This document shows positions 1 to 37,303 of a stretch of DNA of 37,303 nucleotides, piece by piece. Positions within the stretch are counted from its first letter, which is position 1; every line of letters begins with the position of its first letter. This stretch comes from a virus: positions 1-37,303 of IMG/VR virus record IMGVR_UViG_3300036832_000441; one strand, written 5' to 3'. A program made the translations under genes and the position numbers. The notes under the pieces were generated by a model that had not been told where the DNA came from, did not search any database, and was given only the letters and a program-made list of their open reading frames with translations.

Positions 1-53
1 CTGACACGAGACAGGTCGAGGAAATTCACCACTAGGCAAGGGGGTAGGTCACC

Positions 54-905
54 ATGAGGCGACGCAGCGAGCAGGCAGAGGTCGAGCAGCCCGAGGCACC
101 GGCCGAGCTCGACGAGCCGGTCGAGGAGCCGGAGCCGGCACCGGACGACGACGACGAGACGGTCGAGGAGCCGGAGGTCGAGCCGGAGGCGGCGGCGACC
201 TGGGAGTCGCGCATCGTCGGCCACGACGACGTGCCGCCCGAGCAGATCGTCGGCAACCCGAACAACTGGCGGCTCCATCCGCAGCACCAGTCGGAGGCGG
301 TCAAGGAGGCGATGGACCGGGTCGGCTGGGTCCGGCCGGTGATCGTCAACCGACGCTCCGGCAATCTCGTCGACGGCCACCTGCGCGTGGCGATCGCGAT
401 CGAGCGGGGCGAGGCCACCGTGCCGGTCGACTACGTCGACCTGAGCGAGGACCAGGAGCGGGTCGTGCTCGTCACGCTCGACCCGTCGTCGTCGCTCGCC
501 GGCACCGACGAAGCGCAGCTCAGGTCGCTGCTCGCCGCGCTGAACGGGTCGTTCGACGTCGCGCTGCAGAAGCTCGCCGACGACCTGGCCCGCGACACGA
601 GCCGCACGCTGCCGCCGGCGCCGACGGCGGCGGACATCGAGCGCGGCGCGGACGAGCTCGCCGCGAAGTTCCAGCCGCGGCAGACCGAGATGCTCGACGT
701 GATCTGCCCGCACTGCGCGGGCGAGTTCGCCGTCAACCTGAGCGTGCGGCGACGGCTGTCGGCAGCCGAGCAGACGCGGTACGGCCTCAGCGTCCGCGAC
801 ATACGCGGCACTGCCGAAGAGCAGGAGCGCCTCGCTGCGCTCTTCGCCTCGGTGCCTGGTCTTGCGTCGCACCCGGAGATCGTGAAGCTAAGGGCGTCCG
901 CGTGA
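54..905 (+). CDS. ParB-like nuclease/sulfiredoxin-fold domain protein
   Basis: The 283-residue protein opens with a very acidic Glu/Asp/Pro tract (about residues 5-50) followed by a ParB-type domain (about 52-185). The motif NLVDGHLRVA near residue 105 matches the GxxR phosphate-binding box of ParB/Srx domains. About residues 218-224 carry a single zinc-knuckle half, CPHC, with no second pair. The C-terminus (VRRRLSAAEQTRYGL to SHPEI) recurs almost unchanged in the gene at 31464-31739. ATG 54 follows a purine-rich GGGGGTAGG. ParB-like proteins are common beside phage terminases; they may bind or modify DNA or use CTP, but the substrate cannot be read here. The next gene overlaps by 4 nt. Confidence 0.75.
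   Translation: MRRRSEQAEVEQPEAPAELDEPVEEPEPAPDDDDETVEEPEVEPEAAATWESRIVGHDDVPPEQIVGNPNNWRLHPQHQSEAVKEAMDRVGWVRPVIVNRRSGNLVDGHLRVAIAIERGEATVPVDYVDLSEDQERVVLVTLDPSSSLAGTDEAQLRSLLAALNGSFDVALQKLADDLARDTSRTLPPAPTAADIERGADELAAKFQPRQTEMLDVICPHCAGEFAVNLSVRRRLSAAEQTRYGLSVRDIRGTAEEQERLAALFASVPGLASHPEIVKLRASA
744..881 (+). repeat. 138-bp duplicated segment, copy 1
   Basis: This stretch encodes the C-terminus of the first ParB-like protein and aligns without gaps to 31569-31706. It begins with a 33-bp perfect match and contains a further 21-bp perfect match; the rest differs by substitutions. Both copies are read in the same frame and give nearly the same peptide. Confidence 0.9.
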
Positions 906-1231
906 CCGACTGGCTCGACGAGCTGACGCCGGACGAGCGCGAGGGCTGGGATGAGTTCGTCGCGCACGTCCGCCGCGACGCGCTCACGAAGATCGACGAG
1001 TCAGCGTTCGTCGTCTCGCTCTTCCCGACCGGCGGCGAGCCCGACGTCAAGTACGCCGTCGAGCTCGGCCTCGCGATCCTGCTCAACAAGTCGATCCTCG
1101 TCGTCGCGATGCCCGGCGCCGTCATCCCGCCGAAGCTGCGCGAGATCGCCGACATCGTCGTCCACGCCGACGTCGACGTCGAAGAGGGCCGTCAGCTTGT
1201 CGCCGACGCGATGCGCGGGATGCCGCGGTGA
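902..1231 (+). CDS. Small Rossmann-like hypothetical protein
   Basis: A 109-residue protein starting at GTG 902 in a 4-nt overlap with the ParB-like gene. After an acidic N-terminus (WLDELTPDEREGWDEF) it alternates strands and helices: SAFVVSLFPTG, then KYAVELGLAILLNKSILVV, then REIADIVVHADVD. This pattern resembles the small alpha/beta fold of nucleoside 2-deoxyribosyltransferase-like and TIR-like proteins, where a chain such as ELG-AILL-K-I-VV is typical. No catalytic residues can be fixed, so that comparison is only a fold guess. The next reading frame also starts with a GTGA overlap at 1228, so the genes appear co-translated. Confidence 0.6.
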   Translation: MTDWLDELTPDEREGWDEFVAHVRRDALTKIDESAFVVSLFPTGGEPDVKYAVELGLAILLNKSILVVAMPGAVIPPKLREIADIVVHADVDVEEGRQLVADAMRGMPR

Positions 1232-1638
1232 CGCTCGACGCCGTCTTCACCAGCTCCGCGCTCGACGAGCTCGAACAGCGAGTCGTCGGCATCGTCGACG
1301 CCCGCCTCGAAGAACGCGGCATCGGCGCGCAGCGCCGCTGGCGCACCGTCGACGAAGCAGCCGCCGAGCTCGGCGTAACACCGAGCGCGTGCTCGATGAG
1401 CTCTTCGCTCACTTGCTTCTTCTTCGGGCCGGGCTTCGGGCCGGGCTTCGTCGCCGGGTCGGCGGCACGGATGACACGATCGACACGACGCAGCTCGTCG
1501 TCGATCAGGTCGAGCTCAAGCTTGACGCGCTGCCGTTCGAGCTGCAGCTCTGCTGCACGCTGCTCATCCACGACGAGGGCCTGGCGTACTCGCGCCACTA
1601 CGACCAGCTCTACCAGCACGGCTCCCCGATGCGGCTGA
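1228..1638 (+). pseudogene. Broken helix-turn-helix protein (N-terminal part only)
   Basis: GTG 1228 overlaps the upstream stop. The first ~50 residues look genuine: a coiled helix (LDELEQRVVGIVDARLEE) and then WRTVDEAAAELGVTPSA, the start of a MerR/excisionase-type helix-turn-helix. From about position 1386 the frame becomes a Ser/Arg/Thr run typical of a non-coding frame in GC-rich DNA, with an odd FFFGPGFGPGF stretch. The gene is therefore most likely cut near a small palindrome at 1368-1386 (GCTCGGCGT / ACACCGAGC). Normal excisionase-like proteins would continue another 20-60 residues in register. Confidence 0.5.
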
Positions 1639-2069
1639 TGCGGGTGTCGAACCTGCACCACGAGACGGCGGTCCGGAGCCTGTTCCTGCTGCAGGAGATC
1701 GAGCCGGACACGTACGAGCGGCTGGTCGCCAGGATCGGCGGCATCGACATGGCCGGGAAGCTGGGCCTCAACGACTACTTCCCGCGCGAGCTTCCTTTCA
1801 TGTTCAAGTCGTGGCTTGACTACCGCGAGCACCTGCTGGACACGCTCGTCGACGACGACTACCGGCCGGCGCTCAGACGCAAGTTCGCGATGATCGACCG
1901 CGGGTTGCCGCCGGGGTTCCGGCAGGAGGCGCGGGCGATCCAGGTGACTGGCATCCTCACCTGCGACTGGGAGGGCGCGAAGCTGGAGGCTTGGTACAAC
2001 TCGCCGCAGGTCTGGAAGGAGCGGAAGGCGTGGCAAGACTCCAAACGCGCCCTGCTGGGAACGACCTGA
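1389..2069 (+). pseudogene. C-terminal remnant of a PAPS-reductase-family (IbrA/DUF3440-like) protein
   Basis: From about 1560 to 2069 this frame is clearly coding. It carries the block YSRHYDQLYQHGSPMRLMRV, then ETAVRSLFLLQEIEPDTYER and LVARIGGIDMAGKLG, which resembles the conserved C-terminal part of IbrA-type proteins (PP-loop ATPase/PAPS reductase superfamily fused to DUF3440). The family normally has an N-terminal PP-loop with SGGKDS; no such motif is found in any frame upstream, so the nucleotide-binding half is missing. GTG 1389 is the first usable start after the plausible junction, but residues before about 1560 (an Leu/Arg-rich run) look non-native. The intact ParB gene that follows is the usual partner (IbrB type). 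Confidence 0.5.
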
Positions 2070-2623
2070 CAGCCAGGCAGCCGGTGTCGGACGTGCGCTG
2101 GGTGCCGCTCGAGCGGGTCGAGGCGAACGACTACAACCCGAACAAGGTCGCCGCGAACGAGCTCAAGCTGCTGCTGCACTCGATCCTCTCTGACGGGTAC
2201 ACGCAGCCGGTCGTGACGATCTACGACGCGCCCCGCGACAGGTACGTGATCGTGGACGGGTTCCACCGCTGGCTGGTGATGAAGCGCCACCAGGCCGTGC
2301 AGGACATGACCGGCGGGCTGCTGCCGATCGTCGTCCTCGACAAGCCCTTGGCTGACCGGATGGCGTCGACCGTCCGCCACAACCGCGCGCGCGGCAAGCA
2401 CTCGGTCGCCGGCATGAGCACGATCGTGTTCGGGATGCTCGACTCCGGCCTGACCGACGAGCAGGTCTGCGCCGAGCTCGGCCTGGAGCCGGACGAGCTG
2501 CTGCGCTTGAAGCACATCACCGGCTTCTCCAAGCTGTTCGCCGACGTCGAGTACAACCGGGCCTGGCAGACCCGCCGGATGATCCAGCTCCGCAAGGAGT
2601 ACGAGACCGAGAATGGAAGCTAG
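2030..2623 (+). CDS. IbrB-like ParB/sulfiredoxin-domain protein
   Basis: GTG 2030 is chosen because AAGGAG lies nine bases upstream (2016-2021); longer starts would run deeper into the previous gene. The 197-residue product has a ParB core: VRWVPLERVEANDYNPN (about 22-38), then YVIVDGFHRW with the GxxR-type box (about 72-81). STVRHNRARGKH (about 113-124), typical of IbrB-like and phage ParB proteins, follows, and then a C-terminal helix-turn-helix-like part (LTDEQVCAELGLEPDELLRL). In other genomes IbrA and IbrB are adjacent and thought to act together on DNA or gene regulation; here the partner is truncated. It overlaps the small terminase gene by 11 nt. Confidence 0.75.
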   Translation: MARLQTRPAGNDLTARQPVSDVRWVPLERVEANDYNPNKVAANELKLLLHSILSDGYTQPVVTIYDAPRDRYVIVDGFHRWLVMKRHQAVQDMTGGLLPIVVLDKPLADRMASTVRHNRARGKHSVAGMSTIVFGMLDSGLTDEQVCAELGLEPDELLRLKHITGFSKLFADVEYNRAWQTRRMIQLRKEYETENGS

Positions 2624-3431
2624 CCCGGCTCAGTGCTCGTCGCTGACAAAGCGCGGCGAGCGGTGCAGGAACCGGGCGGCGGTCGACGGGCTCTGCGTGC
2701 GCCACGCGACCCGTAGCGGGTCGGTGTTCTCGCAGGAGCGCGCCGTCCACCTGGCGGCGGTGATCTCGGCCGGCAACTCGACCGCCGTCGCGCTCCGCGT
2801 CTGCGGGATCAGCAAGACGACGTTTCAGAACTGGATGCGGCGCGGCGGCCGCGGCGAAGCCCCATACGAGGCGTTCCGGACCGACATCGAGCGGGCCCGG
2901 GCGCAGGCCGAAGCCAGGCACGTCACCCAGGTCGCGGCGGCCGCCGTCGACGACTGGCGGGCGGCGTCATACATGCTCGACCGGCAGCTTCGCCGCCGAG
3001 ACGACCTCGAGGACGAAGCCGTCGAGGACACGTCCGACCTGGCCTCAGAAGTCGCCACGGCGGCGGCCGAGGAGGCCCGCAGGACGCTGACAGCGATCGG
3101 CGAGGACTCGGAGCTCTCCGAGGGCGCGATCGACCGGTACGTGGCCGCCGTCGTCGTGTGGCGGATGCTGGAGGCCGGCTGGGTCAAGCTCGGCCGCCCG
3201 GCGACGACACTGGGCGGCGCCACCGGCCTGAGCCAGGTCGCGCACCCGCTGATCGGACAGATGGCGGCTGCGCGGCGCGAGTGCGCCGAGCTGGGCGCGG
3301 CGCTGGGTCTCGACGTCCGCAGCCGCCTGCGCCTCAACCGCCGCGTCGGCGCCGGCAGGCCGGTCGGGGCGGCGTCGGCGCTCGACCGGGCGCAGCCGCC
3401 GATGCGGCTCGTCAAGGGCGGCGCCGAATGA
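2613..3431 (+). CDS. terS: Terminase small subunit
   Basis: A 272-residue protein directly before the large terminase. The N-terminus has a short Cys/His knuckle (C8, C17, C27, H30). A helix-turn-helix follows (about 55-75: ALRVCGISKTTFQNWM), the DNA-recognition fold of small terminases, then a long charged helical region suited to oligomerisation. The last ~100 residues (LGRPATTLGGATGLSQVAHP, then GLDVRSRLRLNR) resemble the P27-type small terminase C-terminus. It recognises the packaging site and regulates the large subunit. The zinc knuckle at the N-terminus is an uncommon addition. Confidence 0.8.
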   Translation: MEASPAQCSSLTKRGERCRNRAAVDGLCVRHATRSGSVFSQERAVHLAAVISAGNSTAVALRVCGISKTTFQNWMRRGGRGEAPYEAFRTDIERARAQAEARHVTQVAAAAVDDWRAASYMLDRQLRRRDDLEDEAVEDTSDLASEVATAAAEEARRTLTAIGEDSELSEGAIDRYVAAVVVWRMLEAGWVKLGRPATTLGGATGLSQVAHPLIGQMAAARRECAELGAALGLDVRSRLRLNRRVGAGRPVGAASALDRAQPPMRLVKGGAE

Positions 3432-3474
3432 CTTCCGGTTTTGCCTCCTCAGATGAGGTCGAAAAAACGGAAGT
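3431..3474 (+). promoter_or_regulatory. Stem-loop in the terS-terL gap
   Basis: ACTTCCG (3431-3437) pairs with CGGAAGT (3468-3474), extended by TTTT/AAAA after one bulged base. Inside it CCTC (3447-3450) pairs with GAGG (3455-3458). The right arm contains the GGAAG that serves as ribosome-binding site for GTG 3481, so folding could limit initiation of the large terminase. The stretch is A/T-rich compared with its surroundings. Confidence 0.5.
3457..3473 (+). repeat. 17-bp A-tract repeat, copy 1
   Basis: GGTCGAAAAAACGGAAG occurs here and again, identically, at 30750-30766 at the 3' end of the integrase gene. In both places its GGAAG sits just upstream of a GTG start codon. Confidence 0.85.
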
Positions 3475-3480
3475 CCCGTC

Positions 3481-4995
3481 GTGACCACCGTCGAGGTTGA
3501 GCCGACCAGGTGGCGGCCGTACTCGCACGGCACGCGGGCGGTGCACTTCGCCTGGTGGTGCCGCGAGCACTGCATCCAGAGCGTGGGCCAGTTCGCGTCG
3601 AAGCCGCTGACCTTGGAGCCGTGGCAGCTCGAGATGATGGGCGAGGCGCTCGCCGAGACGGAGGAGCAGCAGACGTACTGGCTGATCACGGCGCTGGTGA
3701 TCCCGAAGAAGAACGGGAAGACGTCGCTGCTGGCGGCGTTCGGGCTCTACCACCTGATCGAGGACGACGAGGGCACCCCGGAGATCCTCCTCGCGGCCGC
3801 CACCAACCGGCAGGCCGGACGGTTGTTCGACACGGCGGTCAGGTTCGTGAAGCGGGACCCGTGGCTCGCGTCACGGCTCGTCGTTCGTGAGCAGTCGGGT
3901 GTGATCGCGCGCGCCGACGGGTTCGGCAGCCTGATCCGCATCTCGGCCGACTCCGGCGCCGCGTCCGGGTACGGCCCGTCGCTCGTGGTCGCGGACGAGC
4001 TCGCCGACTGGCACACGCCGCGCCGCCGGCGGACGTGGGCGAACATCGCGACCGCCGGGCAGATGATCCGCGACGTCGTCCACGTCTTCATCATCTCGAC
4101 GGCCGGGGAGCCGACCGAGCGGGTCACCGGCCTGCTCGGCCAGATGATCGACCGCAACGAGCTCGACGGCGACGTCGAGCGTGTCCACCGTGCGCTGACG
4201 ATCTCGCGGAACCATCCGGGCAAGACGCTGATCTACAACTACGACGCCCGCACCCTCGACCCGTTCGACATGGACGCAATAAAGGCCGCAAATCCTGCCA
4301 GCTGGGTGACGAGGGAGCGGCTGCTGGAGACGGCGAGGTCGCCGGCGCTGACGCACGGCCGATTCCTGCAGCTGCACGGCTGCGTGTGGACGACGGCCGA
4401 GGGCAGCCTGCTCGAGCTGGAGGACTGGCGCAAGGCCGCCGTCCAGGCGAAGCTCGCCGACCGCGACGCGATCACGCTCGGGTTCCGGGGCGCCGACACC
4501 TGCTCCTTGGTCGCCTGCCGCCGCGACGACAGCGTCCTCTTCCTGCTCGAACAGTGGCAGCCGGCGGCGGACGAGCTCGTCGACCCTGAGGACGTCGACG
4601 ACGCGGTGCTGCACGCGATCGGCACCTACCAGGTCGCCGCGCTGTTCGCGGCCGCGACGCCGGAGTACGCGACGCTGGTCGACTCGTGGCGGAAGGTGCT
4701 CGGCACCCGCCGGGTCGTGGACGTGCCGGTCGACCGGCCCTCCCCGAAGACGGCGTCGATCACGCAGCGGTTCCGCGCCGACACGCTGCAGGAGCGGCTG
4801 CACCATTCCGGCGACCGCCGGTTGGACGCGTCGATCGCCGGCGCCAGGATCGCCCGCAGCCGCAACCAGCCCTACGTCGTCTCCGACGAACGGCAGGACA
4901 CGCCGGTGTCCGGCTGCCACGCCGCGATGCTGGCCTGGGAGGCGAACATCATTTCCCCCGCGTACACGCGAAAATCTGGATACTCCTTCCTGTAG
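3481..4995 (+). CDS. terL: Terminase large subunit
   Basis: The 504-residue packaging motor starts at GTG 3481 after GGAAG. The ATPase domain has a Walker A-like VIPKKNGKTS (about 73-82) and Walker B LVVADELADW (about 168-177, acidic pair D172/E173). The coupling region IISTAGEPTER follows. The C-terminal RNase H-like nuclease starts near residue 330 (ITLGFRGADTCSLVACR). In most relatives the first nuclease motif reads GFDGS with a metal-binding Asp; here that position is Arg, although an Asp follows three residues later. The protein cuts concatemeric DNA and pumps it into the prohead through the portal encoded next. Confidence 0.93.
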   Translation: MTTVEVEPTRWRPYSHGTRAVHFAWWCREHCIQSVGQFASKPLTLEPWQLEMMGEALAETEEQQTYWLITALVIPKKNGKTSLLAAFGLYHLIEDDEGTPEILLAAATNRQAGRLFDTAVRFVKRDPWLASRLVVREQSGVIARADGFGSLIRISADSGAASGYGPSLVVADELADWHTPRRRRTWANIATAGQMIRDVVHVFIISTAGEPTERVTGLLGQMIDRNELDGDVERVHRALTISRNHPGKTLIYNYDARTLDPFDMDAIKAANPASWVTRERLLETARSPALTHGRFLQLHGCVWTTAEGSLLELEDWRKAAVQAKLADRDAITLGFRGADTCSLVACRRDDSVLFLLEQWQPAADELVDPEDVDDAVLHAIGTYQVAALFAAATPEYATLVDSWRKVLGTRRVVDVPVDRPSPKTASITQRFRADTLQERLHHSGDRRLDASIAGARIARSRNQPYVVSDERQDTPVSGCHAAMLAWEANIISPAYTRKSGYSFL

Positions 4996-4998
4996 CGA

Positions 4999-6525
4999 AT
5001 GAGCACATACCTGGCACCCCCGAGGCCACCGCGGGTCGAGGAGCGTACGCCAGATGACTGGCTGGACATCCTGCTCGCGCAGCTCAGGGTGCAATCAGCC
5101 GCCGCAGAGGTCTACGAGGCGTACTACGACGGGCGGCATCCTCTCCAGTTCGCCACCTCGAAGTTCCGGGAGGCGTTCGGCACCTTGTTCGGCGCCTTCG
5201 CCGACAACTGGTGCCAGATCGTCGTCGACGCCCCGGTCGAGCGGCTCAAGATCGTCGGCTTCGCCAAGGCCGGGTCGGCCTCCGACGACGCCTGGTCGAT
5301 CTGGCAGGACAACGCGCTCGACACCGAGTCGGTGATCGCCCACACGGAGGCCGGGAAGTGTGGCGAGTCGTTCCTTTTGGTCGACCCGAACGACGGCGAG
5401 CCGAAGATCACGGTCGAGCACTCCGGCCAGATGGTCGTCATCACCGACCCGGGCGACCGCCGCAAGCGGCTCGCCGCCTTGAAGCGGTGGCTCGGAGACG
5501 ACGGCTACATCAACGTCAACCTGTACCTGCCCGACCTGGTGATCAAGTACGAGTCGTCGATGCCTGCCGTGGTCGGCAACGACGGCGGCAAGGTCACGCC
5601 CGACAACGTCGAGTGGGAGGCGATCGACGCGATCAACCACTCGCTCGGCGTCGTGCCGGTGATCCCGCTGGAGAACAAGCCGGGCCTGATGTCCGGCGGC
5701 CACAGTGACCTCGAGCCCGCCATCCCGCTGCAGAACGCCGTCAACAAGATCTGCACCGACATGATCGTCGCCTCCGAGTACGGCGCCTTCCGACAGCGAG
5801 CGCTGACCGGCGTCGACCTGCCCAAGGACCCGCACACCGGCGAGGTCAACCCGGCCGTGCAGCTCAAGGCGACGATGTCGCGGCTGTGGAACTTCGAGGA
5901 GGACACCGCCCGCATTTGGGACCTGAACCCGACCGACCTGTCCAACTACGTCCACTCGATCGAGCTGCTGATCCAGCACATGGCGGCGCAGACACGGACG
6001 CCGCCTCACTACCTGCTCGGCCAGGTGATCAACGCCTCCGGCGACGCGCTGATCGCGGCCGAGGCGGGCCTGACGACGAAGTGCCGCGCGAAGATCCTGT
6101 TCTTCTCCGACGCCTGGGAGGAGGCGATGGCGCTCGCGCTCGGCGCCGCCGGCACCGACACCGAGCAGGCCGACCTGGAGGCGATTTGGGACAACCCCGA
6201 GCGGGTGCCGCCCGGCGTGATCGTCGACGCCTGCGTCAAGAAGAAGACGCTCGGGGTGCCGCTGCCGATCCTCTGGCGCGAGATGGGCTACACGCCCGAG
6301 CAGATCGCCGAGATGGAGAAGCTCGAGCAGCAGAAGGCAGAGGAGCAGCTCGCCCTGGCCGCCGCCTACGAGGCCGCGACAACGCGGATGACCCTGGCGG
6401 GGCAGCCGCCGGAGCCGGGCCAGGAGACGACGCCTCCCACCACACCACCACCGAAGCCTGGAGGTCCGACGCCGCCACCGACGCCGCCGCCTCCACCGCC
6501 CCGACCATCCACGACAGGGGGATAG
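4999..6525 (+). CDS. Portal protein (SPP1 gp6-like)
   Basis: A 508-residue protein four bases after terL, the usual place for the portal. The opening DWLDILLAQLRVQ, then EAYYDGRHPL, is the signature of SPP1 gp6-type portals (helix, then Y-x-G-x-HPL), and NWCQIVVDAPVERLKIVGF is the conserved continuation. A stem/clip region and the helix around HMAAQTRTPPHYLLGQ lead into a C-terminal crown with coiled helix and a Pro/Thr tail (PPTTPPPKPGG). It forms the dodecameric DNA gate at the capsid vertex. No strong ribosome-binding site precedes ATG 4999, so reinitiation after terL is likely. Confidence 0.9.
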   Translation: MSTYLAPPRPPRVEERTPDDWLDILLAQLRVQSAAAEVYEAYYDGRHPLQFATSKFREAFGTLFGAFADNWCQIVVDAPVERLKIVGFAKAGSASDDAWSIWQDNALDTESVIAHTEAGKCGESFLLVDPNDGEPKITVEHSGQMVVITDPGDRRKRLAALKRWLGDDGYINVNLYLPDLVIKYESSMPAVVGNDGGKVTPDNVEWEAIDAINHSLGVVPVIPLENKPGLMSGGHSDLEPAIPLQNAVNKICTDMIVASEYGAFRQRALTGVDLPKDPHTGEVNPAVQLKATMSRLWNFEEDTARIWDLNPTDLSNYVHSIELLIQHMAAQTRTPPHYLLGQVINASGDALIAAEAGLTTKCRAKILFFSDAWEEAMALALGAAGTDTEQADLEAIWDNPERVPPGVIVDACVKKKTLGVPLPILWREMGYTPEQIAEMEKLEQQKAEEQLALAAAYEAATTRMTLAGQPPEPGQETTPPTTPPPKPGGPTPPPTPPPPPPRPSTTGG

Positions 6526-7074
6526 ATGGCAGAACCATCACCCACCGAGCCGCCCGAGGGCCAGGAGCCCGAGGAGCTGGAGGGCCAGAAGCCCGCCGTC
6601 GCCGCCGAGCCGGCCACCGAGCCGGAACCGCCGGAGGCGAAGACGTACCCGGAGTCGTACGTTCGGCAGCTACGCGCCGAGTCGGGCAACTACCGCAAGC
6701 GGCTCGCTGAGCTGGAGGAGAAGCTCCAGGACATCGAGGACGCAGACAAGTCAGAGAGCGAACGGTTGACGAAGCGTCTGACCGCTGCCGAGCAGCGCGC
6801 ACAAGACGCCGAGACCGGCCTGCTCCGCTACCAGGTCGCCGCTGAGCGCGGCCTGGACTCGCGGGCGGCGTCGTTCCTGACCGGCTCAACGCGTGAGGAG
6901 ATGGAGCTGCGGGCCGAGGAGCTCGCAGGCCTGCTCGCCGAACAGACACCGGGGACGACCCGATCCGCCAGCTTCGACGGCGGAGCGCGCGTCCCAGCCC
7001 CGCAAGCGGGGCCGCCCGAAGAGGAGCACAACGACTTCCTCATGCGGGCGCTCGGTCGCGCGCCCAACCGGTAG
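6526..7074 (+). CDS. Capsid scaffolding protein
   Basis: A 182-residue acidic protein that begins immediately after the portal stop. About residues 1-45 are Pro/Glu-rich and disordered. About 46-105 are a charged coiled coil (VRQLRAESGNYRKRLAELEE onward). The C-terminus (EEHNDFLMRALGRAPN) is a short helix of the kind that binds the capsid protein. Length, composition and position between portal and major capsid protein fit DUF4355-like scaffolds, which template prohead assembly and are then lost. Confidence 0.82.
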   Translation: MAEPSPTEPPEGQEPEELEGQKPAVAAEPATEPEPPEAKTYPESYVRQLRAESGNYRKRLAELEEKLQDIEDADKSESERLTKRLTAAEQRAQDAETGLLRYQVAAERGLDSRAASFLTGSTREEMELRAEELAGLLAEQTPGTTRSASFDGGARVPAPQAGPPEEEHNDFLMRALGRAPNR

Positions 7075-7075
7075 C

Positions 7076-7094
7076 GCCCGCCCGGAGGGCGGGC
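7076..7094 (+). promoter_or_regulatory. Perfect hairpin before the major capsid gene
   Basis: GCCCGCCC (7076-7083), loop GGA, GGGCGGGC (7087-7094): eight G-C pairs with a three-base loop, followed by the ribosome-binding site AAAGGGA and ATG 7111. There is no T-tract, so full termination is unlikely. Protection of the capsid mRNA 5' end or partial attenuation is more likely. Confidence 0.65.
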
Positions 7095-7110
7095 AGAAAG
7101 GGACGCGAAC

Positions 7111-8046
7111 ATGGCGAACCGAATCCCGCTCTCTGAGGGCATCCCGGCTGCTGGCGGGTATCTACTCCCGCCAGAGCAGGGCCAGCTCCTCGTGCAGGGC
7201 ATCCTGATCGAGGCCGGCGCGATCGCGCTCGCCGGCGACGCCCGGGCGACCAACGCGATCAAGACGAACTTCCCGATCTGGCTCGGCCAGCCGACCGCAG
7301 GGCCGGTCGGCGAAGGCGCAACGAAGCCTGCGACCGGCGCCGAGTTCGGCCAGGCGACCCTCAACGTCAAGAAATTCGCCACGATCATTCTCTTCACGGA
7401 CGAGATGATCCAGGACGTCCAGATGGGCGATTTGAACGTCCTCGTCGACTCGGGAATCCGGACGGCACTCAACGACGCGATCGACGCGCACGCGGTCGGG
7501 CTCGTCCGCGGCGCCCCGCTGACGAGCGTGTTCGACTCGACGCTGGCCGCGACGACGGCCCAGGCCGAGTACGACCAGACGAAGCCGGACGCGCTGCAGA
7601 AGACGATCTCGGCGGCGATGGGCGTGCTCGAAGCCAACGGGTACGGCAACACCGCTCAGATGGGTGTCCTGCTCGGCTTCGGGTTCGCACAGATCCTCCG
7701 CGACGCCCGGTCGACGCTCGACCCGTCGATGCCGATCTACGGGCCCGGCACCGGCCGCGACCCGCTCTACGGCCTGTCGGCGCAGCAGTCGACGAACCTG
7801 ACCGTCGCCGGGGCGGCGCCGGCTGCCGGCGACGTGCTCGGCTTCGTCGTGCACCGGCCGAACATTCACGTCCGCATCCGCAACGACGTGCTCCTGACCA
7901 CCTCGTCGGAGGCGACCGTGAACGACGGCACCACCGACCGCAAGCTGTTCCAGGAGGACCTGACCGCCGTCCGCTACGAGACCAGGCTCGCGTTCATGAT
8001 CCACGACATCAACCGGGCGGTCGTCGCCATCGTCAACAAGGTCTGA
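7111..8046 (+). CDS. Major capsid protein (HK97 fold)
   Basis: A 311-residue protein after the scaffold gene. It begins IPLSEGIPAAGGYLLPPEQG, the usual N-arm entry of HK97-type capsid proteins. FPIWLGQPTAGPVGEGATKP and then FGQATLNVKKFATIILFTDE are the conserved spine-helix/P-domain sequence. The C-terminal part (VLGFVVHRPNIHVRIRNDVL, then RLAFMIHDINRAVVAIVNK) is the closing P-domain strand set. No N-terminal protease or delta domain is present, in line with a separate scaffold gene. It has the best ribosome-binding site of the head genes and a stem-loop upstream. Confidence 0.93.
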   Translation: MANRIPLSEGIPAAGGYLLPPEQGQLLVQGILIEAGAIALAGDARATNAIKTNFPIWLGQPTAGPVGEGATKPATGAEFGQATLNVKKFATIILFTDEMIQDVQMGDLNVLVDSGIRTALNDAIDAHAVGLVRGAPLTSVFDSTLAATTAQAEYDQTKPDALQKTISAAMGVLEANGYGNTAQMGVLLGFGFAQILRDARSTLDPSMPIYGPGTGRDPLYGLSAQQSTNLTVAGAAPAAGDVLGFVVHRPNIHVRIRNDVLLTTSSEATVNDGTTDRKLFQEDLTAVRYETRLAFMIHDINRAVVAIVNKV

Positions 8047-8093
8047 CCGCGATCCACGAATCGCGAATCGATGATCGAAGAGGGAGGTAGCTA

Positions 8094-8306
8094 GTGCCAT
8101 CGACACCGAAGGCCGACACGAAGGACACGACGCTGGAGCATCCGGATCCGTCGTCGCCGCTGTCTGAGCACGCGACGAAGCAGCCGGACCCGGACGCGCC
8201 GACCGACCTGAACCCGCCGGACGGGCCGCATATCCAGGAGATCCGCGGCGACCCGTCGAACCTGCCGGCGCCGTCGAAGGCGGCGAGCTCGAGCTCGTCG
8301 GAGTAA
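8094..8306 (+). CDS. Small Pro/Ser/Asp-rich head-region protein
   Basis: A 70-residue protein starting at GTG 8094 after a strong GAGGGAGGTAG. It is almost wholly low-complexity (Pro, Ser, Asp, Thr) with no predicted fold and ends in a run of serines. Proteins like this often sit between capsid and connector genes. It could be a minor head or accessory protein, but nothing specific identifies it. Confidence 0.55.
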   Translation: MPSTPKADTKDTTLEHPDPSSPLSEHATKQPDPDAPTDLNPPDGPHIQEIRGDPSNLPAPSKAASSSSSE

Positions 8307-8309
8307 GCG

Positions 8310-8528
8310 ATGCCGTTGCCTGAGATCCCGCCTCTGACTGTCCAGGCTCCGTTGGGGGCGGGGATCGGGCTGACGTTTCACTACCACTGGAGGGTGGCCA
8401 TGCGGAACTGGCCCGTCGATTGGTGGCAGCGTGACCTGGACGACCCGGTCGAGTGGGACACGACCTCGACGGCCGGGCTCGTGTTCATGACCGACCGGAT
8501 GATGCGGCTGCCGGAGCCGCCGGCATGA
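8310..8528 (+). CDS. Small hypothetical head-tail region protein
   Basis: A 72-residue protein three bases after the previous stop. It contains a compact aromatic core (LTFHYHWRVAMRNWPVDWWQ, then DDPVEWD) and ends in a Met/Pro-rich tail. No family is recognised. Its stop overlaps the ATG of the next gene, so it belongs to the connector operon. Confidence 0.55.
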   Translation: MPLPEIPPLTVQAPLGAGIGLTFHYHWRVAMRNWPVDWWQRDLDDPVEWDTTSTAGLVFMTDRMMRLPEPPA

Positions 8529-8986
8529 GCGCCGACGTGCCGATCGGGGTGCGGCCGTCCGTCGACGACGTGGCGCTGCTGATCCGGGCCCGGACGAAGG
8601 ACTCGAACGGGAACGAGGTCGGCACGTTCGACGACGACACCCGGCCGACAGAGACGCAGGTCGAGGAGCAGATCGACGCGTCGATCGCGATGATCCTGAT
8701 GCGGCTGCCGCCGGTCGAGCAGCTCCCGCCCGAGCTGGTGCCGGCGATCGCGACCGTGATCGCCTACCGTGCCGCGCTGCGGGTCGAGAAGTCGTACTTC
8801 CCGGAGCAGGTCCGCACCGACCGATCGGCGTACGCAGAGCTGTGGGCCGAGTACAACGCCGAGCTGGAAGCGCTGGTCGCGAAGGCGCAGGAGACGGTGA
8901 GCGGCGCGTTCGGCGCCAGCGGCATCGGCATGATCCCGGTCGGGTCGTGGACGTCGTTGCCGACCGACACGGGGCTGATGCCGTGA
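8525..8986 (+). CDS. Head-tail connector (adaptor) protein
   Basis: A 153-residue protein starting at ATG 8525 in an ATGA overlap. It opens with VRPSVDDVALLIRARTKD, the start helix of gp15/gp6-type adaptors ('PSVDDVA..I..RT'), and continues with an all-helical body (VEEQIDASIAMILMRLP, then AIATVIAYRAALRVEKSYFPEQ). These proteins form the ring below the portal that extends the DNA channel. Helical content, length and position agree. Confidence 0.75.
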   Translation: MSADVPIGVRPSVDDVALLIRARTKDSNGNEVGTFDDDTRPTETQVEEQIDASIAMILMRLPPVEQLPPELVPAIATVIAYRAALRVEKSYFPEQVRTDRSAYAELWAEYNAELEALVAKAQETVSGAFGASGIGMIPVGSWTSLPTDTGLMP

Positions 8987-9414
8987 AGCTCGAGATCGAG
9001 GCCAGGGGCGTGTCGAAGACGGTCGCGGATATCCAGGGGATAGCCGTCCGGTCTCGGTCGCTGGGCCCGCTTGGCCGCCAGTTCGCCGCGATCGTGAACC
9101 GCTCCACCGAGGCCCGGTTCCGGAGTCGGGGCGGCGGCTCCTGGCCTCCGCTCAGCCCGGACACGGCCCGGCAGAAGTCCGGGAACCAGATGCTGATCGA
9201 CTCCGGCGCCCTGCACCAGGCGGTCACGCACCAGACCGCCGAGGCGACGGCGGACGAGATCAGGGTGTCGCCGAACCCGGACGTCGAGTACGCCCGGTTC
9301 TTGAACTACGGCACCGTCAACATGCCCGCCCGCAAGCTGGTCGAGCTGCGGCCGGGCGAGCAGCGTGAGGCGGCGAAGCTGGTCGAGCGGTACGTCGTCA
9401 AGGGGCGGACGTGA
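8983..9414 (+). CDS. Tail completion/virion morphogenesis protein (Mu gpG-like)
   Basis: GTG 8983 overlaps the preceding stop as GTGA, giving 143 residues. The segment RSRGGGSWPPLSPDTARQKS, then LIDSGALHQAVT, matches the 'GG.WPPLSP.T...K...LI.SG.L' block of the Mu gpG/phage virion morphogenesis family. The later YARFLNYGTVNMPARKL matches its 'hqfG...mpaR' end. Members finish the neck or tail tip before joining. Position between adaptor and tail terminator supports this. Confidence 0.8.
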   Translation: MKLEIEARGVSKTVADIQGIAVRSRSLGPLGRQFAAIVNRSTEARFRSRGGGSWPPLSPDTARQKSGNQMLIDSGALHQAVTHQTAEATADEIRVSPNPDVEYARFLNYGTVNMPARKLVELRPGEQREAAKLVERYVVKGRT

Positions 9415-10076
9415 CCCTGGCCCCGGCAGCCGACACGATCTTCGGCCGGATCGTCTCTGGCGGCGACGTCGAGGACTGGGTGCTCACCTGCCTCAAGAAG
9501 TGGTCGTGCACCTACATGAGCGAGGTCGCGCGGCAGCACGGCATCGACCCGGACGCGTTGCCGGACGTGCGGGCGTTCGTGCCGTCGTTCACGTTCGACA
9601 AGTGGCCGGAGGACCAGATTCCGGCCGTGTTCGTGCTCAACACCGGCATGGTCGAGCGGCCCTTGAAGTCAGGGGACGGCGCCTACTACTGCCGCTGGCA
9701 GATGCACATCGGCGCGCTGACGTCGGCGAAGTCGCAGGAGCAGGCGCACCGGCTCGCGCAGCTCTACCTGGCCGCGCACCGGACGATCCTGATCCAGCGC
9801 CAGTCGCTGGACGGTGTCGCGGACGGCACGGACTGGCTCCTCGAGGGCGACATGCCCTTGAACTTCGACGACACCCGCACCCTGGCGGCGAGGGTCGGCA
9901 CGTTCACCGTCAACGTCGACCGGAGCTGCTTCGCCAACGCCGGCCCGGTCACACCTGCGGAGCCGCTGGAGCCGTGCCACGACCCGTGGCCTCCGTGGCC
10001 GTCCACCGAGCTCGTCGACATCGAGATCGACAACGTGCCGCTCGACGAGCCGTTCTCAACCGAAGGGAGTGAGTGA
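9411..10076 (+). CDS. Probable tail terminator protein
   Basis: A 221-residue protein starting at GTG 9411 with a 4-nt overlap, just before the sheath gene, where tail terminators lie. It contains CRWQMHIGALTSAKSQEQAH, then LAQLYLAAHRTILIQRQSL, the alternating strand-helix pattern of tail terminator proteins. It ends in an extended Pro/Glu-rich tail. The product would cap the tail tube and sheath and fix tail length. The assignment rests on position and general pattern. Confidence 0.6.
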   Translation: MTLAPAADTIFGRIVSGGDVEDWVLTCLKKWSCTYMSEVARQHGIDPDALPDVRAFVPSFTFDKWPEDQIPAVFVLNTGMVERPLKSGDGAYYCRWQMHIGALTSAKSQEQAHRLAQLYLAAHRTILIQRQSLDGVADGTDWLLEGDMPLNFDDTRTLAARVGTFTVNVDRSCFANAGPVTPAEPLEPCHDPWPPWPSTELVDIEIDNVPLDEPFSTEGSE

Positions 10077-11410
10077 TGCCGCGTCCAGGCTGGGACGTCA
10101 TTTCGAGGACCGCCCCTGTGCCACCCCAGGTGCCGACCGACACGAGCTGCTGGTTCGTCGCCGGCGCCACCGCGATCGGCCCGGTCGTGCCGACGCTGAT
10201 CCAGTCGCTCGACCAGTACGTCGCGGTGTACGGGGCCCGCACCGGAGGCGCACCGTTGTACGACGCCGCCGACGTCTTCTTCCGCGAGGGCGGCAGCAAG
10301 CTGTGGGTGTCCGCGATCCCGACGACGCCGAGCGGGCTCAGCGTCCAGCAGGCCGAGCCGCAGGCGGCGCCGGCGGTGCCGCTCGACCGGGCCGAGCTGG
10401 AGCAGATGACCCGCGACGAGCTGAACGCCAAGGCGGCCGAGGTCGGCATCGCCGACCCCGGGTCGCTGCCGAACAAGGAGGCCGTCATCGACGCGCTCGT
10501 CGGCCCGCCGGCGGACGTGGAGGTGGCGCCGGCGGCGGTGACGTCGGCGCAGATCGAGACGGCGCTCGACCTGTTCACGGACGCGTACGGGCCGGGGCAG
10601 GTGTCGGTGCCGGGCAGCGTCGACCCGGCCGTCAACCACTACCTGCTCCAGCACGCGATGGACCACAACCGGGTGGCGCTGCTCGAGTCGCCGCCCGCCG
10701 CGGACGCGGCGACGCTGATTGCGTTCGCGGCGAACTACACGTCCGACGCGGGCGCGATCCGAGCGGCGCTGTTCGGGCCGCTCGGGATCTTCCCGGGCGT
10801 CGCGTCCGGCACGACCAGGTCGATCGGCTGGACGGCCGTCGTCGCCGGGTGCATCGCCCGCAACGAGGGCCGGGGCTTGAACCCGAACATCCCGGCTGCC
10901 GGCGTCGACGGCATCTCCACGTTCGCGCTCGACGTCGAGAAGCGCTTCATCGACACCGACTACACGAACCTGAACGCCAACAGCGTCGACATGGCCCAGT
11001 ACCGCTGGGGCGCGTTGGAGACGTTCGGGTGGCGGACGCTGGCCGACCCGGTCGCGCAGCAGCCGTGGTGGAGCCTCGGCTTCGCCCGGCTGCGGATGGC
11101 GATCGAGGCGCAGGCCGGCGCGGTCGCCGAGCGGTACGTGTTCTCGGAGATCGACGGCAGGGGCCTGACGATCGCCCAGTTCGGCTCCGACCTGCGGGCG
11201 ATCCTCGTCCCGTTCTACGAGTCCGGGGCCCTGTACGGCGACACGGCCGACGACGCGTTCCAGGTCAACGTCGGCCCGGCCGTGAACACGCCGGCGACGA
11301 TCGCCAACGGCGAGCTGCACGCGGTGCTCGAAGTTCGGATGAGCCCGTTCGCCGAGTACGTGGTGATCGAGATCGTGAAGGTGGCAACGACCCAGGCGAT
11401 CGCGGCCTGA
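10076..11410 (+). CDS. Contractile tail sheath protein with an inserted SAP/Rho-N-like domain
   Basis: ATG 10076 is preferred to the GTG three bases earlier because AAGGGA is well spaced. The 444-residue protein has the sheath N-terminus (PTDTSCWFVAGATAIGPV, then VYGARTGGAPLYDAADVFF) and C-terminal domain (LADPVAQQPWWSLGFARLRM, then FQVNVGPAVNTPATIANGEL), which defines a contractile tail. About residues 97-146 interrupt the fold with a Pro/Ala linker and a compact helical unit (LEQMTRDELNAKAAEVGI, then NKEAVIDALVG) of the SAP/HeH/Rho-N type. Such units usually bind nucleic acid, but here one would lie on the sheath surface. Confidence 0.88.
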   Translation: MPRPGWDVISRTAPVPPQVPTDTSCWFVAGATAIGPVVPTLIQSLDQYVAVYGARTGGAPLYDAADVFFREGGSKLWVSAIPTTPSGLSVQQAEPQAAPAVPLDRAELEQMTRDELNAKAAEVGIADPGSLPNKEAVIDALVGPPADVEVAPAAVTSAQIETALDLFTDAYGPGQVSVPGSVDPAVNHYLLQHAMDHNRVALLESPPAADAATLIAFAANYTSDAGAIRAALFGPLGIFPGVASGTTRSIGWTAVVAGCIARNEGRGLNPNIPAAGVDGISTFALDVEKRFIDTDYTNLNANSVDMAQYRWGALETFGWRTLADPVAQQPWWSLGFARLRMAIEAQAGAVAERYVFSEIDGRGLTIAQFGSDLRAILVPFYESGALYGDTADDAFQVNVGPAVNTPATIANGELHAVLEVRMSPFAEYVVIEIVKVATTQAIAA

Positions 11411-11431
11411 CCCGAAGGGAGGTAAGCGCAG

Positions 11432-11839
11432 ATGCGCGAGGACAACTACTCAGTGACCGTCGTCGTCGCAGGCAAGGACCTCGGCGTGTGGGACAAGTGC
11501 ACCGGCGGCGAGGTCGACTCGGACGAGACCCGCTACCGGCCGGGCGCGATGGGCAAGCCGATCTCGCTCGGCGGCCAGATCACGGTCGGCAACGTCGTCG
11601 TCAGCCGCATGTTCGACCAGATCAGGGACGGTGCGATCGCCCACTGGCTGATCGGGCTGGTCGGCAAGGGCGTGATCGTCGTCCACAAGCAGCCGCTCGA
11701 CATCGACGGCAACGCCGCAGGTCGGGCGTTCACGTACACCGGCAAGCTCAAGAAGGCGCAGCCGCCCGACCACGACTCCGAGTCGTCGGCCGTGGCGATG
11801 TTCGAGCTGGAGATGGTGCCGGCCGGGACGGTGGCCTGA
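11432..11839 (+). CDS. Tail tube protein
   Basis: A 135-residue protein following the sheath, after a strong AAGGGAGG. Composition and order (VVAGKDLGVWDKCTGGEVDS, RYRPGAMGKPISLGGQITVG, AVAMFELEMVPAG) match tube proteins of contractile tails: a small beta-barrel that stacks in hexamers inside the sheath. The next gene starts in an ATG overlapping its stop. Confidence 0.82.
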   Translation: MREDNYSVTVVVAGKDLGVWDKCTGGEVDSDETRYRPGAMGKPISLGGQITVGNVVVSRMFDQIRDGAIAHWLIGLVGKGVIVVHKQPLDIDGNAAGRAFTYTGKLKKAQPPDHDSESSAVAMFELEMVPAGTVA

Positions 11840-12366
11840 TGGACGACCAGTTCGAGGACGTCATCACCGAACCGGTGCCGGTCAACCCGGCGCTGGCCGC
11901 GATCCGGGCCGAGCGTGAGAAGGCAGCCGAACGGCACGTCTACGACCTGGACGTGCCCGGCTACGGCGGCCTGCTCGTGATCCGTTGCGGCCCGCTCGGC
12001 GGCAACCGGGCCACGATCCTGCGGGAGCGGTGGGAGCGGTCGAAGGACCCGCGCCGCGACTTCAACCTGAACGCGGACACGATCATCGGCGCCTGCCGCG
12101 AGGTCCTCGGCCGCCCGACGCCGCTGGAGCCGCTGCAGCCGCTCGCCCCGGACCCGATGATCGTCGACTCGGAGCTCGCCGAGCTGCTCCACCTCGAGAT
12201 CGACACGATCGACGGCGCCAAGCCGACCGCCCGCGAGGTGCTGCAGGCCTTGTTCAGCGCCGCCCACGACCCGGACATAGCGATCGGCGTCGCAGGCGGC
12301 GAGTTCATGGCCTGGGCCGCCTCGGCGGAAGACCAGGTCAGTGAGGAGGCGCTGGGGGAATCCTGA
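11839..12366 (+). CDS. Tail assembly chaperone, unshifted product
   Basis: A 175-residue acidic, helical protein between tube and tape measure, the invariable position of tail assembly chaperones. It has YDLDVPGYGGLLVIRCGPLG (a strand pair typical of the family) and ends EEALGES. The sequence GGGGGAA (12354-12360) lies just before the stop, and an open frame continues at -1. This arrangement is the classic two-product system in which the short form and the frameshifted form together load the tape measure for tube assembly. Confidence 0.8.
   Translation: MDDQFEDVITEPVPVNPALAAIRAEREKAAERHVYDLDVPGYGGLLVIRCGPLGGNRATILRERWERSKDPRRDFNLNADTIIGACREVLGRPTPLEPLQPLAPDPMIVDSELAELLHLEIDTIDGAKPTAREVLQALFSAAHDPDIAIGVAGGEFMAWAASAEDQVSEEALGES
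12354..12360 (+). promoter_or_regulatory. Putative -1 ribosomal frameshift site
   Basis: GGGGGAA is read as G GGG GAA. The glycine tRNA on GGG can re-pair with GGG one base back. The Glu codon cannot re-pair fully, so the heptamer is not canonical (X XXY YYZ). Two codons later the zero frame stops (TGA 12364-12366), whereas the -1 frame is open to 12563. Confidence 0.65.
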
Positions 12367-12563
12367 GCGGACCTGGGGTCTCGGCGGCGGCGCAGCTACT
12401 CGTGCTCGGCCTGCCCGGGCTCCGCTACCTCGAGACGACAGACGGGGAGGAACGGCTGATGCTCCAGGCGGTCGGGATGCGAGCGTTCGAGTTCGCTGAC
12501 CAGATGCAGCGCAACCTGGCGACGCACATCGCCAACGCGTTCGTGAAGGCGAGGCTCGGCTAG
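12357..12563 (+). CDS. Tail assembly chaperone, -1 frame extension
   Basis: This frame has no ATG, GTG or TTG at its head. It reads GILSGPGVSAAAQLLVLGLP, then RYLETTDGEERLMLQAVGMR and FEFADQMQRNLATHIANAFV, and ends at TAG 12561-12563, just before the tape measure start. It would add about 68 residues to the upstream protein. G3-position GC content and amino-acid make-up look genuine. A rarer alternative is independent initiation at CTG 12363, which overlaps the stop as CTGA. Confidence 0.75.
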   Translation, partial: GILSGPGVSAAAQLLVLGLPGLRYLETTDGEERLMLQAVGMRAFEFADQMQRNLATHIANAFVKARLG

Positions 12564-14369
12564 GTGGAGTTCGTCGACGTCGTCATGCGGATCCTCCAGG
12601 CCCGCCAGTTCCAGGCGGACGCCGACAAGGCCGCGAAGGCAGTCAAGGGCGTCGGCGACGCGTCGGAGACGGCCGGGAAGAAGGCCGGGATGGGCTGGAA
12701 GGGCGTGGCGAAGTGGGCCGGCGGCGCGGCGGCGATCTACGCGGGCACCAGGTTCCTCGAGGGCTCGATCAAAACGACCGAGCAGCTGGGCGCGTCGACG
12801 ATCGCGCTCAACCGCACCACGGGCTTGTCGATCAAGCAGTCGTCCGAGTGGGCAGCGGTCCTGAAGGCCCGCAACATCAACAGCAAGACGTTCCAGATCG
12901 GGATGGTCGCCCTGTCGCGGCAGATGGTGAGGGGGGCCACCGACACGCAGAAGTACGGGTCGAAGGTCGCGGATCTCAACCAGCAGTTCGACGAGGTCCG
13001 CAAGCAGGGCGGCAAGGGCGCCGCCAAGCAGCTCGAGTCGATCGGCAAGCAGCTCGTGTCAACCCGCCAGCGCGCCTCGGACTCGCTCAAGATCTGGCAC
13101 GACCTCGGCGTGAACATGGACGACATCCGCAAGGGCGACACGTCGAAGGTGATGCTGGAGGTGTCGGACGGCCTGGCGAAGATGAAGAACCCGGCCGAGC
13201 GTGCCGCCTACGCGCAGAAGCTCCTCGGCCGTGCCGGCATCCAGCTCGCCCCGGTCTTCTTCCGAGGGTCGAAGGCGATCAAGGAGCAGCTCGCCGTGGC
13301 GGACAAGTACGGGCTGTCGATGTCCGGCAAGAACGCGAAGGACGTCAGGCAGGGGATCAAGGACCAGCGCGAGCTGCAGATGGCGTACACGGGCGTGCAG
13401 GTCAGCCTGGGCAGGGCGCTGCTGCCGGTGATGATCCAGATCAGCAAGATCATCCTCAAGGTCGCCGATGTCATGCAGCCGCTGATCAGGCGCGGCTGGC
13501 TCCTCAAGGGGCTGATCGGCGCGCTCGTCGTCGCGTTCGTCGCCTTGAAGGGCGTGCTGCTCGCCGCCAAGGTCGCGCAGGCGGCGGTCACGCTGGGCGA
13601 GCTCGGGCTGAACGCGGCGTTCATGGCCAACCCGATCTTCCTCGTGATCGCCGCGATCGCGCTCCTGGTCGTCGGGATCATCTACGCCTGGAAGCACTTC
13701 AAGTGGTTCCGCGACGCCGTCTACGACGTCTGGAACGCCCTCAAGTGGGCGTTCAACTGGGCGAAGCAGAACTGGCCGCTGCTGGTCGGCATCCTCGGAG
13801 GCCCGTTCGGGCTCGCCGTCGCCTACATCGTCACCCACTGGGCTCAGGTCAAGGCCGTGATCTTCGAGACGTGGGACTGGATCAAGAAGCACTGGCCGCT
13901 CTTGGTCGCCATCCTCGGCGGCCCGATCGCCCTCGCCGTCCAGCAGATCATCGCCCACTGGGACTCGCTCAAGCAGGCGGTCGGCCGCGCGATCGACTGG
14001 ATGATCAAGAAGGTCAAGGAGTTCCTGCACCTGATCACCGGCATCCCCGACAAGCTCACCGGCCTGGTCAAGAAGCTTCCGGGCGGAGGCCTGATCTCCA
14101 AGGCCACCCACTACGCAACGCATCCGTGGTCGATCTTCACCGGGCAGCACGGCGGCGTCATGCCATACCCGGGCGGCACCGCCCTTGTCGGCGAGGCCGG
14201 GCCGGAGATCATCCGGCTGCCGGTAGGCGGCCAGGTGCTGCCGCTCCCGCAGGCAGGCATGGCTGGCCTCGGCGGCGAGGTCACCGTCCGGGTGCCGGTG
14301 TTCCTCGACCGCCGCCAGATCGCCGAGGCGGTCGGACAGTTCACCGCCGACAAGCTGGCGCGCCGGTGA
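12564..14369 (+). CDS. Tail tape measure protein
   Basis: A 601-residue protein from GTG 12564. It begins with VMRILQARQFQADADKAAKA, the usual tape measure opening, and has long helical stretches with Gln/Lys. About residues 310-380 are a hydrophobic membrane-like block (LIGALVVAFVALKGVLLAAK, then IFLVIAAIALLVVGIIYAW). Two tandem copies of a W-PLLV-ILGGP motif follow (about 410-465), and the C-terminus HGGVMPYPGGTALVGEAGPE is the common tape measure end. It sets tail length, here short for the class, and may form the channel for DNA entry. It overlaps the next gene by 4 nt. Confidence 0.92.
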   Translation: MEFVDVVMRILQARQFQADADKAAKAVKGVGDASETAGKKAGMGWKGVAKWAGGAAAIYAGTRFLEGSIKTTEQLGASTIALNRTTGLSIKQSSEWAAVLKARNINSKTFQIGMVALSRQMVRGATDTQKYGSKVADLNQQFDEVRKQGGKGAAKQLESIGKQLVSTRQRASDSLKIWHDLGVNMDDIRKGDTSKVMLEVSDGLAKMKNPAERAAYAQKLLGRAGIQLAPVFFRGSKAIKEQLAVADKYGLSMSGKNAKDVRQGIKDQRELQMAYTGVQVSLGRALLPVMIQISKIILKVADVMQPLIRRGWLLKGLIGALVVAFVALKGVLLAAKVAQAAVTLGELGLNAAFMANPIFLVIAAIALLVVGIIYAWKHFKWFRDAVYDVWNALKWAFNWAKQNWPLLVGILGGPFGLAVAYIVTHWAQVKAVIFETWDWIKKHWPLLVAILGGPIALAVQQIIAHWDSLKQAVGRAIDWMIKKVKEFLHLITGIPDKLTGLVKKLPGGGLISKATHYATHPWSIFTGQHGGVMPYPGGTALVGEAGPEIIRLPVGGQVLPLPQAGMAGLGGEVTVRVPVFLDRRQIAEAVGQFTADKLARR

Positions 14370-15118
14370 CCCTCGTCCCGCCGCCTGTCGGGCAGGTCCG
14401 GATCTCGACCACCGACCCGCCGATGCGGGTGCTGGCCCGGCTGTGGTCTGACCCGGTGCTGGTCGAGGCCGGCTACGGCGGCTGGGTCGAGGTCGCCCGC
14501 CCGCGCAAGTCGCCGATCACCACCTGGCAGGCCTCGCCGGGGCTGCGGTTGCAGTTGCCGATCCTGATCGACGACTGGGCGAACGGCAAGAGCGTCGAGA
14601 AGCTGATCGCCGACGTCGAGCTGATGGGCCGCCCGGTCGCCTCGAACGGGAACCCGCCGATCGTCAAGGTGCAGGCGCGCGGCGGCCACGTCCCGTACCA
14701 GTCGCGGAAGTGGGTCGTCGACACGCTGGCGTTCGGGGACGCGCTGATGAACGACTCCGGCGACCGGGTGCGGCAGCAGATCACCCTGCACCTGCTCGAG
14801 TTCGTGGAGGACGTCTACCTGGCCGCGCAATCGCCCGCGCTCAAGGAGCGGGCGAAGGCGGCGTCGAAGAAGAGCTCGCCGGGCGCGTCGAAGAAGCGGA
14901 CGCCGTCGAAGGGTGGCGGCGGCGGGTCGGGCAAGTCGGTCGAGCAGCTCGCGTCCGGGCCGCTTTTGCCCTCCTACCCGTTCGGCGCCGGCGAGACCCT
15001 GGTCAGGGTCGCCGCCCGCGAGCTGGGCGACGCGACCCGGTGGACGGAGCTCGCCGACCTCAACGGCATCCGCGACCCGCGCGCGGTGCCGTTCGGGCAG
15101 GTGATCCGGCTGCCATGA
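14366..15118 (+). CDS. LysM-containing baseplate/tail protein
   Basis: GTG 14366 overlaps the tape measure stop, giving 250 residues. The N-terminal part (STTDPPMRVLARLWSDPVLV to FVEDVYLA) resembles the baseplate protein that bridges tape measure and hub in contractile tails. A Lys/Ser/Gly linker follows (about 155-185). The last 50 residues (GAGETLVRVAARELGDATRW, then LADLNGIRDPRAVPFGQVIR) are a LysM module. In the P2/Mu/T4 lineage this slot is filled by gpX or gp53-like proteins that clamp the baseplate wedges or hold the hub. Confidence 0.78.
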   Translation: MTLVPPPVGQVRISTTDPPMRVLARLWSDPVLVEAGYGGWVEVARPRKSPITTWQASPGLRLQLPILIDDWANGKSVEKLIADVELMGRPVASNGNPPIVKVQARGGHVPYQSRKWVVDTLAFGDALMNDSGDRVRQQITLHLLEFVEDVYLAAQSPALKERAKAASKKSSPGASKKRTPSKGGGGGSGKSVEQLASGPLLPSYPFGAGETLVRVAARELGDATRWTELADLNGIRDPRAVPFGQVIRLP

Positions 15119-17040
15119 CGATCGCGCCGCTGGCCGCCCCGCCGAAGCCGGAGATAGACCTCGACATCCAGAAGGTCGTCTTCGATGTCATCAACCGCAA
15201 GATCAAGGGCCTCGACCTCCGCGTCGACGAGAGCCTCGTCGACGGGAGTGTGGAGCGGACGATGCAGGGCGCGTCGACGTTGACGATGAACCTCCACGAC
15301 CCCGACCGGATCCTGCTCCAGTCCGGCATGTTCTCGTACCAGATCGACGTCAAGCTCGACCGGTTCTACTTCCGGCTGGTGCAGGTGCAGAAGCAGGGCG
15401 ACGAGCTCGCCTGCACGTTCGAGGACCGCGTCGTCGCCTGGCTGCGGGAGGGCAACACGCCCAGGAAGGCGAGCCGGACGGCGATGACCCGCGCCGAGTT
15501 CGCCTACTCGCTGGTGCGGGAGGTCAAGAAGGGCGGCGGCATCGACTTCTACTGCCCGGAGCTGCACGTCAAGCAGCCGATCGCCAAGGCTCAGCAGAAG
15601 CAGACGCCGACCACAAGGAAGGCGCAGCGGGACCCGGGCGTCGCCCGCACGCTGAGCGGCCTGACGGTCAAGGGCGTGAAGGCGACGTCGTCGCAGATCC
15701 GCTACGCCGAGCGTGCCCTCGACGTCGCCGACTCACTGGGCGCGCCCGACAAGGCGAAGCTGGCGCTGATCGAGGCGTGCATCGTCGAGAGCCTGCTGTC
15801 GAACCTGGCCGGAGGCGACCGCGACAGCGCCGGCATCCTGCAGGTCAGGGCGTCGACGGCGAAGCCGATGGGCATCTCGAACACCGACGTCGAGGCGTGC
15901 TGCAACGCGTTCCTGACCAAGGGCTTCACCGGCCGGGGCGGCGCGATCAGCCTGGCCCGGTCGAACCCGGGCATGAGCGCCGGGCAGATCGCGCAGGCGG
16001 TGCAGGGCTCCGCGTATCCGACGCGGTATGACGGCGTCGTCTCCGAGGCGCAGAAGTTCGTGGACGGCTACCAGGGCGGCGCCGACTCGTCGGCGCGGTG
16101 GGCGTCGACGGCCGCCTCGACGGTGGTCGTCCCGTACCAGTTCCAGCGCGGCGGCACGGCGGCCGGGCAGACGGCGAAGGCGAAGGAGTCGACGTGGGAC
16201 GCCCTCCAGCGCCTGGCGTCGGAGGTGCAGTGGGCGTGCTTCGTGTCGGAGAACGTCTGCTACTTCATCTCGGAGCCCGAGCTCGCCAAGGCGAAGCCGT
16301 CGATGATCATCTCGGAGAAGTCGCCCGGGGTCAGCGGCATCGACTTCGACATCGACCACGGCAAGGTCCGAGACATCGTCACCGTCCACGCCCGCGCCGC
16401 CCGCTGGGTCGCCGCCCCGGGCGCGGTCGTGGTCATCGAGGACTGCGGCCCGGCGGACGGCCGCTGGATCGTGCAGGACATGACCCGGGGCCTGTTCGAC
16501 CCGGATACGCAGATCACGCTGCAGCGGCCGACTCAGCCGCTTCCGGAGCCGGCGCCGACGACGACCACCTCGACTCCGACGTCGACGTCAAAGGCGGCGA
16601 TCGCGCAGTCCGCCCTGTCCGGCGACCTGTGCTCGCAGCTCGTCCAGGCCGCCGACGCGCTGGCGGCGAAGCGGTTCCCGTACGTGTGGGACGGCGGCCA
16701 CCGCTCGGCAGGGACGGCGGACACCGGGGCGCCGGGGCCGGGCTACACCGGCCACACGGTCGGGCTCGACTGCTCCGGATCGACGGGGGCGGTGCTCGCC
16801 GCCGTCGGGATGGGCTTCAACCCGGGCGACTCGGTGTACGACTCCGGCCAGTTTGCGAGCTCATGGGGCCAGGCGGGCGAGGGCCAATGCCTGACCGTGT
16901 GGGCGAACGACGTCCACGTCTTCATGTTCATCAAGGGCCAGCACTACGGGACCGGGTCGGCGGGCAACTCGGGCGGGTTCGCCCACCAGCCGATGCGGTC
17001 GACCGCAGGCTTCACTCCTCGACACTGGCCAGGCATGTGA
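15115..17040 (+). CDS. Baseplate hub protein with lytic transglycosylase-like and NlpC/P60-like domains
   Basis: ATG 15115 overlaps the upstream stop; the product has 641 residues. About 1-165 and 335-480 form the gpD/gp27-like hub split in two. About 190-320 is a lysozyme-like domain: LALIEACIVESLLSN with E225 as the likely acid, then GGDRDSAGILQVR, the usual phage transglycosylase motif. A Pro/Thr linker (about 472-493) leads to an NlpC/P60-like domain (about 500-641): YVWDGGH, GLDCSGS with nucleophile C553, and H601 in DVHVFMF. It should sit at the tail tip and degrade cell-wall glycan and peptide during DNA entry. Two hydrolases in one hub chain is unusual. Confidence 0.85.
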   Translation: MTIAPLAAPPKPEIDLDIQKVVFDVINRKIKGLDLRVDESLVDGSVERTMQGASTLTMNLHDPDRILLQSGMFSYQIDVKLDRFYFRLVQVQKQGDELACTFEDRVVAWLREGNTPRKASRTAMTRAEFAYSLVREVKKGGGIDFYCPELHVKQPIAKAQQKQTPTTRKAQRDPGVARTLSGLTVKGVKATSSQIRYAERALDVADSLGAPDKAKLALIEACIVESLLSNLAGGDRDSAGILQVRASTAKPMGISNTDVEACCNAFLTKGFTGRGGAISLARSNPGMSAGQIAQAVQGSAYPTRYDGVVSEAQKFVDGYQGGADSSARWASTAASTVVVPYQFQRGGTAAGQTAKAKESTWDALQRLASEVQWACFVSENVCYFISEPELAKAKPSMIISEKSPGVSGIDFDIDHGKVRDIVTVHARAARWVAAPGAVVVIEDCGPADGRWIVQDMTRGLFDPDTQITLQRPTQPLPEPAPTTTTSTPTSTSKAAIAQSALSGDLCSQLVQAADALAAKRFPYVWDGGHRSAGTADTGAPGPGYTGHTVGLDCSGSTGAVLAAVGMGFNPGDSVYDSGQFASSWGQAGEGQCLTVWANDVHVFMFIKGQHYGTGSAGNSGGFAHQPMRSTAGFTPRHWPGM

Positions 17041-17101
17041 AAGGCATGAACAGCTCCGACATACCTGTCCAGTTTGTTGCACACCTAGAAGGTGGCCAGC
17101 T

Positions 17102-17974
17102 ATGAGTCGCCTCGACGAGCTGCTCAGCCAGCCGCCGCCGAGCTCGACCCGGCTGCCGGCGACCGTGCTCGGCCGGGCCGCCAACTCGGTCACCACGCCC
17201 GACGACGACCTCTACGTCACCATCGGGTCGTTCGACGGCCACCGGCAACAGTGGGGGCCGTGCCAGTGGGCGCCGGCGAACGCTCTCCCGACCAGGGGAG
17301 ACGACGTCCTCGTCGTCTTCGACGAGAGCCAGGTGCCGTGGGTGATCGCCTTCACCTGGGGCTCACGCACAGTCTCGGGCAGCGTCGTCGCGCCGGCGCC
17401 CGCCTCGAGCACAGACCCGCTGTACGCGAACGTCGACGGCGTCCGGATCGGGCCGATGCCGTGGTCGCCGCGCGACCACATCCCGCAGCTCGGCGACCAG
17501 CTGCTCGTCCAGTTCGACGAGGACGGCAACCCGTGGGCGATGCTGATCACGCTGCCGCCGCCGCCGCCGCCGCCGACCCGGACGATCGCCTACGACCAGA
17601 TCGCGGCGAACGTGCCTCTGACCGGAACCACCCCGGCGGCGGCGAACATCGTCATCGCCGGGACGGCGAAGACCTACGACGGCACCCCCGTCCGGGTGAG
17701 CTTCTTCTGCTCGCACCTCAACCTCGGCGTCAACTCGACCCAGGCCGACCTGATGCTGTTCCGCGACGCGACCCAGCTCGTCGACGGCTGGTGCGAAGTC
17801 GCCGGCGCCAACAACGGCCGCTTCACCGTCTTCGGCCAGTACCGCGACGTTCCGCCCGCCGGGTCGCACGCGTACACGGTCAAGGGCTACTCGAACGGCG
17901 GCGGGACAGGGGTCGTGACGGCCGGCGCGGCGGGTCCGGGGCCGGCGTTCCTGCGAGTGGAGCTCGACGCCTGA
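17102..17974 (+). CDS. Baseplate protein with tandem spike-like OB domains
   Basis: A 290-residue protein from ATG 17102, preceded by AGAAGG. The first ~160 residues hold two related beta units, VLVVFDESQVPWVIAFTWGS and LLVQFDEDGNPWAMLITLPP, that look like duplicated OB-fold modules of gpV/gp5-type baseplate proteins. An eight-proline linker (near residue 155) leads to a C-terminal beta-sandwich (about 165-290) with AGTAKTYDGTPVRVSFFCSH, then AYTVKGYSNGGG. Likely the central spike or a hub adapter between hub and gp25 wedge. The gap to the hub gene, 61 bp, is the largest in this module. Confidence 0.65.
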   Translation: MSRLDELLSQPPPSSTRLPATVLGRAANSVTTPDDDLYVTIGSFDGHRQQWGPCQWAPANALPTRGDDVLVVFDESQVPWVIAFTWGSRTVSGSVVAPAPASSTDPLYANVDGVRIGPMPWSPRDHIPQLGDQLLVQFDEDGNPWAMLITLPPPPPPPTRTIAYDQIAANVPLTGTTPAAANIVIAGTAKTYDGTPVRVSFFCSHLNLGVNSTQADLMLFRDATQLVDGWCEVAGANNGRFTVFGQYRDVPPAGSHAYTVKGYSNGGGTGVVTAGAAGPGPAFLRVELDA

Positions 17975-18291
17975 TGGCCGACGTGCCGCACTTCTCGCTG
18001 CCGTTCCGGTTCGGGCTGACCGCCGCCGTCACCGAGCAGGACTCCCTGGACGAGATCTCCGACTGCTGCATGGCGATCCTGCTCTGCCCGACCACGTTCC
18101 GGGTCGAGCTCCCCGAGTTCGGCATCCCCGACCCGACATTCTCGTCGCCGCAGGTCGACGTCACGATCCTCCGCAACGCTGTCGAGCGGTGGGAGCCGCG
18201 CGCCAGCGTCCAGCTCACCGCCGGGATCGACGCGCTCGACGAGCTCGTCGCCCGCATCGAGACGTTCGTCCAAGTCCGAACCGAGGAGTAG
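17974..18291 (+). CDS. Baseplate wedge protein (T4 gp25/gpW-like)
   Basis: ATG 17974 overlaps the previous stop; 105 residues. The sequence FPFRFG-type opening (FSLPFRFGLTAAVTEQDSLD), then AILLCPTTFRVELPEFGIPD and DVTILRNAVERWEPRASVQL, matches the gp25/P2 gpW family, whose EPR-containing motif is present here as WEPRA. It nucleates sheath polymerisation and links baseplate wedges. Immediately followed by baseplate J, as in P2 and T4-like modules. Confidence 0.88.
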   Translation: MADVPHFSLPFRFGLTAAVTEQDSLDEISDCCMAILLCPTTFRVELPEFGIPDPTFSSPQVDVTILRNAVERWEPRASVQLTAGIDALDELVARIETFVQVRTEE

Positions 18292-18294
18292 CCG

Positions 18295-19464
18295 ATGCCG
18301 TACATCGACGTCACCGTGGAGACCGAGCCCGTCGACCTCGCAGCCGACGCGTTCGGCTACATCGAAGCGCAGGTGCCCGGCTGGCTCCCGTCGCCGGGCA
18401 ACCTCGAGGCGTGGCTGATCGAGAGCCTCGCCCAGCTCGCCGGGGAACTGCGCGTCCTCGTCGGCCTGGTGCCGGAGGACATCTTCAAGTTCTACGGCGC
18501 GACGATCATGGGCATCCCGCCCTACGGCGCCGTGGCCGCCAACGCCACCACCGTGTGGACGGCGATCGACACGGCCGGGTACACGATCCACGCTGGCACC
18601 GTCGTGGCGATCACGCCGCCGGCGTCGCAGGACGCGTTCGGGTTCCAGGTCGTCGCCGACGTGGTGATCCCGGCCGGGCAGACGACCGTGTCGGTGCAGG
18701 TCGTGGCGATCGAGCCGGGCGCGGCCGCGTCCGGGATCACCGGGACGGTGGCGATGATCGACACGCTCGACTTCATCCAGTCGGTCACGCTCGCCGGCGC
18801 GACGACCGGGGGCCAGGACGCCGAGACCGCCGACGCCTACCTCAACCGGCTCTCGGACATGCTCACGCTGCTGGCGCCGAGGCCGATCCTGCCCAACGAT
18901 TTCGCGGTCATGGCCAGGACGATGACGCCCGGGGTGGCGCGCGCCTGCGCCGTCGACCTCTACAAGCTCGACACGCAGCAGACGAACCAGCCGCGCTGCT
19001 GCACCGTCTTCGTCTGCGACGCGAACGGGAACCCGTGCTCGGCGGCGGTCAAGACCGCCGTGCTGTCGCAGCTCCAGTCGCAGCGCGAGATCAACTTCCT
19101 CGTCTACGTCGGCGACCCGACCTACAACCAGATCGACGTCACCTTCGCGGCCGTGAACTACTCCGGCTACGACCCAACCGACGTCGCCAACCGCGTGATC
19201 GCCGCGCTCACCGACTACCTCCAGCCGTACAACTGGGGGCTGCCGCAGTTCGGCGACAGCGGCTCGGTCAACTGGATCAACGAGACCACGCTCCGCTACC
19301 TCGAGGTGTCGCAGGTGATCAACAACGTGACCGGCGTCCGCTACGTCAAGACGCTCACGATCGGCAAGCACGGCGGCGCGATGGGCACCGTCGACGTCGC
19401 CCTGACCGGCGTCGCCCCGCTGACGCAGCCCGGCACGATCACCGGAACGAGCGGCCTGACCTGA
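18295..19464 (+). CDS. Baseplate J-like protein
   Basis: A 389-residue protein three bases after the gp25-like gene. It shows the J family pattern: an N-terminal helical region (GYIEAQVPGWLPSPGNLEAW, then ESLAQLAGELRVLVGLVPED), a middle beta domain (HAGTVVAITPPASQDAFGFQ), and GGQDAETADAYLNRLSDMLT, the conserved 'G.D.E....R' motif. It forms the wedge arms (gp6 in T4) that drive sheath contraction. ATGA overlap with the next gene. Confidence 0.88.
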   Translation: MPYIDVTVETEPVDLAADAFGYIEAQVPGWLPSPGNLEAWLIESLAQLAGELRVLVGLVPEDIFKFYGATIMGIPPYGAVAANATTVWTAIDTAGYTIHAGTVVAITPPASQDAFGFQVVADVVIPAGQTTVSVQVVAIEPGAAASGITGTVAMIDTLDFIQSVTLAGATTGGQDAETADAYLNRLSDMLTLLAPRPILPNDFAVMARTMTPGVARACAVDLYKLDTQQTNQPRCCTVFVCDANGNPCSAAVKTAVLSQLQSQREINFLVYVGDPTYNQIDVTFAAVNYSGYDPTDVANRVIAALTDYLQPYNWGLPQFGDSGSVNWINETTLRYLEVSQVINNVTGVRYVKTLTIGKHGGAMGTVDVALTGVAPLTQPGTITGTSGLT

Positions 19465-20105
19465 TGCCCGACACGCCGCCACCGGCAGCGCTCGCCCCCG
19501 ACTCGTTCGCCGGCGACCTGTACGCGTCGCTGGACCCGCTCACCGCCCAGGAGCCGAACGTCGGCTGGTCGCTGCTGATCCTCTGCAACGCGATCGGGAC
19601 GATGTTCCAGATGGTCGACGACTGGGTCCGCGACCAGCCGGAAGGGCCGGGCTGGTCGCTGCTCCTCGACATCAACCGCTGCCCACCCGAAGCGCTCGGC
19701 TGGCTCGGCCAGTTCGTCGGCGTCCGCATCCCCGGCGGCCTCACAGACGCGCAGCAGCGCGCCTGGATCCTGTCGATGATCGGGTTCCGGCGCGGCACCC
19801 CGGCCGCGATGATCTCCGCCGTCCAGGCCACCCTGACCGGCACGAAGGCCGTGACCTTGGTCGAGCGCGACGGCGACCCCTACTACATGACCGTGAAGAC
19901 GAACACGGCCGAGACCCCGAACGCCGCCGCGACGAACGCGGCGATCCTGTCGCAGAAGCCCGCAGGCCTGACGCTCGGGACGTCGGGGAGCCAGCCCGGC
20001 GCGCAGACGTGGGCGACCTTGAAGACGAAGAACGCGACCTGGGCGGTCGAGCTCACGAAGTACGGCAACTGGTCGAACGCCCTCTGGGCGATCCCACCCA
20101 CCTAG
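19464..20105 (+). CDS. Tail protein I-like (baseplate wedge/fibre-anchoring)
   Basis: ATG 19464 overlaps the J stop; 213 residues. The run GWSLLILCNAIGTMFQMVDD, then CPPEALGWLGQFVGVRIPGG and QRAWILSMIGFRRGTPAAMI, is the signature of P2 gpI/DUF2313-like tail proteins ('LdlnRcP...L.yLAq..GV.......e...r.lI......rrGT'). These connect baseplate wedges to tail fibres. The C-terminus is beta-rich and ends near the tail fibre genes, as expected. Confidence 0.82.
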   Translation: MPDTPPPAALAPDSFAGDLYASLDPLTAQEPNVGWSLLILCNAIGTMFQMVDDWVRDQPEGPGWSLLLDINRCPPEALGWLGQFVGVRIPGGLTDAQQRAWILSMIGFRRGTPAAMISAVQATLTGTKAVTLVERDGDPYYMTVKTNTAETPNAAATNAAILSQKPAGLTLGTSGSQPGAQTWATLKTKNATWAVELTKYGNWSNALWAIPPT

Positions 20106-20113
20106 GAGGCACC

Positions 20114-20680
20114 ATGCCAGTCACCCCGAACTACTCGTTCCGCTACCCGGCGTCCACCGACCCGGCCGACGGGCCCGCCGGGATCGGGAACCTCGCCACC
20201 GACGTCGACGGCGTCCTCAAGACGTCGATCTGGACGCCGCTCAACAACCGGGTGGCGGCACTCGAGGCGATCGGGCCGCCGCCGCCGGCACCGACGAAGC
20301 AGAACGGCCAGATCGACCTGCAGACGGCGGTCGGGCTCGCGTCCGGCGTCTGGACCGTCGTGCTCTCGACGCCGACGCTGGCGGCCGGCACCTGGCTGCT
20401 GCTCGGCAAGGTGTTCGTGATGCCGACCGACTTCTCCGCCCCCGGCTACACGACCGTCGACCTCTCCGGCGCCGTCCAGGGCCGCCTCGCCTCCGCCTGC
20501 CAGGAGCCGTCCGGCAGGCAGACAGTGTCGCTGCACACGCTGTTCACGACCACCGGCGCCGGCGAGGTCGCGCAGCTCAAGGCGACGAACTCGAACGGCA
20601 AGAGCACGATCCAGCCGGTCACCGACCCCAACCCGGAAGGCCACACCGCGACGATCCTGACCTGGATCAAGCTGGGCTAG
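20114..20680 (+). CDS. Small tail fibre-like protein
   Basis: The start at ATG 20114 is set by TAGGAGG just upstream; a longer frame would overlap the I gene without a ribosome-binding site. The 188-residue protein begins with NYSFRYPASTDPADGPAGIG and NLATDVDGVLK, a common phage fibre N-terminal pattern, then a short coil, a Pro-rich turn, and a beta-rich domain. Probably a fibre or fibre-attachment protein; receptor unknown. Confidence 0.65.
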   Translation: MPVTPNYSFRYPASTDPADGPAGIGNLATDVDGVLKTSIWTPLNNRVAALEAIGPPPPAPTKQNGQIDLQTAVGLASGVWTVVLSTPTLAAGTWLLLGKVFVMPTDFSAPGYTTVDLSGAVQGRLASACQEPSGRQTVSLHTLFTTTGAGEVAQLKATNSNGKSTIQPVTDPNPEGHTATILTWIKLG

Positions 20681-20682
20681 CG

Positions 20683-20871
20683 ATGCCGTGGCGGATCAAG
20701 CGGCGCTTCTACCTGACCCTGCTCGGCGTCGGCGCGCTCGTGCTCGCGATCGTCGTCTGGGTCCGCAACGCGGAGCCCGACACCGACCTGCTCGCCGGCG
20801 GCCTGTTCCTGGGCGGGATCGCGATGCTCATCATCGCCCTGCCCGAAAACGGCAAGGACAACGACTCGTGA
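20683..20871 (+). CDS. Small two-helix membrane protein
   Basis: A 62-residue protein two bases after the previous stop. The N-terminus is basic (PWRIKRRFY), followed by two hydrophobic helices (LTLLGVGALVLAIVVWV and LLAGGLFLGGIAMLIIAL) separated by a short acidic loop, and an acidic tail. Topology would suit a class II holin, but it lies inside the tail module 4.6 kb before the endolysin, so this is only a possibility. Confidence 0.6.
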   Translation: MPWRIKRRFYLTLLGVGALVLAIVVWVRNAEPDTDLLAGGLFLGGIAMLIIALPENGKDNDS

Positions 20872-20872
20872 C

Positions 20873-20878
20873 TACTCT
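20873..20878 (+). promoter_or_regulatory. Possible leaderless promoter -10 box
   Basis: TACTCT (pattern TAnnnT) ends six bases before ATG 20885, and there is no Shine-Dalgarno sequence for that start. This spacing would place transcription start at or next to the ATG. No convincing -35 box is visible. Confidence 0.35.
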
Positions 20879-20884
20879 CTGGTG

Positions 20885-21232
20885 ATGCCGGACCTGCCGG
20901 TCACGGTGAACCTACGCGCCTACCGAGGCGACACATGGGCGCAGACGTTCCGGTTCATCCACGACGACGTGCCGATCGACCTCACCGACGCCGCCGTCGC
21001 CTCCTGGGCCGAGAGCCCGGAGGGCTGCTGGCAGCTCGTGGCGGCACCGGCTGACGACGGCCTGGTGACGATCTCGATGCCCGACCCGCCGTTGGACGCG
21101 AACCCGTACAGCTACGACGTCGAAGTCACGAACCCCGACGGCACCATCACGACCTGGGTGCGCGGCCGCCTCACCGTCGAGCAGGACGTCACCAACGCCG
21201 GCGAGCTCTCCCTGAACGGGGCCGGGCCATGA
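20885..21232 (+). CDS. Tail/baseplate beta-domain protein upstream of fibre
   Basis: A 115-residue protein. ATG 20885 is preferred over GTG 20882 because it is spaced for a leaderless transcript. [20 protein letters not shown], then [12 protein letters not shown], is the motif seen in small BppU-N-like domains in front of phage fibres ('GDT......dg.pvDLTga.v...'). The rest is a beta-sandwich ending in [15 protein letters not shown]. It overlaps the large fibre gene by 4 nt and probably helps attach or trimerise it. Confidence 0.65.
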
Positions 21233-24200
21233 GCTCAAGCGTCGAGGTGATCCGCGACACGAACGTGATCGAGGTCAAGTCCGGCGGCCCCGTCGGCCCG
21301 CCCGGCCCGCAAGGGCCGCAAGGCGACCAGGGCGACCAGGGCGCCCAGGGCGACCCCGGCCAGCAAGGCCCGACCGGGCAGACCGGCGCCACCGGCGCCA
21401 CCGGGGCGAAGGGCACCACCGGCGCGGTCGGCTCCCCGGGCCCGGCCGGCCCGACCGGCCCGATCGGCCCGACTGGCCCGACCGGTCAGCAGGGCACGCA
21501 GGGGGCGAAGGGAGATCCAGGCGCTGCCGGGGTGCAGGGCCCGGAGGGCCCGACCGGCCCGCAGGGCGCGGCCGGCACCGGCATCAACATGAAGGGCAGC
21601 GTCCCCACCGTCGCCGACCTGCCGCCGGCCGCCGCCGACGGTGACGCGTACATCGTCCTGTCGAACGGGCACCTGTGGGTGTGGGAAGCGTCAGGCTGGT
21701 TCGACTCCGGCCCGATCGTCGGGCCGCCCGGCCCCACCGGCCCGCAAGGCCCGCAAGGCAACGTCGGCGCGATCGGCCCAACCGGAGCTCAGGGCCCGAT
21801 CGGCCTGACCGGGGCGCAAGGCGCGAAGGGCGACCCCGGCTCGCAAGGCGCGAAGGGCGACCCCGGCACGCCGGGCGCGACCGGCCCCACCGGGCCGACC
21901 GGCGCCACCGGCGCGCAGGGCCTGACAGGCGCCACCGGCCCTGCCGGAGCTCAGGGCGCGAAGGGCGACAAGGGAGACACCGGAGCGACCGGCCTCACCG
22001 GCGTCCCCGGCCCCACCGGCCCCGCAGGAGCAACCGGTCCGCAAGGCGTCAAGGGCGATCCCGGAGCAACCGGCGCCACCGGGCCGACCGGACCTGCCGG
22101 CGCCACCGGGCCCGCCGGTCCGACCGGCCCGAAAGGACTCGACGGCGCCCCCGGCACCGACGGCGCCCAAGGCCCGAAAGGCGACCCCGGCGCGCAGGGC
22201 GCGAAGGGCGATCCCGGCACGCCGGGTGCGACCGGCCCTACCGGGCCGACCGGCGCCACCGGCGCCCCCGGCCCCACCGGGCCCGCAGGAGCAACCGGCC
22301 CGCAAGGCGTCAAGGGCGACCCGGGCGGGTTTTACCCGCTGGCCGCCGGCGTCACGGCGGGCGCGACGACGGCGACGCTTTCGTCCACGCTCGGACTCAA
22401 GGTCGGACTGTTCGTCGCCTTCTCCTACGGGCTGCAGAACTGCGAGGTCCGCCGCATCACTGCCATCTCCGACCCGGTGGTGACGGTGTCGGCGGCGTTC
22501 AAGTTCAACCACACGTCGGGCGATCAGGTATCTCCGGTGCCCGCGAATATCGTCACCTGGGAGTCCTATGGGGCCAAGGGGGACGCCGGGGCGACGGACA
22601 ACTTCGTCAACCTTCGCAACGCGCTGCTCGACCAGCAGGTTCACACGCTCCCGATAGTCGGGGTGGGCGAAGGCAGCGTGGCGGCGTACGGCACCTCTCG
22701 CCCCCTGTGGGCGAACGACTACAGCGTTGTTCAGAGAACCTGCCTCACCCCGAGGAGCTGGGCGCTGAACAACCTGCTCGGGGGTTGGCAAGACGGCCGC
22801 CCGTGCCAGTACCTGCTTACGGCCGCGGGAAACTACAGCACCGTCACGTTCAACAGTGCGGCGGGCACGTTCAACACGGCGAGCGGCGACGTGAACGGAG
22901 TCGACGCCGAGGTCCAGTTCTACGCCCAGGGCGAAGGGGCCGTTCTCCCCACCGGGATCGAGGAGGGGCGAAAGTACTGGATCGTCTCCAAGGACGGCTC
23001 CAACAACACCAAGATCGCGCTAAAGCGCGCCGACACCGGCAACCCAGTCACGTTCACCGATAACGGCTCTGGGACGATCAGATGTTTCAGCGCCGGCATG
23101 TCAAGGATGCTCTGGTCGGACTGCTATCTGAGCGGCGGCAATACGGCAGGGCTGAGCGGAGTCATGCTCTATGCGCAGCAGCCGCAAATGAGTTCCCGCG
23201 TTCGCGTCCAGGATTTCCCTGTCGTCGGGGTCACCGTCGCCGCGGTGCAGGGCTATATCGAGGAGTGGATGATCTTCAACTGCGGGGTCGGTCTCGAGTG
23301 CTCCAGCTGCTCGATCTTCACAGCTCACGCCTGCGACATCGAACAATGCGACCAGCAGGTCACGTTCGTCAAGGACCGTAGTCCCGACGTGCTCGTTGCC
23401 GCCAACTTTTCTATCTCCTTTACGGGCGTGACGCACATGGAGGGGACCGGTGGCGGGACGGCGAGGAAACAGACGCTCTATCGGTTGGGCACGGCCGCGC
23501 TCACTGGGGGCACGTACACGATCACGTTCAAGGGCGTGACGACGACACACAACTGGAACGACGATCCCGCCACCGTAAAGGCCGCGTTGATCGCCGGTAA
23601 TCCCAACGTCACCACGAACGACATCGACATCTACGGCTCTGTCGATTACGTCGCCTCCCGGGCGGCAGGCACCGCCCCCGTCTATACGAGGACGGGGATC
23701 AACCTGAACCAGCAGGCGTTCATCTTCGACTTCGACCAGCCGACGGGCCAGTACAGATGGACGAGCATGAAGAGCTCCCTGATCTCAACGAGCAGCACCG
23801 GTCTTACCGGCGGCACGGTCTCCACCGTCCTGAACCTGCCGTGGAGTCAGGCGTTTCTCGTCAACCAGGCCCAGGCGGTCACGGTCCAGAACGTCTACGG
23901 GGCAGGCCTGAGTTACCCCAGCAGCACGTACGGAGTGCCGTGGTTCAACTACCTGCCCCTCATCCGTTTCGAGGGGGAGGCCGTCGATCCCACGGTCGGG
24001 ATGAGCAACACGTTCGCGCTCGACATGGCGCTGAACACGGACCCGAACGGAATCGCTATCGCGTTCGACCCACTGTACGAGCCCGGAAATCACTTCGTCT
24101 GGAACAACTACGAGAAGACACTCAGCGGATCGCAGCTTGTCCGGGTGTCAACGGCGACGAATTACCGGCGGTTCGGCCCCTACAACAGCGGCAACCCGAA

Positions 24201-25254
24201 CGCTCAGGCGTTGCGTTACACCGGCATGGGTGGACGCGCCCTCAGCCTGGGTGCTGGGAGCGCAGATCCGCACCTGCAGCTGATGGCGGGCTTCGGCCAG
24301 ACGCCGGACATGCAGCAATGGCAGGCCTATGGCGGCACGCCGATGGCTGGTGTCACGAAGGACGGCTACCACTACGCGCCCCGGCTGTACGTCGGCTCGA
24401 GCATCACCTCGACGCCGATCATCCTCTCCGGCACCGGCGCCCCTGCGGTTGCCGCCCCGGTCGGGTCGCTGTACCTGCGCCTCGACGGCGGCACCGACAC
24501 GACCCTGTACCGCAAGGAGACAGGCGCAGGCGCGGCCGGCTGGGTTGCCACCGCGGCCGGCGGCGGCGGAGGTCCCGCCGTTGCGCTCGTGGAGCAGATG
24601 ATCGCGGTGGCGAGCGGGGTGGTCGTGATGTCCTGGGGGTCGTTCCCGGTCGCGCAGACGGACTTTATGGGGTCGGGTTCTAACGGCCGCAAGTATTCGG
24701 TCAAGACCGACCTCACGAACGCGACACAGATCCGACTGCACCTGGACCTGGACGGTCCGCCTGCTATCAACAAGACCGTCTCGTCCGTGGACATTGCGGC
24801 GAACACGCTCACGGTCACGGCTCATGGCCTGGTCGCGAACCAGATCGTGACGATCAACGGTGCGCCTGCCCCCGGCGGTCTCGTTGTCGGCACCCAGTAC
24901 TACGTCCTTGTCGTCGACGTGAACACGATCCAGCTTGCGGCCGCGGCGGGCGGGGCGGCGATCGACCTCACGAGCACAGGGACTTCAGTGACCGTCTGGA
25001 CGGCCACCTTCGGCCTCCAATACTCGACCGACAATGGCGCGAGCTACAAGTGGATGGACGACTCGGCGATAGCGACGACGCCTGCCGGGGTCGTCGTCAT
25101 CGTGGGGCCTCCCGTGGGCAGCAAGGTGTCGCCGTGGTTCACGCTGACCCCGGGCGCCAAGATCGTTGACGTGGTGCTGAAAGTGGTCGGTCAGTACGGG
25201 GACGGGGCGACGGCGGTGGCGCCGTTCAACTCGGTGAAGACGCAAGTCAAGTAG
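21229..25254 (+). CDS. Large tail fibre/tailspike with collagen-like repeats and beta-helix
   Basis: A 1341-residue protein, the longest here. After a short anchor (about 1-18) come Gly-X-Y collagen repeats (about 19-118), a small lectin-like insert ([20 protein letters not shown] to SGWFDSG), and a second collagen block (about 165-366). About 440 onward is a pectate-lyase-3-type beta-helix, starting [16 protein letters not shown]. The distal part has a 'HGL..NQIV' and 'GTQYYV' domain typical of fibres (near residue 1200) and a beta-rich tip. Trimeric fibre for host binding; the beta-helix could degrade a surface polysaccharide, but no catalytic residues can be assigned. Codon third positions are less GC-biased from about 22.5 to 24.4 kb, which suggests acquisition from elsewhere. 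Confidence 0.85.
21286..22327 (+). repeat. Collagen-type repeat DNA, two blocks
   Basis: Imperfect 9-bp GGn-nnn-nnn units coding Gly-X-Y fill 21286-21590 and 21721-22327, split by a non-repeat insert. Longer duplications lie within the second block: the stretch around 21823-21910 is nearly repeated at 22191-22264, and that around 22011-22060 at 22271-22326. Such DNA can change length by slippage or recombination. Confidence 0.85.
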
Positions 25255-25280
25255 TTCGCCGATCTCGGATGCCGTGGCGG

Positions 25281-25469
25281 TTAGCCGGGGGCCTTGGCGA
25301 CGAGGACGTAGCCGCCGAGGCAGAGCAGGAAGACGACGGTCAAGAGCCCGACCGTCATCAGCGCCATCAGCGTGACCTCGCCGACGAAGAGCAGCATCGA
25401 CCCCGGTTGTTCACGCATCGTCTGCACGACAGGCAGGATGGGCAGCTCGGCGGTGTCCTCTAGCGTCAC
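25281..25469 (-). CDS. Small membrane protein on the opposite strand (holin candidate)
   Basis: A 62-residue protein from GTG 25469, read leftward. Residues 1-22 are polar (LEDTAELPILPVVQTMREQ) and about 25-58 form one long or two short hydrophobic helices (LLFVGEVTLMALMTVGLLTV, then VFLLCLGGYVLVAK). Codon third positions are almost all G/C in this frame, and the forward frame across it is an unnatural Asp/Gln/Arg string, so the minus-strand gene is real. It lies tail to tail with the fibre and head to head with the endolysin, the only minus-strand gene between 1 and 36 kb. A holin or antiholin is plausible; superinfection exclusion is another option. Confidence 0.65.
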   Translation of the reverse strand: MTLEDTAELPILPVVQTMREQPGSMLLFVGEVTLMALMTVGLLTVVFLLCLGGYVLVAKAPG

Positions 25470-25479
25470 GACCGATCTC

Positions 25480-25485
25480 TAACCT
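25480..25485 (+). promoter_or_regulatory. Possible leaderless promoter -10 box for endolysin
   Basis: TAACCT lies six bases before GTG 25492, and no Shine-Dalgarno sequence precedes that start. The 22-bp gap between the divergent starts 25469 and 25492 is A/T-rich for this genome and must hold the control elements of both genes. The -35 element, if present, would lie inside the opposite-strand gene. Confidence 0.4.
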
Positions 25486-25491
25486 AGCTGC

Positions 25492-26343
25492 GTGACGGAG
25501 TGGTACGAGAAGCCGTACCCGACGAACCCGAAGCCTCCGAAGGTCAGCCTGCCGCGCACGCTCTACTGCCCGGCCCACGGCGAGGGGTTCTACTCCGGCC
25601 AGGACGTCACCGCCTACAAGCGGGCGGTCTCGAGGCTGGGCCGGTGGCCGTGGGATCCGGACGGGTGGGATGACGGCTACTCGGACAGCTTCGCGCTCGG
25701 CAAGGGCGGCAACGTCAAGGACACCGGCGTCAAGGGCGTGCAGCGGCAGTCGGGCCTCGACCAGTCCGGCGTCTTCGGCCCGCACACGTTCGAGATCCTG
25801 CGGACGGCGCTGATCCCGAAGGAGCTCGCGAACGGCGGCCAGCCCGCGTTCGACTCGGTCGCCTTGAATCTGCTCAAGAGCTACAAGCCCGGCAGCGGCG
25901 GCGTGCCGGCGCTCGGGCCGGTGCACCCGAACGGCAAGAGCGTGCTCGACCACGACCTGACACACCCGACCGGAGGCATCAGCCTCTACCCGGCGTTCGA
26001 CGACGCGTTCGACCCGGGCGCGACGATCATCGCCCCGGAGGCGATCAAGATCGTCCGCGACTCGAGCTCCGACCCGGGCGACGCCTGCTACGCCGAGGGC
26101 GACTCGAAGATCGACTACTGGTTCGGGCACATGGTCTCGGCGCCGAAGGTCGGCACCCGGATCGGCAAGGGCGGCAAGGTCGGGGTCGTGCTCGACCACA
26201 ACCAGGGCGGCGGCCCGCATGTCCACGTCGGCGTCAACGTCGAGCGGCTGTGGGGCAACGGCAAGCAGCTCTCGCATCACACGAACTACACGCACGGCGC
26301 TCCGACGGTGGGGTCGCAGCTCGCGGCCGGGCATCCTCTGTGA
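25492..26343 (+). CDS. Endolysin: peptidoglycan-binding-like plus M23-type peptidase
   Basis: A 283-residue protein from GTG 25492. About 38-105 look like a peptidoglycan-binding domain (VTAYKRAVSRLGRWPWDP, then GVKGVQRQSGLDQSGVFGPH). About 155-255 form an M23-type zinc endopeptidase: ISLYPAFDDAFDPGATIIAP, then YWFGHM with H212 and GGPHVHVGVN with H243/H245. The usual first zinc motif (HxxxD) is present only as YPAFDD, so the first His ligand is replaced or supplied elsewhere (H154 or H158 nearby). There is no signal peptide, so a holin would be needed for release. Function: cleavage of cross-linking peptides at lysis. Confidence 0.78.
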   Translation: MTEWYEKPYPTNPKPPKVSLPRTLYCPAHGEGFYSGQDVTAYKRAVSRLGRWPWDPDGWDDGYSDSFALGKGGNVKDTGVKGVQRQSGLDQSGVFGPHTFEILRTALIPKELANGGQPAFDSVALNLLKSYKPGSGGVPALGPVHPNGKSVLDHDLTHPTGGISLYPAFDDAFDPGATIIAPEAIKIVRDSSSDPGDACYAEGDSKIDYWFGHMVSAPKVGTRIGKGGKVGVVLDHNQGGGPHVHVGVNVERLWGNGKQLSHHTNYTHGAPTVGSQLAAGHPL

Positions 26344-26364
26344 CCTGGGACGAGGAGTGGGAGC

Positions 26365-26532
26365 GTGACCAGACCGTCATCATGCGACGACTACTTCGAC
26401 TACTTCCTGTCCGACCCGGGACCGCCGCCCAGGTTCGGCCCTGTCACCGTCCTGCTTCTGATCGCGCTCGTCATCGCCGCCGGCGTCCTGTGGCTGACCG
26501 ACCGGCTCGGTGCGCTGTGGAGGTGGCTGTGA
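26365..26532 (+). CDS. Small single-span membrane protein (holin/lysis candidate)
   Basis: A 55-residue frame from GTG 26365, seven bases after GAGGAG. It has a polar N-terminus (TRPSSCDDYFDYFLSDPGPP), one transmembrane helix (FGPVTVLLLIALVIAAGVLW), and a short Trp/Arg C-terminus (ALWRWL). The alternative frame over this DNA is Arg/Pro-rich and unnatural. Place right after the endolysin and single-span topology fit a class III-like holin or a small lysis accessory protein. Confidence 0.6.
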   Translation: MTRPSSCDDYFDYFLSDPGPPPRFGPVTVLLLIALVIAAGVLWLTDRLGALWRWL

Positions 26533-26554
26533 TCGGCAGGCGTGGGCGGTCGTC

Positions 26555-26692
26555 GTGATCGGCACCTACCTGTTCCTGGCCGTCGTCCTCGCCGCCGCCG
26601 CCTGGGTGGTCAGGAAGCTGTGGAGCCACGACCGCGGCAGCGAGCGCATGGTAGACGCGCGCGACGCCGGCGGCCACGACGAGCACGCCTAG
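26555..26692 (+). CDS. Second small single-span membrane protein
   Basis: A 45-residue frame. GTG 26555 is the best start because the hydrophobic segment (IGTYLFLAVVLAAAAWVVR) then lies at the N-terminus, followed by a charged cytoplasmic tail (KLWSHDRGSERMVDARDAGG). A longer frame from 26510 would add a less natural stretch overlapping the upstream gene. Paired with the preceding membrane protein it may be a lysis-module partner. Confidence 0.5.
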   Translation: MIGTYLFLAVVLAAAAWVVRKLWSHDRGSERMVDARDAGGHDEHA

Positions 26693-26726
26693 GCGTGCTC
26701 GTAATCGTCATCAGCGAGATCGCGTC

Positions 26727-26969
26727 GTGAACGACGACGACGCACGTGAGCAGGAGGCGATCCACGAGGCGCTGCAGGCGCATCTCGATCTGGACGAGGG
26801 CGAAGTGCTGACCGGCTGGATCGTCGTCTACGAGCACCAGACGGTGGGCGACAAGGCGTCGGCCGGGCACGCCTACGGCCCGGCCGGGATGACGACCTGG
26901 CGTGCGCTCGGCCTCTGCGAGTGGGCGGCGCGGTTCACGCTCGCGCCGGATGAGGACGACGACGAGTGA
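26727..26969 (+). CDS. Small acidic hypothetical protein
   Basis: An 80-residue protein from GTG 26727 with acidic ends (NDDDAREQEAIHEALQAHLD, and APDEDDDE). The centre, VLTGWIVVYEHQTVGDKASA, resembles small phage proteins with a single beta-sheet found downstream of lysins. No function is known. It ends in a GTGA overlap with a very short frame. Confidence 0.6.
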   Translation: MNDDDAREQEAIHEALQAHLDLDEGEVLTGWIVVYEHQTVGDKASAGHAYGPAGMTTWRALGLCEWAARFTLAPDEDDDE

Positions 26970-27016
26970 ACGTCTGGACGCCCGAACGGCAGGCCGAAGC
27001 GTTCGAGCGCCTCTAG
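26966..27016 (+). CDS. Very short frame of 16 codons, possible remnant
   Basis: GTG 26966 overlaps the previous stop and encodes NVWTPERQAEAFERL before TAG 27014-27016. The overlap style and natural-looking peptide suggest either a tiny coupled peptide or the stub of a gene whose remainder was lost. Evidence is weak. Confidence 0.25.
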   Translation: MNVWTPERQAEAFERL

Positions 27017-27219
27017 CGACCAGTCGCACGGCCCGTACGAAATTCCCGCACCTTGCGTGACTGAACTCGACTCTTTCGATACGTTACGAACTGAGTCCTG
27101 CGCCGTGACGGTGCGGCGTAGTAGCTTCGGGCTCGCTGCAGGACAGACCCCTTCTGTTCCTAACAAGGTCGGCGAGCAGGCAAGGTCGACCGACTTCTGC
27201 GGCAGGAAGGTAGGCGGCA
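27017..27219 (+). promoter_or_regulatory. Non-coding control region before the helix-turn-helix gene
   Basis: 203 bp without a convincing gene and relatively A/T-rich around 27040-27090. A possible promoter is TTGCGT (27053-27058) with a TCGATA/TACGTT segment at 27076-27085. A small dyad CGCCG/CGGCG lies about 20 bp further on. The ribosome-binding site AGGAAGG (27204-27210) serves GTG 27220. Operators for a repressor would be expected here but no clear repeats are visible. Confidence 0.35.
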
Positions 27220-27687
27220 GTGACAAGGGCCCAAGCCCGCTCCGGCTCTGAGGTTGAGCACCTGCTAACCGCTGCGCTGCACCAGCAGCGGCTGACACCG
27301 GCCAAGGTCGCCGAGCTCGTCGGTTACTCCGAGGCGGCGGTGCGCCGCTGGGTCAGCGGCAAGGTGACGCCGCAAGACGCGCACGCCTACGCGCTCATCG
27401 ACCAGCTCGGCCTCGACGTCGCCGTGTTCATGGCCGCGGTCGCGGCCGACCGCGATCGCCGGCGGCGGTTCCGGCCTCCCGACGGCAAGGTGGTCGCGAT
27501 CATCGCCGCCGTGGTCGGGATCGGCGGCATCTCCGGCCTCAACCCGGCACATCAGCTCCGCGCGAGCCGGCCGGTCCCGTGCCCGTGCGCGCGGTCGACC
27601 ACGGTCGGCACCACGGTCGGCACGCTGAACAAGAAGAAGCGTGGCCTCGTGTTCGCCAGGCAGGGACGCGGAGGACGCCGCCGATGA
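27220..27687 (+). CDS. Helix-turn-helix regulator with a hydrophobic segment
   Basis: A 155-residue protein from GTG 27220. Residues about 24-50 (LTPAKVAELVGYSEAAVRRW) are a Cro/C1-type helix-turn-helix. A further helical region (ALIDQLGLDVAVFMAAVAAD) follows. About 90-107 (KVVAIIAAVVGIGGISGL) are hydrophobic enough for a membrane helix, and the rest is basic with a tandem TTVGT repeat coded by a 12-bp direct repeat. It is the best candidate for an immunity repressor, being the only isolated HTH gene upstream of the integration module, but the hydrophobic segment and basic tail are odd for a repressor. A 4-nt overlap links it to the next gene. Confidence 0.6.
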   Translation: MTRAQARSGSEVEHLLTAALHQQRLTPAKVAELVGYSEAAVRRWVSGKVTPQDAHAYALIDQLGLDVAVFMAAVAADRDRRRRFRPPDGKVVAIIAAVVGIGGISGLNPAHQLRASRPVPCPCARSTTVGTTVGTLNKKKRGLVFARQGRGGRRR

Positions 27688-28808
27688 AGACCGACACGGC
27701 CGCCTGCCCGTACTGCGGCAAGCCGATCCTGCTCGTCGCCGACGACGTCGGTGAGCCTGCGCCGGGCGGCTGGCTGCTCGGCTGGCCCGACCGCGACTGG
27801 GACTATCCGAGCTCGTACACGCGAGAGACCGAGGACCCGAACCAGCTCAAGACGTGGCTGCAGGCCGGAGGCGGCCTCGAAGACGGCGACGTCGTCGCCG
27901 TCGGGCCGATGACGATCGACGGCATCCCCGGCGGCCGCTCCTACATCACGCAACGGCTCAAGGGGGCGGGGGCGGACATCTACCTCGACCCGGAGACGGT
28001 GTTCGCCGGCGACAGCTCCGACAAGCTCGACACGTCCGTGTTCTCCAGCGTCTACCCCTGGTGCGAGGGCATCCGCCTCTACGGCGGCCAGATCGCCGGC
28101 GGCCGCCGTTCGGGTCTCGTGCTCGGCCCCTGGAACCCGAGCCAGCACGACCACTGTCGCGGCTTCCGCTGGTGGGGCGTCAAGATCCGCAACCAGGGAG
28201 CGGGCGCGATCTACTCCGGCGCCCTGCAGGGCGACGACGGCCGCTGGTACGGCTGCCGCGGCAACGACATCGACGCCGAGCACTACGACATCGGGCAGCT
28301 CGCCCAGCAGATCGACGTGCACGCGACCAAGGGGACCGGCGTCCACTCCGGCTACCTCGGCGGCACCCCCAACAACGACGACGTCCTCCCCGCCGGCGAG
28401 TTCTCCGACGACGACGGCCTGTACACGATCTACAGCCGCGACATCGACGAGTGCTTCGGCGACCTGCAGCTCGGGCAGAGCTTCCGCGGCCGCGTCTACG
28501 CGCGCGCCGAGAACCTCGGCGGCGTCTTCGGCAACGACGGCTACGAGTGCTCGCCCGTGATCACCATCTTCGACAACGGCCTCAACCCGAGCATGGCGCA
28601 GATCGAGACGGTCGAGGCGCGCGGGTTCGTCGCCGGGCCGATGGTGATGACCGAGTCGCTGGGGCACAAGGCCAGCGCCCCCGTCGTGCACCTCGGCCGC
28701 GGCAACGGCGCCACCTTGCAAGACCCGCTCGCCGCCGACTACTTCAACGCGCGCGGCGGCACCTACCAGGCCAACCCGCAGATCCTCTACGTCGACTGCA
28801 CGCCGTGA
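27684..28808 (+). CDS. Beta-helix protein with an N-terminal zinc half-site
   Basis: A 374-residue protein in an ATGA overlap with the regulator. It begins with CPYCGKPI, half of a zinc ribbon, then WPDRDWDYPSSYTRETEDPN. From about residue 50 it has the repeating short-strand pattern of a right-handed beta-helix (GDVVAVGPMTIDGIPGGRSY, CEGIRLYGGQIAGGRRSGLV, GFRWWGVKIRNQGAGAIYSG). No signal peptide is seen. Such folds occur in polysaccharide lyases and tailspikes, but this gene is outside the tail module. It could be a second receptor or depolymerase protein, or a lysogenically expressed cargo gene. No catalytic residues can be named. Confidence 0.6.
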   Translation: MKTDTAACPYCGKPILLVADDVGEPAPGGWLLGWPDRDWDYPSSYTRETEDPNQLKTWLQAGGGLEDGDVVAVGPMTIDGIPGGRSYITQRLKGAGADIYLDPETVFAGDSSDKLDTSVFSSVYPWCEGIRLYGGQIAGGRRSGLVLGPWNPSQHDHCRGFRWWGVKIRNQGAGAIYSGALQGDDGRWYGCRGNDIDAEHYDIGQLAQQIDVHATKGTGVHSGYLGGTPNNDDVLPAGEFSDDDGLYTIYSRDIDECFGDLQLGQSFRGRVYARAENLGGVFGNDGYECSPVITIFDNGLNPSMAQIETVEARGFVAGPMVMTESLGHKASAPVVHLGRGNGATLQDPLAADYFNARGGTYQANPQILYVDCTP

Positions 28809-29017
28809 GCGGCGACACGCTCCCGATCGAGCTGCTGCTCGCCGACGCGTTCGGCAGCCACGTCTACATGCTCGCCCGCTGCGGCCACTGCGCCGAAGCG
28901 CCCGACCCTGACCCGGCGCTGAGCGAGGCCGAGCTGCTCCCGTCGTTCGTCGACTGCCCCCAGTGCCACACCCGGCGCCGGGTGATCGGCTACGTCCCCA
29001 TCGAGGCCGTCCTATGA
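28805..29017 (+). CDS. Small zinc-ribbon protein
   Basis: GTG 28805 overlaps the beta-helix stop. The 70-residue product has two Cys pairs, CGHC (about 25-28) and CPQC (about 50-53), spaced like a zinc ribbon, in an otherwise acidic chain (EAPDPDPALSEAELLPSFVD). Function unknown; small ribbons of this kind may bind nucleic acid or protein. Confidence 0.6.
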   Translation: MSGDTLPIELLLADAFGSHVYMLARCGHCAEAPDPDPALSEAELLPSFVDCPQCHTRRRVIGYVPIEAVL

Positions 29018-29229
29018 CCCGCCTGGTGCAGGAGGACGCGTGGGTCGTGCAGGCGCGCGAGGTCGAGGAGCTGTCCGAGCGGAGGCTGTTCGCCGCGTTC
29101 GTGTACGCGAACGGCGGCCTGCGATTCGTGCCAGAGGAAGCCTTGCAGCTCGCGTCGGACGGCCGGCTCGAGCTCACCTACGACGCGGCCGAGAACGGAG
29201 TGCTCGTCTCCGCCAGGCTGCGCCCGTGA
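29014..29229 (+). CDS. Small hypothetical protein
   Basis: ATG 29014 overlaps the previous stop; 71 residues. The sequence WVVQAREVEELSERRLFAAF, then LRFVPEEALQLASDGRLELT, suggests a helix followed by a small beta-sheet. It ends the four-gene cluster that starts at 27220; hairpins follow. No family is recognised. Confidence 0.55.
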   Translation: MTRLVQEDAWVVQAREVEELSERRLFAAFVYANGGLRFVPEEALQLASDGRLELTYDAAENGVLVSARLRP

Positions 29230-29230
29230 C

Positions 29231-29263
29231 TCCGGGGCCCGGTTTCTGCGGCCCGGCCCCGGA
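29231..29263 (+). terminator. First hairpin between late cluster and integration module
   Basis: TCCGGGGCC (29231-29239) is the exact reverse complement of GGCCCCGGA (29255-29263). It starts just after the stop at 29229. There is no T-tract, so it is a weak or factor-assisted terminator, or an mRNA 3' stabiliser. Confidence 0.5.
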
Positions 29264-29269
29264 GGATCT

Positions 29270-29311
29270 GCTGGTCGGCCGCCACTCCCCCCCGGCGGCC
29301 GACCGGCCCCC
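29270..29311 (+). repeat. 42-bp hairpin element, copy 1
   Basis: GGTCGGCCGCC (29273-29283) and GGCGGCCGACC (29294-29304) form an 11-bp perfect stem around a C-rich loop. The whole 42 bp is the exact reverse complement of 36046-36087. This copy lacks the flanking A- and T-tracts that make the other copy a terminator. Confidence 0.85.
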
Positions 29312-29323
29312 CACCATGATCTT

Positions 29324-29373
29324 GAGCAGGCACGAGGGCGGGTGGCGTCTCCCGGGCGCCACCCGGCCTGCTC
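29324..29373 (+). terminator. Third hairpin, just before excisionase
   Basis: GAGCAGG (29324-29330) pairs with CCTGCTC (29367-29373), and inside it GGGTGGCG (29340-29347) pairs with CGCCACCC (29357-29364) around TCTCCCGGG. The outer stem ends five bases before ATG 29378, so it could also sequester the start of excisionase. No T-tract follows. Confidence 0.5.
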
Positions 29374-29377
29374 GCCT

Positions 29378-29662
29378 ATGACCGAGCGTCTGCTCAAGGC
29401 GCGTGAGGTCGCCGAGCTGCTCGGCCTGGAGTTGGCCACGGTCATGGATCGCTTCCAGTCCGGCGACCTACCGGGCTTCCGGCTGTACGGGCGCAAGGGC
29501 GCGCCGGTGCGGTTCCGGGCCTCGGAGATCGACGCCTGGCTGGACGAGCGTTGCCGCGTTAGGGTTGAGGGCGACAACGCACATGGCCCGGCACCGTCGA
29601 GACGGCCCGGGCCCGGCACGGGAGGTCAGTCCCACGCGTCGCAGACTCTACGAGGTGTCTGA
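29378..29662 (+). CDS. xis: Excisionase-like helix-turn-helix protein
   Basis: ATG 29378 is chosen because the conserved domain begins here: LLKAREVAELLGLELATVMD, then GFRLYGRKGAPVRFRASEID and AWLDE, a MerR-type winged helix (HTH_17) of recombination directionality factors. The remaining 35 residues are Pro/Gly/Arg-rich. It overlaps integrase by 1 nt (stop 29660-29662, ATG 29662). It probably binds attP/attL DNA and steers Int to excision. No Shine-Dalgarno sequence precedes it and a hairpin abuts its start, which suggests low or controlled expression. Confidence 0.75.
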   Translation: MTERLLKAREVAELLGLELATVMDRFQSGDLPGFRLYGRKGAPVRFRASEIDAWLDERCRVRVEGDNAHGPAPSRRPGPGTGGQSHASQTLRGV

Positions 29663-30780
29663 TGCCTGCTGAGCAGCAAGGCTCGGTGTTCACCATGCGC
29701 GACGGCAAGCGCAAGGGCATCCGCTGGGTCGAGGACGGGGAGCGCCAGCAGAAGTCGGGGTTTCGGTCGGCGACCGAGGCGAGGAAGTGGTGGCGCGACG
29801 AGATCGCGTCCCGGCTGAACGCCGGCGTCTCGACCAGGGAGCAGACGTTGGAGGAGTTCTTCGAGGAGTACCTGGCCACGCACGGCGGCGCCGACCGGAC
29901 GAAGGCGAAGCTGCGGGAGGACATGGCCTCCGCGATCGCCGTGTTCGGCGAGAAGACGCTCCGCGAGCTGGAGGGCGGGAAGGGCCAGATCACCGCCTGG
30001 CTGGCGGCGCAAGCGGAGACGTCGCGGGCCAGGAAGCTGCGGGCGGTCAAGCAGGTGCTCAAGGCCGCCGCCGACTGGGACCGGATGCTCCGCAACCCGG
30101 CCCAGGCGCTCAGCGCCGCCGAGGTCCGCGCCGAGGAGATCGAGCCGTTCTCCGACACGGCCGAGGTCGACGCGTTCGCGGAGGAGCTGCCGGTGCCGTG
30201 GGCGCAGCTCGTCGTCTTCGGCACCGAGACCGGCCTGCGCCCGGAGGAGTGGGCCGCGCTGGAGCGCCGGGACACGGACACCCGCGCCGGCGTCGTCTCG
30301 GTCGCCCGCACCTACACCGTGGCCGGTGGGCTCAAGCACTACGCCAAGACGAGCCGGTCGCGCCGGGTCGTGCCGCTGACCGACAGGGCGCTCCAGGCGC
30401 TCGACGAGCTCCCCGCCCGGATCGACACGCCGCTGCTGTGGTCGAACGCGAAGTACGGGCACACGCGAGGGCCGCGCGTCCACCTGAGCCTGCCGAACTT
30501 CCGCAACCGCATCTGGCGGCCCGGCCTGCAAGCGGCAGGTCTCCAGCGCAACGGGGCGATCTGGCTGCCGTCGCCGTACGCGATGCGGCACACGTTCGCG
30601 GCCTGGGCGCTGGAAGCGAGCTTCGACGCCTTCGAGCTGAGCAGGCTGATGGGCACGTCCGTGGCGATGATCGACAAGACCTACGGCCACCTCGTCCGCG
30701 ACCATGCCGAGCGTGCACGCGACAGGCTCAACCAGCGCCCCTCAATCGTGGTCGAAAAAACGGAAGAGGGCCGTGGCTGA
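29662..30780 (+). CDS. int: Tyrosine integrase
   Basis: A 372-residue site-specific recombinase. The N-terminal arm-binding part (about 1-55: KGIRWVEDGERQQKSGFRSA, then TEARKWWRDE) and the core-binding helices (about 60-145) precede the catalytic domain. R193 lies in TETGLRPEEWAAL, the beta-strand Lys is K229 (YAKTSRSRR), R309 lies in PYAMRHTFA, and the nucleophile is Y341 (DKTYGHL). The usual His of HxxR is Tyr306, and the H/W position after LMG is Thr332. It acts on the attP just downstream. The gene end holds the 17-bp A-tract repeat and overlaps the next start. Confidence 0.92.
   Translation: MPAEQQGSVFTMRDGKRKGIRWVEDGERQQKSGFRSATEARKWWRDEIASRLNAGVSTREQTLEEFFEEYLATHGGADRTKAKLREDMASAIAVFGEKTLRELEGGKGQITAWLAAQAETSRARKLRAVKQVLKAAADWDRMLRNPAQALSAAEVRAEEIEPFSDTAEVDAFAEELPVPWAQLVVFGTETGLRPEEWAALERRDTDTRAGVVSVARTYTVAGGLKHYAKTSRSRRVVPLTDRALQALDELPARIDTPLLWSNAKYGHTRGPRVHLSLPNFRNRIWRPGLQAAGLQRNGAIWLPSPYAMRHTFAAWALEASFDAFELSRLMGTSVAMIDKTYGHLVRDHAERARDRLNQRPSIVVEKTEEGRG
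30750..30766 (+). repeat. 17-bp A-tract repeat, copy 2
   Basis: An exact second copy of the sequence at 3457-3473. It lies in the last codons of integrase and supplies GGAAG upstream of GTG 30773. Confidence 0.85.
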
Positions 30781-31063
30781 CGCCCTCCCGCGTCGATCAG
30801 GGCTCGCTCTTGAATGGGTGGGTGTCCTTGTCGAGCGGCTGGGCTTGTGGGTGCAGCGGGTGGCCGCGGACGTGCAGTGGGGCACCGTGGCTGAGCCATC
30901 GATCACCTGCCCGCGCTGCGGCCGGACGTCGTACAACCCGAACGACATCCGAGAGGGCTACTGCGGCTACTGCCACGACTGGACGTCGGTGACGCCAGAA
31001 AAACGCCAGAACGTCTTGGGACCGGGCGACGTAGCCATGCGGCACGACCGAGGGGAATCGTGA
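30773..31063 (+). CDS. Zinc-ribbon protein overlapping the attP arm
   Basis: GTG 30773, after GGAAGAGGG, gives 96 residues and overlaps the int stop by 8 nt. After a hydrophobic helix (LALEWVGVLVERLGLWVQRV) it has a zinc ribbon: CPRCGRTSYNPNDIREGYCG, then YC, with pairs C..C and C..C. The C-terminal VTPEKRQN is coded by the left attP arm repeat, so this protein's end is shaped by the recombination site. Similar short ribbon proteins are common in actinobacterial phages; function unknown. Confidence 0.6.
   Translation: MADALPRRSGLALEWVGVLVERLGLWVQRVAADVQWGTVAEPSITCPRCGRTSYNPNDIREGYCGYCHDWTSVTPEKRQNVLGPGDVAMRHDRGES
30990..31012 (+). repeat. attP left arm repeat
   Basis: TGACGCCAGAAAAACGCCAG followed by AAC; matches 31247-31269 with a single A/C difference. 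Contains CGCCAGAA at 30993-31000 and 31004-31011, one helical turn apart. Confidence 0.8.
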
Positions 31064-31290
31064 GCAATCCCGCATGGCTAGCCCGGTTCCCGGGGTTCTC
31101 GCCTCGACCCGCCAGGGCTCGCCTTTCCGTCTGCCCCGCTTCACACGCGGGAGGTCGCTGGTTCGATCCCAGCCGCGCCCACTCCCCCGAAACACCTGCT
31201 AGGCCAGGGATTCCACGTGGAAAGGCGACCGCCGAGAAATCGGCGCTGACGCCAGAACAACGCCAGAACCTCCGGAGGCTGCTGCGATGA
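31060..31290 (+). CDS. Possible small frame spanning attP
   Basis: GTG 31060 overlaps the upstream stop as GTGA after GAGGGGA, and the stop overlaps the next ATG, which is how real genes here are joined. However, its middle is read through a tRNA fragment (GGRWFDPSRAHSPE is the usual nonsense translation of a T-arm), and its end (ALTPEQRQN) comes from the right arm repeat. If translated, integration would replace its N- or C-terminal part. More likely non-coding. Confidence 0.25.
   Translation: MSNPAWLARFPGFSPRPARARLSVCPASHAGGRWFDPSRAHSPETPARPGIPRGKATAEKSALTPEQRQNLRRLLR
31135..31181 (+). tRNA. 3' half of tRNA-Val(CAC), attP core
   Basis: CCCGC-TTCACAC-GCGGG (31135-31151) forms an anticodon arm with anticodon CAC (31142-31144). 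Variable bases AGGTC follow, then a T-arm GCTGG-TTCGATC-CCAGC (31157-31173), the 3' acceptor strand CGCGCCC, and discriminator A31181. No D-arm or 5' acceptor strand (expected GGGCGCG) lies upstream, so this is a partial gene, as in attP cores that match a host tRNA 3' end. Confidence 0.85.
31247..31269 (+). repeat. attP right arm repeat
   Basis: TGACGCCAGAACAACGCCAG followed by AAC; second copy of the arm repeat, 257 bp to the right of the first, on the other side of the tRNA core. Confidence 0.8.
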
Positions 31291-31415
31291 CGAAGGCGCA
31301 GCGGATCGCGCTCGATCACGTCGCGCTGCTCGCCGAGGAGTGCGCTCATCCGAGGCACGCGTCGATGACGCCGCTCGGCTCGCTCGTCTTGAGCGTGAAC
31401 GCGGGCTATGAGTGA
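31287..31415 (+). CDS. Small hypothetical protein (42 aa)
   Basis: ATG 31287 has CCGGAGG (31271-31277) well placed upstream. The peptide MTKAQRIALDHVALLAEECA, then HPRHASMTPLGSLVLSVNAG, looks natural and is the first frame after attP. No family is recognised. It may be the first gene of the early operon. Confidence 0.45.
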   Translation: MTKAQRIALDHVALLAEECAHPRHASMTPLGSLVLSVNAGYE

Positions 31416-31463
31416 CTGCAGCTCAACTTCGGCGGGCCGGTCTGGCACGCAAGCGGATGCGGC

Positions 31464-31739
31464 ATGAGCTACGGCACGTCACGGGTGATCGCGCTGCGAG
31501 CGCTCGACGGTGTCGGCGACGCGACCCTCGGCGAGTGGGAGCAGAAGGGCACGTACCCGATCCTGCACGTGCGGCGACGGCTGTCGGCAGCCGAGCAGAC
31601 GAGGTACGGCCTCAACGTCCGCGACATACGCGGCACGCGGGAAGAGCGGGAGCGGCTCGCGGCGCTGTCCGCGGCCGTGCCCGGCCTCGCGTCGCACCCG
31701 GAGATCTGGAGGCAGTTCGACGAAGGAGGTGGACGATGA
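31464..31739 (+). CDS. Small protein sharing the C-terminal module of the first ParB-like protein
   Basis: A 91-residue protein from ATG 31464 (no strong ribosome-binding site). Residues about 36-81 (VRRRLSAAEQTRYGLNVRDI to GLASHPEI) are nearly the same as the end of the protein at 54-905. The N-terminal 35 residues (SRVIALRALDGVGDATLGEW) are unrelated to it. Stop overlaps the next ATG. The shared module must be a functional unit or a recent recombination tract; it has no known name that I recognise. Confidence 0.6.
   Translation: MSYGTSRVIALRALDGVGDATLGEWEQKGTYPILHVRRRLSAAEQTRYGLNVRDIRGTREERERLAALSAAVPGLASHPEIWRQFDEGGGR
31569..31706 (+). repeat. 138-bp duplicated segment, copy 2
   Basis: Ungapped counterpart of 744-881, in frame. 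The 5' part is identical and the 3' part has drifted. Confidence 0.9.
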
Positions 31740-32059
31740 GCGAAGCAGGGTTCACCGAGGCAGAGCGGCGAGAGATGCTCGACGAGCTTGCGGTCATCGG
31801 AGCAAAGGCCGAGCAGATACGTGCCGAGCTCGTGAGCGGCGAGTACGGGGATTACGACGAGCCTGCCGGCGAGGACCTCATCGCGGCGTTCCACCGTGCC
31901 GACCCCACGCTCGGAGTGCGGATCGACGCGCTCGCCGACCTGCGCGCTGCAGGAGCACTAGGCGGCGGCGACGTGACCGTCCGCGACGCCGCGGACATCC
32001 TGCTCCGCATGACCAACGTCCTGCTGCCTACGTGGCGCGAGGACATCAGGAACGAGTGA
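31736..32059 (+). CDS. Early-region hypothetical protein
   Basis: ATG 31736 follows AAGGAGGTGG and overlaps the previous stop; the upstream part of this frame is not coding. The 107-residue product has an N-terminal helix (FTEAERREMLDELAVIGAKA, then EQIRAELVSGEY) and a C-terminal helical part (DVTVRDAADILLRMTNVLLP). No family is recognised; probably an early phage protein. Confidence 0.6.
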   Translation: MSEAGFTEAERREMLDELAVIGAKAEQIRAELVSGEYGDYDEPAGEDLIAAFHRADPTLGVRIDALADLRAAGALGGGDVTVRDAADILLRMTNVLLPTWREDIRNE

Positions 32060-32075
32060 CCGAGAGGAGGACGAG

Positions 32076-32729
32076 ATGAGCGAGACGGGCACTGATGTGG
32101 TGCAGCGGCCCGCGATGCCGGAGGAGCTGCTGGAGGTCCGGCAGCTCGGGGACTGGCTGGCGAAGGCGGAGCGTGACGACCGCAGCCCGGAGTCGCTCGG
32201 CGCGGCGGCGGCGCTGCGGACGTACTACGCCCGCCAGTTGTTCGGCGTCGAGAACCCGCTGGCCGCGAACGAGTTGTCGTTCCACAAGGGGCGGCTGATC
32301 CCGTCGACGAAGCTGCTGCGGGCGCTGGCGTCGAAGCACGGCTTCCGGGTCGTGTCGATCGAGTGCGACGACGTCCACTGCATCGCGGCGGTGATCCGGA
32401 TGGACACCGGCGAGGAGCTGGGCCGGTCGCTGTTCACGATCGAGATGGCGCAGCGGCAGGGCCTCGTCCGCGACGGCTCCGCGTACAAGAAGGTGCCCGA
32501 CCGGATGATGTGGGCCCGGGCGGCGAAACGGGCCCTGGACGAGTTCGCGCCCGAGGCGATGCTCGGCGTCGCCGCCCGCGACGAGGGCGAGTACGAGGAG
32601 CCGCCCGAGAGCTACGTCGAGGCCGAGCACGTCGAGCTCGAGCCGGAGCCGGACGAGCGCGAGCGGTGGGAGGCCGAGCACGAGTTCAGCCAGGACGACG
32701 ACATCCCGTTCACGGAGGAGGAAGCATGA
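32076..32729 (+). CDS. RecT-like single-strand annealing protein
   Basis: A 217-residue protein after GAGAGGAGG. The layout matches RecT-family recombinases: LADWL-type N-terminal helices, NELSFHKGRLIPSTKLLRAL ('i.v..Grp..sa.lm.al' segment), HGFRVVSIECDD, then GSAYKKVPDRMMWARAAKRA and LDEFAPEAMLGV, the 'P..M...RA.s...R...Pd...G' motif. The last 45 residues are an acidic tail ending DIPF-TEEEA. It would anneal ssDNA at replication forks or breaks. No exonuclease partner is seen next to it. Confidence 0.68.
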   Translation: MSETGTDVVQRPAMPEELLEVRQLGDWLAKAERDDRSPESLGAAAALRTYYARQLFGVENPLAANELSFHKGRLIPSTKLLRALASKHGFRVVSIECDDVHCIAAVIRMDTGEELGRSLFTIEMAQRQGLVRDGSAYKKVPDRMMWARAAKRALDEFAPEAMLGVAARDEGEYEEPPESYVEAEHVELEPEPDERERWEAEHEFSQDDDIPFTEEEA

Positions 32730-32965
32730 TCGAGCAAGACGAACGACTCGCGGCCGCGCAGGACAGGCTCGACCGGGCGCGGTACGCGGTCGCCGAACTG
32801 ACCAAGTCGTACCGGGTGATCAGCGACCTGCTCGCGGACGCGAAGGACCGCGAGCTCGCCGCGATGCTCGAGCTGGCCGACGCCCGCACCGAGCACAAGA
32901 TCGCCGACCTGCTCCAGATCACCGTGGAGCTCGACCCGACGGCGATCGCGGAGGCGGCGGCATGA
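32726..32965 (+). CDS. Small coiled-coil protein
   Basis: ATG 32726 overlaps the preceding stop after GGAGGAGG. The 79-residue product is one charged helix (LAAAQDRLDRARYAVAELTK, then DRELAAMLELADARTEHKIA) that should form a coiled coil. Translationally coupled on both sides; may assist the annealing protein, but there is no direct evidence. Confidence 0.6.
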   Translation: MIEQDERLAAAQDRLDRARYAVAELTKSYRVISDLLADAKDRELAAMLELADARTEHKIADLLQITVELDPTAIAEAAA

Positions 32966-33639
32966 ACCTGTCCACTGTCGAGATCCCGCGCGCCGCCGCC
33001 CGCGCCCGCGCAGCCGAGTACCGCCGCGCCGCCCGGGGGTCGAGCGATCCGCGTGAGCGGGCCGAGTTCGAGCAGATCGCCCGCGCCTACTCGGTCGCGG
33101 CCCGCGACGACGTCGCGATGATCGCGTTGAGCGAGACGATCAGGGCGGGCGGCACCGTCGTTCGCACCCTCACGTACGGCCGCAGCGACAACGAGCGCCG
33201 CGAGAACTGCCTCGTCCCCCGGCTGGCCGTGTGCACCTGGCGGGCGGCGTTCTGCTACACGGGCGGCGTCCAGCATGACGGGAGCGTCGAGTTCTCCGAC
33301 TCGTTGCGCCGCCGGTACGACTACCGCTCCGGCGTGATCAACGTCGAGGCCGGCTTCGACCTGCCGGACGGCTTCCAGGCCGCCAGGCGCGGAGTCGCGT
33401 CGGACTGGCACGCGTGGACGGCGATGGTGCCGATCGTGCCGCCCAGGCACCGGCCCGCCCGCGGCCTCGGCGACCGCCTCGTGCTGTGGGAGGCCGACGA
33501 CTGGACGTGGACGCAGGTGCCGGCGCCGCCCGGCGACCCGGCCCTGCTCAAGCACATCGGCGGCGACCTGTACGCCGTCGAGGCGGTCTGGAACCTGACC
33601 GAGCTCGAGCGGCTCGTCCTGAGCGGGAGACGGTCGTGA
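32962..33639 (+). CDS. Early-region hypothetical protein (225 aa)
   Basis: Starts at ATG 32962 with a 4-nt overlap. The N-terminal 60 residues are helical and basic (ARARAAEYRRAARGSSDPRE). The remainder is a beta-rich domain with many aromatics (LPDGFQAARRGVASDWHAWT, then DRLVLWEADDWTWTQVPAPP), which reads like a compact enzyme-type or binding domain. Residue pattern VPIVPPRHRPA suggests an exposed loop. Not recognised. Confidence 0.6.
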   Translation: MNLSTVEIPRAAARARAAEYRRAARGSSDPRERAEFEQIARAYSVAARDDVAMIALSETIRAGGTVVRTLTYGRSDNERRENCLVPRLAVCTWRAAFCYTGGVQHDGSVEFSDSLRRRYDYRSGVINVEAGFDLPDGFQAARRGVASDWHAWTAMVPIVPPRHRPARGLGDRLVLWEADDWTWTQVPAPPGDPALLKHIGGDLYAVEAVWNLTELERLVLSGRRS

Positions 33640-34097
33640 CGGGCCGGCCGTTGGCGCTGATGCTCGTGATTGCGCTCGGGTGCATGGTGGCGATCGCGGT
33701 GATCTGGACGACGGAGGCGCCGGGCGAGAACTACGGCACCGCGACGGCGAAGCAGCAGGCATTCGCGGAGCACGCGATCCACGCCTGGTTCGACCGGCAA
33801 GGCGCCGGCGCGGTCATGGCGTGCATCGCTCGGCGCGAGTCCGGGTTGACCGCGATCGCCTACAACGACGACGACGCCGCGAGAGGCGAGTCGGTCGCCG
33901 GGCTGTTCCAGATCAAGTGGCCGCTGTGGACGGCGAACAACCCGCGAGTTTCGTCTGAGTTCAAACGTTTCTGGCACGACCGCCGGGTGAGCTGGCAGGG
34001 CTTCCGGGCCCGCCTGGCCGACCCGGTCCAGTCGGTGCGGCTCGCCTACATCCTCTACCGCCACTCCGGCCTGCAACCGTGGGGAGGCGGCTGCTGA
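33636..34097 (+). CDS. Membrane-anchored lysozyme/transglycosylase-like protein
   Basis: GTG 33636 overlaps the previous stop and gives 153 residues. Residues about 6-24 (LALMLVIALGCMVAIAV) are a signal anchor; the Cys16 context (ALGC) is only a partial lipobox. The rest is a small lysozyme-like domain: MACIARRESGLTAIAYN with E68 as the likely acid, then SVAGLFQIKWPLW, the GxFQI motif, and VRLAYILYRHSGLQPWG at the end, typical of transglycosylases. It would act outside the membrane. Its place among early genes, away from lysin and tail, suggests a role in lysogens, wall remodelling or exclusion rather than lysis. Confidence 0.7.
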   Translation: MTGRPLALMLVIALGCMVAIAVIWTTEAPGENYGTATAKQQAFAEHAIHAWFDRQGAGAVMACIARRESGLTAIAYNDDDAARGESVAGLFQIKWPLWTANNPRVSSEFKRFWHDRRVSWQGFRARLADPVQSVRLAYILYRHSGLQPWGGGC

Positions 34098-34357
34098 GCG
34101 GGTTCGTCGCCCCACCGATCAAGCCGCCGCCGCGGCGGCTGCACGTCACGTCCGGCGCCGACTGGGACTACGGCCGGAACACGTCCGCTGTGCGGCCGCC
34201 GGCGCCGGGGGCGCTCAAGCGGGCCCTGGACGCGCTCGCCGAGCTGCGTGCACGCGACCCAGCGCTCGTCCGCTGGATCCTGGACGGCCACCCAACCCTG
34301 ACCGAGGCCGAACACGTCCGCCGCTTCGGCGGGCCGTACGAGAGGAGGAAGTCGTGA
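34079..34357 (+). CDS. Small hypothetical protein
   Basis: Reading from GTG 34079 gives 92 residues but overlaps the previous gene by 19 nt with no ribosome-binding site. A CTG at 34094, overlapping the stop as CTGA and preceded by GGGGAGG, is an attractive if rare alternative start. The protein is basic and Pro-rich at first (PPIKPPPRRLHVTSGADWDY), then helical (ALKRALDALAELRARDPALV). No family is recognised. Confidence 0.5.
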   Translation: MGRRLLSGFVAPPIKPPPRRLHVTSGADWDYGRNTSAVRPPAPGALKRALDALAELRARDPALVRWILDGHPTLTEAEHVRRFGGPYERRKS

Positions 34358-34596
34358 GGCTGCTCGTCTTCATGCGCGACGGGCGCACCGTCTACCGGCT
34401 CACCGGCCGCGGCACGCTGCGGAAGCTCTGCGCCGGCGAGCCGTGGGACGAGGACCCCGGCGCGATCGTGCAGCGCGGCATCTGGTCGCCGTCGCAGGAG
34501 AAGTACCGGTGGATCGGCGTCAAGCTCCGCCATCTCGCGAAGGGTTCGATCTCGGTCGTCGAGGAGGACTCGTACACGGAGACGCCGGCGCCTTGA
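34354..34596 (+). CDS. Small hypothetical protein (80 aa)
   Basis: GTG 34354 overlaps the previous stop after GAGAGGAGG. The product is mostly beta (RLLVFMRDGRTVYRLTGRGT, then WIGVKLRHLAKGSISVVEED). The next frame starts inside its stop (TTGA). Not recognised; part of the early operon. Confidence 0.55.
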   Translation: MRLLVFMRDGRTVYRLTGRGTLRKLCAGEPWDEDPGAIVQRGIWSPSQEKYRWIGVKLRHLAKGSISVVEEDSYTETPAP

Positions 34597-34784
34597 CCGC
34601 GCTGACGCCGGGCGTCCGGATCAAGGTGGTCGGCGTCGACGGCAAGCTCGGCCGGGTCGTGCGGATCGAGCGCAAGACCACGGTCGAGCCGCGCTGGAAC
34701 CGGTCGCCGGCGATGGTGGTGGTCGACTTCGACGACGGGCAGCGCCAGCTCGTGCTGGCGCACCGCGTCAGGATCGTCGAGTAG
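34593..34784 (+). CDS. Small SH3-like beta protein (63 aa)
   Basis: TTG 34593 overlaps the previous stop as TTGA. The chain LTPGVRIKVVGVDGKLGRVV, then MVVVDFDDGQRQLVLAHRVR, has the 'G..V.v.......G.V.......V.fddG......RvR' pattern of small SH3/KOW-like barrels. Such barrels may bind nucleic acid or protein. Two bases separate it from the replication gene. Confidence 0.5.
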   Translation: MTALTPGVRIKVVGVDGKLGRVVRIERKTTVEPRWNRSPAMVVVDFDDGQRQLVLAHRVRIVE

Positions 34785-34786
34785 CG

Positions 34787-35275
34787 GTGGCGAGGCAGCG
34801 GTGGATCATCGTCCCGAACTGGGACAGGTTCCAGCACTACCGCCGCCGCAACCCGATCTGGATCAAGATCTACACCGAGCTGCTCCACGACGACGCCTTC
34901 CGCGGACTCTCCCAGGGCGACCGCGGAGTGCTCGTAGGTATCTGGCTGCTGTACGCGAGCAAACGACGAGCTCTCCGCGAGGATACGGCGAGCCTCTCAC
35001 GAGAGCTCGGTATGCGAACAACGAGCGCACAACTCGCTCGGCTCAACCATGCGGGTTTCATCCACCTTTCTGCTAGCAACCCGCTAGCAAAATGCTCCAC
35101 GCGCGCGCGCGCGCGCTCGCGAGAAGAAGTACTACGTACTTCTAAAGAGGCCGCTAGCGCGACGCGCAGAAGGCGCGCGCCAGCGGCCAGCCAGAATGGC
35201 CCGCCGCCGTGCGAGGAGTGCGGAGTCGGCCAGGGCCTGCACTCCGCCGAGTGCTCGAAGGCCGGCGTCCGGTGA
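34787..35275 (+). CDS. Replication-initiator-like (DnaD N-terminal type winged helix) protein
   Basis: GTG 34787, 162 residues. The first ~90 residues (PNWDRFQHYRRRNPIWIKIY, then GVLVGIWLLYASKRRALRED and TASLSRELGM) are the winged-helix domain common to phage replisome organisers and DnaD-like proteins. About 95-135 are basic and low-complexity, and the end has CEECGVGQGLHSAEC, a Cys-rich knuckle. From about codon 55 to 125 codon choice changes sharply (many A/T-ending codons such as gta, cta, act, tct, aaa), which matches the cluster of DNA repeats described as a candidate origin. Confidence 0.6.
   Translation: MARQRWIIVPNWDRFQHYRRRNPIWIKIYTELLHDDAFRGLSQGDRGVLVGIWLLYASKRRALREDTASLSRELGMRTTSAQLARLNHAGFIHLSASNPLAKCSTRARARSREEVLRTSKEAASATRRRRAPAASQNGPPPCEECGVGQGLHSAECSKAGVR
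34967..35158 (+). other. Candidate replication origin inside the initiator gene
   Basis: This stretch holds a 9-bp inverted repeat CGAGCTCTC (34967-34975)/GAGAGCTCG (35001-35009). GCTAGC occurs three times (from 35072, 35083 and 35153; the first two share GCTAGCAA). It also has an alternating (CG)n run at about 35100-35122 and a perfect hairpin AGAAGTAC-TAC-GTACTTCT (35125-35143). It is less GC-biased than the rest of the gene. Lambdoid phages place their origin inside the initiator gene, so this may be the same arrangement; that is inference. Confidence 0.45.
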
Positions 35276-35350
35276 CCCGTCCTCGCGCGCCGCCCGGGAT
35301 CGCCTGCTCTGGCCAGCTATGTTCACGACCCATTCAACGAAGGGACCGAG

Positions 35351-35734
35351 ATGACCGTTCAAGCAGCGAAGCTCGTCAACCGCGACGTCTACGGCATCAC
35401 GTACGAGGGCGCGTCGGGCGAAGGGATCGTCCAGGTTCGGATGCAGAACCCCGAGACCGGCGACATCTCCACGACGCAGACGGTGAACGACGGGTCGTTC
35501 ACCGTCACGGTCGGCACCGACTACGAGGGCACGTCCGACATCGAGATCGTCGACGACGGCGGCCACACCGTCGACTCGGGCACGATCGTGTTCGGCGGCG
35601 AGGACCTCCCGGAGGCTCCGCCCGACCAGGAGAACGACCTGCGCCCGTCGCATCCGATCGTGATCCCGACGCCGCCGCCCGACGTCGTTGAGCCGCCGCA
35701 CGTCGAGCACCACGACGAGACCCAGTCCGAGTAA
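35351..35734 (+). CDS. Beta-rich hypothetical protein with Pro/His tail
   Basis: ATG 35351 after GAAGGGA, 127 residues. About 1-85 read as an immunoglobulin-like or BppU-like beta domain (YGITYEGASGEGIVQVRMQN, then DGSFTVTVGTDYEGTSDIEI). The C-terminus is disordered (PPDQENDLRPSHPIVIPTPP, then HVEHHDETQSE). Function unknown. It follows a 75-bp gap after the initiator gene. Confidence 0.55.
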   Translation: MTVQAAKLVNRDVYGITYEGASGEGIVQVRMQNPETGDISTTQTVNDGSFTVTVGTDYEGTSDIEIVDDGGHTVDSGTIVFGGEDLPEAPPDQENDLRPSHPIVIPTPPPDVVEPPHVEHHDETQSE

Positions 35735-35751
35735 TCGTCCAACGTGTCCGC

Positions 35752-35757
35752 TACGCT
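35752..35757 (+). promoter_or_regulatory. Possible leaderless promoter -10 box
   Basis: TACGCT (TAnnnT) ends seven bases before ATG 35765, where the conserved coding begins, with no ribosome-binding site. This is the third example of this layout in the window. Confidence 0.4.
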
Positions 35758-35764
35758 TCTGCTG

Positions 35765-36034
35765 ATGGGACGCCCGCGCAAAACACCGGAGCACCGCCTC
35801 CAGGCGGTGCCGATGCAGACGCAGGTCGACCTCCAGGTCGCCTGGCAGAAGTGGAGCCGGTCACGCGCGCAGGCGGACCGCGACCTCGACGCCCTCAAGG
35901 CGGAGGTCGCGGCCGCACTCGGCGAGGACGGCGTCTCCGTCCGCGACGTCGCGGCCGTGCTGTCGCTGTCGCCGTCGACGGTGCAGGAGCTCGTCCGCCC
36001 GCACCGCGCAGCTCGCGCAGCCCGAGCCGTCTGA
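35765..36034 (+). CDS. Helix-turn-helix DNA-binding protein
   Basis: Of the possible starts, ATG 35765 is preferred over GTG 35744 because of the -10 box spacing. The 89-residue product has a basic N-terminus (GRPRKTPEHRLQAVPM), a coiled helix (AWQKWSRSRAQADRDLDALK), and a C-terminal helix-turn-helix (VSVRDVAAVLSLSPSTVQEL, then VRPHR). Probable transcriptional regulator of early or lysogeny genes. Ends at a strong terminator. Confidence 0.65.
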   Translation: MGRPRKTPEHRLQAVPMQTQVDLQVAWQKWSRSRAQADRDLDALKAEVAAALGEDGVSVRDVAAVLSLSPSTVQELVRPHRAARAARAV

Positions 36035-36038
36035 GCAC

Positions 36039-36095
36039 AAAAAAAGGGGGCCGGTCGGCCGCCGGGGGGGAGTGGCGGCCGACCAGCCCCCTTTT
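36039..36095. terminator. Bidirectional intrinsic terminator (42-bp element, copy 2)
   Basis: A7 (36039-36045), then GGGGG, then GGTCGGCCGCC (36053-36063), loop GGGGGGGAGT, GGCGGCCGACC (36074-36084), AG, CCCCC and TTTT (36092-36095). The stem reaches about 20 pairs with one mismatch. The A-tract on one side and T-tract on the other make it a terminator for both strands, fitting its place between convergent genes ending at 36034 and 36123. Positions 36046-36087 are the reverse complement of 29270-29311. Confidence 0.88.
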
Positions 36096-36122
36096 CGCTC
36101 CTGTCACTCGACAGGCCGAAGG

Positions 36123-36593
36123 CTACTCGACGGGCTCGCCGAGCCCCGCCGTGTCCTCAGACGGCACCCGGTTGATGATCAACTGGAACGTCCAGTACCG
36201 GTAGCCGTCGAAGTCCATGTACGTGTACGTGTACGTCCGGCCGGTCTCCGGGTTCGTGTACGGCCGCTTGTAGCCGTGCTCGCGGATCTGAGCCCGGAAC
36301 CAGTCGTGCCACTCGACCGGCGGCGCCTCCGTCTTGCCGGCGCACGCCCGCCCGCGCATGGTGTATTCGTGCGGGAGCTTGTCGTACTCAGGCGACGTCG
36401 TCCTCTTCCAGCCCGCCATCGCCACGAACTGCTTGCGGCCGCCCGGAGGCCGAGGGCCCTGCTCGATCCGGAGCAGCTCGACGCCGGCGCGCTCCGCCGC
36501 CGCCTCGACCTCCTTCGCTACGTGCTCGTCGGTCGTGTCCGCGACGATCGTGACGTACGGCAGGAACGGCTTGACCAGCCGCCACCGCGTCAC
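36123..36593 (-). CDS. Minus-strand operon gene 3, hypothetical
   Basis: GTG 36593 overlaps the stop of the upstream minus-strand gene (GTGA), so a longer frame from 36641 is rejected. The 156-residue product starts RWRLVKPFLPYVTIVADTTD, has a strand-helix unit (EVEAAAERAGVELLRIEQGP), and ends in a Tyr-rich beta part (GRTYTYTYMDFDGYRYWTFQ). No family is recognised. Transcription would run leftward into the bidirectional terminator. Confidence 0.6.
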   Translation of the reverse strand: MTRWRLVKPFLPYVTIVADTTDEHVAKEVEAAAERAGVELLRIEQGPRPPGGRKQFVAMAGWKRTTSPEYDKLPHEYTMRGRACAGKTEAPPVEWHDWFRAQIREHGYKRPYTNPETGRTYTYTYMDFDGYRYWTFQLIINRVPSEDTAGLGEPVE

Positions 36594-36946
36594 GACGACA
36601 CCCGCAACTCGTCGAGGTCGAGCTCGTCGACGCCAAGCCACTTGGCGAGCGTCGCATGATCAGCCATCGCCGCGAGGACAACCTGCCCACCCGCGTAGCC
36701 GCCGATCCTGCGGACATCGCTTGACTTGACGTTCATCTGAGCGACCGTCGGGTACCGCTGCCGTTGCCTGTCGGCGGCGATCTTCACGCGATCAGCGTAC
36801 GTCTTGACGTTGACGTATCCGTACCGGTTGCCCTCGAAGTAGAGCCGGATCGTCCCGTTGGTGTCGAGGGCTCCGACGATGCCGGAGCCCTGGTCGATGT
36901 GCTCCCAGGCGACGGTGCCGGGGAGAGGCACGTAGACGTCGATCAT
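36590..36946 (-). CDS. Minus-strand operon gene 2, hypothetical
   Basis: ATG 36946 overlaps the stop of gene 1; 118 residues. The sequence IDVYVPLPGTVAWEHIDQGS, then GTIRLYFEGNRYGYVNVKTY, is beta-rich; the C-terminal third (HATLAKWLGVDELDLDELRV) is helical. No known family. Coupled by 4-nt overlaps on both sides. Confidence 0.6.
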   Translation of the reverse strand: MIDVYVPLPGTVAWEHIDQGSGIVGALDTNGTIRLYFEGNRYGYVNVKTYADRVKIAADRQRQRYPTVAQMNVKSSDVRRIGGYAGGQVVLAAMADHATLAKWLGVDELDLDELRVSS

Positions 36947-37254
36947 CGCTGGATCCTGTCGAGCGCGTCGCGGAGCGCGGCCGTCGCCGCGATCACGGTG
37001 TTCTGCGCGGCGACGACCTGGCGGGCGAGCTCGACGAGCTCGTCCTCCTCGGGCTCGCATTCCGCCGGCAGCGGCGGCGGCAGCTCGGCCTTCGTCGCGG
37101 CCGACGGGAGCGGCTCGTCGACCGGCCGCTCGGCCTTGCCGTTGCGGTGCTCTTCGCAGAGGCCGGCGTACATGCCGTAGCGGTTCGCCTCTTCGCCGCA
37201 GACACGGCACGGCACGGTCTTGCCGCGCGCGGCCATGCGTTCCGATTGCTTCAC
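36943..37254 (-). CDS. Minus-strand operon gene 1, zinc-knuckle coiled-coil protein
   Basis: GTG 37254 follows AGGAGG on the minus strand (about 37260-37265). The 103-residue protein has a zinc knuckle near the N-terminus (VPCRVCGEEANRYGMYAGLC, then EEH: C, C, C, H), a Pro-rich middle, and a C-terminal coiled helix (EDELVELARQVVAAQNTVIA). The promoter must lie to the right of 37254; the remaining 49 bp show no clear box. Confidence 0.6.
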   Translation of the reverse strand: MKQSERMAARGKTVPCRVCGEEANRYGMYAGLCEEHRNGKAERPVDEPLPSAATKAELPPPLPAECEPEEDELVELARQVVAAQNTVIAATAALRDALDRIQR

Positions 37255-37303
37255 GTCGACCTCCTGGTGGTCGTGGGGTAGCTGTCCGTTCTCGTCTTCG
37301 AAG

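What the first reader, a model, noticed from the sequence alone, without database searches (positions are those of the whole stretch)
30990..31269. Complete attP with tRNA-Val(CAC) core and paired arm repeats
A 47-bp tRNA 3' half with good anticodon- and T-arms sits midway between two 23-bp direct repeats that differ at one base, each containing two CGCCAGAA units 11 bp apart. It lies directly after a tyrosine integrase. This predicts both the host target (the 3' end of a tRNA-Val gene with anticodon CAC) and the Int arm sites.
Basis: partly seen in the sequence, partly recalled or inferred. Interest (0 to 1): 0.7.

Follow-up and report, generated by a model that had tools for sequence, protein, structure and literature searches.

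The report
Phage attachment site targeting tRNA-Val(CAC)
This is the docking site with which a temperate phage of uncultured actinobacteria would insert itself into its host's valine tRNA gene; it is an ordinary kind of site, unusually complete and readable, and it points to one host family.

Summary
Window 31135-31181 is a tRNA 3' half from the anticodon stem to the discriminator base. It is flanked by two 23-bp direct repeats (22/23 identical), each holding two ACGCCAGAA units 11 bp apart, just after a tyrosine integrase and an excisionase-like gene. The unit ACGCCAGAA occurs exactly four times in the window, only here.

The 47-bp core equals, base for base, the 3' part of tRNA-Val(CAC) genes in 5 of 399 sampled Thermoleophilia genomes, all five in one family. 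Related integrases occur in 23 of 103 genomes of that family. Host 5' half plus phage core gives a full tRNA-Val in silico. Other elements have left tRNA-Val(CAC) scars in several actinobacteria. Relatives of this integrase share the attP plan: a half tRNA gene between pairs of short repeats spaced 11 bp (22 of 44 loci against 1 of 44 controls). Phage Baka, from a cluster with a tested attP, shows the same 11-bp pair.

Corrections: the core is not midway, and a small ORF lies between int and attP. One twist: the core points away from int, opposite to nearly all relatives and Baka.

New member of a known kind; modest interest. No lysogen was found.

The parts
29342..29662 (+). excisionase-like HTH protein (probable recombination directionality factor)
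   Evidence: Pfam HTH_17 2.3e-10; PHROG excisionase 1.3e-9; NCBIfam excise domain below its cut-off; homologues upstream of int in most viral relatives
29662..30780 (+). tyrosine integrase, 372 aa, lambda-like
   Evidence: Pfam Phage_integrase 7.6e-9, PHROG integrase 1.2e-41; R193 near-invariant, K229, R309, Y341 conserved among 14 aligned integrases; model with N-terminal three-strand-plus-helix domain and Foldseek matches to Tn1549 Int and lambda Int
30704..31063 (+). small zinc-ribbon ORF between int and attP; its 3' end overlaps the left arm pair
   Evidence: weak L37e zinc-ribbon match below cut-off; 87 bp 83% identical to Microbacterium phage Megan gene 82
30990..31012 (+). left (P) arm pair: two ACGCCAGAA units at 30992-31000 and 31003-31011, 11 bp apart
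   Evidence: same geometry in relatives
31135..31181 (+). attP core: tRNA-Val(CAC) 3' half, 47 bp
   Evidence: exact match inside tRNA-Val(CAC) genes of 5 genomes
31140..31146 (+). anticodon loop TTCACAC, predicted strand-exchange (overlap) region flanked by the stem CCCGC/GCGGG
   Evidence: inference; scars of other elements in tRNA-Val(CAC) begin identity at about this point
31189..31199 (-). GCAGGTGTTTC, near-match to a motif (GCAGG[AG]nnTTC) concentrated in att regions of relatives; candidate accessory site, weak in the window
31211..31222 (.). perfect palindrome TTCCACGTGGAA between core and right arm; function unknown
   Evidence: 0.04 expected with up to 1 mismatch in the window; also near an integrase or its att region in L219 and L145
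31247..31269 (+). right (P') arm pair: two ACGCCAGAA units at 31249-31257 and 31260-31268, 11 bp apart

Best explanation
30990-31269 is the attP of a temperate tailed phage. The integrase at 29662-30780 binds the two pairs of arm sites (ACGCCAGAA x2, one helical turn apart) with its N-terminal domain, and binds the anticodon-stem inverted repeat CCCGC/GCGGG with its core-binding and catalytic domains. It exchanges strands across the 7-bp anticodon loop with the same sequence in the host's tRNA-Val(CAC) gene. Integration rebuilds a full tRNA-Val from the host 5' half and the phage 3' half and leaves a 47-bp orphan copy at the other end; the HTH protein upstream of int would direct excision. Because the core points away from int, the rebuilt tRNA would sit at the 31182 side and int at the far end of the prophage. 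Shown: the sequence features, host identity, in-silico tRNA rebuilding, comparative architecture. Inferred: binding, exact crossover, excision role.
For: Exact 47-bp match inside tRNA-Val(CAC) genes in 5/399 Thermoleophilia genomes, all five in one family (5/103); no exact match to the inner 42 bp in a 396-genome phylum sample. 23/103 genomes of that family carry related integrases. Host 5' half plus phage core yields tRNA-Val(CAC) by ARAGORN; the attP alone and the int-side junction yield none. Other elements use this tRNA: orphan tRNA-Val(CAC) 3' halves in G002, G276, G381, G369 and G457. Relatives with intact attP have half-tRNA cores and 11-bp-spaced pairs on both sides; exact 8-mer tandems at offset 11 in 22/44 att regions against 1/44 controls, other offsets near background. 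Baka, whose cluster attP was tested (PMC3706429), shows the same 11-bp pair and a tRNA half downstream of int. The Int fold resembles Tn1549 and lambda integrases.
Against: No integrated copy of this phage was found: its portal gave 0/103 in the host family (no positive control). No binding or recombination data exist. tRNA genes are conserved, so the match gives a host family, not a species. The record appears incomplete (about 6.5 kb missing relative to its sister G760).
Confidence: 0.94

Rival explanations
1. The paired repeats are not integrase arm sites but operators for another protein, such as the excisionase-like HTH protein or a repressor; only the core belongs to attP.
For: Excisionases also bind short direct repeats in attP (general knowledge); the left pair overlaps a small ORF; no binding data.
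Against: Pairs lie on both sides of the core in intact relatives, mostly 235-257 bp start to start, and in Baka's cluster pairs of this kind are described as arm-type sites (PMC3706429). The Int model has the small N-terminal beta-sheet-plus-helix domain expected for arm binding.
Confidence: 0.05
2. The half tRNA is captured host DNA or a chimeric assembly of an attL or attR end, not a working attP.
For: The window is a virus record whose source is a contig of unknown completeness; a 47-bp repeat shared with the host can mislead short-read assembly.
Against: Both sides carry the same arm pairs in direct orientation with the geometry of relatives, which a host-phage chimera would not give; similarity to the sister phage flanks the module on both sides, at 29262 and from 32961.
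Confidence: 0.02
3. The phage uses tRNA-dependent lysogeny: integration destroys the host tRNA and a phage tRNA replaces it.
For: It is known in actinobacteriophages with attB in tRNA genes (PMC10865867).
Against: The core is 47 bp and rebuilds the tRNA in silico, unlike the roughly 10-bp cores of that mode; no phage tRNA-Val is found in the window.
Confidence: 0.01

Closest known systems
Cluster J mycobacteriophages (Omega, Baka): int - attP - tRNA-Leu, PMC3706429
   Same: attP on the 3' side of a tyrosine integrase, 44-bp core equal to a tRNA 3' half starting at the anticodon loop, pairs of direct-repeat arm sites on both sides; 11-bp pair spacing checked here on the right side
   Different: tRNA-Leu rather than tRNA-Val(CAC); unrelated arm sequence (TGCATACG); the Baka core points towards int, the window core away from it
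Cluster K mycobacteriophages (CrimD, Pixie), Giles, L5 attP sites, PMC3203893
   Same: paired arm-type sites flank a core shared with a tRNA or tmRNA gene; Pixie has a 47-bp core; direct orientation in L5 and Giles
   Different: attP lies 5' of int in Cluster K; CrimD uses tmRNA and inverted pairs; Pixie and L5 have additional sites
tRNA-dependent lysogeny phages (Fionnbharth), PMC10865867
   Same: tyrosine Int, attP flanked by paired arm sites, attB in a tRNA gene
   Different: short core that does not rebuild the tRNA and a phage tRNA gene; the window has a 47-bp rebuilding core and no tRNA-Val gene
Relatives found here in IMG/VR and Thermoleophilia genomes (L109-L124, L076-L100)
   Same: integrases up to about 47% identical overall, xis-int order, half-tRNA core, 11-bp arm pairs
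   Different: other tRNAs (Asp, Gly, Val-GAC, Arg, Pro, Thr, Ala, Met, Leu), other arm sequences, nearly always the opposite core orientation

Membership tests
Lambda/L5-type tyrosine-integrase attP in a tRNA anticodon arm | adjacent tyrosine recombinase with conserved catalytic residues | tested here: met
   R193, K229, R309, Y341 conserved; the usual HxxR histidine is Y306 in all 14 aligned integrases
Lambda/L5-type tyrosine-integrase attP in a tRNA anticodon arm | core identical to the 3' part of a host tRNA gene starting at the anticodon arm | tested here: met
   47/47 in five genomes
Lambda/L5-type tyrosine-integrase attP in a tRNA anticodon arm | integration rebuilds the tRNA gene | tested here: met
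   in silico only
Lambda/L5-type tyrosine-integrase attP in a tRNA anticodon arm | arm-type sites on both sides of the core | tested here: met
   sequence and comparison only; binding not tested
Lambda/L5-type tyrosine-integrase attP in a tRNA anticodon arm | Int N-terminal arm-binding domain | tested here: met
   predicted three-strand-plus-helix domain, residues 8-52, mostly pLDDT 85-92; fold only, function not tested
Lambda/L5-type tyrosine-integrase attP in a tRNA anticodon arm | recombination directionality factor gene nearby | tested here: met
   HTH_17/excisionase-like 29342-29662; activity not tested
Lambda/L5-type tyrosine-integrase attP in a tRNA anticodon arm | host architectural factor (IHF or mIHF) sites | tested here: inconclusive
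   motif GCAGG[AG]nnTTC enriched in att regions of relatives, weak in the window; the protein that would bind it is unknown
Lambda/L5-type tyrosine-integrase attP in a tRNA anticodon arm | demonstrated lysogen with attL and attR | tested here: inconclusive
   no prophage found (no positive control)
tRNA-dependent lysogeny | short (about 10 bp) core that does not rebuild the tRNA, plus a phage tRNA of the same isotype | tested here: not met

The most novel reading that the evidence does not exclude
Within this integrase group, attP behaves as a separable cassette: the tRNA target, which tRNA half is carried (3' in most, 5' in L114 and L116), and the orientation relative to int all change, while paired arm sites one helical turn apart stay fixed. 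The window would then be an attP flipped as a unit, placing int at the prophage end away from the rebuilt tRNA.
Probability: 0.35. Interest if true: 0.5.

Novelty: new member of a known kind. Interest (0 to 1): 0.3.

Why it matters
It assigns a host family to a phage of uncultured bacteria by an exact target match. It also shows that the attP of these phages can be read by eye: half a tRNA gene between two pairs of short repeats 11 bp apart. Across about 20 related integrases the arm sequence changes while the spacing does not. That is a ready data set for the unsettled question of how the integrase N-terminal domain chooses its arm sequence (PMC3203893 and PMC3706429 both leave it open), and these systems could serve as integration tools for Thermoleophilia.

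Tried and rejected
A DNA match of the attP region to isolated phages found only the zinc-ribbon ORF; isolated-phage integrases reach only about 25-28% identity in the listed hits. An exact scan of viral contigs for part of the core found nothing; the arm pattern found only two contigs in other contexts. Rfam gave nothing.

That the arms, and not only the core, are inverted relative to int looked convincing from L110 (TTCTGGCC there, CGCCAGAA here). A comparison with 12 relatives is weak (reverse complement better in 7, same strand better in 4), so only the core inversion is claimed firmly. L087 and L089 first looked co-directional; their sites also hold a possible tRNA 5' half and a second repeat pair, so they are left open; the tree still labels them so. 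The accessory motif partly overlaps hairpins after the tRNA in some relatives, so its function is not asserted. The terminator scan gave nothing firm in the window or in L110, L113 and L118.

A portal search for prophages in the host family was empty. Omega records were not held, so Baka was used as control. The target of the sister phage G760 was searched for and gave only short weak matches.

Full report
Observation. The window sequence shows the tRNA 3' half at 31135-31181 exactly as described, and the two 23-bp repeats with one difference. They are far above chance: best 23-base self-match 22 against a shuffle maximum of 19, and 28 of 32 against 23. CGCCAGAA occurs only in these four places. 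ARAGORN sees no whole tRNA here. The core is 122 bp from the left repeat and 65 bp from the right one, so not midway. A small zinc-ribbon ORF separates int from the site and overlaps the left repeats.

Genes. 29662-30780 is a tyrosine integrase. It has R193, K229, R309 and Y341 conserved among relatives, with tyrosine at the usual HxxR histidine. A model from 14 sequences has mean pLDDT 85, an N-terminal three-strand-plus-helix domain and a body that matches Tn1549 and lambda integrases. Upstream, 29342-29662 is an excisionase-like HTH protein that keeps its place before int in most viral relatives. The rest of the window encodes terminase, portal, scaffold, major head, tape-measure-like and baseplate-like proteins of a tailed phage.

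Host target. The 47-mer occurs with no mismatch in five of 399 genomes of the class of G002, whose source record is a Solirubrobacterales MAG and therefore Thermoleophilia. In the four genomes examined (G588, G406, G493, G688) it is the end of a complete tRNA-Val(CAC) gene with the usual 5' half; the fifth (G558) was not read further. All five lie in one family (5 of 103). A phylum-wide sample had only imperfect matches to the inner 42 bp. The same family holds integrases related to the window's in 23 of 103 genomes. Identity to the host gene starts at the anticodon stem and runs to the end of the tRNA. Joining host 5' half to phage core gives a tRNA-Val(CAC); the phage site alone and the int-side junction give none.

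The tRNA as a used target. In G276, G381, G369, G002 and G457 there are extra 3' halves of tRNA-Val(CAC) without a 5' half: the scars of other elements. In G276 the intact and scar copies are 12 kb apart, and the stretch between carries a different integrase that the window's Int does not detect. Identity of scars begins at about the edge of the anticodon loop, which fits strand exchange there.

Architecture of relatives. Scanning viral contigs with an alignment of these integrases gave relatives up to 46% identical. Downstream of int, most have a tRNA half gene: 3' halves of Asp, Gly, Val(GAC), Arg, Pro, Thr, Ala and others. Intact sites mostly have two short units 11 bp apart on each side, 235-257 bp start to start between pairs. 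Across 44 loci, an exact 8-base repeat at offset 11 was present in 22 att regions and in 1 control region, with other offsets near background. Phage Baka, in whose cluster attP function was tested (PMC3706429), has TGCATACGGCCTGCATACG, again 11 bp. So the geometry is shared and the arm sequence is not.

Orientation. In the window the tRNA half reads in the same direction as int; in nearly all relatives and in Baka it reads towards int; L003 is like the window. On an integrase tree the window sits with relatives whose sites, where a 3' half was found, are convergent (97/91 support for the ten-member group), so an inversion of the site relative to int is the simplest reading. The arm units look inverted too in some comparisons (L110), but the overall test is weak. 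The consequence is that the rebuilt tRNA would border the right arm and int would lie at the other end of the prophage.

Module exchange. The sister phage G760 is about 74-86% identical over most of the window but has no DNA similarity across 29262-32961. There it has a tyrosine integrase that the window's Int did not detect, and its own repeat pairs (TGAGACAC, spacing 12-13 by eye). The integration module is thus exchanged as a block. G760 also suggests that the window lacks about 6.5 kb.

What is shown and what is not. Shown: sequence, host identity, comparative plan, in-silico tRNA rebuilding. Inferred: Int binding to the repeats, the exact crossover in TTCACAC, excision by the HTH protein, and host species. 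No lysogen was found (without positive control).

Place among known systems. The kind is well known: paired arm sites around a tRNA or tmRNA core in Cluster J, Cluster K, L5 and Giles phages (PMC3706429, PMC3203893). It is not tRNA-dependent lysogeny (PMC10865867), because the core rebuilds the gene. The finding is a new, clean member with a host assignment; it is not a new mechanism.

Noticed in passing
L116 and L114, about 4100-4150: The attP of these two related phages carries the 5' half of tRNA-Gly(CCC), not the 3' half, with the same 11-bp arm units; a promoter-like TANNNT lies about 12 bases before the L116 half tRNA, as before host genes. The L116 43-mer is exact in G484 and G540. Use of 5' halves is described as seldom met in bacteria (PMC8371274).
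   Followed up: partly
window 31211-31222; L219:13568; L145:3897: The perfect palindrome TTCCACGTGGAA occurs at only three distinct places in about 1.2 Mb of fetched DNA, each just after an integrase or in its att region, with different integrases. It resembles a parS variant (from memory); function unknown.
   Followed up: partly
att regions of L099, L107, L110, L112, L116, L117, L118, L122; window 31189-31199 (-): Motif GCAGG[AG]nnTTC: 9 of 11 matches in 1.2 Mb lie in att regions of this integrase group; motif score far above shuffles. Candidate accessory-protein site, partly overlapping hairpins after the tRNA.
   Followed up: partly
window 29262-32961 against L219:11342-15520: The integration module is replaced as a block in a sister phage that is otherwise about 74-86% identical; the sister's attP has TGAGACAC repeat pairs and no recognisable tRNA half.
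   Followed up: partly
L036:2593-6847: Three orphan tRNA-Val(CAC) 3' halves and one intact gene within 4.3 kb of one genome, a stack of attachment scars.
   Followed up: no
window 21229-25254: 1341-aa ORF with collagen repeats; ARAGORN's tRNA-Pro at 23600-23697 (-) lies inside it and is probably false.
   Followed up: no
window 951-2069: ORF matching a phosphoadenosine phosphosulfate reductase phage family (PHROG, 2.9e-19).
   Followed up: no
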